Below, in pieces: positions 1 through 64,000 of a stretch of DNA of 64,000 bases. Position numbers and translations under genes: made by a program. The stretch covers positions 486,142-550,141 of the forward strand of contig NZ_JAJLRA010000001.1 of assembly GCF_020991365.1 (NCBI RefSeq), written 5' to 3'. The notes below the pieces were generated by a model that was given only the letters and a program-made list of their open reading frames with translations, had not been told where the DNA came from and ran no database searches. Each line of letters starts with the position of its first letter. Positions within the stretch are counted from its first letter, which is position 1. The stretch is from Streptacidiphilus sp. ASG 303 (lineage in GTDB: Bacteria > Actinomycetota > Actinomycetes > Streptomycetales > Streptomycetaceae).

Positions 1-76
1 GGGACGGGTTGCCCGGCGGCGGAGCGGGTATCACACCGCCAGGAGGACGTGCCGCGAGAGGAAGTGAGGTCCCGTC

Positions 77-850
77 ATGGCGCACTGGTACGAGGGGCCC
101 CTCGCCGCCTTCGACACCGAGACCACCGGCGTGGACGTCGAGACCGACCGCATCGTCTCCGCGGCGCTCGTCCTGCAGCCCGGCCCGGCGGAGCCCGCCC
201 GGACCCTCCACTGGCTCGCCGACCCCGGCGTCCCCATCCCCGAGGCCGCCCGGGCGGTGCACGGGATCAGCGACGCCGAGGTGCGCGCGCACGGCCGGCC
301 GCCGCACGCGGTCGTGGACGAGGTGGCCCGGGCGCTGGCCGACCTGGCCGGCGCCGGGGTGCCGCTGGTGGTGATGAACGCGCCGTACGACCTGACCCTG
401 CTCGACCGGGAGCTGGAGCGGCACCGGGGGCGGTCGCTGGCCGACCACCTGGGGGACGACGCGCCGCTGCTCGTCCTGGACCCGCGGGTGCTCGACAAGC
501 ACGTGGACCGCTACCGCAAGGGCCGGCGGACGCTGACCGACCTGTGCGTCCACTACGGGGTGGTCCTCGGGGCGGCGCACGACGCGGCGGCGGACGCGCT
601 CGCGTCGCTGCAGGTCGTGCGGGAGATCGGCCGCCGCCACCCGGGGACGCTCGGCTCCCTCTCCCCCGGCGAGCTGCACCCGCGGCAGGCCGTGTGGCAC
701 GCGGCGCAGGCCAGGGGGCTGCAGGCGTGGTTCGAGCGGTCGGGGACGCCGGAGCGGGTGGACACCGCCTGGCCGCTGCGGCCCCGGCGGTGCGGGTGCG
801 GGCGGCGGCTGCAGCCGGGGCGCGTGCACAGCTGCGAGGCGGCGGCCTGA
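77..850 (+). CDS. DEDDh 3'-5' exonuclease, DnaQ-like
   Basis: A 257-residue protein with the exonuclease fold of DnaQ/PolC epsilon-type proofreading nucleases. The metal-binding residues are visible: D13 and E15 in FDTETTG, D105 in NAPYD, and H168 with D173 in the HDAAADA motif, so this is the DEDDh subtype and should be catalytically competent. The domain fills roughly residues 8-185; the rest is a basic tail with a small Cys cluster (CGCGRR, then HSC near 235-250). It lacks a polymerase or helicase domain, so a free-standing repair or RNA-trimming nuclease is more likely than the replicative proofreading subunit. The ATG follows a GAGG-like site. A hairpin at 934-966 lies 83 bases downstream. 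Confidence 0.9.
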   Translation: MAHWYEGPLAAFDTETTGVDVETDRIVSAALVLQPGPAEPARTLHWLADPGVPIPEAARAVHGISDAEVRAHGRPPHAVVDEVARALADLAGAGVPLVVMNAPYDLTLLDRELERHRGRSLADHLGDDAPLLVLDPRVLDKHVDRYRKGRRTLTDLCVHYGVVLGAAHDAAADALASLQVVREIGRRHPGTLGSLSPGELHPRQAVWHAAQARGLQAWFERSGTPERVDTAWPLRPRRCGCGRRLQPGRVHSCEAAA

Positions 851-933
851 GCGTCCCGGGCCTCCCGGGCCGGCCCGGGAGGCCCACCCGCGCCAGCGGC
901 CCGGACCCGCGGAACCCCGGCGCACGCACGGCG

Positions 934-966
934 AAGGCCCCGACCGGATGATCCGGTCGGGGCCTT
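934..966. terminator. Hairpin between exonuclease and tRNA-Val
   Basis: Two 14-base arms (934-947 and 953-966) pair perfectly around a 5-base loop. There is no T tract on either side. It lies between the plus-strand exonuclease gene and the 3' end of a minus-strand tRNA, so it can stop transcription from both sides. Confidence 0.75.
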
Positions 967-974
967 CTTCCCGG

Positions 975-1046
975 TGGGCGATACTGGGATCGAACCAGTG
1001 ACCCCTTCGGTGTGAACGAAGTGCTCTCCCGCTGAGCTAATCGCCC
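975..1046 (-). tRNA. tRNA-Val (anticodon CAC)
   Basis: A 72-nt cloverleaf. The acceptor arm GGGCGAT pairs with ATCGCCC, the anticodon stem is CTTCG/CGAAG, and the seven-base loop TTCACAC places CAC at positions 34-36, reading GTG. The T arm has GGTTCGATCC. CCA is not encoded (ACC GG follows). It is identical to the copy at 1265-1336. Confidence 0.97.
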
Positions 1047-1059
1047 GGGCACAGGAAGA

Positions 1060-1065
1060 ACGTTA
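1060..1065 (-). promoter_or_regulatory. -10 element of tRNA-Val (CAC) copy 1
   Basis: TAACGT on the minus strand, 13 bases before the tRNA 5' end. The same motif and spacing recur before copy 2, and the bases between -10 and tRNA are nearly the same in both (TTCTTCCTGTGCCCG versus TTTTCCCTGCGCCCG), so promoter and gene were probably duplicated together. No good -35 is seen. Confidence 0.5.
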
Positions 1066-1228
1066 CCACCCTCCCGGGGGCGCCCCGCAACGCGCTTCCC
1101 GGTGACCGGCCGTCAGGAGGCGGCCGGGGTGCCGGAGCCGACGCCGGACCACTCGGGGAAGCGGCCCGGAACCGGTCCCGCCCCGCGCGCGGAACCACCG
1201 GACGGAGCATTCCTGCGACAATGCGGAA

Positions 1229-1254
1229 ACCCCGGCCGGAATTCCGGCCGGGGT
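1229..1254. terminator. Palindromic hairpin after tRNA-Val copy 2
   Basis: A perfect 26-base palindrome centred on GGAATTCC lies just beyond the 3' end of the minus-strand tRNA at 1265. It occupies the same place as the 934-966 hairpin does for copy 1, which supports a terminator role. Confidence 0.65.
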
Positions 1255-1264
1255 CCATTCCCGG

Positions 1265-1336
1265 TGGGCGATACTGGGATCGAACCAGTGACCCCTTCGG
1301 TGTGAACGAAGTGCTCTCCCGCTGAGCTAATCGCCC
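1265..1336 (-). tRNA. tRNA-Val (anticodon CAC), second copy
   Basis: Base-for-base identical to the tRNA at 975-1046, in the same orientation and 218 bases away. The CAC anticodon reads GTG, a very common codon in this GC-rich genome. The separate -10 (1350-1355) and separate hairpin (1229-1254) suggest two independent transcription units. Confidence 0.97.
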
Positions 1337-1349
1337 GGGCGCAGGGAAA

Positions 1350-1355
1350 ACATTA
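1350..1355 (-). promoter_or_regulatory. -10 element of tRNA-Val (CAC) copy 2
   Basis: TAATGT on the minus strand, 13 bases before the tRNA. It is conserved with the TAACGT before copy 1. Confidence 0.5.
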
Positions 1356-1394
1356 CCGCATGTCGCAGGGTGGTCGTGACCGGCGCCCCCCGGG

Positions 1395-2000
1395 TCACCA
1401 CCGGGGGAGCGCCCACCCGTACCGGCTCACGTACAGGGCGGCGCCGGCGGCGAGCAGCACCAGGACGGCCGCGAGGATCAGCAGGTTCCGCCGGCGCACC
1501 CGCGGGTCGACGGCCTTCCTCGCGTACTCGGTGAGCTTGGCCTTCGTCCAGTGCAGCAGGCGCTGGGCCCAGGCGAACTCGGTGGCGAGGATCGCCAGGC
1601 CGCCGAAGATCACGGCCCAGCCGGGGCCGGGCAGGGGGAGCAGCAGCACGCCGCCGGCGATCACCGCGACGCCGACGACCAGGATCCCGATCCGCCAGGT
1701 GAGGTGCAGCGACCGGGAGCGGCGGATGAACGCGGGGGCCCTGGACCCGTACCGGGGGCGGGGCCGCTCACCGTCCCGCCCCTCGCCGCCCCGTCCCTCG
1801 TGGACGTGCCCCTCGGGGACGTGCCCCTCGTGGACCCGTCCGCCGTGGTCGCGGCCCGCAGCGGCCTCCCGGCCGGGGACCCGGTCACGGCTGTCGTCGG
1901 GGCCTGGCTGCGGGCCGGTCCGGGACTCCGGTCCGGGAGGGGACTGCGACCGGGTGCCCCGGGCCGCGCCGGTGCCCTCGTGGTCTCTCTGCGGCGCCAT
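1395..2000 (-). CDS. PGPGW-family transmembrane protein (TIGR02611 type)
   Basis: A 201-residue protein. The first hundred residues are hydrophilic and rich in Gly, Arg, Glu and His (EGHVPEGHVHEG-like repeats), and the C-terminal half is membrane embedded. The family signature PGPGW is at 124-128 inside a hydrophobic pair of segments (about 106-145), followed by a basic loop and a last membrane helix (about 173-193). The family is widespread in actinobacteria and has no established function. I chose ATG 2000 because the upstream in-frame sequence is arginine-rich and overlaps the ssgB promoter. The gene is divergent from ssgB. Confidence 0.8.
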   Translation of the reverse strand: MAPQRDHEGTGAARGTRSQSPPGPESRTGPQPGPDDSRDRVPGREAAAGRDHGGRVHEGHVPEGHVHEGRGGEGRDGERPRPRYGSRAPAFIRRSRSLHLTWRIGILVVGVAVIAGGVLLLPLPGPGWAVIFGGLAILATEFAWAQRLLHWTKAKLTEYARKAVDPRVRRRNLLILAAVLVLLAAGAALYVSRYGWALPRW

Positions 2001-2123
2001 ACTCGAAAACCTACCCGAGCGTTTCGCGGCACTGTGTGCCGACTCGCTCACCGGAACGGCCGCACCGGCGTTTCCGGGATGCGCCGGAAGGGGTACGAAC
2101 CGCTCCCTAATCGGGACAGAGGG

Positions 2124-2150
2124 GTTTACACCGGTCGCCTGGGTGGGATG
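2124..2150 (+). promoter_or_regulatory. Candidate SigH/SigB-type promoter of ssgB
   Basis: GTTTAC (2124-2129) is followed after 15 bases by GGGATG (2145-2150), with an overlapping GGGTGG at 2141. Stress sigma factors of the SigB/SigH group use GTTT and GGGTA-like boxes, and in S. coelicolor ssgB is known to depend on SigH. The -10 match is imperfect, so this is only a candidate. Confidence 0.35.
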
Positions 2151-2208
2151 GTCCGTTCGCCGACGTGCGATTCCCCGAGCGCACACTGAGCGAAAGGCCC
2201 TGGCGCTT

Positions 2209-2622
2209 ATGAACACCACGGTCAGCTGCGAGCTGCACCTGCGCCTCATCGTGTCGAGCGACTCCTCCCTGCCCGTCCCCGCGGGCCTGCGCTACGACAC
2301 GGCCGACCCCTACGCCGTGCACGCCACCTTCCATACCGGTGCCGACGAGACCGTGGAGTGGGTGTTCGCCCGCGACCTCCTGGCAGAAGGGCTGCACCGG
2401 CCGACGGGTACCGGCGACGTCCGTGTCTGGCCCTCCCGGAGCCACGGCCAGGGCGTCGTCTGCATCGCCCTGAGCTCCCCGGAGGGCGAGGCCCTCCTGG
2501 AGGCCCCCGCACGGGCGCTGGAGTCCTTCCTCAAGCGCACCGACGCCGCCGTGCCGCCCGGCACCGAGCACCGCCACTTCGACCTGGACCGGGAGCTGTC
2601 CCACATCCTGGCGGAGAGCTGA
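2209..2622 (+). CDS. ssgB: Sporulation-specific cell division protein SsgB
   Basis: A 137-residue SsgA-like protein that begins MNTTVSCELHLRL and ends DRELSHILAES. It appears nearly identical to the SsgB I remember from S. coelicolor and is the slowest-evolving member of the family. SsgB is recruited by SsgA to future septum sites in aerial hyphae and in turn recruits FtsZ, so it positions sporulation septa. The protein is full length and has no membrane segment. The ATG is preceded by GAAAGG at about 12 bases. A stress-sigma promoter candidate lies 60-85 bases upstream. The gene is a strong marker that the organism is a sporulating streptomycete. Confidence 0.97.
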   Translation: MNTTVSCELHLRLIVSSDSSLPVPAGLRYDTADPYAVHATFHTGADETVEWVFARDLLAEGLHRPTGTGDVRVWPSRSHGQGVVCIALSSPEGEALLEAPARALESFLKRTDAAVPPGTEHRHFDLDRELSHILAES

Positions 2623-2831
2623 CCGCCGGACCGGGGTCCATCGCAGTCCGGCGCCGCGGCGGCCGTCCTACTCGGGGGTACGGCCGCTCCGGCGCCTCGC
2701 AGAGCCGGGGCGGCCGGGCCCGGCGGACAACCGAAGACCGTCCGGCGGCAGGCCCGCCACCGTGCTCCCCGCACGGCGGCGGACCTGCCGCCCGGGCGCG
2801 CCGGGCCACCCGCCGGCCGGCGTCGTACGGG

Positions 2832-2837
2832 TAGAGT
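2832..2837 (+). promoter_or_regulatory. -10 element upstream of the CGNR gene
   Basis: TAGAGT matches the Streptomyces -10 consensus TAGrrT, 81 bases before the GTG start at 2919. No recognisable -35 lies 17-18 bases upstream (the sequence there is CCCGCC). Apart from this box, the 296-base gap 2623-2918 shows nothing distinctive. Confidence 0.45.
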
Positions 2838-2918
2838 CGCGGCCACGGACGGGGGGCGACCGCGCCCGCCGCAACCCCGGCCCGCACCGGGCCCGGACGC
2901 CGAGCGAGGAGTCTCGAC

Positions 2919-3506
2919 GTGCTGATCACCCATGACACCGAGTGCGCCCTGGGCATGCTCGTGGAACTCCTCAACACGTCCCCCGAGGCGTGCGGGCGCG
3001 AGGACCTGCCCGACCTGGCGGCGCTGCGCGACTTCGTGGTGCGGCGGGAGATCAGCGACGTCGGCCCGCTGGGCCAGGCGGACCTGGAGGCGGTGCGCGC
3101 CCTGCGGGAACGCCTCCGGGCGGTGTTCGCGGCCTCCTCGACCCGCGAGGCCTCCGACCTCGTGAACCGGCTGGTGGCCCAGGCCGGCACCACGCCCCGG
3201 CTGACCGACCACGACGGCCACGACTGGCACATGCACTACTTCGCCCCGGGCGCCGCCCTGGCCGACCACCTCGGCGCCGAGGGGGGCATGGCGCTGGCGT
3301 TCATCCTGGTCGCCGGGGAGCGCGAGCGGCTGCGCCGCTGCGAGGCGCCGGACTGCGCCCGGGTCTTCGTCGACCTCTCCCGCAACCGCTCCCGCCGCTA
3401 CTGCGACAGCCGCACCTGCGGCAACCGGCTGCACGTCGCGGCGTACCGGGCCCGCCAGCGCTCCGCCGCCGAGGCGCCGGACGCCCTGGCCGCGCCCGCC
3501 CGCTGA
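2919..3506 (+). CDS. CGNR zinc-finger protein (ABATE domain)
   Basis: A 195-residue protein. Residues 1-140 match the stress-induced ABATE domain, with DLVNRL and a WHMHY patch. Residues 145-185 form a CGNR zinc finger with ligands in RCEAPDCARVF and YCDSRTCGNR. The finger is thought to bind nucleic acid, and proteins of this build are usually annotated as transcriptional regulators, although ligands and targets are mostly unknown. The GTG start is chosen because AGGAG lies 7 bases upstream. The gene stands alone between ssgB and a convergent membrane protein gene. Confidence 0.88.
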   Translation: MLITHDTECALGMLVELLNTSPEACGREDLPDLAALRDFVVRREISDVGPLGQADLEAVRALRERLRAVFAASSTREASDLVNRLVAQAGTTPRLTDHDGHDWHMHYFAPGAALADHLGAEGGMALAFILVAGERERLRRCEAPDCARVFVDLSRNRSRRYCDSRTCGNRLHVAAYRARQRSAAEAPDALAAPAR

Positions 3507-3634
3507 CCTGCAGGTCCCCGCGCGCGGCGCCGGGACCCCGGCAGGGCGGACCCGTCCGGTCGCCCGCCCGTTCCCGGGCGCCGTGGCGGTGCGGGCCGCC
3601 GCGTCCCGCGGGGACGGGACGGCGGACGGGGGGC

Positions 3635-4165
3635 TCAGATGCCGCGGCGGCGGAGGATCTCCTCGATCTCCGAGAAGTCCCCGAGGTCGTCCGTGCCGCC
3701 GGAGCCCGCCGGGCGGGACCCCGGCGCCTTCCCCGCCTCCGCGGACCGGGCGGGCTTCGCCGGCCGTCCGGGCTTCGCCGGACCGGCGCCGAGGGCCGGG
3801 GCCGACGAGGACGGCGGGGCGGCGGCACGCGGTGCCGCGGCGGGCACGGCGGACTCGGCGGCCGGTCCGCGGGCCGCGCGCCGGCGGGACACCGCGCGGG
3901 CGGCGGCGAGGAGCAGCAGCGACAGCGCGATCATGCCCAGGCCGGTCCAGACGCGCGGGCCGAGCACCAGGGCGGCCGCCCAGTCCCCGAGCGCCCGGCC
4001 GACGCGCCGGGCGACGGGCACCAGGCCGGAGAGGTACAGGCCGGCCGGCAGCAGGGCCACGGCGAGCCAGCGGACGGCGGCGGCGAACCGCCGCCGCACG
4101 GCGCACAGCAGCGCCACCGCCAGCCCGGCGGCGGAGAGGGCGTAGCAGAGCACCTCGGTCGTCAC
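3635..4165 (-). CDS. Conserved membrane protein, unknown function
   Basis: A 176-residue protein with three probable membrane helices (about 4-22, 27-49 and 70-92). A cytoplasmic tail of about 80 residues follows, rich in Ala and Pro and ending in the acidic-basic motif DDLGDFSEIEEILRRRGI. The end motif is the only clearly non-repetitive part of the tail and may be a protein-interaction motif. The GTG at 4165 is chosen because GAGGA lies just upstream. I do not recognise a named family. It converges with the CGNR gene and diverges from the DsbA-like gene. Confidence 0.75.
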   Translation of the reverse strand: MTTEVLCYALSAAGLAVALLCAVRRRFAAAVRWLAVALLPAGLYLSGLVPVARRVGRALGDWAAALVLGPRVWTGLGMIALSLLLLAAARAVSRRRAARGPAAESAVPAAAPRAAAPPSSSAPALGAGPAKPGRPAKPARSAEAGKAPGSRPAGSGGTDDLGDFSEIEEILRRRGI

Positions 4166-4404
4166 GTCCTCATCGTGCCCGCCCCGCGCCGCGGCAACCA
4201 CGGCCCGGGGGTCCCGGACCCGGGATCCCGGACCTGTGACGTGGGACCTGTGACGCGGGACCCGCGAGCGGGACCTGTGCCACCGGGCCCGCACTGCCGG
4301 ACCCGTGCCGCCGGACGGTCGCGCGGGGGCGCGGGGGCGCGGGCGCCGGGGGCGCGGCCCGCCTGCGGGCGGCGGCCCTCCCCGCCGGTGGGAGACTGGT
4401 CCCC

Positions 4405-4905
4405 ATGACCGACGGAACCCTCCCCCGCCTCGAGTTCTGGTGCGAGCTGCAGTGCCCGGACTGCCGCACCGCCCTGGACGACGTCCGCGCCCTGCGGGCC
4501 GCCTACGGCGACGCGCTCACCGTGGAGCTGCGCCACTTCCCGCTGGAGAAGCACAAGCACGCGTTCGCCGCCGCCCAGGCGGCCGAGGAGGCGTTCGCCC
4601 AGGGGCGCGGGTGGTCCTTCGTGGAGGCGGTGCTGGCCCGGGTGGAGGAGCTCGACCGGCGCGGCGAGGAGCTGCTGCTCGACGTCGCCCGGGAGCTGGG
4701 CCTGGACGCCGAGGAGATGGACACCGCCCTCGTCGACGGCCGCCACATCCTGACCGTCGACGCGGACCACGCGGAGGGCAGGGCGATCGGCGTGACCGGC
4801 ACCCCGACCTACGTGCTCGCGGGTGAGCGGATGGACGGCGGGAAGAGCCAGGAGGGGCTGCGCGAGCGGATCGCCGCCGTCCTGGACCGGCACCGCGCGG
4901 GCTGA
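4405..4905 (+). CDS. DsbA-family thioredoxin-fold protein
   Basis: A 166-residue cytoplasmic protein with a DsbA/FrnE-like thioredoxin fold. The redox pair is CPDC near residues 17-20, in FWCELQCPDC, and the conserved cis-proline loop TGTPTYV is near 130-136. Between them is the helical insertion typical of DsbA proteins. There is no signal peptide or membrane segment, so it probably acts in the cytoplasm as an oxidoreductase or isomerase, not in secreted-protein disulfide formation. The ATG follows GGGAG. Its 3' end runs into an 18-bp perfect hairpin shared with the convergent acetyltransferase. Confidence 0.88.
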   Translation: MTDGTLPRLEFWCELQCPDCRTALDDVRALRAAYGDALTVELRHFPLEKHKHAFAAAQAAEEAFAQGRGWSFVEAVLARVEELDRRGEELLLDVARELGLDAEEMDTALVDGRHILTVDADHAEGRAIGVTGTPTYVLAGERMDGGKSQEGLRERIAAVLDRHRAG

Positions 4906-4920
4906 GCCGCCGCACCCCCG

Positions 4921-4961
4921 CGCCGCGGGCCCCGGGGCACCCCGCCCCGGGGCCCGCGGCG
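4921..4961. terminator. Bidirectional hairpin between convergent genes
   Basis: Two perfect 18-base arms (4921-4938 and 4944-4961) around a 5-base loop. It fills the gap between the DsbA-like gene and the stop codon of the acetyltransferase at 4962. Confidence 0.8.
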
Positions 4962-5816
4962 TCAGGCCAGCGGCTTGCCGAGAGTGCGGCGGGTGGTCCG
5001 GTAGCCGAGGGAGGTGTACAGGCCGAGGGCAGCCGCGTTCCCCGCGAAGACGTTGAGCTCCAGGTCGTGGACGCCCGCCTCCGCGCAGCAGCGCTCGGCG
5101 AGCAGCATGAGGGCGCGCCCGTACCCGCGGCCGCGGGCGTGTGCGGCGACCTCGACGTCCAGGACCCAGGCGGGCCCGCCCGGATGTCCCGGCAGGCCGC
5201 CCAGCCGCAGCCAGAGGCCGCCGAGCGGTTCGGCGCCGGGCGGCGCGTCCTCCGGCACCAGGTGGCGCAGGACCGTGCCCGGCGTGTCCGGCCCGTCCGG
5301 CAGCAGCGCCCGGCAGTCCGCGGCGGCCTTGTGGCGGGCCTGCGCCTCGCTGAGGCCGGAGCCGGCCAGCGACGCGGCGTAGCCCTCCTGCTGGGCGGCC
5401 AGCCACGCCGGGAAGGCGTCCGCGGCGACGGGCCGCGCGGTGAGGCCCTCCGGCATCGGCGGGGGCGGCCCGGCGAGGTGCTTGGCCATGGTGCGGGAGC
5501 GCTCGCGGTAGCCCAGGGCCTCCGCCAGGCGCAGGGCGCCCCCGCACTCCTCGGGGACGGCCACGTCGACGCGGGTGCAGCCCCAACCGCGCAGCACCTC
5601 CTCGGCGGCCAGTGCGGCGACCGTGCCGCGCCCCCGCCGGCGGCCCTCGGCGACCTCCAGGCCGGCGATCTCCCCGAGGGGCCCGCCCGGTCCGGCGTGG
5701 GCTGCGGCGCGCAGGGAGCCGACCGGCCTGCCGTTGACGCACACGGCGTAGCGGCGGGTGCGGCCGCCGCCGGGCAGGGGCTCCTCGGGGCCGTCGGGGC
5801 GCAGCGTCGTCGTCAT
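4962..5816 (-). CDS. Tandem GNAT acetyltransferase
   Basis: A 284-residue protein that contains two GNAT folds. The N-terminal copy (about 24-108) has the acetyl-CoA binding segment EGRRRGRGTVAAL. The C-terminal copy (about 112-284) has AHARGRGYGRALM followed by LELNVFAGNAAALGLYTSLGY, the classic motif A and B region. Double-GNAT proteins of this type include mycothiol synthase-like and aminoglycoside-modifying enzymes, but nothing here fixes the substrate. The ATG is preceded by GGAGG at about 10 bases. It probably starts a single-gene unit. Confidence 0.88.
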   Translation of the reverse strand: MTTTLRPDGPEEPLPGGGRTRRYAVCVNGRPVGSLRAAAHAGPGGPLGEIAGLEVAEGRRRGRGTVAALAAEEVLRGWGCTRVDVAVPEECGGALRLAEALGYRERSRTMAKHLAGPPPPMPEGLTARPVAADAFPAWLAAQQEGYAASLAGSGLSEAQARHKAAADCRALLPDGPDTPGTVLRHLVPEDAPPGAEPLGGLWLRLGGLPGHPGGPAWVLDVEVAAHARGRGYGRALMLLAERCCAEAGVHDLELNVFAGNAAALGLYTSLGYRTTRRTLGKPLA

Positions 5817-5981
5817 GGGGTGGGTCCTCCCGCCTCTCCGGATCGGCTGCCGCCGCCGCCGTGCCCGCAGGTGGTGCGGGTGGGCGGCGGACGCGGCCGA
5901 GGCTACCGCCGGGCGGGCGGCGCGGGTACCGGTTCCGGGTGCCGGTGCCCGGTACCGGTCACGGGCCCGTCCCGGGGCCCG

Positions 5982-6806
5982 TCACGGGTCGACGTCGTCC
6001 GCGCTGCGCTCGGCGAAGACGGCCATGGCCTTGGCGGCGACCGGGCCGGGCGCGCCCGGCAGGTCGCGGCCGTCGACGCGGTGCACGGCCTGGACGTCCC
6101 GCAGGGTCGAGGTCAGGAGGATCTCGTCGGCCTCCTGCAGCACCGACAGCGGCAGGTCGGCCTCCTCCGCGCCGAGCCACTCGGCGACCAGGGCGCGGGT
6201 GACGCCCGCCAGGCAGCCGGAGGTGAGCGGCGGCGTGAGCAGGCGGCCCCCGAGGACCACGAAGACGTTGGAGCCGGTGCCCTCGCAGAGCATGCCGGCG
6301 GTGTTCGCGAACAGGGCCTCGGAGGCGCCGCGCCGGTGGGCGTGGGCGAGGGCGACGACGTTCTCCGCGTACGAGGTGGTCTTCAGGCCGGCGACGGCGC
6401 TGTGCTCGTTGCGGGTCCACTCCACCGTGACCGCGGCGGTGGTGGCGGGTCGGGGCGAGGCGGGGCCGAGGGCGACGACCAGGGTGGGGGGCGCGTCGCC
6501 GCGGTCGGAGCCGAGCGGGGAGAGGCCGCCGGTGTAGGTGATCCGCAGGCGGCCCAGCGGCATCGGCTGCGCCCGGAGCACCTCGTCGCAGGCGCGGCGG
6601 ACCAGGTCCTGGTCGGGCTCGGGCAGGCCGAGTCCGGCGGCGGAGCGGGCGAGCCGGTCCAGGTGGCGGGTGACGGCGAAGGCGCGCCCGTCGACGGCCT
6701 TGAGGGTCTCGAAGACGCCGTCGCCCACGGTGAGGCCGTGGTCCAGTACGGAGACGGCGGCCTCCGCGGGGTCCGCCAGGGAACCGTTGACCCAGATCAT
6801 CGGCAT
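5982..6806 (-). CDS. pabC: Aminodeoxychorismate lyase (class IV aminotransferase)
   Basis: A 274-residue fold-type IV PLP enzyme. The pattern WVNG near the start, DHGLTVGDGVFET, the segment LKTTSYAENV carrying the probable PLP lysine, and SNVFVV match aminodeoxychorismate lyases and D-amino acid or branched-chain aminotransferases. Being next to a PabB with the PIKGT motif makes 4-amino-4-deoxychorismate to p-aminobenzoate (folate pathway) the best call. Two ATGs lie in frame, at 6806 and 6800. AAGGAG sits 3 bases from the first and 9 from the second, so translation may begin at 6800. Confidence 0.85.
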   Translation of the reverse strand: MPMIWVNGSLADPAEAAVSVLDHGLTVGDGVFETLKAVDGRAFAVTRHLDRLARSAAGLGLPEPDQDLVRRACDEVLRAQPMPLGRLRITYTGGLSPLGSDRGDAPPTLVVALGPASPRPATTAAVTVEWTRNEHSAVAGLKTTSYAENVVALAHAHRRGASEALFANTAGMLCEGTGSNVFVVLGGRLLTPPLTSGCLAGVTRALVAEWLGAEEADLPLSVLQEADEILLTSTLRDVQAVHRVDGRDLPGAPGPVAAKAMAVFAERSADDVDP

Positions 6807-6812
6807 GCACTC

Positions 6813-6861
6813 CTTCTCGGTGGGGCGGGCTTCTCGGTGGGGCGCGGCTTCTCGGTGGGGC
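6813..6861. repeat. Three 14-bp direct repeats between pabB and pabC
   Basis: CTTCTCGGTGGGGC occurs at 6813-6826, 6830-6843 and 6848-6861, with 17 and 18 bases between starts. The first copy touches the pabC ribosome binding site on the opposite strand. No function is evident. Confidence 0.8.
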
Positions 6862-6915
6862 CCGGTCGGACCCGGTCGGGCGCGGTGGGGCCGGTGCCCG
6901 GGTGCGGGCGCGTGG

Positions 6916-7986
6916 TCACGCCGGCTGCTCCGGCTCCGACGCTACAGCCAGCAGCCGGGCGGCCTTGAGCTCGGTCTCGTCCCACTCGCGGTCGGGGTCG
7001 GAGCCCCAGGTGATGCCCGCGCCGGTGCCGAAGCGGACGACGGGGGCGGCCGGGTCGGCGCGGTCGAGCCAGAAGGTGCGGATGCCGACGGCGAGCACCG
7101 CCTCGCCGCGGTCGGCGTCGACCCAGCCGACGGCGCCGCAGTACGGGCCGCGGGGGGCGGTCTCCAGGGCCTCGATGATCCGCAGCGCGCTGGACTTGGG
7201 CGCGCCGGTGACGGAGCCGGGCGGAAAGGTCGCGGCCAGCAGGTCGGACCAGCCGGCCCCCGGGCGCAGGGTGCCCTGCACGGTGGAGACGAGGTGGACG
7301 AGGCCGGGGTGCTTCTCCACCGCGCACAGGTCGGGGACGGTGACGCTGCCGGTGGCGCAGACGCGTCCGATGTCGTTGCGGACCAGGTCGACGATCATCA
7401 CGTTCTCGGCGTGGTCCTTCTCCAGCAGGTCCGCCTCGGTGCGGCCGGTCCCCTTGATCGGGCCGGAGAGCACGGTGGCGCCGCTGCGGCGCAGGTACAG
7501 CTCGGGCGAGGCGGTGGCGACCTCGACGCCGTGGGCCGGGAGCCGGACCGTGCCCGCGTAGGGGGCGGGGTTGCCGCGGGCGAGGAGGCCGGTGAGGGCG
7601 TCGACGTCGGTCCGGGCGGGGTCGGGCAGCGGGGCGGAGAGGACTCGGCAGAGGTTGGCCTGGTACACCTCACCGGCCGCGATGTGCTCGCGGATGCGGC
7701 GGACGCCCGCGGTGTAGGCGGCACGGTCGAGGGAGCTGCGCCAGGCGGTGCGGGCCGGGCCGCGCCAGCCGGCGGTCGGCGGCGGGGCGGGGGCGGGGCG
7801 CACCTCGTCGAAGCGGGCGCAGGTGGTGCGGCCCTCGAAGTCCGCCACGACGGCCCAGAAGCCGGCCGAGTCCAGGGCCGCCGGGTCGTGCGTCACGTCG
7901 CGCAGGCCGGTGGCGACCCGGTCGCCGAAGCGCGCCAGGGGCGGCAGGCCGGGGGCGGCGGGGCGGCGGGGGGTGGTGCCGGACAC
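6916..7986 (-). CDS. pabB: Aminodeoxychorismate synthase component I
   Basis: A 356-residue chorismate-binding enzyme that makes 4-amino-4-deoxychorismate from chorismate and ammonia. The diagnostic PIKGT motif carries the lysine nucleophile typical of PabB, where anthranilate synthase TrpE has PIAGT. It is followed by ENVMIVDLVRNDIGR and the C-terminal TFPPGSVTGAPK and GAGITWGSDP motifs. It is shorter than E. coli PabB (453) and lacks most of the N-terminal domain, as in many actinobacterial copies. The glutaminase PabA is not encoded nearby. GTG 7986 is chosen because CAGGAGC lies about 6 bases upstream. It probably forms an operon with pabC, 109 bases away. Confidence 0.88.
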   Translation of the reverse strand: MSGTTPRRPAAPGLPPLARFGDRVATGLRDVTHDPAALDSAGFWAVVADFEGRTTCARFDEVRPAPAPPPTAGWRGPARTAWRSSLDRAAYTAGVRRIREHIAAGEVYQANLCRVLSAPLPDPARTDVDALTGLLARGNPAPYAGTVRLPAHGVEVATASPELYLRRSGATVLSGPIKGTGRTEADLLEKDHAENVMIVDLVRNDIGRVCATGSVTVPDLCAVEKHPGLVHLVSTVQGTLRPGAGWSDLLAATFPPGSVTGAPKSSALRIIEALETAPRGPYCGAVGWVDADRGEAVLAVGIRTFWLDRADPAAPVVRFGTGAGITWGSDPDREWDETELKAARLLAVASEPEQPA

Positions 7987-8349
7987 GGTGGGTGCTCCTG
8001 CTGGGGACGGGGCTGGACGCGGTGGGACGGGACTGCGGGACGGGGCCCGAAGCGGTGGCGGGACGGGACTGCGGGTGCCGGCGACGGGTCGCGCGGCGCG
8101 GCCCGGGACGCGCCGCGCGGGGCGCGCCGGAACGGGCCGGGTCTGCGGAAGTGTAGGTCGCGGCGGGGACCGGGAGCCGTTGCGGGCGGGGCTGCTGTGG
8201 CTCCTGCGGCGGCTGTGACGCATGGGTACCGCCGCGGCAGGGCGCCACGCTGCGGATACGGAATTTGAGCTGGCGAAGGAATCCGCTAAAGTTCATGACG
8301 TCGCCGGGGAGCGGAGCCGCAGGAAGCGGGGAAGCCCACCGGAGATCAT
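7987..8349. other. Divergent intergenic region, pabB to tRNA cluster
   Basis: A 363-base gap with no credible gene. The first 250 bases are simple GC-rich sequence with CGGGACTGCGGG-type repeats and should contain the pabB promoter, which I cannot place. The last 90 bases hold the tRNA promoter at 8265-8292. Confidence 0.6.
8265..8292 (+). promoter_or_regulatory. Promoter of the Gly-Cys-Val tRNA cluster
   Basis: TTGAGC (8265-8270), a 16-base spacer, then TAAAGT (8287-8292). This is a good match to the housekeeping HrdB consensus. It sits about 58 bases before the first tRNA in the cluster and is the only AT-rich patch in the gap. Confidence 0.7.
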
Positions 8350-8422
8350 GCGGACGTGGCTCAGTTGGTAGAGCATCACCTTGCCAAGGTGAGGGTCGCG
8401 AGTTCGAATCTCGTCGTCCGCT
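8350..8422 (+). tRNA. tRNA-Gly (anticodon GCC)
   Basis: A 73-nt cloverleaf: acceptor GCGGACG with CGTCCGC, anticodon loop TTGCCAA giving GCC, and T arm GAGTTCGAATCTC. CCA is not encoded. It is the first gene of a five-tRNA plus-strand cluster. Confidence 0.97.
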
Positions 8423-8450
8423 CGGAGAAGGACCTCCGGGTCCTTCGCTC

Positions 8451-8524
8451 GGTGGAGTGGCCGAGAGGCGAGGCAACGGCCTGCAAAGCCGTCTACACGG
8501 GTTCAAATCCCGTCTCCACCTCCA
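8451..8524 (+). tRNA. tRNA-Cys (anticodon GCA)
   Basis: Acceptor GGTGGAG with CTCCACC, anticodon loop CTGCAAA giving GCA, and discriminator U73 (8521), the identity base of tRNA-Cys. Unlike its neighbours it encodes the 3' CCA (8522-8524). It follows tRNA-Gly by 28 bases and is probably cotranscribed with it. Confidence 0.97.
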
Positions 8525-8553
8525 TGGGGCACCCGGTTCTCCGGGGACCTCAA

Positions 8554-8625
<72 letters not shown>

Positions 8626-8693
8626 CCGGACCTCCGGGTCCGACGGTCGCGCCCCGGCGCGCACCACCCCGACGACCGGCACGCCGGCCGCCA

Positions 8694-8765
<72 letters not shown>

Positions 8766-8803
8766 CTCTGCACCAACCGTACGGCCGCTCCGGCGGGCGT
8801 CAC

Positions 8804-8875
<72 letters not shown>

Positions 8876-8891
8876 CCCACGGCAGACTTCG

Positions 8892-8919
8892 AGGCCGCCG
8901 TCCCACGGGACGGCGGCCT
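8892..8919 (+). terminator. Terminator of the tRNA cluster
   Basis: Perfect 13-base arms (8892-8904 and 8907-8919) flank a 2-base centre. The sequence then reads TCGTCGTG with no T tract. Confidence 0.75.
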
Positions 8920-9056
8920 TCGTCGTGTCCGGACGTCCCCGGCGCTCCCCGACGCTCCGGGCCCCGCGGTCCGGCGGCGGCCGGCCGGTGCCGCCGGGCG
9001 GGAGGCCCGGCGGCAGCCGGGCGGCAACCGGGTGGCGGGCCGTCAGGGACGGCGCG

Positions 9057-9377
9057 TCACGACGAGAAGAGCATGTGGGCGAAGCCCTTGTGCCCGTGGT
9101 GGCCGTACCCGTGGCCGCCGTGGTGCCCGCCGTGGTGCGGGGCTCCCCAGGCGGGGGCGGCGTGGCCGTAGCCGGCCGGCGGGGCGGGCGGCATCGGCGC
9201 GGCCGGGGGCGGCGGCGCCTGCTGGGACCAGCGGGCCTCCATCGCGGTCAGCGACTCCAGCTCCCCGTAGTCGAGGAAGACGCCCCGGCAGTTGTCGCAC
9301 TGCTCGATGTGCACCCCGTGGCGGTCGTAGGTGCGCATGGTGCCACGGCACTTGGGACACTGGTACATCTCGCTCAT
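9057..9377 (-). CDS. TFIIB-type zinc-ribbon protein with His-rich tail
   Basis: A 106-residue protein. The N-terminal half is a zinc ribbon of the zf-TFIIB family, with cysteines in QCPKCRG and QCDNCRGVFLD. A Pro/Ala linker leads to a histidine- and glycine-rich tail, HHGGHHGGHGYGHHGH, that could bind metal. It has no membrane segment or signal peptide. The zf-TFIIB family has no settled function in bacteria. The ATG at 9377 is the natural start because the ribbon begins 6 residues later. Confidence 0.85.
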   Translation of the reverse strand: MSEMYQCPKCRGTMRTYDRHGVHIEQCDNCRGVFLDYGELESLTAMEARWSQQAPPPPAAPMPPAPPAGYGHAAPAWGAPHHGGHHGGHGYGHHGHKGFAHMLFSS

Positions 9378-9463
9378 CCCCTCATCTCCGGGGCCCGCGT
9401 CCGGCGGGCCCCCGTCTCGCGGGCGGCCGCCGGCGCACGCGGCGCACGGCGGCGGAAGCCACC

Positions 9464-10501
9464 CTACTGACCGGGCGCCGGGGCGGTCCCGGCGATCCGG
9501 GCGCAGGCGTCGAGCACGAGCCGCTCGACCTCGTCGGGCTCCCGGCCCTCGCGGGCCGCGCGGACCAGTGCGAGCGCGGCGAGCTGCACGACCAGCGCCC
9601 TCGCCGGGACCTCCAGCACCTCCCCGGGGTCGGCGGGGCCGTCCGGCAGCGCGGGCCCGCCGGCGCCGCGGTAGGCGGCGAGGAAGCGCTGCCAGGGGCC
9701 GGGGGGCAGCAGGCCGGCGGCGTACCAGGCCGCGGGGCGGGCGAGGTCCCAGGCGGGGTCGCCCCGGCCCAGGTCGTCGACGTCGATGAGCCGCCAGCCC
9801 CGGTGCGGGTCGCCGGGCGGCGCGCCCGGCAGGCGGACCAGCTGGCCCAGGTGCAGGTCGCCGTGGACCAGCCGGGGCGCGGGGTGCGCCGGGGGCTCGG
9901 CGGCCCCCCGGGCCCAGGCGGGCAGCGTGGCGCAGGCCGCCCGGACGGCGGCGGCGCCGGCCGGGTGGGTACCGGCGGCGGCGTCCAGCCGGCGCAGGGC
10001 GGCGGCCACCTTCGCGGGGCCGCCCATGGGCGGCAGGCCGGGCGGGGGCGGGACCGCGTGGAGGCGGGCGGCCAGGGCGCCGGCCTGCTCCCAGGGGGCC
10101 AGCTCCGGGGCGTCCGGTGCCACCGGCCGGCCCGCGGGCCAGGCGGTGACCAGGAGGCCGCCGGCCTCCGCCAGGAACCGGCCGGAGACCGGTACGGGGA
10201 GCGGCGGGAGCAGCACGGTGCGCAGGGCGGGCCCGGCCGCGGCGTCCAGCCGGGCCTCCAGGGCCGCCCGGACGGTGCCGGGGGCGTGGGCCTTGAGGAC
10301 GGTCGCGCCGAAGCGCAGCACGGTGCCGTCGGGGCGGTCCGCGAGCACCTGCGGGACGGCGTCCCGGTCGGCGGGCGGCAGCAGGGCGCGGCCGGCCGAC
10401 CGCAGGAGGGCGTCGGCCCGCGAGGGGTGCGGGGCGTCCGCACGGGGGCGGGCGCCGGGAGGGGGGTCCGCGGCGGGCGGGTCCGGGGCGGGCAGGTCCA
10501 T
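9464..10501 (-). CDS. APH-family phosphotransferase
   Basis: A 345-residue protein with the aminoglycoside phosphotransferase/choline kinase fold. The catalytic loop is LVHGDLHLGQLV, with Q in place of the usual N, and the metal-binding motif is RLIDVDDLGRGDPAWDL. The N-terminal lobe (about 30-140) is divergent, with VLRFGATVLKAHA possibly carrying the ATP lysine. Substrates of these proteins range from antibiotics to sugars and are not predictable here. The start is uncertain: ATG 10501 and GTG 10519 are both in frame and neither has a good ribosome site. Confidence 0.8.
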   Translation of the reverse strand: MDLPAPDPPAADPPPGARPRADAPHPSRADALLRSAGRALLPPADRDAVPQVLADRPDGTVLRFGATVLKAHAPGTVRAALEARLDAAAGPALRTVLLPPLPVPVSGRFLAEAGGLLVTAWPAGRPVAPDAPELAPWEQAGALAARLHAVPPPPGLPPMGGPAKVAAALRRLDAAAGTHPAGAAAVRAACATLPAWARGAAEPPAHPAPRLVHGDLHLGQLVRLPGAPPGDPHRGWRLIDVDDLGRGDPAWDLARPAAWYAAGLLPPGPWQRFLAAYRGAGGPALPDGPADPGEVLEVPARALVVQLAALALVRAAREGREPDEVERLVLDACARIAGTAPAPGQ

Positions 10502-10677
10502 GGCGGACGAGTCAAGCACGTCCGCGGCGGAGGGTGGCCGCCGCGTCCGGACGCCCTCACCGGCGTCCGGACGCGGGGCCACCGTACGGCCGGTGCGGTG
10601 CGCGTCGCCCGCCCGTCCGCGTGTCCCACGCGAACGCGCACCGCGCTCCGGCCGGCGCCGCTCCCCTGCCCCGGGGA

Positions 10678-10872
10678 TCAGCGCCCGATCATGGCGGCGA
10701 CGGACTGGGCCTGGACCACCACCTGGTGCCAGCCGCCGAAGGCCACGGCCAGCAGGGCGGCGACGGGCGCCGCGATCGCGACCGCCACCAGCGGGTGGCG
10801 GGTCTCGCCCGCGGGGCGGGCGTGGACCGGCGTCCAGCGGCGCCGCACCGGCCCTCCGAACTGCACGGCCAT
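10678..10872 (-). CDS. Small membrane protein, 64 residues
   Basis: A short gene with a good ribosome site (GAGGAGCC before ATG 10872). The protein has a basic N-terminus (VRRRWTPVHARPAGETRHP), one membrane helix at about 28-46 (LVAVAIAAPVAALLAVAFG), and a short tail ending QSVAAMIGR. The layout predicts an N-in single-span protein. I do not recognise a family. Its position between a phosphotransferase and a transmembrane kinase gives no firm clue to function. Confidence 0.65.
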   Translation of the reverse strand: MAVQFGGPVRRRWTPVHARPAGETRHPLVAVAIAAPVAALLAVAFGGWHQVVVQAQSVAAMIGR

Positions 10873-11556
10873 GGCCCTGGCTCCTCGTCTGCCCTGTCGT
10901 CTTTCCTGCGGGTGGTGATGGTGCTGCGGGGAGTGCTCCCGCGGGCAGCGGCACGGGTCGGCGTGCCGCTGCCCGGGGCGTCCGGTCCGGCGCGGTGGAC
11001 GGTGCACCTCGGGGGACGAGCGTCCCGTCCACCGCTGGTCACCACCGTAGGCGCGGCGGGGGCGCCCGGTCCTCATGCCCGCGTACCGTCCTTGCGGCAT
11101 CCCGGAGGATGACGCCGGGGCTGAAGGCGTACTACCAGAGGCGGAGGCCGCGCCTCCGCCACCCCGGGACAACCCCGAGAACGACCCCGAGACGGCTGCG
11201 CGCCGCCCCTCCGTCACGGCTCCCACCTGCGAACTCCCCACCCCGTGAGCATGACTGACGCCCCGTCGGGAGGTCCCTGCCCCCGACGGCCGCGGCGACA
11301 CCATGGTGGAGGGCCGCACGCCCGTTGTCTCCCGGTTTTCCGCGGCGCGCCTCCGGTCCCGGGAGCGGCCGGCCTCCGGGCCCGGGAGCGGTCGGCCGCC
11401 GGGCCCGGGAGCGGCCGCCCGGCGGGGCCCCCGGCGCGGGATCCCGGCGCCCGTACGTGCGTTGCGTGTCGGCACACCGCTGCGGGCAGTCCGTAAGCTG
11501 TCCCGGAAGAGGTCAGGCGAGGCCCCGGTGCGGGGGATTGAGGCGGCGGGAAGCGA
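10873..11556. other. 684-base divergent region before the Ser/Thr kinase
   Basis: I see no credible gene. It contains a 9-bp-stem hairpin (11140-11160), three 23-bp repeats (11355-11423), and a TAAGCT box (11494-11499) that could be the kinase -10, with no clear -35. The short reading frames present are low in complexity and lack ribosome sites. Confidence 0.55.
11355..11423. repeat. Three tandem 23-bp repeats upstream of the kinase
   Basis: Copies at 11355-11377, 11378-11400 and 11401-11423 share the core CCCGGGAGCGG with a few substitutions. The core contains the palindrome CCCGGG. Confidence 0.8.
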
Positions 11557-13401
11557 ATGGCGTTGATGCGGCTCCGGCGAGAGGATCCGCGCGTCGTCGG
11601 CTCCTACCGGCTGCACCGGAGGCTGGGCACCGGCGGCATGGGGGTCGTGTACCTCGGCTCCGACCGGCGCGGGCAGCGCGTCGCCCTCAAGCTGATCCGC
11701 GCCGAGCTGGCCGGCGACCCGGAGTTCCGCACCCGCTTCGCGCGCGAGGTCGCCGCCGCCTCCCGGATCCGGGGCGGCTGCACCGTCCGGCTCGTCGCCG
11801 CCGACATCGACGCGGAGCGGCCGTGGCTGGCGACCGCGTACGTGCCCGGCCCGTCGCTGTACAAGCGGGTCGGCGACGAGGGGCCGCTGCCGTGGCACGA
11901 GGTGGCGTCCGTCGGCTCGGCGCTCGCCGAGGGCCTGGTCCACGTGCACGAGGCCGGGGTGGTCCACCGCGACCTGAAGCCCTCCAACATCCTGCTCTCG
12001 CCGAAGGGCCCGCGGATCATCGACTTCGGCATCGCGTGGTCGCTGGGCGCCAGCACGCTCACGCACGTGGGCACCGCCGTCGGCTCACCCGGCTTCCTCG
12101 CCCCCGAGCAGGTGCGCGGTGCGCCGGTGACCCCGGCGACCGACGTCTTCGCCCTCGGCGCGACGCTGGCGTACGCGGCCTGCGGCGACTCGCCCTTCGG
12201 CGCCGGCACCTCCGAGGTGATGCTCTACCGGGTGGTGCACGAGGAGCCGGACCTGTCGGGGGTGCCCGGACCGCTGGCGCCGCTGATCCGGGCCTGCCTG
12301 GCCAAGGAGCCGGCCGACCGCCCGGGGACGGTCCAGCTGTACGAGCGGCTGCGGGAGCTGGCGGCCCGCGGCGCCGCGGGCCGCGCCGCGGCCGGGGACG
12401 GCGCGGCCGCGGCCGACGGACGGGCCCCCGCCGGGGAGCGGCGGCCGCCGCGCCGGCCGTCCGGGGCGGCGCGCCCCGCCCCGCAGCGGCGGCCCGCCGG
12501 CCAGCCGCCGACCGCCCCGATGCCGCACGGCGCTGGCCAGCACGGCCCGGCCCAGCACGGCTCCGGGGCCGGAGGGCACCACTCCGCCCCGCCCGGCGGC
12601 GCCCGCACCGGCGGGCGGCCCCGGCCGTCCGCCGACCGCCAGCGCACCCCGGCGCCGGGACGGACCGCACCGGGCCGGACCGGGCCGGGCCGGACCGCGC
12701 CCGAGCGGCGCCGGCTGCTGCGCCAGCGGCTGGTCGTCTTCGTCACGGTGACGGCGGGGGTGGCCCTCGCCATCGCGGCGGCCCAGGGCTGCCGCGACCG
12801 CAACGGCCTGGGCATGCCCAGGCCGCAGGACGTCCGCACGGGCTTCCACCAGTCGGTCGACCGGGCGGGCGGCGCGGCGGGCGGCGCGGCGGCCGTGGCA
12901 CCGGCCCCCGCCGCCTCCCGGCCGGCGGCCGGTGCGGCCGCCGACGGCGCGCTGGCGGCGTCCGCGGACGCCCCGCCCGGGGTGGACTGGGCCAACCGCA
13001 GCTACCCGGACCCGGGCGAGGGCCCGGCCATCCGGCTGCGCGACGGGCGGGCCGCGCCCGGCGGCGCCCGGGTCACGCTGACCACCGTGCTGTCCGCCCG
13101 CTACCGGGGCGCCCCGGCCGCGGTGGTCGTGCTCAACCGCACCGAGGGGTCCGTGCCGGTGGACCTGGTCGAGCTCTTCGGCTTCTCCGGAGGCTCCCCG
13201 GTGCTGCTGGCCGCCCGGTCCTCCGCGGCGGACCCGCGGGCGGCCGCCGTCTGGCGGATCACGGGCGGGGCGCTGATCCGCGAGGAGCGGGTCCCGGGCG
13301 CGCAGGGCAGTACGGCCACCCGCTACACCGTGCGGGGCGACGGCACCCTGGAGGAGTCCTGGCCCGGCGCGGGGGGCGTGGGCACGGGCGGCGGGGACTG
13401 A
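11557..13401 (+). CDS. Transmembrane Ser/Thr protein kinase
   Basis: A 614-residue Hanks-type kinase. The catalytic domain spans about 16-270 with the glycine loop GTGGMGVVY (24-32), K45 in VALKLI, HRDLKPSN (137-144), DFG (156-158) and APEQ, so it should be active. A Pro/Arg/Gly-rich juxtamembrane linker (about 275-388) leads to one membrane helix (391-411). An extracellular part of about 200 residues follows, whose ordered section begins near VDWANRSYP (476) and looks beta-rich. It has no PASTA repeats, so it is not PknB. The sensor ligand is unknown. The gene stands alone. Confidence 0.92.
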   Translation: MALMRLRREDPRVVGSYRLHRRLGTGGMGVVYLGSDRRGQRVALKLIRAELAGDPEFRTRFAREVAAASRIRGGCTVRLVAADIDAERPWLATAYVPGPSLYKRVGDEGPLPWHEVASVGSALAEGLVHVHEAGVVHRDLKPSNILLSPKGPRIIDFGIAWSLGASTLTHVGTAVGSPGFLAPEQVRGAPVTPATDVFALGATLAYAACGDSPFGAGTSEVMLYRVVHEEPDLSGVPGPLAPLIRACLAKEPADRPGTVQLYERLRELAARGAAGRAAAGDGAAAADGRAPAGERRPPRRPSGAARPAPQRRPAGQPPTAPMPHGAGQHGPAQHGSGAGGHHSAPPGGARTGGRPRPSADRQRTPAPGRTAPGRTGPGRTAPERRRLLRQRLVVFVTVTAGVALAIAAAQGCRDRNGLGMPRPQDVRTGFHQSVDRAGGAAGGAAAVAPAPAASRPAAGAAADGALAASADAPPGVDWANRSYPDPGEGPAIRLRDGRAAPGGARVTLTTVLSARYRGAPAAVVVLNRTEGSVPVDLVELFGFSGGSPVLLAARSSAADPRAAAVWRITGGALIREERVPGAQGSTATRYTVRGDGTLEESWPGAGGVGTGGGD

Positions 13402-13548
13402 ACCCCGGGGGACTGAACCCCGGGGGACGGGCTCCCGGCGGGCGGGTCCGCGGGCGGATGCGCGGCGGGCGGATGCGCGGGCAGCTCCTCCGGCGGACCT
13501 GAGGGCGGGTGCGCGGGCGGCGGCCGGGCCTGCGGGCGCAGACGAAGC

Positions 13549-13594
13549 GGCCTCCGCGCCGGGCGCCGTGTCCCGGGGGGGCGGTGCGGAGGCC
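13549..13594. terminator. Hairpin between convergent kinase and ligase genes
   Basis: GGCCTCCGC (13549-13557) pairs with GCGGAGGCC (13586-13594) across a 28-base GC-rich loop that can itself fold. It lies just beyond the ligase stop codon at 13613 and after the kinase. Confidence 0.5.
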
Positions 13595-13612
13595 TCGTCA
13601 CCGCCCGCCGCG

Positions 13613-14944
13613 TCACCCGCCCGCCGCGGCCTCCGTACCGTCCGCGGGCTCCGTGGCGTCCGTCGACTCCGCCAGGGCGCGCACCACGTCGCGGAGGTCG
13701 CCGCGGCGGTCGAAGGCGGCGCGCTGCCGGACGGCCCCGCCGCCGCGCCGGAGGACGCCCGCCAGCAGGGCGGCGACGGCACGGTGGTCCCCCGCCGCCT
13801 CCAGGCCGGGGCGGGCGCGGCGGACCAGGCCCTCCAGCAGGTCCACGGCCGGGCGCAGGCGGCACGCCAGCGGGTCCAGGCCGAGGCCCGCCAGCCCGTC
13901 GCGGGCGGCGCGCCAGTGGGCGGCGCGGAGCAGTTCGCCGGGGACGGCGGGCGCGGTCCGCCCGGCGCGGACCTCGGCCAGCAGCGTCGCGCACAGGCTC
14001 CGGACGAGGGCTGCGACGAGGACCACCGTGTCCAGGTCGTCGTTGGCGTCCGCGACGCGGACCTCGACCGTCGGGTACCGCTCGGAGAGGCGGGCGTGCC
14101 AGTAGACCATCCTGCGGTCGAGCAGCATCCCCGAGTCCACGAGGGCGTCGACCAGGTCGTCGTAGGCCTTCGCGGAGGCGAACAGGGGCGCCGGGCCCGT
14201 GCCGGGCCAGCGGCCCCAGACCAGGGCCCGGGTGCTGGCGTAGCCCGCGTCCAGGCCGTGGCGGAACGGGGAGTTGGCGGCCAGCGCCTCCAGGACCGGC
14301 AGCCAGGGCCGCAGCCCGTTGCCGACCTGCACGGCCTCGTCGCGGTCCTCGATGCCGACGTGCACGTGGAGCCCGCAGACCCCCTCGGCCTGGCCCCGGG
14401 CGATCGGCCCGAACCGGTGCACCATCCGGCGGTAGCGGGGGTCGTCGGTGACGTCCACCTCCGCCGCGGCGGCCAGAACGGCGGTGCCGCAGGCCACCGG
14501 CAGGCAGCCCTCCTCCCGGGCCGCGGCCGCGATGCCGCGGCGCAGGCGCGCGAGGTCGGCGCGGAGGTCGGGCAGGGCGGTGCACGGCACGCTCGCGGTC
14601 TCCACCTGGGTGGGGAACAGCTCCGCCTGGATCCGGCCCGGCGCGAAGCGGCCGGCCGCCCGGCCGATGACCTCCGGGCCGTAGGGGACCGCGCGCCCGG
14701 CGCCGGGGACGACCAGCAGGAACTCCTCCTCGACCCCGACCGTGGGGACGGGGACGCCGCGGCCCGGTGACGGCCGGGACGCCCGGCCCTGGGCGGGGCG
14801 GCGGGCGGCTGGGCGGGGTGCGGTGGTCAGGGCGGCTCCGTCCGCGCGGTCGGCGGGGTCCGCTCCCCGCTCCGGGAAGGGGAGCGTCCCCGCACCGCCG
14901 CCGCGCCACGCGGGGGGCGCCGCACCGCCGCCCCGTCGGCCCAC
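13613..14944 (-). CDS. YbdK-type carboxylate-amine ligase (GCS2 family)
   Basis: A member of the glutamate-cysteine ligase 2 family. The motifs VGVEEEFLLV, QAEGVCGLHVHVGI, HARLSERYPTVEVR and ADANDDLDT are intact. YbdK-type enzymes form a weak gamma-glutamylcysteine or related amide bond; since streptomycetes use mycothiol, the true substrate is unclear. The start is a problem: the conserved region begins near 14740, and the only in-frame GTG/ATG/TTG upstream is GTG 14944, which has no ribosome site and gives 443 residues of which the first 60 are low complexity. A CTG at 14830, preceded by GGAG 6 bases away, would give a more normal 405 residues. Confidence 0.8.
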   Translation of the reverse strand: MGRRGGGAAPPAWRGGGAGTLPFPERGADPADRADGAALTTAPRPAARRPAQGRASRPSPGRGVPVPTVGVEEEFLLVVPGAGRAVPYGPEVIGRAAGRFAPGRIQAELFPTQVETASVPCTALPDLRADLARLRRGIAAAAREEGCLPVACGTAVLAAAAEVDVTDDPRYRRMVHRFGPIARGQAEGVCGLHVHVGIEDRDEAVQVGNGLRPWLPVLEALAANSPFRHGLDAGYASTRALVWGRWPGTGPAPLFASAKAYDDLVDALVDSGMLLDRRMVYWHARLSERYPTVEVRVADANDDLDTVVLVAALVRSLCATLLAEVRAGRTAPAVPGELLRAAHWRAARDGLAGLGLDPLACRLRPAVDLLEGLVRRARPGLEAAGDHRAVAALLAGVLRRGGGAVRQRAAFDRRGDLRDVVRALAESTDATEPADGTEAAAGG

Positions 14945-15031
14945 GCGGGCGGGGGCCGTCCGTGGGAGCCGGGGCGCACGGCGGGTCGGGGCCGGGGCGG
15001 GTCGGGGCCGGGGCGGGCGTCGCCCCGCCCG

Positions 15032-15112
15032 GCCGGTGCGGGCAGGTGCGCGCCGGTACGGGCAGGTGCAGGCCGGTACGGGCAGGTACGGGCATGTGCA
15101 GGCCGGTGCGGG
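15032..15112. repeat. Imperfect tandem repeats after the rRNA methyltransferase gene
   Basis: About four copies of a unit like GCCGGTACGGGCAGGTGCAG, with lengths of 20-30 bases, lie between the ligase gene and the methyltransferase stop codon at 15124. There are no unique spacers. Confidence 0.75.
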
Positions 15113-15123
15113 CGGACCGGCCG

Positions 15124-15990
15124 CTACCGGGCCCGGCGCTCCGGGGCCAGGGCGTAGAAGGCCACGGCCGAGGCCGCCGCGACGTTGAGGGAGTCCACTC
15201 CCCCGCCCATCGGGATGGTCACGGAGAGGTCGGCGGCCGCGACCGTCGCCCGCCGCAGGCCGTCGCCCTCGGTGCCGAAGACCAGGGCGAGCCGGGGGCA
15301 GCGGCGGGCGGCGAGCTCGTCGAGGCCGACCGCGTCCTCGTCGAGGGTGAGCGCGGCCGTGGTGTAGCCGGCGTCGCGCAGGGTCCGCATGCCCTCGGGC
15401 CAGGGGTCGATACGGGTCCACGGCACCTGGAAGACGGTCCCCATGGAGACCTTGACCGCCCGGCGGTAGAGCGGGTCGGCGCAGCGGGGGGTGAGGAGGA
15501 CCGCGTCGACGCCGAGGGCGGCGGCGTTGCGGAAGGCGGCGCCGATGTTGGCGTGGTCGACGATGTCCTCGAAGACGGCGACGCGGCGCGGGGCGGCGGC
15601 CGGCTGCCCGTCCGGGACGGGTGCGGCGGCGCCGGCGGTGCCCGCGAGCAGGGCGGCCGCGTCGGGCAGGGCGCGGCGCTGCATGGAGGCGAGGGCGCCG
15701 CGGTGCACGTGGTACCCGGTGACGGCCTCGGCGACGGCGGGGGCGACCTCGTACACGGGGGCGTCGGCGGCGTCGATGACGTCGCGCATCACCGCGGTCC
15801 ACTTGGGGGTGAGCATCATGGACCGCATGCGGTAGCCGGCGGCCAGCGCCCGGCGGACGACCTTCTCCCCCTCGGCGATGAAGAGGCCCTCGGCGGGCTC
15901 GCGGCGGCGCCGCAGCTCGACGTCGGTGAGGGAGGTGTAGTCGCCCAGGCGCGGGTCCGCCGGGTCCTCGACGGTGATGATCTCAGCCAC
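15124..15990 (-). CDS. SpoU/TrmH-family RNA 2'-O-methyltransferase
   Basis: A 288-residue SPOUT methyltransferase. The N-terminal substrate-binding part (about 20-110, EGLFIAEGEKVVRRAL) is followed by the knotted domain with motif 1 NIGAAFRNAAALG, motif 2 VFGTEGDGL and motif 3 IPMGGGVDSLNVAAA. The family methylates ribose in rRNA or tRNA; the exact nucleotide cannot be read from sequence. Some actinomycete relatives give resistance to peptide antibiotics acting on 23S rRNA (the tsr type), but nothing here points to that. ATG 15990 fits the family start. Confidence 0.9.
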   Translation of the reverse strand: MAEIITVEDPADPRLGDYTSLTDVELRRRREPAEGLFIAEGEKVVRRALAAGYRMRSMMLTPKWTAVMRDVIDAADAPVYEVAPAVAEAVTGYHVHRGALASMQRRALPDAAALLAGTAGAAAPVPDGQPAAAPRRVAVFEDIVDHANIGAAFRNAAALGVDAVLLTPRCADPLYRRAVKVSMGTVFQVPWTRIDPWPEGMRTLRDAGYTTAALTLDEDAVGLDELAARRCPRLALVFGTEGDGLRRATVAAADLSVTIPMGGGVDSLNVAAASAVAFYALAPERRAR

Positions 15991-16243
15991 GGGAACGATC
16001 CTGCCTGCTGCGGCGCCGCGGGCCCAAACCGGCCCGGGGAGGGGACCCGCGGACGGCTCCCCCGCGTGCCCGGTCCCCGTGGGCGCCGGAGCGGGCGACG
16101 ACGGTCGGGGCGGTCACCCGGTCCGGGCACGGGCAGCGCGCAGGTTCGGCAGGGCGCCCCTGCCGCCTGCGGCGGACGCGGGCAGGGCCGGTCCGCGGTC
16201 CGGCGTGCCGGCAGCCCCGGGGCCGCCCTCCGTCCCCAGGGCG

Positions 16244-17272
16244 TCAGTCCAGCGTCTGCACCAGTTCACGGCGGGTCGCGGTGTGGACGAGACGGCCCCG
16301 GGCCCCGTTGACGAGGGGCAGGTGCGGCGGGACATGGCCGCACTCGACGTCGGCGACGATCGGCACCCCCAGCGGTCCGAGGGCGTCCAGCACGGCTTCG
16401 TGCTGGGTGAGCGAGTCCTGGTCGGGCGCCCGGGTGCGACCGACGAGGACGGCGTTGGCGGCGTCGAAGAACCCGGCGAGGCGCATCCCGTGGAGATTGC
16501 GGCAGATCGTGAAGGCGTCGTCGCCGAACGCCTCCACGTAGACGATCAGCCCCTCGGGCGCGTGGGCGCGGGCGAACGCGGTGACGTCCCCGTAGGGCGT
16601 GCCCGCCACGTTGCACAGTGTCTCGATGCAGCCGCCGATGAGGCGCCCCCGGACCTCCACGTCGCCGTCGCCGTCCAGCCTGGTCCACGTGCCGGGGGTG
16701 TCCAGCGTGTACTCGTCCACCTGCGGGAAGAGCCGGTAGTCGGCCCAGCCCGAGGACGGGTGGCGGCCCGGCGGGGTCTGGGCGAACCGGCTTCCCGCCG
16801 GCAGGGCCGCGATGTCCAGCCACGACAGCAGCCCGTCGGGCACGCGGTAGGGGGTGTCCATGAGGTTGTTGCCGTGCAGGGTGGCGGCCCCGGTGAGGAG
16901 CGTCAGCGGGGTGAGCAGGGTCGACATGTCCGAGAACCCGACGAGCCAGGTGGGCTCGGCCGCACGCAGCCGGTCCCAGTCGAGCAGGGGCAGCAGGTCG
17001 ATCGCGGTCTCCCCTCCCCACGGGGGGACCACCGCGGCGATCCCGGGGTCGGCCAGCAGCTCCGTCAGCTCGGCCGCACGGTCCGCCGCGGGGGCGCTGA
17101 CGTGTCCGGAGCCGTCCATGCAGCGGCCGACGACCACCTCGTAGCCGCGGGCCTCCACCGCGCGGACCGCCAGCCGCAGGCGCTCGTGCAGCTCGTCGCC
17201 GACCCCGCTCGACGGGGAGGTGACGGCGATGCGGTCGCCGGGACGCAGGGGGCGCGGGTATCGGATCGGCAT
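16244..17272 (-). CDS. S66-family peptidase (LD-carboxypeptidase/MccF type)
   Basis: A 342-residue serine peptidase. The catalytic triad of family S66 is visible: S114 in VGFSDMS, E247 in VYVEAFG and H313 in ECGHVPP. The substrate loop is long, as in MccF, rather than short as in the murein-recycling LdcA. The candidate roles are trimming of tetrapeptides in cell-wall recycling or inactivation of peptidyl-nucleotide antibiotics such as microcin C-like compounds. There is no signal peptide, so it acts in the cytoplasm. It follows cysG at 52 bases on the same strand and may be read through from it. Confidence 0.9.
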   Translation of the reverse strand: MPIRYPRPLRPGDRIAVTSPSSGVGDELHERLRLAVRAVEARGYEVVVGRCMDGSGHVSAPAADRAAELTELLADPGIAAVVPPWGGETAIDLLPLLDWDRLRAAEPTWLVGFSDMSTLLTPLTLLTGAATLHGNNLMDTPYRVPDGLLSWLDIAALPAGSRFAQTPPGRHPSSGWADYRLFPQVDEYTLDTPGTWTRLDGDGDVEVRGRLIGGCIETLCNVAGTPYGDVTAFARAHAPEGLIVYVEAFGDDAFTICRNLHGMRLAGFFDAANAVLVGRTRAPDQDSLTQHEAVLDALGPLGVPIVADVECGHVPPHLPLVNGARGRLVHTATRRELVQTLD

Positions 17273-17324
17273 GGCGGGAGTCTGGCACGAAGGCCCTCCC
17301 GGCCGCCTGCCCGGTTCCCGCGGG

Positions 17325-18551
17325 TCAGCCCGCGTGGACGGAGACGACGTCGCCGACGACGACCACCGCGGGCGGGCGGACGTCCTCGGCCGCGACGACG
17401 GCGGCGACGGTGGCGAGGGTGGCGTCGACGCGGCGCTGGGCCGCCGTGGTGCCCTCCTGGACGACGGCGACGGGGGTGTCGGCCGCCCGCCCGTGGGCCA
17501 TCAGGGTGTCGGCGATCGCCCCGATCCGCTCCACGGCCATCAGCAGGACCAGGGTGCCGCGCATCCGGGCGGCGGCCTCCCAGTCCACGAGGGAGCGCGG
17601 GTCGTCCGGGGCGACGTGGCCGGAGACGACGGTGAACTCGTGGGTGATCCCGCGGTGGGTGACCGGGATGCCGGCGGCGGCGGGGACGCTGATGGAGCTG
17701 GAGATGCCGGGGACGACGGTGACCGGCACGCCGGCCTCGGCGCAGGCGATGACCTCCTCCATGCCGCGGCCGAAGACGTACGGGTCGCCGCCCTTGAGGC
17801 GGACGACGAACCGGCCGGCCTTCGCGTGCTCCAGCAGGGTGCGGTTGATGGCCTCCTGGGCCATCGCGCGGCCGTAGGGGATCTTGGAGGCGTCGATCAC
17901 CTCGACGTGCGGCGGCAGCTCGGCAATCAGCTCCCGGGGGGCGAGGCGGTCGGCGACGACCACGTCGGCGTCGGCCAGCAGGCGGCGGCCGCGGACGGTG
18001 ATCAGGTCGGGGTCGCCGGGGCCGCCGCCGACCAGGGCGACGCCGACGGCGCGCTCGCGGTGGTGGCGAGCGCTCAGCGAGCCGTCGCGCAGGCCCTCGA
18101 CGACGGCGTTGCGCAGGGCGGCGGAGCGGCGGGGGTCGCCGGAGAGGACGGCGACGGTGACCGAGCCGTCCCGGCCGGTGGCGGGGGTCCAGGCGGTGGC
18201 GGCGGACGCGTCGTCGGCGCGGGCGCAGAAGACGCGGCGCTCCTCGGCCTCGGCACTGACGGCGGCGTTGACGGCGGGGTCGTCGGTGGCGACCAGGGCG
18301 TACCAGGCGCCGTCGAGGTCGCCGGGGGCGTAGCCGCGGTCGTGCCAGACGACCTCCCCCGCGTCGGCCATGGCCTGCACGGCGGGCGTGGTCGCGGGCG
18401 ATATGAGGTGCACGTCGGCGCCGGCCGCGATGAGGGCGGGCAGCCGCCGCTGGGCGACCTGGCCGCCGCCGACGACGACGGTGCGGCGGCCCTCCAGGCG
18501 GAGGCCGACCGGGTAGGGGGTCACGTCGGGGCGGGGTGCGGGCGCGGCCAT
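17325..18551 (-). CDS. cysG: Siroheme synthase: precorrin-2 dehydrogenase plus SUMT
   Basis: A 408-residue two-domain enzyme. Residues 1-155 form the Rossmann NAD domain (VVVGGGQVAQRRLPAL) of precorrin-2 dehydrogenase. Residues 165-408 form uroporphyrinogen-III C-methyltransferase, with VALVGGGPGDPDLIT, RLKGGDPYVFGRG and the C-terminal PVAVVQEGTT. It makes precorrin-2 for both siroheme (sulfite and nitrite reduction) and cobalamin. It sits beside the cobT fusion and cobL on the same strand, so a cobalamin role is likely. A 14-bp hairpin (18622-18659) separates it from cobT. Confidence 0.92.
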   Translation of the reverse strand: MAAPAPRPDVTPYPVGLRLEGRRTVVVGGGQVAQRRLPALIAAGADVHLISPATTPAVQAMADAGEVVWHDRGYAPGDLDGAWYALVATDDPAVNAAVSAEAEERRVFCARADDASAATAWTPATGRDGSVTVAVLSGDPRRSAALRNAVVEGLRDGSLSARHHRERAVGVALVGGGPGDPDLITVRGRRLLADADVVVADRLAPRELIAELPPHVEVIDASKIPYGRAMAQEAINRTLLEHAKAGRFVVRLKGGDPYVFGRGMEEVIACAEAGVPVTVVPGISSSISVPAAAGIPVTHRGITHEFTVVSGHVAPDDPRSLVDWEAAARMRGTLVLLMAVERIGAIADTLMAHGRAADTPVAVVQEGTTAAQRRVDATLATVAAVVAAEDVRPPAVVVVGDVVSVHAG

Positions 18552-18621
18552 GGCGTGCTCCTGTGCGGGGCTCGTACGGACGGGGTGGGATGCGGGGGGT
18601 GCGGAGGGGTGCGGGGATGCG

Positions 18622-18659
18622 GCTCCGCAGCCGGTGCGCCCTCGGACCGGCTGCGGAGC
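18622..18659 (-). terminator. Strong hairpin between cobT and cysG
   Basis: GCTCCGCAGCCGGT (18622-18635) pairs perfectly with ACCGGCTGCGGAGC (18646-18659) around a 10-base loop. It probably ends the cobT transcript, 110 bases after its stop codon. Between it and cobT lie two 21-bp direct repeats ending in GGTGTCCCGGTCAG. Confidence 0.7.
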
Positions 18660-18768
18660 GGGTGGTGCGGTGGTGCGGCGACCGGGGCGGTGCCCCGGCC
18701 GGGGTACCGACCGGGGTGCCGGCCGGGGCCCGGCCGGTGTCCCGGTCAGGCCCCGGCCGGTGTCCCGG

Positions 18769-21700
18769 TCAGTGCTTCTCGGTGACCCCGGCGGAGTCGA
18801 ACGTGGCTACATCGTGCATCGCCCGGGCCGCGGACTGCACCAGCGGCAGCGCGAGCAGTGCGCCGGTGCCCTCGCCGAGCCGCAGGTCGAGGTCGACCAG
18901 CGGGCGCAGGCCGAGCTTGGCGAGCGCCGCCTTGTGGCCGGGCTCGGCCGAGCGGTGGCCGGCGATGCAGGCCGCGAGGACCTCCGGGGCGATCGCCTTG
19001 GCCGCCAGGGCCGCGGCGCCCGCGTTGATCCCGTCCAGGATGACCGGGGTGCGCAGCGAGGCGGCGCCGAGGAGGAGGCCGGCGAGGGCGGCGTGCTCCA
19101 GGCCGCCGACGGCGGCGAGGACGCCCACCGGGTCGCCCGGGTCGGGCCGGTGCAGCTCCAGCGCCCGGCGGACGACGTCGACCTTGCGGGCGTGCGTCTC
19201 GTCGTCGATGCCGGTGCCGCGACCGGTGACCTCGGCCGGGTCGGTGCCGGTGAAGACCGAGATCAGGGCGGCTGCGGCCGTGGTGTTGGCGATGCCCATG
19301 TCGCCGGTGACGATCGCCTTGTTGCCCGCCGCGACCAGGTCGCGGGCGGTCTCGATGCCGACCTCGACCGCCCGCAGGGCCTCCTCGCGGCTCATCGCGG
19401 GTCCGGTGGTCATGTCGGCGGTGCCGGGGCGGACCTTGCGCGGCAGCAGGCCGGTGGTGCGGCCCTCCTGGACCGGCGCGGGCAGCTCGGAGGCGACGCC
19501 GACGTCGACCACGCACACCTCGGCGCCGACCTGGGCGGCGAAGGCGTTGACCACCGCTCCCCCGGCGAGGAAGTTGCCCACCATCTGCGCGGTGACCTCC
19601 TGCGGCCAGGGGGTGACCCCCTGGGCGTGCACGCCGTGGTCGCCGGCGAAGACCGCCACACAGGCGGGCTCCGGGATCGGCGGCGGGCACTTGCGGGAGA
19701 GGCCGCACAGCTGGGCGGAGATTATCTCCAGCATCCCGAGGGAGCCGGCGGGCTTGGTCATCCGCTTCTGGCGGTCCCACGCCTCGCCGAGCGCCTTGGC
19801 GTCGAGCGGGCGGATGCCGCGCAGGGTCTCGTCGAGCACGCTGTGCGGGTCCTCGCCGGGCAGGGCCCGGTTGCCGTACTGCTCCTCGTGCACGACCCAG
19901 GACAGCGGGCGCTTCCTGGCCCAGCCGGCCTGCTGGAGCTCCGGCTCGTCCGGGAAGGAGTCGACGTAGCCGACGCAGAGGTAGGCCACCACGTCGAGGT
20001 GGTCGGGCAGGCCGAGCTCGCGGACCATCTCGCGCTCATCGAAGAAGGACACCCAGCCGACGCCCAGGCCCTCGGCGCGGGCGGCGAGCCACAGGTTCTC
20101 CACGGCGAGGGCGGCCGAGTACGGCGCCATCTGGGGCTGGGTGTGGCGGCCCAGGGTGTGGCGGCCGCCGCGGGTGCGGTCGGCGGTGACGACGATGTTG
20201 ACCGGGGTCTCGAGGATCGCCTCGATCTTGATCGACTTGAACTGCTTGGCGCGGCCCTTGGGCAGCGAGGCGGCGTAGGCGTCGCGCTGGCGCTCGGCGA
20301 GCTCGTGCATCCGCCGGCGGGTCTTGGCCGAGCGGATCACGACGAAGTCCCACGGCTGCGAGTGGCCGACGCTGGGGGCGGTGTGGGCGGCCTCCAGGAC
20401 CCGGATCAGCACCTCGTGCGGGATGGGGTCCGGGCGGAAGCCGTTGCGGACGTCGCGGCGCTCGCGCATCACGCGGTGCACGGCGTCGCGCATGGACTCC
20501 TCGTAGCCGGGCGCGGCCGGGCCCTGGGGCAGGTCGGGGCCGGACTGGATCTCGGGCTGCACGTCGGGTTGGGCCTCGGTCTCGGCGGCGGCCTCGGGCC
20601 GGGGCTCGGGCACGGACTGCGGTTCGGGCTGGGGTTCGGGCTGGGGTTCGGGCGCGGGCTCGGGCAGGACCTCGGCAGCCGGAACGGCCTCGGGGACGGC
20701 CTCGGCACCGTGGGGTTCCGCCTGCTCGGGCACGTCGACGGCCTGCTCGGCGGAGGCCGCCGCGGGCTCGGGCCGGGGCTCGGACTCGGGCTCGGGGAGG
20801 GCCTGGGGGGCCTGTCCGGCGACGGGCCCGGTTCCGGCGGCCTGGTCGGCGGCGTCCCCGGCGGGGGCCTCCTGGACGGCCTGCTGCACGGGGGCGGCAC
20901 CCTCGGCGAGGGCGTCGACGGGGTCCGCTGCGACGGCACCGGGGACAGCGGCCTGCTCGACGGGCTCCGGGTGCCCGGCGACCGCCTCCTGCGGTACCGC
21001 GGCGGCCTCCGCCGTACCGGGACCTGCGGGCCCGACCGGCTCGGCGGGCCCGACCGGCTCGGCGGACCCGGCGGCGGGCGACTCCTCCGCCGGCGCCCCG
21101 CCGGGCACGACGGGGGCGGCGGCCTGCTCGGGGGCCTCGGGCCCGACGACGGCCTCGGGCCCGGCGACGACCTCGGGCCCGGGCTCGGCGGCGGCCGCCT
21201 CGGGGGCGGCCTCCGGGAGAGCGGAACCGGCGGCCGCGCCCTCGACGGCGGCGTCCTCCTGCAGCACCGGGGCGTCGGCGGCGGGGGCACCGGACTCTCC
21301 GTCCGCGGCACCTCCGGCCGCGGACTCCGGTGCGGCCGCCGCGGAGGCGTCCGGCATCCCCGCCCCGGCGTCCGGGACGGCCGGGTCGGCGTCGGCGGCC
21401 TCCTCGGGCAGGCCGGGCGCGGGCGGCACGGCGAGGAACGCCGCGATCCTGCTGGGGGGGCCGTCCGAGGACCGGGCGGGAGCCGGGATCAGGGTGGCCT
21501 CGGGGAGGCCGGAGACGGCGGTGGCGTTCTCGGGCGGGAGCGCCTGCGCGGGCGGGGTGGCAGAGGCGTCCTGGAGCTGTGGCGCGGTGTTCACTGCGAC
21601 CGCCTGGGCCGCGGGCTCCTGCGCCACCGGCGCCGTCGGGGAAGGGGCGGGGGCGGGCACGGCTGCCGCGGGGGTGTCCTGGGGTGCGGCGTGGCCGGGC

Positions 21701-23001
21701 CCGGCCTCCGCCGGAACGGCGGTGGCCTGCTCGGCGACGGCTGCCCGGGGCACCGCGACGGGCTCGGCGGTCACGGGCTCGGCGGTCACAGGCGCGGGCG
21801 CGGGCTCGGACTCGGCGGCGGGTGCCTGCACCGCCGCCTGCTCCGCCGCCACGTCCTGCGCGGGCACCGCCTCCTGCACGGGGGCCTGCGGGGCCGCCGC
21901 CTCGTCGGCAGGGGCCTCCTGGACAGGGGCCTCCTGGACCGCAGCCGGCTCGACCGCCGGGACCTCGGAGGCCTCGGGGGCCACGAGCTGCACCGACTGC
22001 TCCGGTGCGGGCGCGGGCGCGGACTCGGCGGCGGGTGCCTGCACCGCCGCCTGCTCCGCCGCCACGTCCTGCGCGGGCACCGCCTCCTGCACCGGGCCGT
22101 CCTGGGCCCCGGGCTCCTGAACCGCCGTCGGCTCGGCCGCCGGCGCCTCGGCCGCCACCGGTTCGGGGGCCTGCACCGGCTGGACCGGCTGCACCGGCAC
22201 GGCGACCGCGGGGGCCCCGGGCTGCTGGGGCGGGGCCAGCCGGACGCCGTAGCCCTGGGTGTCCCCCGCGGAGGGTCCCCGGTCGGCGAGCGAGCGGACG
22301 GGGACCTGACCGGTCATCAGGGACGGGTCGGGGATGGGCGGTCCGGCGTGCAGCGGACGCCGGACCGCCGCGGCGGCGGCCGCCGCGGACTGCGGCGCCA
22401 CCGGCGGCTGGGGCACCACCGGGGCCTGCGGCTGCGGCTGCGGCGGGGCGACCGTGAAGGGACCGTGCTCGGGGACCGGGGCCGGTGCCGGTGCGGCGGG
22501 GGCCTGACCCGGGGCCGCCTGCAGGGCGGCGGCGGCGTCGACCGCCGCCTGGACCGCGGCCTCCGGCGGCGCCAGCGGCGGCCAGGACGGGGCGACGGGG
22601 GTGCCCGCGGCGTGCGCGGCGGCCTCCTCGGTGGTGACGGTGCGCAGCGGGATGGTCTCCGCCGGCATGCCGTGCACGGCCGGGTCGGCGGGCATCGGGG
22701 TGCCGTGGGCCGGGGTGGGCTCGCGCAGGGCGGCCTCGCTCCAGGAGCCCTGCGGACCGGGCATGAGGAGGAGGTCGTCCTCCTCGTCCAGCTGGTCGGG
22801 CTGGTCGAGGAAGGTGAAGGCGGGCCGCAGCCCGGCGTCGTGCGCGGCGGCCTCGGGGCCCGGGCCGAAGGGGTCGGGACGGAAACCGGCGCCCGCCGTC
22901 TCCGCAGGGCCGCCGACCGGCTGGTACGCCGGGTCGTGACCTGCCTCGGAGAGCGGGTGCTCCGGCAGTCCCTCGCCCGGGACGTGGCCGGTATCGGTCA
23001 T
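18769..23001 (-). CDS. cobT: BluB-CobT fusion with very long disordered N-terminus
   Basis: A 1410-residue protein. Residues 1-830 are low complexity, rich in Pro, Ala, Glu and Gln, with internal repeats. Residues about 833-1060 are a nitroreductase fold of the BluB type (RRDVRNGFRPDPIP, APSVGHSQPWDF, GLGVGWVSFFDE), predicted to make 5,6-dimethylbenzimidazole from FMNH2. Residues about 1065-1410 are nicotinate-nucleotide:DMB phosphoribosyltransferase, with TKPAGSLG, FAGDHGVHAQGVT and the catalytic glutamate in LGEGTGALLALPL. The fusion would make the lower ligand and activate it to alpha-ribazole phosphate in one protein for cobalamin assembly. ATG 23001 follows GGAAGGAG at 9 bases. Confidence 0.93.
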   Translation of the reverse strand: MTDTGHVPGEGLPEHPLSEAGHDPAYQPVGGPAETAGAGFRPDPFGPGPEAAAHDAGLRPAFTFLDQPDQLDEEDDLLLMPGPQGSWSEAALREPTPAHGTPMPADPAVHGMPAETIPLRTVTTEEAAAHAAGTPVAPSWPPLAPPEAAVQAAVDAAAALQAAPGQAPAAPAPAPVPEHGPFTVAPPQPQPQAPVVPQPPVAPQSAAAAAAAVRRPLHAGPPIPDPSLMTGQVPVRSLADRGPSAGDTQGYGVRLAPPQQPGAPAVAVPVQPVQPVQAPEPVAAEAPAAEPTAVQEPGAQDGPVQEAVPAQDVAAEQAAVQAPAAESAPAPAPEQSVQLVAPEASEVPAVEPAAVQEAPVQEAPADEAAAPQAPVQEAVPAQDVAAEQAAVQAPAAESEPAPAPVTAEPVTAEPVAVPRAAVAEQATAVPAEAGPGHAAPQDTPAAAVPAPAPSPTAPVAQEPAAQAVAVNTAPQLQDASATPPAQALPPENATAVSGLPEATLIPAPARSSDGPPSRIAAFLAVPPAPGLPEEAADADPAVPDAGAGMPDASAAAAPESAAGGAADGESGAPAADAPVLQEDAAVEGAAAGSALPEAAPEAAAAEPGPEVVAGPEAVVGPEAPEQAAAPVVPGGAPAEESPAAGSAEPVGPAEPVGPAGPGTAEAAAVPQEAVAGHPEPVEQAAVPGAVAADPVDALAEGAAPVQQAVQEAPAGDAADQAAGTGPVAGQAPQALPEPESEPRPEPAAASAEQAVDVPEQAEPHGAEAVPEAVPAAEVLPEPAPEPQPEPQPEPQSVPEPRPEAAAETEAQPDVQPEIQSGPDLPQGPAAPGYEESMRDAVHRVMRERRDVRNGFRPDPIPHEVLIRVLEAAHTAPSVGHSQPWDFVVIRSAKTRRRMHELAERQRDAYAASLPKGRAKQFKSIKIEAILETPVNIVVTADRTRGGRHTLGRHTQPQMAPYSAALAVENLWLAARAEGLGVGWVSFFDEREMVRELGLPDHLDVVAYLCVGYVDSFPDEPELQQAGWARKRPLSWVVHEEQYGNRALPGEDPHSVLDETLRGIRPLDAKALGEAWDRQKRMTKPAGSLGMLEIISAQLCGLSRKCPPPIPEPACVAVFAGDHGVHAQGVTPWPQEVTAQMVGNFLAGGAVVNAFAAQVGAEVCVVDVGVASELPAPVQEGRTTGLLPRKVRPGTADMTTGPAMSREEALRAVEVGIETARDLVAAGNKAIVTGDMGIANTTAAAALISVFTGTDPAEVTGRGTGIDDETHARKVDVVRRALELHRPDPGDPVGVLAAVGGLEHAALAGLLLGAASLRTPVILDGINAGAAALAAKAIAPEVLAACIAGHRSAEPGHKAALAKLGLRPLVDLDLRLGEGTGALLALPLVQSAARAMHDVATFDSAGVTEKH
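21793..22092. repeat. Duplicated 87-bp segment inside cobT
   Basis: Bases 21793-21879 and 22006-22092 are identical except for one position, offset by 213 bases. They encode the repeated peptide core VQEAVPAQDVAAEQAAVQ in the disordered region. The 213-base offset is a multiple of three, so the frame is kept. Confidence 0.85.
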
Positions 23002-23713
23002 CTCAGAAACTCCTTCCAGGGCCGCGTAGGCGTCCTCGGCGTCGCGGTCGCCGACCGCGGCGTCCGACCGCGCGGGGCCGGGCCGGGTCGGCCCCGCCCC
23101 GTCGCGTGTGACCGGCGGCCGCGCAGGCACGGCAGCCGTGGTCCCGTCCGGTCCTCCGCTCCGTGGCGGCCCGGCCGACGCCGGCCCGCCACCACAACAA
23201 CGACGGACCGGGGGCAACCGGCACGACCGCCCCCTGACATCGGGGCATTCTTCCGGCCCGGGCCGCCCGGCGGCACGCGTGGACGCGATCACCCGGTGTG
23301 GGCTCCGCCACGTCATGGTCGGGATCCGGGATCACCGGTTCCTGGCCGCCGCACCGCCGCGGAGACAACCGCACGTCACCCTACCGGCCGGGGCGGACAC
23401 CCGGTCGGGGTGGTGCCCATTCCCGGACGGTGTGACCGCGTTCGCCCGGATCGCGCACACCGGGCCGGGACCGTCAGCCGCCTCCCCGTGCCCGTCCGGC
23501 CCTTCCCCTCCCCGCCCTTCCCCGCTCCGCCCGGCCCGTCCCCTGCCCGTCCCCGGTCCGGTCCGTGGCGCGCACCGGGCCCCGGGCCCACCGGACCGGG
23601 ACGTCCGGAGCCCACGGGTCAGGCGGTCCGGCCGGGGCGGGCCTGCAGGCAGCCGGGCGGGCGGAGGGCCGGGCGGACGGACGGGCCGGCCGGGCGGACG
23701 GGCCGGCGGTCCG
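23002..23713. other. 712-base gap upstream of cobT
   Basis: No convincing gene. On the minus strand TAGGGT (23378-23383) could be a -10 for cobT, which would give a 5' leader of about 370 bases. Within it, GCCAGGAACCGGT (23334-23346) resembles part of a B12 box, but I cannot find the other conserved cobalamin riboswitch parts. The rest, 23440-23713, is simple GC-rich sequence downstream of cobL. Confidence 0.45.
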
Positions 23714-25009
23714 TCAGGCCGGGCGCTCGCCCCAGAGCAGCAGGACCGGCGCCGAGGGCGCCGGGGCGTGCCCGCCGCCGAGGGCGGGGTCCTCGGCCGG
23801 TTCCAGCGCGGAGGCGTGCAGCAGCGTGCCCCCGGTGCGGTAGCCGGCGGCGGCGAAGGCCCGGCGGAACCCCTCGGCCTCCGCGAGGGTCCGGGGCACG
23901 GCCACCAGGCGCTCGGGGCGGCGGGCGAGGCAGGCGGCGACCGTGGCGGCATCGCCGTGCTCGACGGCGACGACGTCGGGTTCGGGCAGTTCGCCCAGCA
24001 CCTCGGGTGCGTCGCCGTGGACCACCTCGACCTCGACGCCGTAGCGGCGGGCGTTGACGGCGGTCCGGCCGCAGGCGTCGGCGTCGGCGTCCACGGCGAC
24101 CACGGCGGCGCCGAAGCGGGCGGCCTCCACGGCGAGGGAGCCGCTGCCGGCGCCGACGGACCAGAGCAGGTCGCCCGGCCGCGGCCCGAGGCGGGCGAGG
24201 ACCAGCGCGCGGGCCTCGGCGGGCAGGGCGGGGGTGTCCGGCGCGGGGGGCCCGCCGGCTTCGGGGGCGGGGGCGGCGCCGGTGACGCCGACCGGGCGGT
24301 CGGCGGCGGCGTACGCCTCCCCGTCCAGGGCCCAGCCGCGGACCGTCCCGGGGAAGTCGACCGGGCGGCCGGCGAGCCAGCCGGCGGCCTCGGTGGCGGG
24401 GCGGGTGGCGCCGCCGACCACGATCACCACGTTGGGGTCGCGCCAGACGTGGTCGGGCACCCGGTCGGAGGTCAGCACGCTGATCTCCTCGTCCGGGGTG
24501 CCGAGGGCCTCGCACACCACGAAGGTGCGGTGCACGTCGCGGAGCATCAGGGCGAGCTCGGTGGGCCCGGCGCCGGGGGCGGTGAGGACGGCGACCTTGG
24601 GGTGGGCGCGGCAGACGTTGGCGGCACGGCGCAGCCGGCGGCCGTGGGCGCTGACGACCTGGGCGTCGTCCCAGGGCATGCCGGCGCGGGCGAAGGCCGC
24701 GGCGACGGAGGAGACGGCGGGCAGGACCTCCAGCTCCAGGCCGAACTCGGGCCTGCGCAGGGTGCGGACCACGCCGAAGAAGCCGGGGTCCCCCTCGGCG
24801 ACGACGACGGCGGCGCCGCGGTGGTCGGCGATGCGGCGGGCCGCGAGTTCGACGCTGCCGAGCGCCATCCGCTCGGCGCCCTGCGGCAGGTCGAGCGCGG
24901 CGAGCTGGTAGGGCGCCCCCGCGACCAGGGTGGCCGCCCCCAGCGCCGCCCGCGCCGCCTCCGTGAGCGGAGTGCCGTCCCACCCGATGACCGTGACCCG
25001 GTCAGCCAT
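23714..25009 (-). CDS. cobL: Precorrin-6Y C5,15-methyltransferase (decarboxylating)
   Basis: A 431-residue fusion of CbiE and CbiT. The N-terminal tetrapyrrole methylase (about 1-210) has VTVIGWDGTPL and VVVAEGDPGFFGVVR. The C-terminal SAM methyltransferase (about 265-431) has LWSVGAGSGSLAVEAARFG and VAVDADADACGRT. Together they methylate C5 and C15 and remove the ring C acetate carboxyl in cobalamin synthesis. Both halves are full length. It lies upstream of cobT on the same strand but 712 bases away, so cotranscription is doubtful. ATG 25009 is preceded by GCGAGGAG at 13 bases. Confidence 0.93.
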   Translation of the reverse strand: MADRVTVIGWDGTPLTEAARAALGAATLVAGAPYQLAALDLPQGAERMALGSVELAARRIADHRGAAVVVAEGDPGFFGVVRTLRRPEFGLELEVLPAVSSVAAAFARAGMPWDDAQVVSAHGRRLRRAANVCRAHPKVAVLTAPGAGPTELALMLRDVHRTFVVCEALGTPDEEISVLTSDRVPDHVWRDPNVVIVVGGATRPATEAAGWLAGRPVDFPGTVRGWALDGEAYAAADRPVGVTGAAPAPEAGGPPAPDTPALPAEARALVLARLGPRPGDLLWSVGAGSGSLAVEAARFGAAVVAVDADADACGRTAVNARRYGVEVEVVHGDAPEVLGELPEPDVVAVEHGDAATVAACLARRPERLVAVPRTLAEAEGFRRAFAAAGYRTGGTLLHASALEPAEDPALGGGHAPAPSAPVLLLWGERPA

Positions 25010-25214
25010 TCCGGCTGTTCTCCTCGCTGTCCGTGTGCGCCTGGGGACCGGCCCGGGACGTGCGCCCGGGGAACCGGTCCGCGGGGATCCGTCCGCGCTC
25101 CGGGGTCCCCCTGCCCCCGGCGGCCGGCGGCACGCCCGCGGACCGCCCCGGGGGGCGGGCGGCGCGTGCCCGCGAGGAGCGTACAGGCCGGGACGGGGAG
25201 GTCCGGCGGCCGCC

Positions 25215-25856
25215 TCAGATCCTGGTCGCCCTGCGGTCGTCGGCCGGGCGGCCGGGGGTGCGGGGGGCGGGGATCTCGAGGTCCTCCGGGAGCAGGCTCC
25301 ACACGATGAGGTCGGTGCGGACCTCCTCGTCGGTGCCGTCGCCGGGCTCGCCGCCGCGGACGGTCCCGGCGCTGCGCAGGACGCCCTCGCTGATGCAGCC
25401 GGTCTTCTGGGCGACCTGCTGGGCGGCGGTGTTGCCGGCGGCGGTGCGCAGTTCCAGGCGCTCGAAGCCGCGGTCCTCGAAGAGCCACTGGGCGACGCCG
25501 AGCAGCGCCTCGGGGGCGTAGCCCTCGCCGCGGGCCCAGGGCGAGGTGACGAAGGCCGCCTCCGTGGTGCGCAGCCGCCAGTCGGTCTGCTGGAGGCGGA
25601 CGACGCCGACCAGGCGCTGGGTGAGGTTCTCGGTGACGGCGAAGGCGATGCCGCGGCCGCGGGCCCGGTCCTCGGGGGCGGTGGTGCGGATCCAGGTGCG
25701 GGCGTGGTGCTCGGTGTACGGGTGGGGGACGGGGGTCCAGCAGCGGACGGCCTCGTCGTCCATCGTCCCGGCGAGGGCGGGGGCGTCCTCCTCCTCGAAG
25801 GGGCGCAGCAGCAGCCTTTCGGTGCTGATGGCGGTCTCGGGGAAGGTGGATGCCAT
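25215..25856 (-). CDS. GNAT acetyltransferase, RimJ/RimL type
   Basis: A 213-residue GNAT protein of the group that acetylates ribosomal protein N-termini or small amines. The start TERLLLRPFEEEDAPAL is typical of the RimJ branch. The CoA-binding segment lies in ARGEGYAPEALLG and the C-terminal GNTAAQQVAQKTG helix follows. The last 25 residues are unstructured. ATG 25856 is chosen because GAGGAGAG lies upstream; an in-frame ATG at 25937 has no ribosome site. It diverges from the methyltransferase at 26121. Confidence 0.88.
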   Translation of the reverse strand: MASTFPETAISTERLLLRPFEEEDAPALAGTMDDEAVRCWTPVPHPYTEHHARTWIRTTAPEDRARGRGIAFAVTENLTQRLVGVVRLQQTDWRLRTTEAAFVTSPWARGEGYAPEALLGVAQWLFEDRGFERLELRTAAGNTAAQQVAQKTGCISEGVLRSAGTVRGGEPGDGTDEEVRTDLIVWSLLPEDLEIPAPRTPGRPADDRRATRI

Positions 25857-26120
25857 GGCCGTCTCTCCTCGCCGGGTGGTGCACACACGGTACGCCCCGC
25901 GTCCCGGTGGGCGGGGCGGCGGCGACACGGCGATCATGCTCCACGGGCCGGGGCGCCGTCACCACGGACGCGGCGCGGATACAGCAGCATGCAGCATCTC
26001 CCGGGCCGGTGCAGCGGGTTGGGCCCGCCGGGCGGCCGCCGGCGGGGCGCGGCGCGGGGCCGGACGCCCGTCGCACGCCGTTCGGGTGGCGTCCACCTGC
26101 GGCTGATAGCGTCAGGGGGC

Positions 26121-26888
26121 GTGACGGTTCACCAGGCGGCGGGGACGGGATACCAGCGGGCGGCGGACGCGTACGAGCGGTCCCGGCCGTCCTATCCGCT
26201 GCCGGCGCTCCGCGGACTCGCCGACGCGGTGGGCCTGGAGCCCGGCCGCACGGTGGTCGACCTGGGCGCCGGCACGGGGAAGTTCACCCGGCTGCTGGCG
26301 CTGACCGGGGCCCGGGTGGTGGCGCTGGAGCCGGTGGCGGCGATGCGCGGGCGGCTGGCGGAGCTGCTGCCCGGCGTGGAGGTCGGGAGCGGCACGGCGG
26401 AGGCCACGGGCCTGCCGGACGCCTCGGCGGACGTGGTGGTGGCCGCGCAGGCGTGGCACTGGTTCCGGCAGGAGGAGGCGCTGGCGGAGGTGGAGCGGGT
26501 GCTGCGGCCCGGCGGGTCGCTGGCCCTGGTGTGGAACACCTTCGACGACTCGGTGCCCTGGGTGCGGGACTTCCAGCGGATCTACTTCGGCCGCGCCCCC
26601 GAGGACCTGCCGAGCCACCTGGACGGCCGGTGGCGGACGCTGCTGGAGGCGCGGCCGGGCTGGTCCCCGGTGGAGGAGCTGCACCTGCCCAACCCGCACC
26701 CGGTGACGCGGGAGGGCGTGCTGGAGCGGATGGCGTCCAGCAGCATCATCGCGGCGCTGGACGCCGCGGAGCAGGAGCGGGTGCGGGCGGAGGTCGACGC
26801 GGTGCTGCGGGCGCACCCGCAGACCCGCGACGGCGACCGCGTCGAACTCCCCTACACCACCGACGTGTACTGGACCCGCCGGGCCTGA
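26121..26888 (+). CDS. Class I SAM-dependent methyltransferase
   Basis: A 255-residue protein with a methyltransferase-11 core. Motif I is VVDLGAGTGKFTRLLA, the acidic post-I region is VVALEPVAAM, and AQAWHWFRQEEALAEVERVLRPGG is a signature of the UbiE/Coq5-like group. It begins ARDAYERSRPSYP-like, as do many small-molecule methyltransferases in actinobacteria. The substrate is unknown. GTG 26121 is chosen because AGGGGG precedes it and the conserved YQRAADAYERSRPSYP starts within 15 residues. It is a single-gene unit. Confidence 0.85.
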   Translation: MTVHQAAGTGYQRAADAYERSRPSYPLPALRGLADAVGLEPGRTVVDLGAGTGKFTRLLALTGARVVALEPVAAMRGRLAELLPGVEVGSGTAEATGLPDASADVVVAAQAWHWFRQEEALAEVERVLRPGGSLALVWNTFDDSVPWVRDFQRIYFGRAPEDLPSHLDGRWRTLLEARPGWSPVEELHLPNPHPVTREGVLERMASSSIIAALDAAEQERVRAEVDAVLRAHPQTRDGDRVELPYTTDVYWTRRA

Positions 26889-26958
26889 GCCCCGCGCGGG
26901 GGCCCGGGCCCGGCGTCCCCGCGCACCGGCTGACGGAGCGCCACGAGGTCCGGACGGC

Positions 26959-27795
26959 TCAGAAGGCCGGGACGACGGAGCCCTGGAAGGTGTCCTGGAT
27001 GTACTTCCTCACCTCGGGCGAGTGGAGCAGCTCGGCGAGCTTCCGCACGCGGGGGTCGTTCTCGTTCCCCTTCTTCACGGCGAGGATGTTGGCGTAGGGG
27101 TTGCCCTCGGCCTTCTCCAGGACGACGGCGTCGGTGGCGGGGCGGAGGCCCGCGTCGAGGGCGTAGTTGCCGTTGACGACGGCGGCGTCCACGTCGCCGA
27201 GGGAGCGGGGCAGCTGGGCGGCCTCCAGCTCCTTCCACCTGAGGTTCTTCGGGTTGCCGGTGACGTCGCGGACGGTGGCGGTGGTGCCGGCGCCGGCCCT
27301 GAGGGTGATGACGCCGTTGTCGGCGAGGAGCCTGAGGGCGCGGCCCTCGTTGGTGGCGTCGTTGGGGACGGCGACGGTGGCCCCGGCGGGCAGGTCGGCG
27401 ACCTTGCGGACCTTCTTCGAGTACAGGCCCAGCGGCTCCAGGTGGACGGACTCCACGGCGACGACGTCGGTGCCGCGCTGCTTGTCGAAGTCGTCCAGGT
27501 AGGGCCGGTGCTGGAAGAAGTTGGCGTCGGCCGAGCCGTCCTGCACGGCGGTGTTGGGGGTCACGTAGTCGGTGACCTCCTTGACCTCGAGCTTCAGGCC
27601 GGCCTTGGCGGCCAGGTGGTCCCTGACGTAGTCGAGGATGCGGGCGTGCGGGGTGGGACTGGCGGCGACGACCAGCGCGCGGTCGGCAGCGGCGGCGGAG
27701 CCGGACGACGAGGAGTCGCTGCCGCAGGCGGCCGTGGCCAGGGCGAGGGCGCCCGCGGTGAGGGTGGTGGCGGTGAGCTTGACGGCGTTGCGCAC
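26959..27795 (-). CDS. metQ: MetQ/NlpA substrate-binding lipoprotein
   Basis: A 278-residue lipoprotein. A 23-residue signal ends in the lipobox-like ATAAC, and a Ser-rich linker follows. The body is the NlpA fold, with DYVTPNTAVQDGSADANFFQHRPYL, VPNDATNEGRALRLL and GNYALDAGL. It should bind methionine or a close analogue outside the cell and deliver it to MetI-MetN. GTG 27795 is used, with GGAGAAAGG 9 bases upstream. It is the last gene of metN-metI-metQ, with a 12-bp hairpin in the 124-base gap before it. Confidence 0.92.
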   Translation of the reverse strand: MRNAVKLTATTLTAGALALATAACGSDSSSSGSAAAADRALVVAASPTPHARILDYVRDHLAAKAGLKLEVKEVTDYVTPNTAVQDGSADANFFQHRPYLDDFDKQRGTDVVAVESVHLEPLGLYSKKVRKVADLPAGATVAVPNDATNEGRALRLLADNGVITLRAGAGTTATVRDVTGNPKNLRWKELEAAQLPRSLGDVDAAVVNGNYALDAGLRPATDAVVLEKAEGNPYANILAVKKGNENDPRVRKLAELLHSPEVRKYIQDTFQGSVVPAF

Positions 27796-27853
27796 GAAGA
27801 GTGCCTTTCTCCATGGACCGGCGCGCGGGGACGCGTGCCGGGGCGTGGCGGGT

Positions 27854-27882
27854 GCCCGCCGGGCCGGGAGGGCCCGGTGGGC
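27854..27882 (-). terminator. Intercistronic hairpin between metI and metQ
   Basis: GCCCGCCGGGCC (27854-27865) pairs with GGCCCGGTGGGC (27871-27882) with one G-T pair and a 5-base loop. Such structures between permease and binding-protein genes can adjust relative expression or protect mRNA ends. It could also be a partial terminator. Confidence 0.45.
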
Positions 27883-27919
27883 AGGGTGGGACCGGTGGGG
27901 GGTGGGACCGGGACCGGGG

Positions 27920-28744
27920 CTAGTGGGAGGCGGCCGGCTCCGGGACGGCGCCGCCGTCCTCGGAGGGACCGGCGGGCCCGGGGTCGGGCGTCCCCCCGCG
28001 GGGGGCGGTCCGCACGGCGTGCGGGGCCCGGGCGGTACGGACGGCTGCCGGGCGCCGCCGCAGCAGCCGGACCGGCCCGGAGCCGCGGCCGCGGTGCGCC
28101 AGGGCCCGCGCCGCGAGGTCGCCGAGCGCCTGGACGAGGGCCACCAGGAGGACCAGCTCGACCACGATGACGGTCATGAAGTCCGTCTCGAAGCGCATGT
28201 AGCCGTAGGTGTAGGCGAGGTTGCCCAGGCCGCCGCCGCCGACCGCGCCGGCCATCGCGGAGTAGCCGACCACCGCGATGACGGTGGTGGTCAGGCCCGC
28301 GACGAGGGACGGCAGCGCCTCGGGGACGAGGACCTTGCGCACCGCCGTCCAGGTGGAGCCGCCCATCGCCTGCACGGCCTCGACCAGGCCGCCGTCGACC
28401 TCCCGCACGGCGGTCTCCACCAGCCGGGCGAAGAAGGGGACGGCGCCGACGGCCAGCGGCACGGAGGCCGCCTGCCAGCCCAGCGAGGTGCCGACGACCC
28501 ACTTGGTGAACTGGGTGAGCGCCAGCATCAGGACGATGAACGGCAGCGAGCGGCCGACGTTGACGACCGCGCCGAGCACCCGGTTGACGGGACGGTTCTG
28601 CAGCAGCCCTCCCCGGTCGGTGAGGACGAGCAGCACGCCGGCCGGGAGACCGGCGAGCAGCGCGACCAGGGTGGCGGTGCCGACCATGGAGAGCGTCTCG
28701 CGGGTGGCGGTCAGGAGCAGGGGCTGCATCTCGGCCCAGGTCAT
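27920..28744 (-). CDS. metI: Methionine ABC transporter permease
   Basis: A 274-residue inner-membrane permease. The first 215 residues contain about five membrane helices and the EAA loop (EAVQAMGGSTWTAVRKVLVPEALP), which contacts the ATPase. The last 55 residues form a Pro/Arg-rich cytoplasmic tail that MetI of E. coli (217 residues) lacks. The ATG overlaps the metN stop codon by 4 bases (ATGA), so the two are translationally coupled. Confidence 0.92.
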   Translation of the reverse strand: MTWAEMQPLLLTATRETLSMVGTATLVALLAGLPAGVLLVLTDRGGLLQNRPVNRVLGAVVNVGRSLPFIVLMLALTQFTKWVVGTSLGWQAASVPLAVGAVPFFARLVETAVREVDGGLVEAVQAMGGSTWTAVRKVLVPEALPSLVAGLTTTVIAVVGYSAMAGAVGGGGLGNLAYTYGYMRFETDFMTVIVVELVLLVALVQALGDLAARALAHRGRGSGPVRLLRRRPAAVRTARAPHAVRTAPRGGTPDPGPAGPSEDGGAVPEPAASH

Positions 28745-29766
28745 GCGGCGTCCTCCGTACGGTCGGTGACGACGTCCACCAGCAGTCCCTGCTCGCGCAG
28801 GTAGCCGATGGGGACGGCGTTCTCGTCGTGGCGGCCCGGCAGCTCGATCCGCATCCGGCCGATCTGGCGGCCGCCGACGGTCTCCACGGCGGCGCCCAGG
28901 ATGCTGAGGTCGACGTGGTGGGTGCGGGCGAGCTGGGATACGAAGGGCCGGGCGGCGGTCTCCCCCGGGAAGGTGATGTCCAGGACGGTGGCGTCCGGGC
29001 GGCCCGCCGGGAGGTCCCCGAGGGGGAGGACCGCCCGGGCCAGCTCGGAGCCGGGGGTGGCGAGCAGGTCGGCGAGCCTGCCGGACTCGGTGATCCGGCC
29101 GCCGCGCATCAGCGCCGCCGAGTCGCAGACCGACGTGATGACGTCCATCTCGTGCGTGATCAGCAGGACGGTGAGGCCGAGGCGGCGGTTGAGGTCGCGC
29201 AGCAGCTCCAGGATCGACCGGGTGGTCTCCGGGTCGAGGGCGGAGGTGGCCTCGTCGGAGAGGAGCACCTTGGGGTCCCCGGCCAGGGCGCGGGCGATGC
29301 CCACGCGCTGCTTCTGGCCGCCGGAGAGCTGGGCGGGGTAGGCGCCGGCCTTGTCGGCGAGCCCGACCAGGTCGAGCAGGTCGCCCGCCCTGCGGCGGCG
29401 CTCGGTGCGGTCCAGGCCCATGATCTCCAGCGGCAGCTCGACGTTGTCGCGGACGGTGCGCGAGGAGAGCAGGTTGAAGTGCTGGAAGACCATGCCGATG
29501 CTGCGGCGGGCGGCGCGCAGCCCCCGGCCGGCGCGGGGGCCGCGGCCGGCCAGGGCGGTCAGCTCCAGGCCGTCGACGGTGACGGTGCCGGAGGTGGGCC
29601 GCTCCAGCATGTTGACGCAGCGCACGAGCGTGGACTTGCCGGCGCCGCTGGTGCCGACGACGCCGTACACCTCGCCCTCCTGCACGTGCAGGTCGACGCC
29701 GTCGAGGGCGGTGACGTCGCGGCCTCGGACGCGGTAGGTCTTCCTCAGGTCTGCGGTGGTGATCAT
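28741..29766 (-). CDS. metN: Methionine ABC transporter ATPase
   Basis: A 341-residue ABC ATPase. It shows Walker A GTSGAGKST, the signature LSGGQKQRVGIARAL, and Walker B VLLSDEATSALD. The C-terminal NIL domain (about 265-341) is the allosteric methionine sensor that closes the transporter when methionine is plentiful. It is the first gene of the transporter operon. ATG 29766 has only a weak ribosome site; upstream lie 360 bases and then a short Cys/Met-rich peptide gene on the same strand. Confidence 0.93.
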   Translation of the reverse strand: MITTADLRKTYRVRGRDVTALDGVDLHVQEGEVYGVVGTSGAGKSTLVRCVNMLERPTSGTVTVDGLELTALAGRGPRAGRGLRAARRSIGMVFQHFNLLSSRTVRDNVELPLEIMGLDRTERRRRAGDLLDLVGLADKAGAYPAQLSGGQKQRVGIARALAGDPKVLLSDEATSALDPETTRSILELLRDLNRRLGLTVLLITHEMDVITSVCDSAALMRGGRITESGRLADLLATPGSELARAVLPLGDLPAGRPDATVLDITFPGETAARPFVSQLARTHHVDLSILGAAVETVGGRQIGRMRIELPGRHDENAVPIGYLREQGLLVDVVTDRTEDAA

Positions 29767-30125
29767 CAGGTCTGGTCCACGGGTCGGGCGCACGGCGGCT
29801 CGGGGCCGCGGCGCGGGGCGTGCTGATGCCGGGAAGGGGGCGCCGGGAGGGGGTGCCGGGGAGGGGCGGAGCAGCGGGGCTCCGGCCCTGCCGTGCCGTG
29901 CCGGGGTGCGGACGCGGGCGTCCGCGGCGCGGCGGGCTCAGCGGCGGCGTGCTCCGGGGGGCTGCGCACGGCGGGCGGCCCTGCGGCGGAGGACGGCGGC
30001 CGGGCGGAGGCGGGGCGCGCGGAGGGGGGTGAGGTCCAGGTGCATGTCAGGAGGGGGCAGGGCGCCGGCCGGTGCGGCGGCGCGCGGGGGTCTCGCTTCG
30101 GGGCGCGAGGCTGGTACGGGGACCC
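29767..30125 (-). other. Leader region between the Cys-rich peptide and metN
   Basis: A 359-base stretch that would be the metN 5' leader. Directly after the peptide stop are small hairpins: CTCGC/GCGAG (30092-30109) and a GCGCCG/CGGCGC stem just below it. These could act as alternative structures in attenuation. A 35-codon frame here (starting MHLDLTPL) has no ribosome site and I do not call it. Confidence 0.4.
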
Positions 30126-30209
30126 TCAGCAGGCACACATTCGACGGCACAGGGCACGACCGGCTGCCGGCGCGGTGCCGGCGGGAATGCGGTGTGTCGT
30201 CGTGGTCAT
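30126..30209 (-). CDS. Putative Cys/Met leader peptide of metNIQ
   Basis: A 27-codon frame starting ATG ACC ACG ACG and ending in ALCRRMCAC followed by TGA. Three of the last seven codons are Cys and one is Met, in a gene that otherwise lacks both apart from the start. Short peptides ending in Cys codons are known in actinobacteria as ribosome-mediated attenuators of sulfur genes, so stalling here when charged tRNA-Cys is scarce could expose the metN leader. There is no ribosome site. A weak TTTACT box (30217-30222) 7 bases before the ATG would fit a leaderless mRNA. This is inferred, not shown. Confidence 0.5.
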   Translation of the reverse strand: MTTTTHRIPAGTAPAAGRALCRRMCAC

Positions 30210-30287
30210 GGGCCCCAGTAAACCAGACGGGCGATCTGCTGCCCACATACCGGCCCCGGATGTCCGCATGGCGGACAGGGGCGCGGC

Positions 30288-30950
30288 TCAGGCGGCCTCG
30301 GCGCGGACCCGCAGGCCGCCGGGCACCACGGCCGCCCGGACCCGGTCCAGGCCCTCCACCACGGCGTCGGCGGCCAGGTCGGAGGCCGGATGGGTGGTGG
30401 TGACGGCGATGCTGCGCATCCCGGCGGCACGGGCGGCCGCCAGGCCCGCCGGGGCGTCCTCCAGCACCACGCAGGAGGCAGGGTCCGCGTCCAGCATGCG
30501 GGCGCCGAGCAGGAAGGGCTCCGGGTCGGGCTTGCCCCGCACCACGTCGTCGGCGGTCACCAGCACCGGGGCGGACAGGCCGGCCGCCTTCAGCCGCACC
30601 TCGGCCAGCCTCCGCGTGGCGGAGGTGACCACGGCCCAGCTGCCGGCCGGCAGCGACTCCAGCAGCTCCGCCGCGCCCGGCAGCGCCACGGTGCCCTCGG
30701 TGTCCGCCACCTCCAGCTCCTCGATCCGGCGCAGCGCGGCGTCGAGGCCGCCCCCGGCGAGGCGCTCCGGCGGGAGCAGGTCGCCGATGATCTCCACCGC
30801 CGGGCGGCCGTGGGTGGCGATGCGGGCGAAGTCCGCCGGGGTCAGCCCGTACTCGGCCGCCCACGCCAGCCAGCAGCGGACGACCGCCGGGGTGGAGTCG
30901 ACCAGGGTGCCGTCCATGTCGAAGAGCAGGGCGTCTGCGGCGGTGTCCAT
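30288..30950 (-). CDS. HAD-family hydrolase, beta-phosphoglucomutase-like
   Basis: A 220-residue haloacid dehalogenase with an alpha-helical cap. Motif I is LLFDMDGTLVDST, motif II VVTSATRR, motif III GKPDPEPFLLGA and motif IV VVLEDAPAGLAAARAAGM, all intact. It resembles small sugar-phosphate phosphatases such as GPP or 2-deoxyglucose-6-phosphatase. The substrate is not fixed by sequence. ATG 30950 places motif I at residue 10. It lies downstream of the acetyltransferase, beyond a 15-bp hairpin, and just upstream of the metN leader on the same strand. Confidence 0.9.
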   Translation of the reverse strand: MDTAADALLFDMDGTLVDSTPAVVRCWLAWAAEYGLTPADFARIATHGRPAVEIIGDLLPPERLAGGGLDAALRRIEELEVADTEGTVALPGAAELLESLPAGSWAVVTSATRRLAEVRLKAAGLSAPVLVTADDVVRGKPDPEPFLLGARMLDADPASCVVLEDAPAGLAAARAAGMRSIAVTTTHPASDLAADAVVEGLDRVRAAVVPGGLRVRAEAA

Positions 30951-31017
30951 GATCCCCGAGCCTACCGGCGGGCCGCCGCCGGGCAGGGCGCCGGAGGACG
31001 TGAGGACGCCCACAGCG

Positions 31018-31054
31018 GTGCGCTCCCCCGCCCTCGGCGGGCGGGGGAGCGCAC
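31018..31054 (-). terminator. Terminator after the acetyltransferase at 31075
   Basis: Perfect 15-base arms (31018-31032 and 31040-31054) around a 7-base loop. It begins 21 bases after the acetyltransferase stop codon. Confidence 0.8.
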
Positions 31055-31074
31055 ACGGCGGCGGACGGCGGGCG

Positions 31075-31599
31075 TCAGGCGCTGGCGGCCAGGGCGGGCC
31101 CCGGGGCGGACGCCTGCGCGGGCACGGCGGGCTTCTCCAGGATCACGAGGCTGAGGCGGCGGCTGACCTCCTCGACGCCCGCCTCCCGGTAGCCCAGGCG
31201 CCGGTACAGCCGCTGGCTGCCCAGGCTGCGGTGGCCGGTGATGAGCCGGTACGCGGTGACCGGGCCGGACTCCGCGAGCCGCTCCTCCACCGCCTGCAGC
31301 AGGCGGCTGCCGAGGCCGTGGCGCTGCATCCGCGGGTGCACGACCAGGCGGCCGACGCGGGCCACCCCGTCGTCGCCGAGGCGGCCGCGGACGGAGCCGA
31401 CGACCTCGCCGCCGAGCCGGGCGACGAGCACGCAGTGCCCGGCCAGCTCCTCGCGCAGGCTGTCGAGGCTCTGCGTGAGCGGGTCGATGGCCCAGTCGCC
31501 GTAGAGCTCCGCCTCGCTCTGGTAGCAGAGGTACTGGAGCTTGAGGATCTGCTCGGCGTCGCCCTGGTCGGCGACCGAGATGGTCACGCTCATGCCCAT
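31075..31599 (-). CDS. GNAT acetyltransferase
   Basis: A 174-residue single-domain GNAT protein. The core has GEVVGSVRGRL, the CoA segment VVHPRMQRHGLGSRLLQAVEERL, and HRSLGSQRLYRRLGYREAG. The last 25 residues are an Ala/Pro tail. It starts MGMSVTISVADQGDAEQI; the ribosome site GGGGAGG is 9 bases before ATG 31599, and ATG 31593 is a second option. A consensus-like promoter lies about 190 bases upstream. The substrate is unknown. Confidence 0.88.
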   Translation of the reverse strand: MGMSVTISVADQGDAEQILKLQYLCYQSEAELYGDWAIDPLTQSLDSLREELAGHCVLVARLGGEVVGSVRGRLGDDGVARVGRLVVHPRMQRHGLGSRLLQAVEERLAESGPVTAYRLITGHRSLGSQRLYRRLGYREAGVEEVSRRLSLVILEKPAVPAQASAPGPALAASA

Positions 31600-31992
31600 G
31601 TGCGCATGCCTCCCCTTCGTGTGTGCCCGGCGCCGGGGTGAGGGTGTGCGCGGGCGGCCCTGACCGGAGGTGGACCCGTGCCGGGGATCGCTCCCGGCCG
31701 GGGATGGTGCGCGAGCGTACCGGCCCGGTACCGGCGGGCCGCGGGGTGTGCGGCCCACAGGAGGGGGACGGCCGCGCTCACGCTCAGTATCCGGGCGGTC
31801 GCGGTCGCGTCAAGAGGCACGTTCGCCCTGGCATTACCCTCCCGTCGGCCGCCTGCAACCTCCCGGCCCCCGCCCGGCGGAGTGATCTGTGCCACGCGGG
31901 GCGGGCGGGGGCGGGCCGCCGCCCCCGCCGGTCCGGCGCCCGGGGGTCACTGCGGCGCGGGCTCACCGCGGGCGGGGTCACCGCGGCGCGGG
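31600..31992. other. 393-base gap upstream of the acetyltransferase
   Basis: No gene seen. It contains the acetyltransferase promoter (31786-31813), and next to the sigma-like gene stop codon it contains four imperfect repeats of GGGTCACCGCGGCGC. Confidence 0.6.
31786..31813 (-). promoter_or_regulatory. Promoter of the acetyltransferase gene
   Basis: TTGACG (31808-31813 on the minus strand), a 16-base spacer, then GATACT (31786-31791). An alternative reading is TACTGA at 18 bases. It predicts a leader of about 180 bases. Confidence 0.55.
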
Positions 31993-31998
31993 TCACCG
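31944..31998. repeat. Tandem copies of the 3' end of the sigma-like gene
   Basis: On the minus strand the last bases of the gene, CCGCGCCGCGGTGA with its stop, are repeated about four times past the stop codon with small changes. Each copy carries its own TGA. This looks like slippage or unequal recombination at the gene end. Confidence 0.7.
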
Positions 31999-32844
31999 CG
32001 GCGCGGCGACGTCGTGGAGGAGGCGGCGCAGGCAGGCGAGGCAGCGGGAACGGGTCGGCCCGATGCTGCCGCGGGGGATGCCGGTCTCGGCGGCGAGCCG
32101 GGTGTACGTCATGCCGGGGTCGTCGAGCAGGGCGGTCATCAGGGCGGCGCAGCGGGCGGGCAGCCGGGCCACGGCGGCGCGCACGGCCGCCGGGAGGGAC
32201 GGGGGCGGGGCCGCCGGGCGGGGCGGGAGCGCGGCCGGGGTCTCGGCCCGCGCGGGGGCGAGGGCGCGGCGGAACTCCTCCAGGGTCAGCGAGCGGAGCC
32301 AGCCCTCCGGCCGGGCGGGCAGCGGCGCCCGCGCGGCGTGCTCCAGCACGCGCAGCCAGACGGCCTGCTCCAGGTCGCGGGGGTCCAGCCCGTGGGCGCG
32401 GGCGAGGGAGGCCGCGAGCGGGGCGAAGGCGGCCTGGACGCGGTGGTGGGGGGACGGGTCCGGTCCGGGGCGCGGGGGGCGGCCGAGGTCGTGGCGGGCG
32501 GGGTCGCGGCGGGCCGGGTCCGGGCGGCCGGGGTCCGGGCGGCGGTTCGGTGCGGGACCGGGGTCCGGGCCCGGGTCGGCGTCCGGCCGGCGCGGGGGGC
32601 GGGCGGGGCGGACGGGCTGCGGGGGCCGGCCCGCGTCCGAACGGCGGTCCGACCGCGGGAGGCCGGGGAGGAGGGGCCGGCGGTCGGGGCCCGGGGCGCG
32701 GTCGGGCAGCGGGCGCCGCCCGGTCCGGTCGGGCCGGGCGGCCAGGTCGGGCCGGTCTGCACGGTCGGGCCGGGCGGCCAGGTGGGCCTGTGCGGCCTGT
32801 GCGGCCTGTGCGGTCCGGGTGGTCTGGACGGTCTGCGTGGTCAC
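31993..32844 (-). CDS. Sigma-70-like protein with disordered N-terminus
   Basis: A 283-residue protein. The first 145 residues are a repetitive Arg/Asp/Pro stretch (units like RPDRADRPDLAA). A helical segment (about 150-210) beginning HHRVQAAFAPLAASLARAHGL, with ARPEGWLRSL, resembles ECF sigma region 2. The C-terminal part (about 225-280) has LPARCAALMTALLDDPGMTYTRLAAETGIP and RSRCLACLRRLL, a clear sigma region 4 helix-turn-helix. Region 2 lacks the usual -10 recognition helix pattern, so it may be a divergent ECF sigma factor or a region-4 regulator. GTG 32844 has GGAGG 7 bases upstream. Confidence 0.75.
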   Translation of the reverse strand: MTTQTVQTTRTAQAAQAAQAHLAARPDRADRPDLAARPDRTGRRPLPDRAPGPDRRPLLPGLPRSDRRSDAGRPPQPVRPARPPRRPDADPGPDPGPAPNRRPDPGRPDPARRDPARHDLGRPPRPGPDPSPHHRVQAAFAPLAASLARAHGLDPRDLEQAVWLRVLEHAARAPLPARPEGWLRSLTLEEFRRALAPARAETPAALPPRPAAPPPSLPAAVRAAVARLPARCAALMTALLDDPGMTYTRLAAETGIPRGSIGPTRSRCLACLRRLLHDVAAPR

Positions 32845-32962
32845 GGGTGCCTCCGGGTGGTGGGGCGGCTGTGACCGTGGGGACGCCACCGCCCCGCCCC
32901 GGGATGCGGCCCGGGGCGGAACAGTGGGTCAAACCCCCCGAAGGGGTGACATGTTCGACTGT

Positions 32963-34252
32963 TCAGCCGATACCGTGCGAAGCCCAGAAGTCGGCGCGGG
33001 CCAGGACGGCGGTGTCGCTGTTGTCGGTGAAGAAGCCGTCCACGCCGAGCTCGTAGAGCCGGGTCGACCAGGCGAGGGCGTCGCCGTAGGCGGCCGGGTC
33101 GGTGCCGCGGCGGAAGTCCGCGGGCAGGAAGCCGTTCTCGTTGCGCACCGTGTACGGGTGCAGCAGCAGCCCGGCGGCGTGGGCGTCCGCGACGAGCGTG
33201 GTGGGCGTCCCGAGCCGGCCCGTGGCCTTGTCGGTGGGCACGATCAGCTGCGTGGTGGGGCCGATGCCCTGGGCGTACCCGGCGATCCAGGCCAGCCCCT
33301 CGGGGGTGACCAGGTCGGCGACGGTGCGCCGGTCGCCGGCCGCGGTGAAGTCGTACGGCTGCGAGGCCGCCGCGTCCAGCAGCTGGATGCGGGGGTTGCC
33401 CACCAGCCGCGCCAGCCGCTGGAGGCTGCTCGGCTCGAAGGACTGCAGGATGGCGCGGCCGTGCCCGCCCGCGTAGCCGCTGCGGCGCAGCTGGTCGGCG
33501 AGGCGCTCCTCCAGGGGCAGTCCGATCGAGCGGAAGTACGTGGGGTGCTTGGTCTCGACGTACAGCCAGACGTCGCGGCCGAGGGTGCGGGAGCGGCGGT
33601 CGGCGAACTCGATCACCTCGGCGAAGGTCGGCACCGGCCAGCGGCCGTCGTAGAGGGTGTTGTGCTGGCGCTGCTGCGGCAGCCGCTCCTTGGCCCGCAG
33701 GGTGCGCAGCTCGGCGAGGGTGAAGTCCTCGGTGAACCAGCCGGTGAGCACCGTGCCGTCGACCGTCTTCGTGGTGCGGCGGGAGGCGAACTCGGGGTGG
33801 TCGGCGACGTCGGTGGTGCCGCCGATCTCGTTCTCGTGGCGGACGACGAGGTGGCCGTCCCGGGTCGGGACGAGGTCCTGCTCGATGACGTCGGCGCCCA
33901 GCTCCAGGGCGAGCTCGTACGAGCCGAGGGTGTGCTCGGGGCGGTAGCCGGAGGCGCCGCGGTGGCCGATGACCAGCGGGTGCGGGAGGCGGTCCAGGGC
34001 GGTCCCGGTGCGCACCGGCGGGCGGGTGCCGCGGGTGCGGGCGGGGGCCCCGGGGGCGGGGACGGCGGGGGCGTCCGCCGCGAGGGCGTCCGGTGCGGCG
34101 AGGACGCCGGCGGCCGCGGCGCCCAGGCCGACCGCGCCGGCGGTGCGCAGGAAGCCGCGCCGGGAGGGGGCGCCGCCGGGGGCGTACGGGGCCGGGGACT
34201 GCACGGCCGGGTTCTGCGGGGCGCCGGGGGTGCCGGTCTGCGGGTGCGTCAT
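32963..34252 (-). CDS. glpQ: Tat-exported glycerophosphodiester phosphodiesterase
   Basis: A 429-residue secreted enzyme that splits glycerophosphodiesters into glycerol-3-phosphate and an alcohol. The Tat signal is SRRGFLRTAGAVGLGAAAAG (30-49), cut near DALAAD. The GDPD TIM barrel begins at HRGASG (97-102), with metal ligands E124 and D126 and the HLVVRHE motif (134-140), and ends near 429. In S. coelicolor the corresponding glpQ1 is induced by phosphate starvation through PhoP, and PHO-box-like repeats are present upstream here. ATG 34252 has GAGGAGC 5 bases away. Confidence 0.93.
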   Translation of the reverse strand: MTHPQTGTPGAPQNPAVQSPAPYAPGGAPSRRGFLRTAGAVGLGAAAAGVLAAPDALAADAPAVPAPGAPARTRGTRPPVRTGTALDRLPHPLVIGHRGASGYRPEHTLGSYELALELGADVIEQDLVPTRDGHLVVRHENEIGGTTDVADHPEFASRRTTKTVDGTVLTGWFTEDFTLAELRTLRAKERLPQQRQHNTLYDGRWPVPTFAEVIEFADRRSRTLGRDVWLYVETKHPTYFRSIGLPLEERLADQLRRSGYAGGHGRAILQSFEPSSLQRLARLVGNPRIQLLDAAASQPYDFTAAGDRRTVADLVTPEGLAWIAGYAQGIGPTTQLIVPTDKATGRLGTPTTLVADAHAAGLLLHPYTVRNENGFLPADFRRGTDPAAYGDALAWSTRLYELGVDGFFTDNSDTAVLARADFWASHGIG

Positions 34253-34375
34253 GGTGCTCCTCGGGTCCGGGGGCGGGGGGTGGCCCGGATGGGGGTCCGC
34301 CGGGGGTGCGGGGCGGTCCGGGGTGCCGGTACCGCGCCGCAGCGTAGGAGCCGGACCGGAACCGTCCGGTGTCCT

Positions 34376-34408
34376 GCGGGCGAACCGCGGGGGAAACCGC
34401 GCGTAACC
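34376..34408 (-). promoter_or_regulatory. Candidate PHO box of glpQ
   Basis: On the minus strand three GTT-starting units lie in a row: GTTACGCGCG, GTTTCCCCCGCG and GTTCGCCCGC, with the first and third exactly 22 bases apart. PhoP direct repeat units are 11 bases with consensus near GTTCACC. The third unit matches best; the others are weak. Confidence 0.35.
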
Positions 34409-34800
34409 GCCCGGACGGCGGCCCCGCGTGACCGGACGGACACGGAACCGCGCCGGACACCGCGCCGGACACCGCGCCGGGGACGTCCGGAGGCGCACCA
34501 CCGCGCGGCTGCGCTCCCGCCAGGACCGCCCGGCCCGCCGGGCCCGCTCGGACGGTGAGGACCGCAGGGAGGCCGCCCCTGCCCACCGGACGTGCGCGCG
34601 GGTCCTCGCCGGCCGGCCCGTCCGCGCCGCCCGTCCGCGCCGCCCGTCCGCGGGCGGCGGGACGGGAGGACGGGCCGGCCGGCGGCGCCGCGCTCACCGC
34701 CCGGGCCGGCCGCCGCCCCGCGGCTCGGCCCTCATCGCGCCGACGGCGCCCCCGCAGGCCCTCTCCGCGGAGGGGCGGGGGCGCCCCCCGGACACGGGAC

Positions 34801-34834
34801 GGGGGCGGGACGGCCGCCCGGCCGTCCCGCCCCC
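34801..34834 (-). terminator. Terminator of the arginine cluster, after argH
   Basis: Perfect 15-base arms (34801-34815 and 34820-34834) with loop GCCC, starting 17 bases after the argH stop codon. Confidence 0.85.
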
Positions 34835-34850
34835 GAGGGGTGGCGCTCCG

Positions 34851-36398
<1,548 letters not shown>

Positions 36399-37595
36399 TC
36401 AGGCCCGGAGGTCACGCTTGGCCGCGATCTTCGACGACATGCCGAAGATCTCGATGAAGCCCTTCGAGAGCGACTGGTCGAAGGTGTCGCCGGTGTCGTA
36501 GGTGGCGAGGTTGAAGTCGTACAGGGACTCCTCGCTGCGCCGGCCGGTGACGACGGCGCGCCCGCCGTGCAGGGTCATCCGGATGTCGCCGGAGACGTGC
36601 TGGTTGGCCTCCTCGACGAAGCCCTCCAGGGCCCGCTTGAGCGGCGAGAACCACATGCCGTCGTAGACGAGCTCGCCCCAGCGCTGGTCGACGCCCTTCT
36701 TGTACCGGGCGAGCTCCCGCTCGACGGTGACGTTCTCCAGCTCCTGGTGGGCGGTGATCAGCGCGATCGCGCCGGGCGCCTCGTACACCTCGCGGGACTT
36801 GATGCCGACCAGCCGGTCCTCGACCATGTCGAGGCGGCCCACGCCCTGGGCCCCGGCCCGCTGGTTGAGCTGCTCGATCGCCTGGAGGACGGTGACGGGC
36901 TTGCCGTCGATCGCGACCGGGACGCCCTGCTTGAAGGTGATGACGACCTCGTCGGCCTCGCGCGGCTGCGCGGGGTCCTGGGTGTACTCGTAGATGTCCT
37001 CGACGGGGCCGTTCCAGATGTCCTCGAGGAAGCCGGTCTCGACGGCGCGCCCGAAGACGTTCTGGTCGATGGAGTACGGGGACTTCTTGGAGGTGGCGAT
37101 CGGCAGGTTCTTGGCCTCGGCGAAGGCGATCGCCTTGTCCCGGGTCATCGCGTAGTCGCGGACGGGGGCGATGCACGTCAGGTCGGGTGCGAGGGAGGCG
37201 ATGCCGGCCTCGAAGCGGACCTGGTCGTTGCCCTTGCCGGTGCAGCCGTGGGCGACGACGGAGGCGCCGTGCTTGTGGGCGGCGGCCACCAGGTGCTTGA
37301 CGATCACCGGCCGGGAGAGCGCGGAGACCAGCGGGTACCGGTCCATGTAGAGGGCGTTCGCCTTGACCGCCGGGAGGCAGTACTCGTCGGCGAACTCGTC
37401 GCGGGCGTCGGCCACCTCGGCCTCCACCGCGCCGCAGGCCAGCGCCCGCTTGCGGATGACCTCCAGGTCCTCGCCGCCCTGGCCGACGTCGACGGCGACG
37501 GCGATGACCTCGGCGCCGGTCTCCTCGGCGATCCAGCCGATGCAGACGGACGTGTCCAGACCGCCCGAGTAGGCGAGTACGACGCGCTCGGTCAC
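36399..37595 (-). CDS. argG: Argininosuccinate synthase
   Basis: A 398-residue enzyme that joins citrulline and aspartate using ATP. The N-type ATP pyrophosphatase loop [11 protein letters not shown] is at residues 8-18, followed by [15 protein letters not shown] and [15 protein letters not shown] 37595 is chosen because AAGGAG lies 8-9 bases upstream. It has its own promoter overlapped by an ARG box (37644-37677) and sits between a hairpin after argR and a hairpin before argH. In S. coelicolor, as I recall, argG is elsewhere; here it is inside the cluster as in S. clavuligerus. Confidence 0.97.
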
Positions 37596-37643
37596 GGCTT
37601 TCTCCTTCACAGTGCGTGCGGGGCGGCACCCCATGCGGTGCTA

Positions 37644-37677
37644 GGCATAAGTATGCATGAGACCGTATGGAATTCAA
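37644..37677 (-). promoter_or_regulatory. argG promoter overlapped by an ARG box
   Basis: On the minus strand TTGAAT (37672-37677), an 18-base spacer, then TACTTA (37648-37653). The -10 lies inside the partial palindrome ATGCATACTTATGCC (37644-37658), which fits an ArgR operator. CCATACG and GAATTC next to the -35 may be a second half-site. Confidence 0.65.
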
Positions 37678-37681
37678 AGCG

Positions 37682-37713
37682 GACGGCCCCGGGCGGGTGA
37701 CGCCGGGGCCGTC
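37682..37713 (-). terminator. Terminator after argR
   Basis: GACGGCCCCGG (37682-37692) pairs with CCGGGGCCGTC (37703-37713) around a 10-base loop, 47 bases after the argR stop codon. It marks the end of the argCJBDR unit. Confidence 0.65.
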
Positions 37714-37759
37714 GCGGGGGCACGGGAGCGCCCCGGGGAGGCCGGAGCGCCCGGGCCGC

Positions 37760-38305
37760 TCAGCCGCTCTTGGACTGGGCGAGCTGCATGAGGTGGTCGG
37801 CCAGCTCCTGGCCGCCCTGCGGGTCGCGGCTGATCAGCAGCACCGTGTCGTCGCCGGCGATGGTGCCGATGATCTCGAACACCCCCGCCTGGTCGATGGC
37901 GGACGCGAGGAACTGCGCCGCGCCCGGCGGCGTGCGCAGCACGACGAGGTTGCCGGACGCGGTCGCCGAGACCATGAGCTCCCCGGCGAGCCGCGCCATC
38001 CGGGCCTCGGTGGCGGACTCGCCCATCGGGGCCCGCGGGGTGCGGTCGCCGCCCTCCGCGGGGACGGCGTAGATGAGCGCGCCGTCCTTGTTGCGGATCT
38101 TGACCGCGCCCAGCTCGTCCAGGTCCCGGGAGAGCGTGGCCTGGGTGACCACCAGCCCGTCGTCGGCGAGCAGCTTGGCGAGCTGGCTCTGGGAGCGCAC
38201 GGGCCGGCGGGTCAGCAGGTCCACGATCCGCCGGTGCCGGGCCGTGCGGGTCTGCGGGACCTGCGGCGTCGGCTGCCCGGCCTGGGGGCGGTGGACATCG
38301 GTCAT
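37760..38305 (-). CDS. argR: Arginine repressor ArgR
   Basis: A 181-residue regulator. The winged-helix DNA-binding domain (about 20-90) contains [38 protein letters not shown]. The C-terminal oligomerisation and arginine-binding domain (about 105-181) has the [15 protein letters not shown] motif whose paired aspartates bind arginine. It represses arginine genes when arginine is present, and ARG boxes lie before argC and argG. ATG 38305 leaves a 28-base gap to argD; an upstream ATG (38371) would overlap argD and is less likely. Confidence 0.95.
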
Positions 38306-38333
38306 GGGGGACGGCTCTCCTGCCTGGGGTGCT

Positions 38334-39536
38334 CTACGGTCGTCGTTCGCTGCTGACAGCATCCCGCACACCGTCGAGGATGCGCGGCAGGGCCTCGACC
38401 AGGGCGTCCACGTCCTCCTCGCCCACGACCAGCGGCGGCGCCAGCCGCACGGTGTCGGGGACGCAGGCGTTGACCAGGAAACCCGCCTCCTGGGCGGCGT
38501 CCTGGACCCGGGCGGCGACGGGCTGCGTCAGCACGATGCCGAGGAGCAGGCCGGCCCCGCGGACGTGGGAGACCAGCGGGTCGCCGAGCGCCTCGACCCC
38601 CTTCCGCAGCCGCTCGCCGAGCTGCTCGGCGCGGTCGAGCAGGCCGTCGGCGGCGATGGTGTCCAGGACCGCGAGGGCGGCCGCGCAGACCACCGGGTTC
38701 CCGCCGAAGGTGGAGCCGTGCTGGCCCGGGGTGAGCAGGCCGGCGGCCTCGCCGAAGGCGACGGTGGCGCCGATCGGCAGGCCGCCGCCGAGGCCCTTGG
38801 CGAGGGTCACGACGTCCGGCTCCACGCCGAGCGCCTGGTGGGCGAACCAGTGGCCGGTGCGGCCGACGCCGGTCTGGATCTCGTCCAGCACCAGCAGGGT
38901 GCCGGTGGCGCGGGTGATCTCGCGGGCGGCGGCGAGGTAGCCGTCGGGCGCCGGGACCACGCCGTTCTCGCCCTGGATCGGCTCCACGACGACGGCGGCG
39001 GTGGCGGTGGTCACGGCGGCCCGCAGCGCCTCGGCGTCGCCGTACGGGACGTGGGTGACGTCGCCGGGGAGGGGGCGGAAGGGCTCCTGCTTGGCGGGCT
39101 GGCCGGTGAGCGCCAGGGCGCCCATGGTGCGGCCGTGGAAGCCGCCGGCGGTGGCCACCATGTGCGTGCGGCCGGTGCGGCGCGCGATCTTGAAGGCGCA
39201 CTCGACGGCCTCGGCGCCGGAGTTGGAGAAGTACACCCGGCCGGGGCGGCCGAACAGCTCCAGCAGGCGCTCGGCCAGGCGGACCGGGGGCTCGGCGACG
39301 AAGAGGTTGGAGACGTGGCCGAGGGTGGCGATCTGCCGGGTGACGGCCTCGACCACGGCCGGGTGGGCGGTGCCGAGGGCGTTGACGGCGATGCCGCCGA
39401 CGAAGTCGCGGTAGACGTTCCCGTCGGCGTCGGTGAAGCGGGCGCCCTCCCCGCTGACGAGCGGGACGCGGGGGGTGCCGTAGTTGTCCATCAGCGCGTG
39501 CTGCCAGCGCCGGGTCAGGTCGGTGTTGCCGCTCAT
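38334..39536 (-). CDS. argD: Acetylornithine aminotransferase
   Basis: A 400-residue class III PLP aminotransferase that turns N-acetylglutamate semialdehyde into N-acetylornithine. [15 protein letters not shown] holds the PLP-binding aspartate and [17 protein letters not shown] the Schiff-base lysine; [18 protein letters not shown] is the substrate loop. The ATG overlaps the argB stop codon by 4 bases. It is the fourth gene of argCJBDR. Confidence 0.96.
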
Positions 39537-40513
39537 GAGGAACCCCCGTCGGTCTCGGTGGTGGCGGTGGCGGCGGCCGGTCCGGTGACGGCCGCGGCGG
39601 CGTCCGCCGGGGGGTCGGGCACCACCATGGTGCCGATCCCCTCGTCGGTGAAGATCTCCAGCAGCAGCGCGTGCTGGACGCGCCCGTCCAGGACGCGGGC
39701 GGTGCCGACGCCCTCCCGCACGGCGCGCAGGCAGCCCTCCATCTTGGGGACCATGCCGCTGGAGAGCGTCGGCAGCAGCTTCTCCAGCTCGCTCGCGGTG
39801 AGCATGCTGATCACGTCGTCGCTGGCCGGCCAGTCGGCGTACAGGCCCTCGACGTCGGTGAGCACGACGAGCATCTCGGCCTGCAGCGCGGAGGCGAGGG
39901 CGGAGGCGGCGAGGTCGGCGTTGATGTTGTAGACGTGGCCGTCCTCGCTGCGGGCGATGGAGGAGACGACGGGGATGCGGCCGTCGTCGAGGAGGGCCTG
40001 GACGGCTCCGGGGGCGACCCGGACGATGTCGCCGACCAGGCCGATGTCGACCTGCTCGCCGTCGACCTCGGCGTAGCGCTTGACGGCGGTGAGGGTGTGG
40101 GCGTCCTCGCCGGTCATGCCGACGGCGAACGGGCCGTGCTCGTTGAGCAGGCCGACCAGCTGCCGCTGGACCTGGCCGGCCAGCACCATGCGGACCACGT
40201 CCATGGTCTCGGCGGTGGTGACGCGGAGCCCGGCGGTGAAGGAGGACTCCAGGCCGAGGCGGTCGAGGTGCGCGTTGATCTGCGGGCCGCCGCCGTGGAC
40301 GACGACGGGCTTGATCCCGGCGTAGCGGAGGAAGACGACGTCCTGCGCGAAGGCGCGCTTGAGGTCCTCGTCGACCATGGCGTTGCCGCCGAACTTGATG
40401 ACGACCGTTCTGCCGTGGAAGCGCTCCAGCCAGGGCAGGGCCTCGATGAGGGTGCGGGCCTTGGGCAGGGCGGTGTGGTTGCGGGCCTGGGTGGCGGCCG
40501 GCTCGGTGTTCAC
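39533..40513 (-). CDS. argB: Acetylglutamate kinase
   Basis: A 326-residue amino acid kinase that phosphorylates N-acetylglutamate. [16 protein letters not shown] and [11 protein letters not shown] are the ATP-binding loops; [15 protein letters not shown] is the substrate site. The N-terminal helix [16 protein letters not shown] is the one that in many plants and bacteria mediates hexamer formation and arginine feedback. GTG 40513 has GGGAGA 6 bases upstream. A second GTG at 40615, nearer argJ, would add 34 Pro/Asp/Ala-rich residues. The Ala/Thr-rich C-tail is longer than usual. Confidence 0.95.
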
Positions 40514-40637
40514 GGGTCTCCCGCGGGTCGCGGCGGACGGCTGGTCGGGGGCGGCGGCCGGCCGGTCCGGGTCGGACGGCCGGTCGGGTGCGGGCGGCTG
40601 GTCGGGGGCGTTCACGACAGGGGTTCCTGACGGGGGC

Positions 40638-43099
<2,462 letters not shown>

Positions 43100-43138
43100 T
43101 CACGGTCCCGCACAGCCCGCCTCCGCAGGAGCCGCCCG

Positions 43139-43759
43139 ATGACGACACCGCCCCGCCTGGTCCCCCTGCTGGAGCAGTTCGACTTCGCCTGCAGGCGCCT
43201 GACCGACCGCATGACGGGCCCGGCCGTGGACAGCGGCAGCGGGACGGACGTCGAGGTCGGCGCCATGAGCGACGAGGAGTACCTCTGGGAGCCGGTGCCC
43301 GGCTGCTGGTCGGTCCGGCGGCACACGGAGGGGCCGGGGCCGCGCGCGGCCCTCCTGGTCGGCGCGGGCGCGTGGGGGTACGACGCCGCACCCCCCCCCC
43401 ACCCCGTGCCGCCGCCCTTCACCACGATCGCGTGGCGCCTGAGCCACCTCACCGGGATGCTGCTCCTCCGCGCCGACCACACCGCCGGCAGCCGCAGCCT
43501 GACCCGGGACGACCAGCGGCCCGCCGGGGACGCCGCCGGGGCGGTCGCGGCCTTCCGGGCGGGGGCGGACGCGTGGCGGCAGGCGCTGCTCGGCGCCGAC
43601 GACGCCGCACTCGACACGGTCGGGCACTGCGCCTACCCCTACGGCAGCGACCCGGAGGACCCGTTCCTGGAGGTCGTCTGGTGGGTGAACCAGGAGCTGC
43701 TGCACCACGGGGCCGAGATCGCCCTGATCCGCGACCTGTACCGCGACCGGCCGCGCTGA
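43139..43759 (+). CDS. DinB-like four-helix protein
   Basis: A 206-residue protein of the DinB/mycothiol-dependent superfamily. The N-terminal helix carries RLTDRM and the usual metal histidines appear as WRLSHLTGMLLLRADH and, near the end, VNQELLHHGAEIALIRDLY. Between them is a loop with a run of ten C bases (43391-43400) coding PPP. The family includes mycothiol-dependent isomerases and transferases; the substrate here is unknown. The ATG has AGGAG 8 bases upstream. Confidence 0.82.
   Translation: MTTPPRLVPLLEQFDFACRRLTDRMTGPAVDSGSGTDVEVGAMSDEEYLWEPVPGCWSVRRHTEGPGPRAALLVGAGAWGYDAAPPPHPVPPPFTTIAWRLSHLTGMLLLRADHTAGSRSLTRDDQRPAGDAAGAVAAFRAGADAWRQALLGADDAALDTVGHCAYPYGSDPEDPFLEVVWWVNQELLHHGAEIALIRDLYRDRPR
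43391..43400. repeat. Homopolymer run of ten C inside the DinB-like gene
   Basis: Ten consecutive C bases, the longest single-base run I noticed in the window. The reading frame is open through it, and gain or loss of one base would truncate the protein. Confidence 0.9.
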
Positions 43760-43784
43760 CGCCCGGCCGGTCCGGGCCGTACGG

Positions 43785-43880
43785 GCAGCGCGGGCAGTAG
43801 GGGCGGCGCGGGCAGCGCGGGCAGTAGGGGCGGCGCGGACGACGCGGGCCGTACGGGCAGCGCGGACGACGCGGGCCGGA
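43785..43880. repeat. 27-bp tandem array before the Rieske oxidoreductase
   Basis: Two exact 27-base units (43785-43811 and 43812-43838), then a third diverged unit (43839-43865) and part of a fourth. The core is GCAGCGCGG or GACGACGCGGG. The array lies between the DinB-like gene and the oxidoreductase, both on the plus strand. Confidence 0.85.
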
Positions 43881-44042
43881 GGCGGGCGGCGGGCCGCCAC
43901 GGGGGCGGCCCGGGCACGGCCGCACGGGGCCGACCGCCTGAATCCGGGCGCCGCGGTGCGTCGGACGGGCGACGGCGGGAATGCGTCCTGCGCCCCGCCG
44001 GACCGGGCGCCCGCCCGGACCGCCGCACCGAAGGAGCCTGCC

Positions 44043-45617
44043 GTGACGCTGCTGCCGGGCCTCGCCGGGTCGTACTGGATGGACTCCTCCCCCGGCACCG
44101 ACTTCCCCCGCCTGGACGAGGACGTCGAGACCGACGTCGTCGTGGTGGGCGGCGGCATCGCCGGCCTGTGCACGGCCTGGGAGCTGGTGCGGGCCGGGCT
44201 CGGGGTGGTCCTGCTGGAGGCCGGCCGGATCGCGGCGGGCACCAGCGGCTCCACCACGGCGAAGCTCTCGTCGGTGCACGGCACGGCCTACGGGCGGCTG
44301 CGCCGCTCGGCGGGCCCGGAGGCCGCCCGCCTGTACGCGCGCTCGCAGCAGGAGGCCGTGGAGCACGCCGCGGCGGTCGCCGCCGAGCTGGGCGCCGACT
44401 GCGAGCTGGAGCGGGTGCCGGCCTTCGTCTGGACGGAGTCCGCGCGGGGGGTCGACCGGGTCCGGGAGGAGGCCGAGGCGGCCCGCGAGGCGGGGCTGGA
44501 GGCGTCGGTGACCCTGGAGACGGGTCTGCCGTTCCCGGTGGCGGCGGCGATGCGGGTGGAGGACCAGGCGCAGTTCCACCCCCGCCGGTTCCTGCTGGCG
44601 CTGGCGGAGGACCTGGTCCGCCGCGGCGGCCGGGTCTTCGAGCAATCCCGGGCGGCCGCGCTGCACCGGAGCGGCCCGTGCCGGGTCGCGGTGCGCGACG
44701 GCGGGACGGTCACCGCCTCCGACGTGGTGGTCGCCACCCACTACCCCGTCTTCGACCGCATGCTGCTCTTCCCCCGCCTGTCGCCGCGGCGCGAGCTGGT
44801 GGTCGCGGCGACGGTGCCCGCCGGCCACGATCCGGGCGGCATCCACATCAACGCCGAGAAGCCCCTCCGGTCGGTGCGGACCGCGCCCTTCCCGGACGGC
44901 ATGCGGCTGCTCATCGTCACCGGGGAGCCCTTCGCGCCGGGCGCGGGCGACGTGGTACGGCGCTTCGAGCGGCTGGCGGAGTGGACCCGGGAGCGGTTCG
45001 ACTCGCCGCAGATCGTCTACCACTGGGCGGCCCAGGACAACGACACCGCCGACGGCGTCCCCTTCGTGGGCCGTGCCCCCGGCGGCGACCACCTGTACGT
45101 CGCGACCGGCTTCGGCGGCTGGGGCATGAGCGGCGGGGTCATGGCGGGGCGCCTGCTCTCGGCGCTGGTCACGGGCGGGCAGGAGCCGCCGTGGACGGGG
45201 CTGTACGACCCGCGGCGGCTGCACCTGGGCCGTGAGGCGCTGCCCATGGCCGGGTACCAGGCGAAGGCCGCCCGGTACTTCGTCGGCGACCGGCTGCGCG
45301 GCCGCTCCGCCCGGGCGGTGGCGGAGCTGCCGCCGGACTGCGGCGCGGTGCTCCACCTGGACGGACGGCGGTGCGCGGTCTACCGGGACCGGGCCGGGCG
45401 GCTGCACGCGGTGTCGGCCCGGTGCACGCACCTGGGCTGCCTGGTGCGGTACGACGACGCGGAGCGCTGCTGGGCGTGCCCGTGCCACGGGTCGCGGTTC
45501 GGCGTGGACGGCAGTGTCCTGGAGGGTCCGGCGACCGCGCCGCTGGAGCGGCTGGAACCGCCCCCGGAGGACGCGGCGGGGGACGCCGCCGGGGAGCCCT
45601 CCCCGCACGACGCGTGA
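44043..45617 (+). CDS. FAD oxidoreductase with C-terminal Rieske domain
   Basis: A 524-residue fusion. Residues about 25-390 are a DAO-type flavin oxidoreductase with the Rossmann loop DVVVVGGGIAGLCTAWEL. Residues about 425-510 are a Rieske 2Fe-2S domain with ligands in CTHLGC and CPCHGSRFG. The family is found in many soil bacteria; a glycine/sarcosine-oxidase-like amine oxidation with electrons passed to the iron-sulfur centre is plausible, but the substrate is not known. GTG 44043 has AAGGAG 7 bases upstream. It converges with recQ, leaving 7 bases between stops. Confidence 0.88.
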   Translation: MTLLPGLAGSYWMDSSPGTDFPRLDEDVETDVVVVGGGIAGLCTAWELVRAGLGVVLLEAGRIAAGTSGSTTAKLSSVHGTAYGRLRRSAGPEAARLYARSQQEAVEHAAAVAAELGADCELERVPAFVWTESARGVDRVREEAEAAREAGLEASVTLETGLPFPVAAAMRVEDQAQFHPRRFLLALAEDLVRRGGRVFEQSRAAALHRSGPCRVAVRDGGTVTASDVVVATHYPVFDRMLLFPRLSPRRELVVAATVPAGHDPGGIHINAEKPLRSVRTAPFPDGMRLLIVTGEPFAPGAGDVVRRFERLAEWTRERFDSPQIVYHWAAQDNDTADGVPFVGRAPGGDHLYVATGFGGWGMSGGVMAGRLLSALVTGGQEPPWTGLYDPRRLHLGREALPMAGYQAKAARYFVGDRLRGRSARAVAELPPDCGAVLHLDGRRCAVYRDRAGRLHAVSARCTHLGCLVRYDDAERCWACPCHGSRFGVDGSVLEGPATAPLERLEPPPEDAAGDAAGEPSPHDA

Positions 45618-45624
45618 CGGAGCG

Positions 45625-47316
45625 TCAGGGATCGGCGTCCTCCGGCCGCAGCAGGCCGTGCTCGGCGACGGCGGCGAGGGAGAGGGTCCGGTAGCCGGCG
45701 GTCTCGAAGAGGACCGTGAGCCGGTCCTCCTCGGTCCGCATCACCGCCCCGGGGCCCCACGCGCGGTGGACGACCCGGGCGCCCGGCGGGAAGGGGGCGG
45801 CCGGCGCGGCGGCGGGAGCCTCCCCGGCCGGGCCGGAGGCGGCGGCGGAGGCCGAACCGGAAGCGGCGCAGGTGTCGCAGGCGGTGCACCGCCCGGGCGC
45901 CGCCTCACCGAAGTAGCCGAGCAGGAAGCGGCGCCGGCAGCCGGTGGTCTCGGCGTAGCCGCGCACCATCTCGACCCGGGACCGCTCCAGCCGCCGCCGG
46001 TCCTCCGCGACGGCGGCGGCCAGCGCGGCGGCCTCCTCCGGGCCGTGGGCGCCGACGGCCCGCACGCCCCCGCCACGCCCGGTCTCCAGCTCCCCGGCCT
46101 GCTCCAGCAGGTTGACCGCCGCGGTGAGGCGGCCCGGGCCGACCCCGGCCCCCTCGCGCAGCCGGGCGAGCGGGACCGGCCCGCCGGCGGCCCGCACCCG
46201 GCGGGCCACCTCGGCCAGCACCTCCGGGTACGGGGTCACGGAGGCGAAGAAGCGGCGCAGGCCGAGGTCCTCGGTCCGGTACATCAGCACCGCCGCGGCG
46301 GGCCGCCCGTCGCGGCCGGCGCGGCCGATCTCCTGGTAGTACTCGTCGAGCGAGCCGGGCACGGAGGCGTGCAGGACGAAGCGGACGTCCGGCTTGTCGA
46401 TGCCCATGCCGAAGGCCGAGGTGGCGGCGACGACGTCGAGGCCGCCACCGAGGAAGGCGTCGTGGACGCGGCGGCGCTCGGCGGCGCGCAGACCGGCGTG
46501 GTAGGCGGCGGCGGACAGGCCGAGTCCGGTCAGCTCCGCCGCGTACGCCTCGGTGTCCCTGCGGGTGGCGGCGTAGACGAGGCCGGGCTTGGGCCCGGCG
46601 GCGGCGCTCTCGACGACGGCGCGGCGCTTGTCCGCGTCGTCCAGGAAGCGCCGCACCTCCAGGAAGAGGTTGGGCCGGTCGAAGCCCGCGACGACCTGGA
46701 GGGGGTCGCGCATGCCGAGGGAGGCGGCGATGTCGTGGCGGACGGGCGGCGCGGCGGTGGCGGTGAGGGCGAGCACCACGGGGTGGCCGAGGCGCTCGAC
46801 GGCGGCGCCGACGCGGCGGTACTCGGGCCGGAAGTCGTGGCCCCAGGTGGAGACGCACTGGGCCTCGTCGACGACCAGCAGGCGGGGGCCGAGCCGGGCC
46901 AGGCGCTCCACCACGTCGTCGCGGGCGAGCTGCTCGGGGGCGAGGAAGAGGAACTCGGCGTCGCCGTGGCGCACGGCCCGCCAGGCGGCCTCGGTCTCGC
47001 GGGCGTTCTGGGCGGAGTTGACGGCGACGGCGAGGGCGTCGGGCGAGCCGCGGCCGAGCAGGCCGGCGACCTGGTCGCGCTGGAGGGAGATGAGCGGGGA
47101 GACCACCACGGTCGGGCCGGGGACGAGCAGGGCGGGCACCTGGTAGACGGCGGACTTGCCGGCGCCGGTGGGCATGACGACGAGGGTGTCGCGGCCGGCG
47201 AGGACGGCCTCCATGGCGGGGAGCTGGCCGGGCCGCAGGTCCGTCCAGCCGAAGACCTCCCGGGCGGTGGCGCGCAGCCGGTCCCCGGGTTCGCCGGGCG
47301 GCTGCCGGTGGGGCAT
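45625..47316 (-). CDS. RecQ-family ATP-dependent DNA helicase, short form
   Basis: A 563-residue superfamily 2 helicase. Motif I is MPTGAGKS (K54), motif II reads DEAQ (150-153) where classic RecQ has DEAH, then GHDFRPEYRRVG, TSAFGMGIDKPDVRFV and QEIGRAGRDGRPA. A zinc-binding domain with CRRRFLLGYF and CTACDTC is near 475-505. There is no HRDC domain; the C-terminus instead has a short conserved part (ARVVHRAWGPGAVM) seen in actinobacterial paralogues. It probably acts in recombination repair. ATG 47316 has GGAGG 6 bases upstream. Confidence 0.9.
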   Translation of the reverse strand: MPHRQPPGEPGDRLRATAREVFGWTDLRPGQLPAMEAVLAGRDTLVVMPTGAGKSAVYQVPALLVPGPTVVVSPLISLQRDQVAGLLGRGSPDALAVAVNSAQNARETEAAWRAVRHGDAEFLFLAPEQLARDDVVERLARLGPRLLVVDEAQCVSTWGHDFRPEYRRVGAAVERLGHPVVLALTATAAPPVRHDIAASLGMRDPLQVVAGFDRPNLFLEVRRFLDDADKRRAVVESAAAGPKPGLVYAATRRDTEAYAAELTGLGLSAAAYHAGLRAAERRRVHDAFLGGGLDVVAATSAFGMGIDKPDVRFVLHASVPGSLDEYYQEIGRAGRDGRPAAAVLMYRTEDLGLRRFFASVTPYPEVLAEVARRVRAAGGPVPLARLREGAGVGPGRLTAAVNLLEQAGELETGRGGGVRAVGAHGPEEAAALAAAVAEDRRRLERSRVEMVRGYAETTGCRRRFLLGYFGEAAPGRCTACDTCAASGSASAAASGPAGEAPAAAPAAPFPPGARVVHRAWGPGAVMRTEEDRLTVLFETAGYRTLSLAAVAEHGLLRPEDADP

Positions 47317-47562
47317 CGCGGCCTCCCGCGGGTCGGGTACGGCGCGGACGGTGCCGTCCGCGCGGCGGGCGTCGCTTACCCGGGGCGGGGGGCGGGAAAC
47401 AGGGCCGGCGGGGGGCGGGAAACAGGGCCGGCGAGCAAGGGGAGACAGGGCGGGCGGGCGGGAGGAACCGGCGCCGGGTGGGCGGGAGGAAGCCGCGCCG
47501 GGCGGGGCGGGGAGCAGAGCCGGAGGGAGGGGCCGGGCGGCGGAGGCGGTGGTGCGGAGTCC

Positions 47563-47591
47563 TTGCGCGGGGTGCCCCGCACTCCTAGCAT
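47563..47591 (+). promoter_or_regulatory. Promoter of the caiB-fadA-fadB genes
   Basis: TTGCGC (47563-47568), exactly 17 bases, then TAGCAT (47586-47591). This is a near-consensus housekeeping promoter. The spacer itself contains GGGGTGCCCC, a small dyad. Confidence 0.7.
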
Positions 47592-47596
47592 CACGC

Positions 47597-47619
47597 GTGT
47601 GACACATCTGGTGTCACAC
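47597..47619 (+). promoter_or_regulatory. Palindromic operator at the caiB start site
   Basis: GTGTGACAC (47597-47605), a 5-base centre, then GTGTCACAC (47611-47619), a perfect 9-base inverted repeat. It covers the expected transcription start 6-8 bases after the -10, which is a repressor position. The size fits a TetR- or GntR-type dimer; no such regulator is encoded nearby. Confidence 0.65.
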
Positions 47620-47707
47620 ACGGCGCGCGGACGGCCGGACACGGCGCACGGCGCCGGGACGCGCCGGACGCCACGGCCGGGCCGCGCGGTCGCGGAGGGG
47701 AGCAGGC

Positions 47708-48928
47708 ATGGACGGCACCGGCACTCCCCCCGACCCGCAGCGGCCCCCGGGACCGCGGGGACCGGCCGGAGCGCAGGACCCCCCGGCTCCCCCCTCTCCC
47801 CCGGCCGGCCCCCCGCCCGGCCCCCTGGCCGGGGTGCGCGTGGTGGAGCTGGCCGGGATCGGCCCGGGCCCCTTCGCCGCGATGCTGCTGGCCGACCTGG
47901 GCGCCGACGTGGTCCGGGTGGACCGCCCCGGTCCCGCCCCCCTCGGCGTCGAGCCGGCGCAGGACGTGACCAACCGCAACAAGCGGTCCGTGCTGCTCGA
48001 CCTCAAGGCTCCTGACGGCCCGGGCCTGCTGCTGGACCTCGCCGAACGCGCCGACGTCCTCGTCGAGGGCTGGCGGCCGGGTGTCGCCGAGCGCCTCGGC
48101 GTCGGCCCCGGGCCCTGCCTGGCCCGCAACCCCCGGCTGGTGTACGGGCGGATGACCGGCTGGGGCCAGGAGGGCCCGCTGGCCCCGTACGCCGGGCACG
48201 ACATCGGCTACATCGCCACCGCGGGCGCCCTCGGGCTGGTCGGGCCGCCCGACGGCCCGCCCGCGATCCCCGCCAACCTGCTGGGCGACTACGCGGGCGG
48301 CTCCCTCTACCTCGTGGTCGGCGTCCTCGCCGCCCTGCACCACGCCCGCGCCACCGGCGCCGGCCAGGTGGTGGACGCCGCCGTCGTGGACGGCACCGCT
48401 CACCTGGGGTCGATGCTGTGGGGCCTGCTGGGCGCGGGCGCCTGGCAGGACCGGCGCGGGGTGAACCTGCTGGACGGCGGCTGCCCGTACTACGCCGTGT
48501 ACGCGACCGCCGACGGCGGCTGGATGGCCGTCGGCGCGCTCGAGGAGCGGTTCTACGCGGAGTTCGCGAAGCTGCTCGGCCTCGGCGGGGACGCGCCCGA
48601 CCGGGGCGACCCGGCCCGCTGGGACGAGCTGCGGGAGCGGATCGCCGCCCGCTTCGCCACCCGGACGCGGGCGGAGTGGACGGAGGTCTTCGAGGGCACC
48701 GACGCCTGCACGGCGCCGGTCCTGTCGCTGCGCGAGGCCGCGGCCCACCCGCACCTGCGCGCCCGGGGCACCTTCACCGAGCACGGCGGACTCCCCCAGC
48801 CGGCGCCGGCCCCGCGCTTCTCCGCCACCCCGGGGTCGCTGCGGCGTCCCCCCGCCCTGCCCGGCGCGGACAGCGCCGAGGTGGCCCGCGACTGGGGGCT
48901 GCCCGGCCTGCACCGGCCCCCCTCCTGA
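47708..48928 (+). CDS. CaiB/BaiF family III CoA transferase or racemase
   Basis: A 406-residue protein. After a Pro-rich leader of about 38 residues comes [33 protein letters not shown], then [14 protein letters not shown] and [14 protein letters not shown], whose aspartate is the acyl-carrying residue of the family. The closest described class is alpha-methylacyl-CoA racemase, which prepares 2-methyl-branched acyl-CoAs for beta-oxidation; this fits the thiolase and FadB-like genes that follow. Transfer of CoA between acids is the alternative. The ATG has GGGGAG upstream. Confidence 0.88.
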
Positions 48929-49035
48929 CGCCTCCCCGCCCCCGGCGCCCCGTCCCCGAGGCCCCCGGCGCCCCCGGCCCCGACGCCCCGCACCACCGAT
49001 GCCCCGCACCACCGATGCTGCGAAAGGCGGCGACG

Positions 49036-50253
49036 TTGACACCGGAAGCCTTCGTGTACGAGGCCGTCCGCACCCCGCGCGGGCGCGGCCGGTCCTCCGG
49101 CGCGCTGCACGGCACCAAGCCCGTCGACCTGGTGGCCGGCCTGGTCCACGAGCTGCTGCGCCGCCTCCCCGGGCTGGACCCGGCGGGGATCGACGACCTC
49201 GTCCTCGGCGTGGTGACCCCGGTCGGCGACCAGGGGGCCGACCTGGCCCGGACGGCGGCGCTGGCCGCCGGGCTGCCGCACACCGTGGCGGGCGTCCAGG
49301 AGAACCGGTTCTGCGCCTCGGGGCTGGAGGCCGTCAACCTGGCCGCCGCGAAGGTCCGCTCCGGCTGGGAGGACCTGGTGCTGGCGGGCGGCGTGGAGTC
49401 GATGTCCCGGGTGCCGATGGGCTCCGACGGCGGGGCCTGGGCCATGGACCCGATGACCAACCACACGACCGGATTCGTGCCGCAGGGCGTCGGCGCCGAC
49501 CTGATCGCCACCCTGGAGGGCTTCACCCGCACGGACGTGGACGCCTACGCCGCCGGGTCCCAGGCGCGGGCCGCGCGGGCCTGGGCCGAGGGCCGGTTCG
49601 CCCGCTCGGTGGTCCCGGTGCGGGACCGCAACGGCCTGACCGTGCTCGACCGCGACGAGCACCTGCGGCCCGGCACCACCGTGGACGGCCTGGCCGCGCT
49701 CAAGCCGTCCTTCGCCGACGCGGGGGAGCTGGGCGGCTTCGACGCGGTCGCGCTCCAGACGTACCACTGGGTGGAGCGCATCGACCACGTCCACACCGCC
49801 GGCAACTCCTCCGGGATCGTCGACGGCGCCGCCCTGGCCGTCGTCGGCTCCCGGGAGGCCGGCGAGCGGTACGGCATGGCGCCGCGGGCCCGGATCCTCT
49901 CCGCCGCGGTGTCCGGGGCCGATCCGACGATCATGCTCACCGGCCCGGCCCCCGCCGCCCGCAAGGCGCTGGCCAGGGCCGGGCTGACGGCGGACCGACT
50001 GGACCTGGTGGAGGTGAACGAGGCCTTCGCCGCCGTGGTGCTGCGCTTCGCCCGCGACCTGGGCCTGCCGCTGGAGAAGGTCAACGTCAACGGCGGCGCC
50101 ATCGCGCTCGGCCACCCGCTGGGCGCCACCGGCGCCATGCTCCTCGGCACACTCGTCGACGAGCTGGAGCGGCGCGACCAGCGCTACGGGCTGGTGACGC
50201 TCTGCGCCGGCGGCGGCATGGGCATCGCCACCGTCGTCGAGCGCCTGCGCTGA
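49036..50253 (+). CDS. fadA: Acetyl-CoA C-acyltransferase (thiolase)
   Basis: A 405-residue degradative thiolase. The acyl-accepting cysteine is in [13 protein letters not shown], the catalytic histidine in [16 protein letters not shown] and the second cysteine in LCAGGGMG. It cleaves 3-ketoacyl-CoA at the end of each beta-oxidation turn and is the natural partner of the next gene. I take the TTG at 49036 as start because GAAAGG lies 8 bases upstream and the protein then begins [21 protein letters not shown] 49015 would add 7 residues. Confidence 0.92.
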
Positions 50254-50273
50254 CGCGCCCGGCACCCGCCCAC

Positions 50274-50321
50274 TCGCCCGTTCCGGCACCCGGTCCCTCG
50301 CCCGTTCCGGCACCCGGTCCC
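50274..50321. repeat. Two exact 24-bp repeats between fadA and fadB
   Basis: TCGCCCGTTCCGGCACCCGGTCCC occurs at 50274-50297 and 50298-50321, with a partial copy before. Position only is notable: it lies in the leader of fadB. Confidence 0.85.
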
Positions 50322-50369
50322 GCACGCCCGCCCCCGTTCCCGTCCCCCCGCAGATCCGGAGAGGTCCCC

Positions 50370-52583
50370 GTGTCCGAGAGCGCCATCCGCTGGGAGCAGG
50401 ACGCCGACGGCGTCGTCACCCTCGTCCTGGACGCCCCGGGACAGTCTGCCAACACCGTGGGCGCCGCCTTCACCGACGCCCTGGAAGCGGCCGTCGACCG
50501 CCTGGAGGCCGAGCGCGGCTCCGTCCGCGGCGTCGTCGTCACCTCCGCCAAGAAGACCTTCCTCGCCGGCGCCGACCTGCGCGAGCTCATGGCCGCCACG
50601 CCCGAACGGGCCGGCGAGGTGTTCGCCTCCTCGATGCGCTTCAAGCGGCAGCTGCGCCGCCTGGAGACCCTGGGGCGGCCGGTGGTGGCGGCGCTCAACG
50701 GCGCGGCGCTCGGCGGCGGACTGGAGCTGGCGCTCGCCTGCCACCACCGGATCGCCCTGGACGCCCCCGGCTCGCGGATCGGCCTGCCCGAGGTGACGCT
50801 GGGCCTGCTGCCGGGCGGCGGCGGGGTGGTGCGCACCGTGCGGCTGCTCGGCATCGCCGACGCCCTCCTGAAGGTCCTGCTGGAGGGGCAGCGGTACCGG
50901 CCGCGGGCGGCCCTGGAGGCGGGGCTCGTGCACGCGGTCGCCGCCGACCGGGAGGAGATGCTGGCCCGCGCCCGCGCCTTCGTCGACGCCCACCCCGACG
51001 CCGTCCAGCCGTGGGACGCCCCCGGGTACCGGATCCCCGGCGGCACCCCGGCCACGCCGTCGCTCGCCGCGCAGCTCCCCGCGTTCCCCGCGCTGCTGAG
51101 GGCGAAGCTGAACGGCGCCCCCTACCCGGCGCCGCGGAGCATCCTGGCGGCGGCCGTGGAGGGCGCCCAGGTGGACCTGGGGACGGCGATGGAGGTCGAG
51201 GGCCGGTACTTCACCGAGCTGGCCTGCGGGCAGAACGCGAAGAGCATGACCAAGGCGTTCTTCTTCGACCTGCAGGCCGTCGAGTCCGGCGCGGCCCGGC
51301 CCGCCGGCGTGGAGCGGCGCGCGGTGCGCCGGGTGGCGGTGCTGGGCGCGGGCATGATGGGCGCCGGGATCGCGTACTCCTGCGCGCGGGCCGGGATCGA
51401 GGTGGTGCTCAAGGACGTCACCGCCGAGGCCGCCGAGCGGGGCAGGGCGTACTCCCGGGGGCTGCTCGACAGGGCGGTGGCCCGGGGCCGCACCACCGGG
51501 GAGGAGCGGGACGCGCTGCTGGCCCGGATCACGCCGACCGCCGACACCGCCGACCTGGCGGGCTGCGACGCGGTGATCGAGGCCGTCTTCGAGGACCCGG
51601 CGCTGAAGCACCGGGTGTTCCGGGAGGCCGAGTCGGTCGTCGCCCCCGACGCGCTGCTCTGCTCCAACACCTCCACCCTGCCGATCACCCTCCTGGCGGA
51701 GGGGGTGCGGCGGCGCGCGGACTTCGTCGGCCTGCACTTCTTCTCGCCGGTGGACCGGATGCCGCTGGTGGAGATCGTGCGGGGCCGGGAGAGCGGCGAC
51801 GAGGCCATGGCCCGGGCGTTCGACCTGGTGCGGCAGATCCGCAAGACGCCGATCATGGTCAACGACTCCCGCGGGTTCTTCACCTCGCGGGTCATCGGGC
51901 ACTTCGTCAACGAGGGCGTGGCGATGGTCGGCGAGGGCGTCGATCCCGCGTCGGTCGAGCAGGCCGCCGCCCAGGCCGGATACCCGGCGAAGGTGCTGGC
52001 CCTGATGGACGAGCTGACGCTGACCCTGCCGCGGCGCATCCGCGAGGAGACGCGGCGGGCGGTGGAGGAGGCCGGGGGCGCCTGGGAGCCGCACCCGGCG
52101 GACGCCGTCGTGGACCGGATGGTCGGGGAGTTCGGCCGCACCGGGCGCAGCGGCGGCGCCGGCTTCTACGACTACGAGGGCGGGCGGCGGGCCCGGCTGT
52201 GGCCGGGGCTGCGGGAGCACTTCGCCCGTCCGGGCGCGGCGGCGGTGCCGTTCCGGGACCTGCAGGAGCGGATGCTCTTCGCCGAGGCGCTGGACGCGGT
52301 GCGCTGCCTGGAGGAGGGCGTCGTCACCTCGGTCGCGGACGCCAACATCGGCTCGGTCCTCGGCATCGGCTTCCCCGCGTGGACCGGCGGGGTGCTGCAG
52401 TACGTCGACGGCTACCCGGGCGGCCCGGCCGGCTTCGCGGCGCGCGCCCGCGCGCTGCAGGCGGCGTACGGGGACCGCTTCGCCCCGCCGCCGCTGCTGC
52501 TGGCGACGGCGGAGCGCGGCGGCCTGCTGGCCGACGCCGGGGGCGGCCCGGACCGCCCGGCGCAGGGCCCCGCACGGGGCTGA
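50370..52583 (+). CDS. fadB: Fused enoyl-CoA hydratase/3-hydroxyacyl-CoA dehydrogenase
   Basis: A 737-residue multifunctional beta-oxidation enzyme. Residues about 1-200 form the crotonase domain, with NGAALGGGLELALACHHRIA and GLPEVTLGLLPGGGG. Residues about 310-490 form the NAD-binding dehydrogenase, with VLGAGMMGAGIAYSCARAG and LHFFSPVDRMPLVEIV. The helical C-terminal repeats fill the rest. It hydrates and oxidises acyl-CoAs for the thiolase encoded just before it. GTG 50370 has GGAGAGG 6 bases upstream; the gap after fadA is 116 bases. Confidence 0.94.
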   Translation: MSESAIRWEQDADGVVTLVLDAPGQSANTVGAAFTDALEAAVDRLEAERGSVRGVVVTSAKKTFLAGADLRELMAATPERAGEVFASSMRFKRQLRRLETLGRPVVAALNGAALGGGLELALACHHRIALDAPGSRIGLPEVTLGLLPGGGGVVRTVRLLGIADALLKVLLEGQRYRPRAALEAGLVHAVAADREEMLARARAFVDAHPDAVQPWDAPGYRIPGGTPATPSLAAQLPAFPALLRAKLNGAPYPAPRSILAAAVEGAQVDLGTAMEVEGRYFTELACGQNAKSMTKAFFFDLQAVESGAARPAGVERRAVRRVAVLGAGMMGAGIAYSCARAGIEVVLKDVTAEAAERGRAYSRGLLDRAVARGRTTGEERDALLARITPTADTADLAGCDAVIEAVFEDPALKHRVFREAESVVAPDALLCSNTSTLPITLLAEGVRRRADFVGLHFFSPVDRMPLVEIVRGRESGDEAMARAFDLVRQIRKTPIMVNDSRGFFTSRVIGHFVNEGVAMVGEGVDPASVEQAAAQAGYPAKVLALMDELTLTLPRRIREETRRAVEEAGGAWEPHPADAVVDRMVGEFGRTGRSGGAGFYDYEGGRRARLWPGLREHFARPGAAAVPFRDLQERMLFAEALDAVRCLEEGVVTSVADANIGSVLGIGFPAWTGGVLQYVDGYPGGPAGFAARARALQAAYGDRFAPPPLLLATAERGGLLADAGGGPDRPAQGPARG

Positions 52584-52652
52584 CACGCCGTCGGCGGGGC
52601 CGGCGCGCGGGTGGGCGGGGAACCGGCGGACCGGTGCGGGCGTCGCAGGGGC

Positions 52653-53018
52653 ATGACGGAGAGAACCGGGCGGGTCGTCCTCGCCCTCGCACTGGCCGGC
52701 GGGGTGCTCACGGGCTGCGCCCGTGCCGACGGGGCGGCCGCGCCCGCAGGCACGGTGGCGCCCGGCGGGTCCGTGGCCTTCGACCTCTTCACCCACTGCG
52801 GGATCGACGAGGCCCGGATCGGGTCGGCCTGGTTCGAGGCCGAGGAGCCGCTCTCCGACGGGTCCGGCAACCCGCCCGCCGGGTGGGGCAACCCCGTCCA
52901 GCACGGCACGATGACCCTGCGGTCCGCGGCGGAGGCCGTCTTCACCGACGACGCGGGGCACCGGGTCGTGTTTCGCGTCCGGCCGCGGGCGACCGGCTTC
53001 AAGCGCCTCTGCGCCTGA
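52653..53018 (+). CDS. Small secreted lipoprotein, unknown function
   Basis: A 121-residue protein with a signal peptide whose lipobox is LTGC (cysteine 22). The mature part has a beta-rich look with FDLFTHCGIDEARIGSAWFEAEEPL and two further cysteines (HCGI and the penultimate residue), which could form a disulfide. I do not recognise a family with a known role. The ATG follows GCAGGGG. The gene ends 20 bases from the convergent MerR gene. Confidence 0.75.
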   Translation: MTERTGRVVLALALAGGVLTGCARADGAAAPAGTVAPGGSVAFDLFTHCGIDEARIGSAWFEAEEPLSDGSGNPPAGWGNPVQHGTMTLRSAAEAVFTDDAGHRVVFRVRPRATGFKRLCA

Positions 53019-53038
53019 CGGGCGGCCGGGCGCCCCGC

Positions 53039-53839
53039 TCAGGGCCGCTCCCTCCCGGAGGCCTCGACCTCCTCCCGGAGGGAGCGCTGGAAGGCCGTGA
53101 CCAGGGCCTGGACGAGCACGGGCTGGATGTGCTCGGTGAGGGCGCGCATCCGCTCGACCTCCTCGGGGCTGTGGTCCTCCTCGCGGTAGGGGCGCCACAC
53201 GGTGTCCCGGAAGAGCTGCTGGAGCTCGTGGGCGACCGCGCGGGTGTGCCGCTGGACGACGTCGCGGGTGGCGAGGATGGTCTCCATGGGGAACGGCACC
53301 TCCAGCAGCCGCACCCCGAGGTGGAGGACGCCCGGCAGGACGCGCAGCGTGCCGGGGTCGTCCGTGCGCTCCAGGACCCCCATGGCGGCCAGCCGGTCCA
53401 GGTCGCCGTCGGAGAGCGGGCGGCCGGCCCGCCGCTCCAGCCGGTCCCGGGTGGTGTCCTCGGCGGCGGCGGGCGTCCAGGAGGCGACCAGCGCGCGGTG
53501 GATGGCGAGGTCCTCGGGTGCGGTGTCCTCGGGGAGCTGCTCGAGGTAGCGCTCGATGGCGGCGAGGGTGAGCCCCTGGTGCCGGAGCTCCTCGATGAGG
53601 GCGAGCCGGGCCAGGTGCGCGGGCCCGTACCGGCCGACGCGGCGCGGGCCGAGGACGGGCGGGGGCAGCAGGCCCCGGCTGCCGTAGAAGCGGACCGTCC
53701 GCACGGTGGTGCCGGCGCGGGCGGCCAGCTCGTCCACGGTGAGGGCGGGCAGGGGCGCGGCGGCGGGCTCCCTGCCGGGCCCCGCGCCGGCGGCGGGACC
53801 GCCGGCGGGATCGGCGGGGGCGGACGCGGACGTCGTCAT
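53039..53839 (-). CDS. MerR-family transcriptional regulator
   Basis: A 266-residue regulator. Residues about 33-105 form the MerR winged helix, LTVDELAARAGTTVRTVRFY with GLLPPPVLGPRRVGRYGPAHLARL. A 30-residue Ala/Pro leader precedes it. The C-terminal 150 residues are helical (HTRAVAHELQQLFRDTVW) and lack the cysteines of metal sensors, so the ligand is probably organic. Direct repeats of CCGGGGGAGTG lie 90-120 bases upstream. It diverges from the DUF2630 gene. Confidence 0.88.
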   Translation of the reverse strand: MTTSASAPADPAGGPAAGAGPGREPAAAPLPALTVDELAARAGTTVRTVRFYGSRGLLPPPVLGPRRVGRYGPAHLARLALIEELRHQGLTLAAIERYLEQLPEDTAPEDLAIHRALVASWTPAAAEDTTRDRLERRAGRPLSDGDLDRLAAMGVLERTDDPGTLRVLPGVLHLGVRLLEVPFPMETILATRDVVQRHTRAVAHELQQLFRDTVWRPYREEDHSPEEVERMRALTEHIQPVLVQALVTAFQRSLREEVEASGRERP

Positions 53840-53929
53840 CGGCGGCTCTCGCTCTCCGTGGGCGGGTGGGGCGCGGGTCCGCCGCGCCGGTCCCCCTGCG
53901 GCGGTGCCGCTGTTCCGGCGGCAGTCTGG

Positions 53930-53960
53930 CACTCCCCCGGCGGCGGGTCCACTCCCCCGG
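53930..53960 (-). promoter_or_regulatory. Direct repeats upstream of the MerR gene
   Basis: CCGGGGGAGTG occurs at 53950-53960 and 53930-53940 on the minus strand, exactly 20 bases apart, followed by CAGACT. The two-turn spacing suggests binding of one regulator to one face of the helix, perhaps MerR itself. Confidence 0.45.
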
Positions 53961-54048
53961 CCCGCGCGCACGGCGGGGGCGGAGTCGGCGTCCCCGCTCT
54001 GGGCAGGAGAGCCGCGAGAGGCAGCGACGGCATCCGAGGAGGAGCGCG

Positions 54049-54315
54049 ATGGCATCGGCAACACCGGCGGGCGAGGACCGCAGGATCCTGGACCGGATCG
54101 GGGACATGGTCGCCGCGGAGAAGGACCTGCGGGAGCAGGTCGCGGAGGGCCGGGCGGAGGGCGACGACGTCCGTGAGCGGCTCGCGGCGCTGGAGGTCGA
54201 GCTGGACCGGTGCTGGGACCTGCTGCGGCAGCGCCGCGCCCGGGAGGAGTTCGACGAGGACCCGGGGCAGGCCAGGGCGCGGCCGGCCTCGGAGGTGGAG
54301 GACTACCTGTCCTGA
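54049..54315 (+). CDS. DUF2630 family protein
   Basis: An 88-residue acidic protein, mostly helical, matching DUF2630: ILDRIGDMVAAEKDLREQ, then a second helix ERLAALEVELDRCWDLLRQRRAREEF and the end motif VEDYL. The heptad pattern suggests a helical hairpin or coiled coil. It has no known function. The ATG has GAGGAGGAG upstream, one of the best ribosome sites in the window. Confidence 0.88.
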   Translation: MASATPAGEDRRILDRIGDMVAAEKDLREQVAEGRAEGDDVRERLAALEVELDRCWDLLRQRRAREEFDEDPGQARARPASEVEDYLS

Positions 54316-54321
54316 GCGGGT

Positions 54322-54348
54322 GCCGGACCGGGCCCGTCCCGGTCCGGC
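54322..54348. terminator. Hairpin between DUF2630 and SDR genes
   Basis: GCCGGACCGGG (54322-54332) pairs perfectly with CCCGGTCCGGC (54338-54348) around a 5-base loop, between two convergent genes. Confidence 0.75.
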
Positions 54349-54374
54349 CCTGCTCCGGGGCGGCCCCGGCACGC

Positions 54375-55193
54375 TCAGGCCAGCGGGTCGTCGGCGCCGT
54401 AGGGGCGCAGCCGCAGGGTGCGCGCGTCCCGCTCCACGATGTGCTCGGCGCGGGAGAGCAGCACCTCGACGCTGTCCCGCCCGACGTGGACGAAGCGGCC
54501 GGTCAGCCGGTCGAAGCGGCCGCGGGCGGCGTCCGCCAGCACCCCGACCGTGTACGGGATGCTGCCCCACTCCTGGCGGTCGGCGAACATCGGAATGCCG
54601 GCCGTCATGTCGGTGGCGACCGCGCCGGGGCTGATGTCGAGGATCACCACGCCGTGCTGCCGCAGCGAGTCGGCGATGTTGTCGCTGAGCCGGAGCAGGG
54701 CGGCCTTGGAGGTGGCGTAGGCGGTGTAGTGCCCGTCGGGGCGGACGGCGAAGCCGGAGTTGAGGTTGAGCACCCGGCCGCGACCCCGCGCGACCATGCC
54801 GGGGAGCACGGTGCGCAGCAGGTTGTAGGGCCCCCGCAGGTTGGTCTCCACCACCTGCCACCACTGGCCCGGGTCGGTCTCCCAGAGCGGCACCTCGGCA
54901 CCGTCGACCTGTCCGGCGTTGTTGACCAGCAGGTCGACGGGGCCGAGGTCGCGCTCGACGGTGCGGACGGCCTCGCGGACGGCGGCGGGCCGGGTGACGT
55001 CGGCGGAGACGACGACGCCCCGGGCGCCCTCGCGGACGCAGGCCTTCAGGGTGTCCACGAGGCGGTCGCGGGAGCGTCCCATCAGGCCGACCGCCATGCC
55101 CTCGGCGGCGAGGCCGACGGCGACCTCCCGTCCGATGCCGCGTCCGGCCCCGGTGACCAGGGCGACCTGCCCCGCCAGCGAACCCCTGTCCAT
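54375..55193 (-). CDS. SDR-family oxidoreductase
   Basis: A 272-residue classical short-chain dehydrogenase. The cofactor loop VTGAGRGIGREVA is near residue 14, NNAG follows, and the catalytic tyrosine and lysine are in YTAYATSKAALL. The serine step reads LNLNSGF. After the catalytic core, PGAVATDMTAG and a C-terminal IVERDARTLRL complete the fold. The substrate is unknown; its divergent neighbour is a 3-hydroxyacyl-CoA dehydrogenase, so a lipid-related substrate is possible. The ATG has GGAGAGG upstream. Confidence 0.9.
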   Translation of the reverse strand: MDRGSLAGQVALVTGAGRGIGREVAVGLAAEGMAVGLMGRSRDRLVDTLKACVREGARGVVVSADVTRPAAVREAVRTVERDLGPVDLLVNNAGQVDGAEVPLWETDPGQWWQVVETNLRGPYNLLRTVLPGMVARGRGRVLNLNSGFAVRPDGHYTAYATSKAALLRLSDNIADSLRQHGVVILDISPGAVATDMTAGIPMFADRQEWGSIPYTVGVLADAARGRFDRLTGRFVHVGRDSVEVLLSRAEHIVERDARTLRLRPYGADDPLA

Positions 55194-55236
55194 CGACCTC
55201 TCCTCACCGCGTCGTGCGCCCGGTCGATCCGATCAT

Positions 55237-55261
55237 CGCACAGTGTGACGGATCGTGTGCG
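55237..55261. promoter_or_regulatory. Inverted repeat between SDR and hbd genes
   Basis: CGCACA (55237-55242) and TGTGCG (55256-55261) form a 6-base inverted repeat with a 13-base centre. The centre contains GTGTGAC, also present in the caiB palindrome. It lies in the divergent promoter region. Confidence 0.3.
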
Positions 55262-55388
55262 TACCGTGGAGGGCGGCACGGGCGATGTCCCCCCGTGCCA
55301 CCGGGCGGAGTAACGTCAGGTCGGCAGCACGGCCCGGCACACCCCCGCCACCGCGCTGCGCCCACCGGATACGACGAAAGGCAAGTGT

Positions 55389-56258
55389 GTGAGCGGCATC
55401 GGACGCGTCGGCGTGGTCGGCTGCGGCCTCATGGGCTCGGGCATCGCGGAGGTCTTCGCCCGCGCGGGCCTGGACGTGCTGGTCGCCGAGGCGAGCGGTG
55501 AGGCGCTGGAGATCGGCCGCACCCGGCTGACCGGCTCGCTGGACACCGCCGTCAGGCGCGGCAAGCTCGCCGAGGAGGAGCGCGACGCGGCGCTCTCCCG
55601 GATCGCGTTCACCACCGACCTGGCCGACTTCGCCGACCGCGACCTGGTCGTCGAGGCCGTGGCCGAGCGCGAGGACGTCAAGATCGCGATCTTCCAGACC
55701 CTCGACCAGGTGGTGGAGCGGCGGGACGCGATCCTGGCGTCCAACACCTCCTCCATCCCGATCGTGAAGCTCGCCGCCGCGACCAGCCGCCCCGAGCAGG
55801 TCCTGGGTCTGCACTTCTTCAACCCGGCGCCGGTGCAGAAGCTGGTCGAGGTCATCCCGACCCTCACCACCTCGCCGGAGACCGTGGCCCGCGCCGAGGC
55901 GTTCGCCGTCGAGGTGCTCGGCAAGGAGCCGATCCGGGCCCGCGACCGGGCCGGCTTCGTGGTCAACGCCCTGCTGGTGCCGTACCTGCTCTCCGCGGTG
56001 CGGATGTTCGAGTCCGGGGTGGCCACCGCCGAGGACATCGACAAGGGCATGGAGGCCGGCTGCGCCCACCCGATGGGCCCGCTGCGGCTGTGCGACCTGA
56101 TCGGCCTGGACACCATCGTCTCCATCGCGGAGTCGATGTACGACGAGTACAAGGAGCCGCTGTACGCCGCTCCCCCGGTGCTGCTGCGCATGGTCGACGC
56201 GGGCCTGCTCGGCCGCAAGTCCGGCCGCGGCTTCTACGACTACACCGCCGGGCGCTGA
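55389..56258 (+). CDS. 3-hydroxybutyryl-CoA dehydrogenase
   Basis: A 289-residue single-domain enzyme of the Hbd/PaaH type. VGVVGCGLMGSGIAEVFARAG binds NAD; LGLHFFNPAPVQKLVEVIP holds the catalytic histidine and AGFVVNALLVPYLLSAVRM the asparagine region. It ends RKSGRGFYDYTAGR as is standard. It oxidises or reduces short 3-hydroxyacyl-CoA and could feed storage-polymer, ethylmalonyl-CoA or beta-oxidation routes. GTG 55389 has GAAAGG upstream. Confidence 0.94.
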   Translation: MSGIGRVGVVGCGLMGSGIAEVFARAGLDVLVAEASGEALEIGRTRLTGSLDTAVRRGKLAEEERDAALSRIAFTTDLADFADRDLVVEAVAEREDVKIAIFQTLDQVVERRDAILASNTSSIPIVKLAAATSRPEQVLGLHFFNPAPVQKLVEVIPTLTTSPETVARAEAFAVEVLGKEPIRARDRAGFVVNALLVPYLLSAVRMFESGVATAEDIDKGMEAGCAHPMGPLRLCDLIGLDTIVSIAESMYDEYKEPLYAAPPVLLRMVDAGLLGRKSGRGFYDYTAGR

Positions 56259-56265
56259 ACCGGCG

Positions 56266-56307
56266 CCCGCGCCCCCGCCGCGCGAGGTGCGCGGCCGGGG
56301 GCGCGGG
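56266..56307. terminator. Long hairpin between hbd and the glycosidase-like gene
   Basis: A 12-base outer stem (56266-56277 with 56296-56307) and a 6-base inner stem (56278-56283 with 56289-56294) with one bulged C. It serves two convergent genes. Confidence 0.75.
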
Positions 56308-56331
56308 GGCGGGCGCGGGGGCGGGTACGGC

Positions 56332-57843
56332 TCAGGAGGCGGGCACGGCCTGGGCGTAGTGGTCCCGGACCAGGCGGGAGAACGCCTTGAGCCGGTCGCG
56401 GTGCACCGCCGTCGCGTTGTAGTGGATGTTGCCCCCCACCTGCGGGTGGCGGCCGCAGAGGTCGAGGTGGCGGGAGAGCTCCGCCGGGTCCTGCCAGGCG
56501 GCGGACTGCGACGGGTCGCCCGCGCGGTAGACGGCCTCGCCGACGTACAGCCGCACGCCGGTGCCGTCCACCTGGCGCGCCCACCAGTCGACCAGCACCC
56601 GGTAGTCGGCGGCGGCGAAGCCGATCTGCCAGTACAGCTGGGGGGCGACGTAGTCGACCCAGCCCTCGCGGATCCAGCGGCGGACGTCCGCGTACAGGTC
56701 GTCGTAGGCCTGCACCCCGGCGGTGGTCTCCGAGCCGGCAGGGTCGGCGGAGCGGTTGCGCCACACCCCGAAGGGGCTGACGCCGAACACGGCCTCCGGC
56801 CGGGTCCGCCGGACGCGGTCGTGGACCTCCTCCACCAGCAGGTCGACGTTGCGGCGGCGCCAGGCGGAGCGGCCCAGCCCGCCGCCGTGGGCGTCGTAGG
56901 CGGCGTCGTCGTCGAAGCGCTGTCCCTTGACCGGGTACGGGTAGAAGTAGTCGTCGAAGTGGAGCCCGTCCAACGGGTAGCGATCGACCGCGTCCAGGAC
57001 CGACTCCACGACGTGCTCCCGCACCTCGGGCACGCCCGGGTCGTAATAGAGCCTCCCCCCGTGGCGGACCACCCAGTCGGGGTTGCGGCGGGCCGGGTGG
57101 GCGGGGTGCAGCGCGTCGAGGCGGTCGTCGGTGCTGATCCGGTAGGGGTTGCACCAGGCGTGCAGCTGCAGGCCGCGGCGGTGGGCCTCCTCGACGGCGG
57201 TGCCCAGCGGGTCCCAGCCGGGATCGCGGCCCTGGGTGCCCGTCAGGTACTTCGACCAGGGCTCGCAGGGGGACGGCCAGAAGGCGTCGGCGGTGGGCCT
57301 GACCTGGAGGAAGACCGCGTTGAGGCGGTTGCGGACGGCCATGTCGAGGATGCCGGCGAGCTCGGCGTACTGGGCGTCGGCGCTCAGGCCGGACTTGGAC
57401 GGCCAGTCCGTGTTGGCGACGCTCGCCGCCCACAGGCCGCGCATCTGCGGACCGTCGGAGCGGTGGCGCGGCGGACGGCGGCGGGCCGGCCGCGGTGCGG
57501 GGCGTGCGGCCGCGGCGGTCGCAGCGGTCGCGGCGGCGGGCCCGGCGGACCCGGTGGCCAGCAGGAGGCCGACGGCGGCGGCCGCGCCCGAGGCGAACAG
57601 CCCGCGGCGGGTCGGGCCGGCCGGCCGCGCACCGCCCTCGGTCCGCGCCCCGTCCCCGGTCCCCGCCTGCGCACGGCCCTGTGCACGGGTACGTCGACCG
57701 GCGTCCGTTCCTGACCTGACGCCCGTTCCTGACCTGGCGTCCGTGCCGGACCCGGCGTCCGGCGCGGCCCCGGTTCCCGTTGCGGCTGCGGCGTCCGTTC
57801 CCGCTCCGGCTGCGGCGTCCGCTCCCGTGGAGTGCGGTGGCAT
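56332..57843 (-). CDS. Tat-exported glycosyl hydrolase-like protein (GHL10/YngK)
   Basis: A 503-residue protein. The C-terminal 370 residues match the GHL10 family, with RGLWAASVANTDWPSK, LNAVFLQVRPTADAFW, PLDGLHFDDYFYPYP and DYVAPQLYWQIGF, a predicted TIM barrel glycosidase often linked to the cell wall. The Tat motif TRRGLFASGAAAAVG is near residue 78, preceded by an unusual Gly/Thr/Asp/Arg-rich stretch of repeats. No in-frame start exists closer to the Tat motif, so the long leader seems real. ATG 57843 has GGGGGAA upstream. Confidence 0.87.
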   Translation of the reverse strand: MPPHSTGADAAAGAGTDAAAATGTGAAPDAGSGTDARSGTGVRSGTDAGRRTRAQGRAQAGTGDGARTEGGARPAGPTRRGLFASGAAAAVGLLLATGSAGPAAATAATAAAARPAPRPARRRPPRHRSDGPQMRGLWAASVANTDWPSKSGLSADAQYAELAGILDMAVRNRLNAVFLQVRPTADAFWPSPCEPWSKYLTGTQGRDPGWDPLGTAVEEAHRRGLQLHAWCNPYRISTDDRLDALHPAHPARRNPDWVVRHGGRLYYDPGVPEVREHVVESVLDAVDRYPLDGLHFDDYFYPYPVKGQRFDDDAAYDAHGGGLGRSAWRRRNVDLLVEEVHDRVRRTRPEAVFGVSPFGVWRNRSADPAGSETTAGVQAYDDLYADVRRWIREGWVDYVAPQLYWQIGFAAADYRVLVDWWARQVDGTGVRLYVGEAVYRAGDPSQSAAWQDPAELSRHLDLCGRHPQVGGNIHYNATAVHRDRLKAFSRLVRDHYAQAVPAS

Positions 57844-57920
57844 GGTTCCCCCGGTCCTGGGCGGTGTCTCCGTCGTCGCATGGTCCGTCGGCGGGCGGCC
57901 GGGGGGCAATCCGCCGCACG

Positions 57921-57955
57921 GGTGCGCCCCGGAGTTCACTCCTCCGGGGCGCACC
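57921..57955 (-). terminator. Terminator after the S8 peptidase gene
   Basis: Perfect 14-base arms (57921-57934 and 57942-57955) with a 7-base loop, about 30 bases after the peptidase stop codon. Confidence 0.75.
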
Positions 57956-57986
57956 GGTGTGCACCGGGACGGCGCCTCACGCGGGG

Positions 57987-59519
57987 TCAGCCGGTGACGG
58001 CCCGGTAGGCGTCGACCATGCCGTGGCCGTAGAAGCCGTTGTAGGACGCGGTCCCCTCGCAGACGGCGTCGGCGGTGCCGTCGCTGTTGATGTCGTACGG
58101 GGACGGGCAGGCCACCGGGTCGGCCTCGCGCTCCAGCAGGCCGGCGATGACGTGCGGGGAGGCGCCGGGGTGGGTGCTCTTCAGCAGCGCCGCGACGCCG
58201 GCCACGTGCGGGGAGGCCATCGAGGTGCCGTTGAGGTAGGCGTAGCCGCCGCCCGGCATGGTGGAGAGGATGCCGCCGCTGGTGGCCGGGGCCTGCGGGG
58301 GCTGGTAGGCGGTGCGGTCGCCGCCGGGGGCGGTGACGTCGATGACGTTGCGGCCGAAGTTGGAGTACGACGACTTCAGGTTCTTCGCGCCGGTGGCCGA
58401 CACCGTCACCACGTCCGGCAGGGCGGCGGGGAGGTCCAGGCAGGCGTGCGGGTTGACCGTGCGGGTGACGGCGGTGCCGTCGTCGGGGCTGGTGGCGTCG
58501 TCGATCGTCCGGGAGAGGTCCCAGCGCTCGTTGCCGGCGGCGGCGACGTTGAGGGTGCCGCGGCCGGTGGCGTACGCGGCGGCGCGGCGCACCGACTGCA
58601 CGATCGCCTTCTGGTCCGGGTCCTCCAGGCAGTTGAAGTACCACGGATCGATGTAGTAGCTGTTGTTGGTCACGTCGACGTGGTGCTCGCCGGCCCAGAC
58701 GAAGCCGCAGACCACGGCCTCCGGGTAGAAGAAGCTCCCGGTCGGCTCGGACACCTTGATGGCCGCGACCCGGACGCCGGGCGCGACACCGGTGACGCCC
58801 AGGCCGTTGCGGGCGGCGGCGATGGTGCCGGCGACGTGGGTGCCGTGGTAGTAGCCGGGGGCGCCGGTGGTGGGCCGCCAGGCGCCGGCGGTGGTGTCGG
58901 GGGCGCCGGAGACGCAGTTGACGGAGTCGGCGGCGTCGAAGTTGGGTGCCAGGTCGGGGTGGGTGTCGTCGACACCGGTGTCCACCACGCCGACGAGGAC
59001 GCTGCGGCTTCCGGGGTTCACGGCCTGGGCCCGGTCGGCCCCGATGGTGCGGATGTCCCACTGGAGGGGCTCCAGGGGCTCCGCGCCGGCGGGGGCGGCG
59101 TCGGAGGCCCGCTCGGCCTCCTGGGCGCCGAGGGAGACCGGGTCGGTCTCCAGGGCGGGGGTGAGCGGGGCGGTGCGGGTGGCGCCGACGGAGTCGAAGA
59201 GGTGGGTGGCGCGCAGGGTGGCGGCGAACGCGGGGTTCGCGGAGTGCGCGACCACCACGCCTATCTGCTCGTACGCGTGGACCACGGTGCCGCCGGCGCG
59301 GGCGATCTGCGCCTCGGCGGTGAGGGCGGCGTCGTGGCCGGTTCCGGTGTTGACGACGTAGCTGAGCAGCGGGCCGTCGGCGGCCTGCGGTTCGGCGGCC
59401 CGGGCGCCGGCCGGCAGTGCGGTGAGGGCCGCGGCCGTGGTGAGGCCGATCAGCGCGGAGGCGGTGCGCCGGTACCGGGTGGGGGCCGGGCGCAGCCGTG
59501 CGAGAGAGCGCAGGTCCAT
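57987..59519 (-). CDS. Secreted subtilisin-like S8 peptidase
   Basis: A 510-residue serine protease. A 42-residue signal (ending PAGARAAE) and a propeptide-like region (about 45-150) precede the catalytic domain. The triad is D180 in VVDTGVDDTHPDL, H225 in YYHGTHVAGTIAA and S433 in NGTSMASPHVAG, with the oxyanion asparagine in AAAGNERWD. VNCV, VVCG, FNCLED, HACLD and VACPSPYD suggest several disulfides. The end GFYGHGMVDAYRAV is typical. No anchor is present, so it is released outside the cell. ATG 59519 has TGGAGA upstream. Confidence 0.94.
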   Translation of the reverse strand: MDLRSLARLRPAPTRYRRTASALIGLTTAAALTALPAGARAAEPQAADGPLLSYVVNTGTGHDAALTAEAQIARAGGTVVHAYEQIGVVVAHSANPAFAATLRATHLFDSVGATRTAPLTPALETDPVSLGAQEAERASDAAPAGAEPLEPLQWDIRTIGADRAQAVNPGSRSVLVGVVDTGVDDTHPDLAPNFDAADSVNCVSGAPDTTAGAWRPTTGAPGYYHGTHVAGTIAAARNGLGVTGVAPGVRVAAIKVSEPTGSFFYPEAVVCGFVWAGEHHVDVTNNSYYIDPWYFNCLEDPDQKAIVQSVRRAAAYATGRGTLNVAAAGNERWDLSRTIDDATSPDDGTAVTRTVNPHACLDLPAALPDVVTVSATGAKNLKSSYSNFGRNVIDVTAPGGDRTAYQPPQAPATSGGILSTMPGGGYAYLNGTSMASPHVAGVAALLKSTHPGASPHVIAGLLEREADPVACPSPYDINSDGTADAVCEGTASYNGFYGHGMVDAYRAVTG

Positions 59520-59649
59520 GCGTGGTCTCCAGTTCGTCCGCGCAGACGGCCGCGGACCTGGTGTCCACAGCCGGGCGGATGACATGTGAAGGTAAAGCAG
59601 GGACCACGGGTCGCTCAAGGGTGCGGACGGCACACGCGCGTCCGGATAC

Positions 59650-59688
59650 GGAGCCGCCCCGTCCGGTACTCCCGGACGGGGCGGCTCC
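59650..59688 (-). terminator. Terminator of pheST
   Basis: Perfect 17-base arms (59650-59666 and 59672-59688) with loop TACTC, 26 bases after the pheT stop codon. Confidence 0.85.
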
Positions 59689-59713
59689 CGTGACGTTCCG
59701 CCGGCTCGGGCGG

Positions 59714-62242
59714 TCAGGCCCCGCGCAGGACGGCGCCGGTGCGGGCGACGGCCTCCGCCACGGCGGCGTCGCGGGCCGCGGACGCCTCCTCGGCGGTCAG
59801 CGTGCGGTCCGGGGCGCGGAACCGCAGCGCGTACGCCAGCGACTTGCGCCCCTCGCCGAGCTGCTCGCCGGTGAAGACGTCGAACAGGCGCAGCGACTCC
59901 AGCAGCGGCCCGGCGCCGGCCCGCAGCGCGGCCTCGACGTCGGCGGCGGGCACGGAGGCGTCGACCACGAGGGCGACGTCCTGGGTGGCCACCGGGTAGG
60001 CCGACACGTGCGGCGCGGTGACCGGCTTCTCGCCGTCGGCGGAGAGCAGGTCGAGGTCGATCTCCATCGCGCAGGTGCGCTCCGGCAGGCGCATCGCCTT
60101 GACCACGCGCGGGTGCAGCTCGCCCGCGTGCCCGACGAGCCGCTCGGTGCCGTCGGCACCGGCCACCAGCAGGGCGGCGCAGCGGCCGGGGTGCCACGGG
60201 GCGTGCTGGTCCTGGCGGACGATCAGCTCGACCCCGGCGGCGCGGGCCACGGTGCGGCCCGCCTCGATCGCGTCCGCCCACAGGGCCGGGCGGCCCTGCC
60301 CCCACCAGCCGGCGGGCTCGCGCTCGCCGGCCAGCGCCACCGCGACGCGGCGCGGCTGGTGCGGCAGCGCGGCGTCGAGGGCGGCGAGCTCCTCGTCCGT
60401 GGGGCGGCGGTCGACGGGCGGCCGGGGGGCCGTCGTGCGCTCGTCGCGGGGACGGAAGACCAGGCCGGTCTCGAAGAGCGCCACGTCGCCGCTGCCCCGG
60501 CTGACGTTGCGGTGCAGCGTGGCGAGGAGGCCCGGCAGCAGCGTGGTGCGCAGCGCCGGCTCCTCGTGGTTGAGCGGGTTGACCAGCTTCACCGTGGTGC
60601 GGCGCGGGTCGTCCGCGTCCAGGCCGAGGGCGTCGAACGCGGCCTCGCCGAGGAACGGGTAGTTCTGCACCTCGACGTGGCCCGCGGCGGCCAGTGCCCG
60701 GCCGACGCGGCGCAGCCTGCGCTGGGCGGCGGTCAGGCCGCGGCCCGGCGGCACCTGCGGCATCCGGGAGGGCACGTTGTCGTAGCCCTCCAGCCGGATG
60801 ACCTCCTCGGCGAGGTCGTTGGGGTCGGTGAGGTCGGGGCGCCAGCTCGGCGGGACGACGGTGAGGACGTCCGTGCCGGAGACGGAGCAGCCGACCTCCT
60901 GCAGGCGCCGGGTGACGGTCTCGCGGCCGTACACCGTGCCGGCGACCCGGTCGGGGTGGTCGGCGGGGATCGCGAGGGTGCGGTCCGGCTGCGGGGCGAC
61001 GACGTCGGTGACGCCCCCGCCCGCGGTGCCGCCGGCGATGAGGACCAGCAGGTCCACGGCGCGCTGGGCGGCGGCCGGGGCGGCCTGCGGGTCGACGCCG
61101 CGCTCGAACCGCTTGGCCGCCTCGGAGGACAGCTTGTGGCGGCGGGCGGTGCGGGCGACGGAGACCGGGTCGAAGTGGGCGGCCTCGATCACCACGTCGG
61201 TGGTGCCGAGCACCTGGCCGCTCTCCGCGTCCACGGCGTGGTCGGCGATCTCGGTGGAGGCGCCGCCCATGACGCCGGCCAGGCCGATGGGGCCCGACTC
61301 GTCGCAGATGAGCAGGTCGCCGGCGTCGAGGGCGCGCTCGGCGCCGTCCAGGGTCCGCAGCTTCTCGCCGGCCCGTGCGCGGCGCACCGAGACGGTGCCG
61401 GCCAGGCGCGACCGGTCGTAGGCGTGCAGCGGCTGGCCGATCTCCAGCATCACGTAGTTGGTGACGTCGACGGTGAGCGACACCGGCCGCATGCCGGCCT
61501 TCTGCAGGCGGCGCTGCATCCAGATCGGCGAGACGGCCGACGGCTCGATGCCGCTGACCGTGCGGGCGGTGAAGCGGTCGCAGCCGGCGGCGTCCTCGAC
61601 GCGCACCGGGTACCCGTCCGCGTTGGCCTGCGGCACGTCCAGCAGCGCCGGGTCGGCGAGCGGGAGGCCGTAGGCGGTGGCGGCCTCGCGGGCGACGCCG
61701 CGCATCGACAGGCAGTAGCCGCGGTCGGGGGTGACGGCGATGTCGAGGACCTCGTCGACCAGTTCCAGCAGCTCGATCGCGTCGGTGCCGGGCACGGTCT
61801 CCCGCGGCAGCACGATGATGCCGTCGTGGTCGTCGCCCATGCCCAGCTCGCGGGCCGAGCAGATCATGCCCTCGGAGGTCTTCCCGTAGGTCTGCCGGGC
61901 GGCGATCGGGAACGGGCCGGGGAGGACGGCGCCGGGGAGGACCACGACGACCTTGTCGCCGACGGCGAAGTTCCGCGCGCCGCAGACGATGTTCTGCGGC
62001 TCACCGGTGCCGTTGGCGTCGCCGACGTCGACCTGGCAGTACCGGATCGGCTTCTTGAAGCCCGTCAGCTCCTCGATCGCCAGCACCCGGCCGACGACCA
62101 GGGGGCCCTTGAGGTCGGCGCCGAGCTGCTCGACGGTCTCGACCTCCAGGCCGGCGGCGACCAGCCTGGCGGCGACGTCGCGGCCGGTCTCGCCGGCCGG
62201 AAGGTCGACGTACTCCCGCAGCCACGAAAGCGGGACCCGCAT
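59714..62242 (-). CDS. pheT: Phenylalanyl-tRNA synthetase beta subunit
   Basis: An 842-residue subunit of the (alpha-beta)2 enzyme. It starts [15 protein letters not shown], carries the tRNA-binding EMAP-like domain (about 40-155, with [10 protein letters not shown] and NIVCGARNF), the B3/B4 editing domain, the B5 domain, the inactive catalytic-like core and the C-terminal ferredoxin-like anticodon-binding domain (about 750-842, [15 protein letters not shown]). The length is normal for actinobacteria. The ATG shares one base with the pheS stop codon, so the subunits are translationally coupled. Confidence 0.97.
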
Positions 62243-63363
62243 CAGATCTCCATCCCGAACGGGAGGGTGAAGCGCACGTCACCCTCGACCATGTCTCGCA
62301 TGTCCTCGACCCCGCTGCGGTTCATCAGGATCCGCTCCAGGCCGAGGCCGAAGGCGAAGCCGCTGTACCGGTCCGGGTCGATGCCGCAGGCGACCAGCAC
62401 CCGCGGGTTCACCACGCCGCAGCCGCCCAGCTCGATCCAGCCCTCGGAGGAGCAGGTGCGGCAGGGGCGGTCCGGGTTGCCGACGCTCGCGCCGCGGCAC
62501 ACGAAGCACTGCAGGTCGATCTCGGCGGACGGCTCGGTGAAGGGGAAGTAGGAGGGGCGCCAGCGCTTCTCCAGGTCGTCGCCGAACATCGCGGAGGCGA
62601 AGTGCTCCAGGGTGCCCTTGAGGTCGGCGAAGGTGATGCCCTCGTCGACCGCGAGGCCCTCGACCTGGCCGAACACCGGGGTGTGGGTGGCGTCCAGCTC
62701 GTCGGTGCGGAAGGTGCGGCCGGGGCAGACCACGTAGATCGGCGGCTCGCCGTGCAGCATGGTGCGGGCCTGCACCGGCGAGGTGTGGGTGCGCAGCACG
62801 ACCCCGGAGTCGGCGCCGCCGTCGGGCGCGGCCACCCAGAAGGTGTCCTGCATGGTGCGCGCCGGGTGGTCCGGGCCCAGGTTGAGAGCGTCGAAGTTCA
62901 GCCACTCCGCCTCGACCTCGGGGCCCTCGGCCACCGTGTAGCCCATGGCCGTGAAGGTGTCCTGGATCAGCTCGGTGAGGGTGGTCAGCGGGTGCCGGGC
63001 GCCGAGCGGCGCGCGGTCGTACGGCAGCGTGACGTCCACCGCCTCCTCGACCAGCACGCGGGCGTCCCGCTCCGCCTCCAGCTCCTCGCGGCGGCGGGCC
63101 AGGGCCTGGTTGACCGCGCCGCGGGCCTGTCCGACGCGCTTGCCGGCGTCGGCCTTGGCGTGCGGGGGCAGGGCGCCGATCTCGCGGTTGGCCAGGGCCA
63201 GCGGGGAGCGGTCGCCCGTGTGCGCGACCTTGACCGCGTGGAGCGCGTCGAGGTCGCCGGCGGCCGCGACGGCCGCCAGGGCCTCGTCGCGCATCCGCTC
63301 GACCTCTTCGGGCTTGAGGGCCTCGACCTCGACCGGGTCGTACGACTTGTTGGGTGCCGACAT
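62242..63363 (-). CDS. pheS: Phenylalanyl-tRNA synthetase alpha subunit
   Basis: A 373-residue catalytic subunit. The N-terminal coiled coil (about 20-95) is followed by class II motifs: [25 protein letters not shown] (motif 2 region), [12 protein letters not shown] and [19 protein letters not shown] (motif 3). The metal-like [20 protein letters not shown] segment is usual in this lineage. ATG 63363 has GGGAAAG 6 bases upstream. An ATG at 63510, in frame, would add 49 residues; it lies 6 bases after a good -10 and may be a leaderless start. Confidence 0.96.
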
Positions 63364-63516
63364 CTCTATCTTTCCCGTGCTCCTGCTCGTCCGTGCTCGG
63401 GTGGGGGCGTACCGGGGTGGGTGCGGCCCGGCCCTTCCCTCAGGGTGTGGTCCGAAGGTGTGATCCGCCTGACCTCCCGCGCGGCAGCGCAGGACGCCGC
63501 GCGACGCCATCCAGCG

Positions 63517-63522
63517 AGTCTA
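63517..63522 (-). promoter_or_regulatory. -10 element of pheST
   Basis: TAGACT on the minus strand, a strong match to the Streptomyces -10. No good -35 is seen. The start site predicted 6-7 bases downstream coincides with the ATG at 63510. Confidence 0.55.
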
Positions 63523-63570
63523 GTCGCACCGGGTCGGGGGGCCGGACGGGAAGCCCGCCGGGGCGGCCGA

Positions 63571-64000
63571 CTACAGCATGAAGTCGGGGACCCCGGCGGG
63601 CAGCACGAATCGGAAGCGGGCGCCGCCGCCGGGGGCGCGCCCGACGCGGATCGTGCCGCCGTGGGCCTCGACGATGCCCTTGACGATGTAGAGGCCGAGG
63701 CCGGTGCCGCCGCGGCGGCTGCCCCGCCAGAAGCGGGTGAACACGCGCGGGATGGCGTCCTCGGGGATGCCGGGGCCCTCGTCGCTCACGGTGACGGCAA
63801 CCCCTTCCCCGACGCGGCCCTCGACCTCCTCGCGGGCGGCTCCGACCTCGATGGTGACAGTTCCCTCACCGTGGCGCACCGCGTTTTCCAGCAGGTTCCA
63901 CAGCACCTGGTCGACCTTGTCCGGGTCGGCCCACAGCTGCGGCAGCGGCCCGCCGGCCAGGACGCGGAACCGGCCGGGGGCGGTGCCGGCCGCCGCCAGC
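63571..64000 (-). CDS. Sensor histidine kinase, C-terminal part (cut by window edge)
   Basis: The last 142 codons of a larger gene that continues past base 64000. The visible part is a HATPase domain: PDKVDQVLWNLLENAVRHG is the N box, VSDEGPGIPEDAIPRVFTRFW the G1/F boxes and GGTGLGLYIVKGIVEAHGG the G2 box. It ends RFVLPAGVPDFML. The autophosphorylation histidine and sensor region are outside the window. It lies upstream of pheS on the same strand, with a gap of 207 bases holding the pheS promoter. Confidence 0.92.
   Translation of the reverse strand, partial: LAAAGTAPGRFRVLAGGPLPQLWADPDKVDQVLWNLLENAVRHGEGTVTIEVGAAREEVEGRVGEGVAVTVSDEGPGIPEDAIPRVFTRFWRGSRRGGTGLGLYIVKGIVEAHGGTIRVGRAPGGGARFRFVLPAGVPDFML

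Follow-up and report, generated by a model that had tools for sequence, protein, structure and literature searches.

The leader and the operon at the metNIQ locus

The window, a stretch of 64,000 nucleotides from Streptacidiphilus sp. ASG 303, carries a methionine import operon, metNIQ, on its minus strand (Table 1). The start of metN was placed at the ATG at 29766 because relatives begin with GTG or ATG followed by ATC at the same place, and on this comparison the longer start proposed by the open reading frame tool, GTG 29793, is unlikely. In the genomes G033 and G039, two neighbouring metQ-like genes (PF03180) were seen beside the metNIQ locus. Elsewhere in the window, five tRNA genes are clustered inside 530 nt (8350..8875, plus strand).

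Table 1. Features of the metNIQ locus, in window coordinates.
Feature	Position	Strand	Remarks
Palindrome TGTCCGC-CAT-GCGGACA (perfect), candidate operator	30261..30277	.	52-68 nt before the ATG of the leader
-10 box TTTACT of the putative leaderless promoter	30217..30222	-	7 nt upstream of the ATG; preceding TGG makes an extended -10
Leader ORF, metL orthologue	30126..30209	-	27 codons, MTTTTHRIPAGTAPAAGRALCRRMCAC then stop; orthologues upstream of metN
P1 5' strand CGACG (Thr-Thr codons)	30198..30202	-	fold of the window leader
P1 3' strand CGTCG, adjoining AATGTG	30142..30146	-	fold of the window leader
Control-codon tail TGC CGT CGA ATG TGT GCC TGC TGA	30126..30149	-	C-R-R-M-C-A-C-stop
Near-invariant dicodon CGA-ATG (Arg-Met)	30138..30143	-	135/135 loci
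Post-stop leader, candidate Rho-loading region	29767..30125	-	359 nt, 54.6% C, 29.2% G
Conserved hairpin CTCGC-GCCCCGAA-GCGAG	30092..30109	-	downstream of the leader stop
Counterpart of hairpin P6, shortly before the metN start region	29789..29815	-	window: folding only; relatives: corresponding hairpin with changing pair types
metN, ATPase of the methionine ABC transporter, with NIL domain; putatively controlled gene	28741..29766	-	TIGR02314 361 bits, below cut-off 499.7; PF09383 above cut-off
metI, permease	27920..28744	-	NF008049 210.6 bits against cut-off 212
metQ, MetQ/NlpA lipoprotein domain	26962..27675	-	PF03180, E 8e-93 (G000:C111:513103-513816)

The first-pass annotation had described a frame of 27 codons ending in ALCRRMCAC, 360 bases before metN. 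The frame was present as claimed, from ATG to TGA, and the distance was measured as 359 nt. The first 15 codons were ATG ACC ACG ACG ACA CAC CGC ATT CCC GCC GGC ACC GCG CCG GCA, followed from codon 16 to the stop by GCC GGT CGT GCC CTG TGC CGT CGA ATG TGT GCC TGC TGA. The last seven residues of the peptide comprised three cysteines and one methionine, while the earlier residues, the start Met excepted, included neither. That such an end is far from chance, as had been asserted, was borne out by two counts: 1) the window has 144 ATG frames with lengths of 10-45 codons, and none but this frame and its own longer version had at least three Cys in the last seven residues, and 2) in order-3 Markov sequence such an end occurred in 2 of 2338 frames, neither of which had a Met.

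The spacing of the upstream box, 7 bases, was also as first reported, but the box is more than the weak element that it had been taken for, being conserved in the family. A TTTA lies about 12 nt upstream of the leader start in nearly all relatives, with shifts of 1-2 nt (135 parsed loci), and for the S. lividans orthologue the passages of PMC8079986 on this gene report a leaderless start mapped by RNA-seq. The proposal of a leaderless start gained support from the spacing of the box, its retention in relatives and the mapped start, and by this comparison transcription in the window would begin at or next to the ATG.

Conservation of the leader, its tail and the CGA-ATG dicodon

The leader was present in nearly all examined relatives having metNIQ. 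In all 15 Streptomycetaceae metN loci that were collected by protein similarity, the leader frame was found 159-239 nt upstream of metN. The exact pattern CRRMCA[C/F] occurred in only 5 of 298 Streptomycetaceae genomes because the length of the tail varies, so a profile of 18 peptides was used instead; the window peptide was among the 18 and the other genomes were independent. The profile gave a single match per genome in 217 of the 298, and further divergent leaders were found beyond these. Neither Pfam nor NCBIfam had a model for the leader peptide.

The parsed set consisted of the 135 loci with metN downstream. There the start codon was always ATG and the end always R-M-[C/R]-x0-2-stop, with at least two Cys and at least one internal Met at every locus. 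The last Met was invariant (135/135) and was followed by Arg instead of Cys in 14 of the 135. Frame lengths overall ranged from 26 to 50 codons. Across the family the tail C-R-M-[C/R] was stable and the N-terminus divergent; in genera g2-g5 the N-terminus was unrelated (e.g. MFTTAHISGTAATATGCRCMCRSCQMCRMCGC) and the tail was nevertheless kept. The earlier supposition that a leader peptide precedes metNIQ was upheld by these comparisons. So was the conservation of the end of the peptide, not the rest, which had been proposed as a check, and the absence of the frame or its Cys codons from relatives, named in advance as a refutation, was not what was seen.

When 32 genomes were checked individually, metQ scored above the family cut-off in 23, and an intact leader, recognised by the profile, the downstream hairpin or inspection, was present in 22 of them; the profile had no match in the metQ-less genomes (0/8). 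The one metQ-bearing exception (G046) retained the tail with no visible start. At this locus (L275), CGT ATG TGT CGA ATG TGT GCC TGA was kept about 190 nt upstream of metN, with no ATG or TTTACT at the usual place, and the leader has possibly decayed or been re-promoted.

The hairpin that the first-pass annotation saw after the frame was real and was conserved in relatives, loop included. An exact match to CTCGCGCCCCGAAGCGAG was present in 28 of 61 family genomes, one copy in each and always beside a metL-type leader. The loop may contact the GGGC immediately after the leader stop. A frame-blind search with the DNA pattern of this hairpin returned 28 loci, and in all of them the frame was intact from ATG to stop and had R-M-[C/R]-x-x as its end. 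The frames found in this way had 26-37 codons and all differences in length were multiples of three, and in the 135 parsed loci the stop codon differed between leaders. The in-frame length changes and varied stop codons therefore argue for translation.

Leaders were also found in other actinobacterial families. In eight loci of a family of the same class (f19; L297-L301, L303-L305), leader ORFs preceded metQ and had tails with several Met and Cys, e.g. one ending in GRGMSMCPMRMRRCR; six of the eight contained CGA-ATG. In family f17, one genome had VMCRGTRMCGTARMCAMGGMPSMR before metN. At the f17 loci L279 and L280, metN comes just after another, different short frame with the end LRR..HLPF.PGTR, and at L280 this frame is itself preceded by a Met/Cys-rich one, MTPQGRVMCRGTRMCGTARMCAMGGMPSMR. 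No convincing leader was found at the similarity-collected metN loci of Agrococcus, Corynebacterium, Nocardia and other actinobacteria.

CGA was the Arg codon preceding the last Met at 135/135 parsed loci, and the same held for 13/13 divergent leaders, the majority of them lacking the Streptomyces RNA structures. The sole exceptions observed, two leaders of genus g14 in the hairpin-found set, had CGC. In the metN genes of the 135 loci, which served as the codon usage reference, CGA made up 1.6% of the Arg codons and never preceded Met (0/83). As far as these sequences go, pairing is no explanation for the conservation of CGA. The codon is decoded by an inosine tRNA-Arg, according to the passage of PMC3711424 that deals with it. 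We suppose that CGA may slow decoding beside the sensor codon.

Structure of the leader RNA and the putative read-out

In Streptomyces, the initial codons ACG ACG AGC pair with GCT CGT TGT before the tail to form helix P1, which encloses P2 and P3. Pairing reached 97.7% of the P1-P3 cells in 96 distinct sequences, as against 25-47% in slid controls, and there were 20 double changes compared with a shuffle maximum of 8. The change of AGC to AAC accompanies that of GCT to GTT, so that Ser to Asn accompanies Ala to Val because the codons pair, although this co-change counts as few events because it is common to related genera. The pairing of P1-P3 also accounts for the odd T-ending codons; TGT makes up 62% of the Cys codons in the leaders versus 1.4% in metN. 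Because RNA pairing explains the conservation of GGT GCT CGT TGT, the Cys conservation seen in Streptomyces cannot all be counted in favour of Cys as the amino acid. For the window, a variant of P1 (CGACG/CGTCG) is predicted by folding, the covariation statistics being those of the Streptomyces version.

Downstream, a Streptomyces hairpin with changing pair types ends directly before the conserved TCGACAGTGACGGAA at the metN start, the pairs being taken from single-sequence folds. Another helix, P4, in which the tail (TGTCGA-AT-GTGCGC) would pair with GCGCAC-TCGACA before metN, was convincing in single folds, but its covariation was no better than that of shuffles, and its GCGCAC is part of a local hairpin with changing pairs. 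P4 was retained as a possibility only. With regard to the mutually exclusive helices of a classical attenuator, P1-P3 was thus supported, whereas the competing P4 lacked covariation support.

No intrinsic terminator, i.e. a G+C-rich hairpin with a U-run, was found between the leader ORF and metN, and no covariance model of Rfam 15 gave a relevant match to the leader, a permissive threshold included. The post-stop leaders of the 135 loci had on average 45% C and 28% G, compared with 39% C and 35% G in an upstream control, and C exceeded G in every one. A Rho-dependent attenuator calls for a C-rich, G-poor stretch after the leader stop, and this is what was found; such a composition suits Rho. 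The read-out would be by Rho-dependent termination or by blocked initiation of metN, and is the weakest step of the model.

The proposed attenuator, its alternatives and known systems

We consider it probable that the leader is a ribosome-sensing, leader-peptide attenuator of metNIQ that reads Met and Cys. The ribosome would translate the 27-codon frame, opening the hairpin between the first codons and those before the tail. A shortage of charged Met-tRNA or Cys-tRNA would make the ribosome stall on the Cys-Arg(CGA)-Met-Cys tail, a pause that is probably sharpened by the slow CGA directly before AUG, and metNIQ would be expressed. With ample Met and Cys, the ribosome would reach the stop and depart, leaving the C-rich leader bare, and expression would be cut, Rho-dependent termination or structure at the metN start being the most likely means. 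The ribosome stall, the identity of the sensed amino acid and the read-out mechanism were each deduced from sequence.

The first-pass annotation had arrived at the same kind of mechanism, a leader-peptide attenuator, but its attribution to cysteine was too narrow. The final Met was present in 135/135 loci, compared with the replacement of the following Cys by Arg in 14/135, and tails in the second family have several Met. A response to cysteine supply alone is unsupported because invariance is greatest at the Met codon and Met-rich leaders precede metQ in another family. The best reading of the alignments is a sulfur amino-acid sensor for which Met would be at least as important as Cys.

A more specific suggestion, which we put forward tentatively and think unlikely to hold, is that CGA-AUG is a codon-level stall amplifier: with the inosine-decoded CGA in the P-site, decoding of AUG would become unusually dependent on charged Met-tRNA, one Met codon would be enough as a sensor, and at least two actinobacterial families would use the same device ahead of their methionine-transporter genes. 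Conservation of the dicodon makes the loosely framed idea of a Met/Cys attenuator sharply testable. If codon decoding is the sensor, rather than the peptide or the shape of the RNA, a single synonymous base change should alter regulation.

Several other explanations of the leader were considered. The one that survives best, though we regard it as improbable, is an arrest peptide, in which the frame would be unchanged but nascent C-R-M-C near the stop, not codon starvation, would stall the ribosome in response to a small molecule (Met, SAM or Cys) and the sensor would be the exit tunnel or the peptidyl-transferase centre. The position of R-M-[C/R], 2-3 residues from the stop in 135/135 loci with a varying number of residues before it, is in keeping with arrest, as is the retention of the dicodon in very divergent leaders. 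Peptide chemistry does not, however, require that the Arg be kept as CGA, and the additional Cys and Met codons that accumulate in several tails also speak against arrest.

The covariation raises the prospect of a metabolite riboswitch, with P1-P3 and the CTCGCGCCCCGAAGCGAG hairpin as the aptamer and the open frame incidental. A conserved RNA junction with compensatory changes, a conserved hairpin loop and the T-ending codons explained by pairing are all features that such an element would share. An incidental frame would hardly be intact in 28/28 loci found without regard to it, always in frame at 26-37 codons and with a varying stop codon, nor would the N-terminal sequence of g2-g5 diverge while the tail stays; no Rfam family was matched, and we rate a riboswitch as quite improbable.

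A functional small protein, e.g. a Cys-rich metal or redox peptide, in place of a disposable sensor would account for several Cys and a conserved C-terminus, yet the N-terminus is nearly free to change, the Ser/Asn and Ala/Val co-change comes from codon pairing and the length runs from 26 to 50 codons, which together make it very hard to credit. A metal-binding peptide and a bystander frame were rejected because of the pattern of variation.

That a DNA-binding protein controls metNIQ from the upstream palindrome, the leader merely tuning basal expression, seems equally remote, for although TGTCCG-N0-6-CGGACA occurs within -160..-25 at 42 of 135 loci and in none of 135 metN stretches of equal length, with arms that are longer in many Streptomyces (up to 12 bp), it leaves the conserved frame and tail unexplained and a palindrome can coexist with an attenuator.

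To our knowledge, methionine and cysteine sensing in streptomycetes is largely unmapped. Control of methionine uptake by the leader attenuator is likely to be general in the family because nearly all of its examined importer-bearing members have retained the leader.

Several known systems resemble the window leader in part. The SAM-IV, Streptomyces-metH and Streptomyces-metK RNAs are likewise 5' leader RNAs before Streptomyces methionine genes, but the window has a translated frame instead and no Rfam match. The Streptomyces trp, ilv and leu attenuators, as described in the relevant parts of PMC8079986 and PMC1262725, share with it a short leader ORF, control codons near the end and downstream hairpins; for trpE and ilv these passages report U-rich terminators, of which the window has none.

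Cys leader peptides were predicted before mycobacterial cys operons (Seliverstov et al. 2005, PMC1262725), and Cys-dependent regulation at these operons was shown by Canestrari et al. 2020, as cited in PMC9031893 and PMC13236596. The mycobacterial parallel drawn in the first-pass annotation stood in style but not in detail. As far as these accounts go, the polycysteine ORFs are short and leaderless, as the window frame would be, with Cys codons near the stop and no clear terminator; they have contiguous Cys and precede cysteine genes, whereas the Cys codons of the window are interspersed with Met and Arg before a methionine importer. A contiguous run of Cys before the stop was absent in the window, and CC occurred only in a few relatives. 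The comparison suggests that the reading of sulfur amino acids by leaderless leader ORFs extends beyond the cys operons of mycobacteria.

The closest counterpart is metL (SLIV_29928) of S. lividans TK24, for which Droste et al. 2021 (PMC8079986), in the passages on this gene, give MSTTSDRTPATEATTTPGARCMCRRMCAF as a leaderless frame before metNIQ observed by RNA-seq, and read it, from one genome and with the terminator unclear, as a methionine(/threonine) attenuator. Like metL, the window frame is a short same-strand ORF directly upstream of metN, encodes a homologous peptide with the tail C-R-(R)-M-C (ending in GARCMCRRMCAF in S. lividans and GRALCRRMCAC in the window) and has no Rho-independent terminator; compared with the metL peptide given there, its N-terminus is divergent and it has only one internal Met. 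Judged by position and sequence, the window frame is the metL orthologue and the type of control is one already published. Beyond those passages of PMC8079986, which mention neither the dicodon nor the hairpin, the present analysis adds the hairpin constraint, the CGA-ATG dicodon and conservation of the leader throughout the family.
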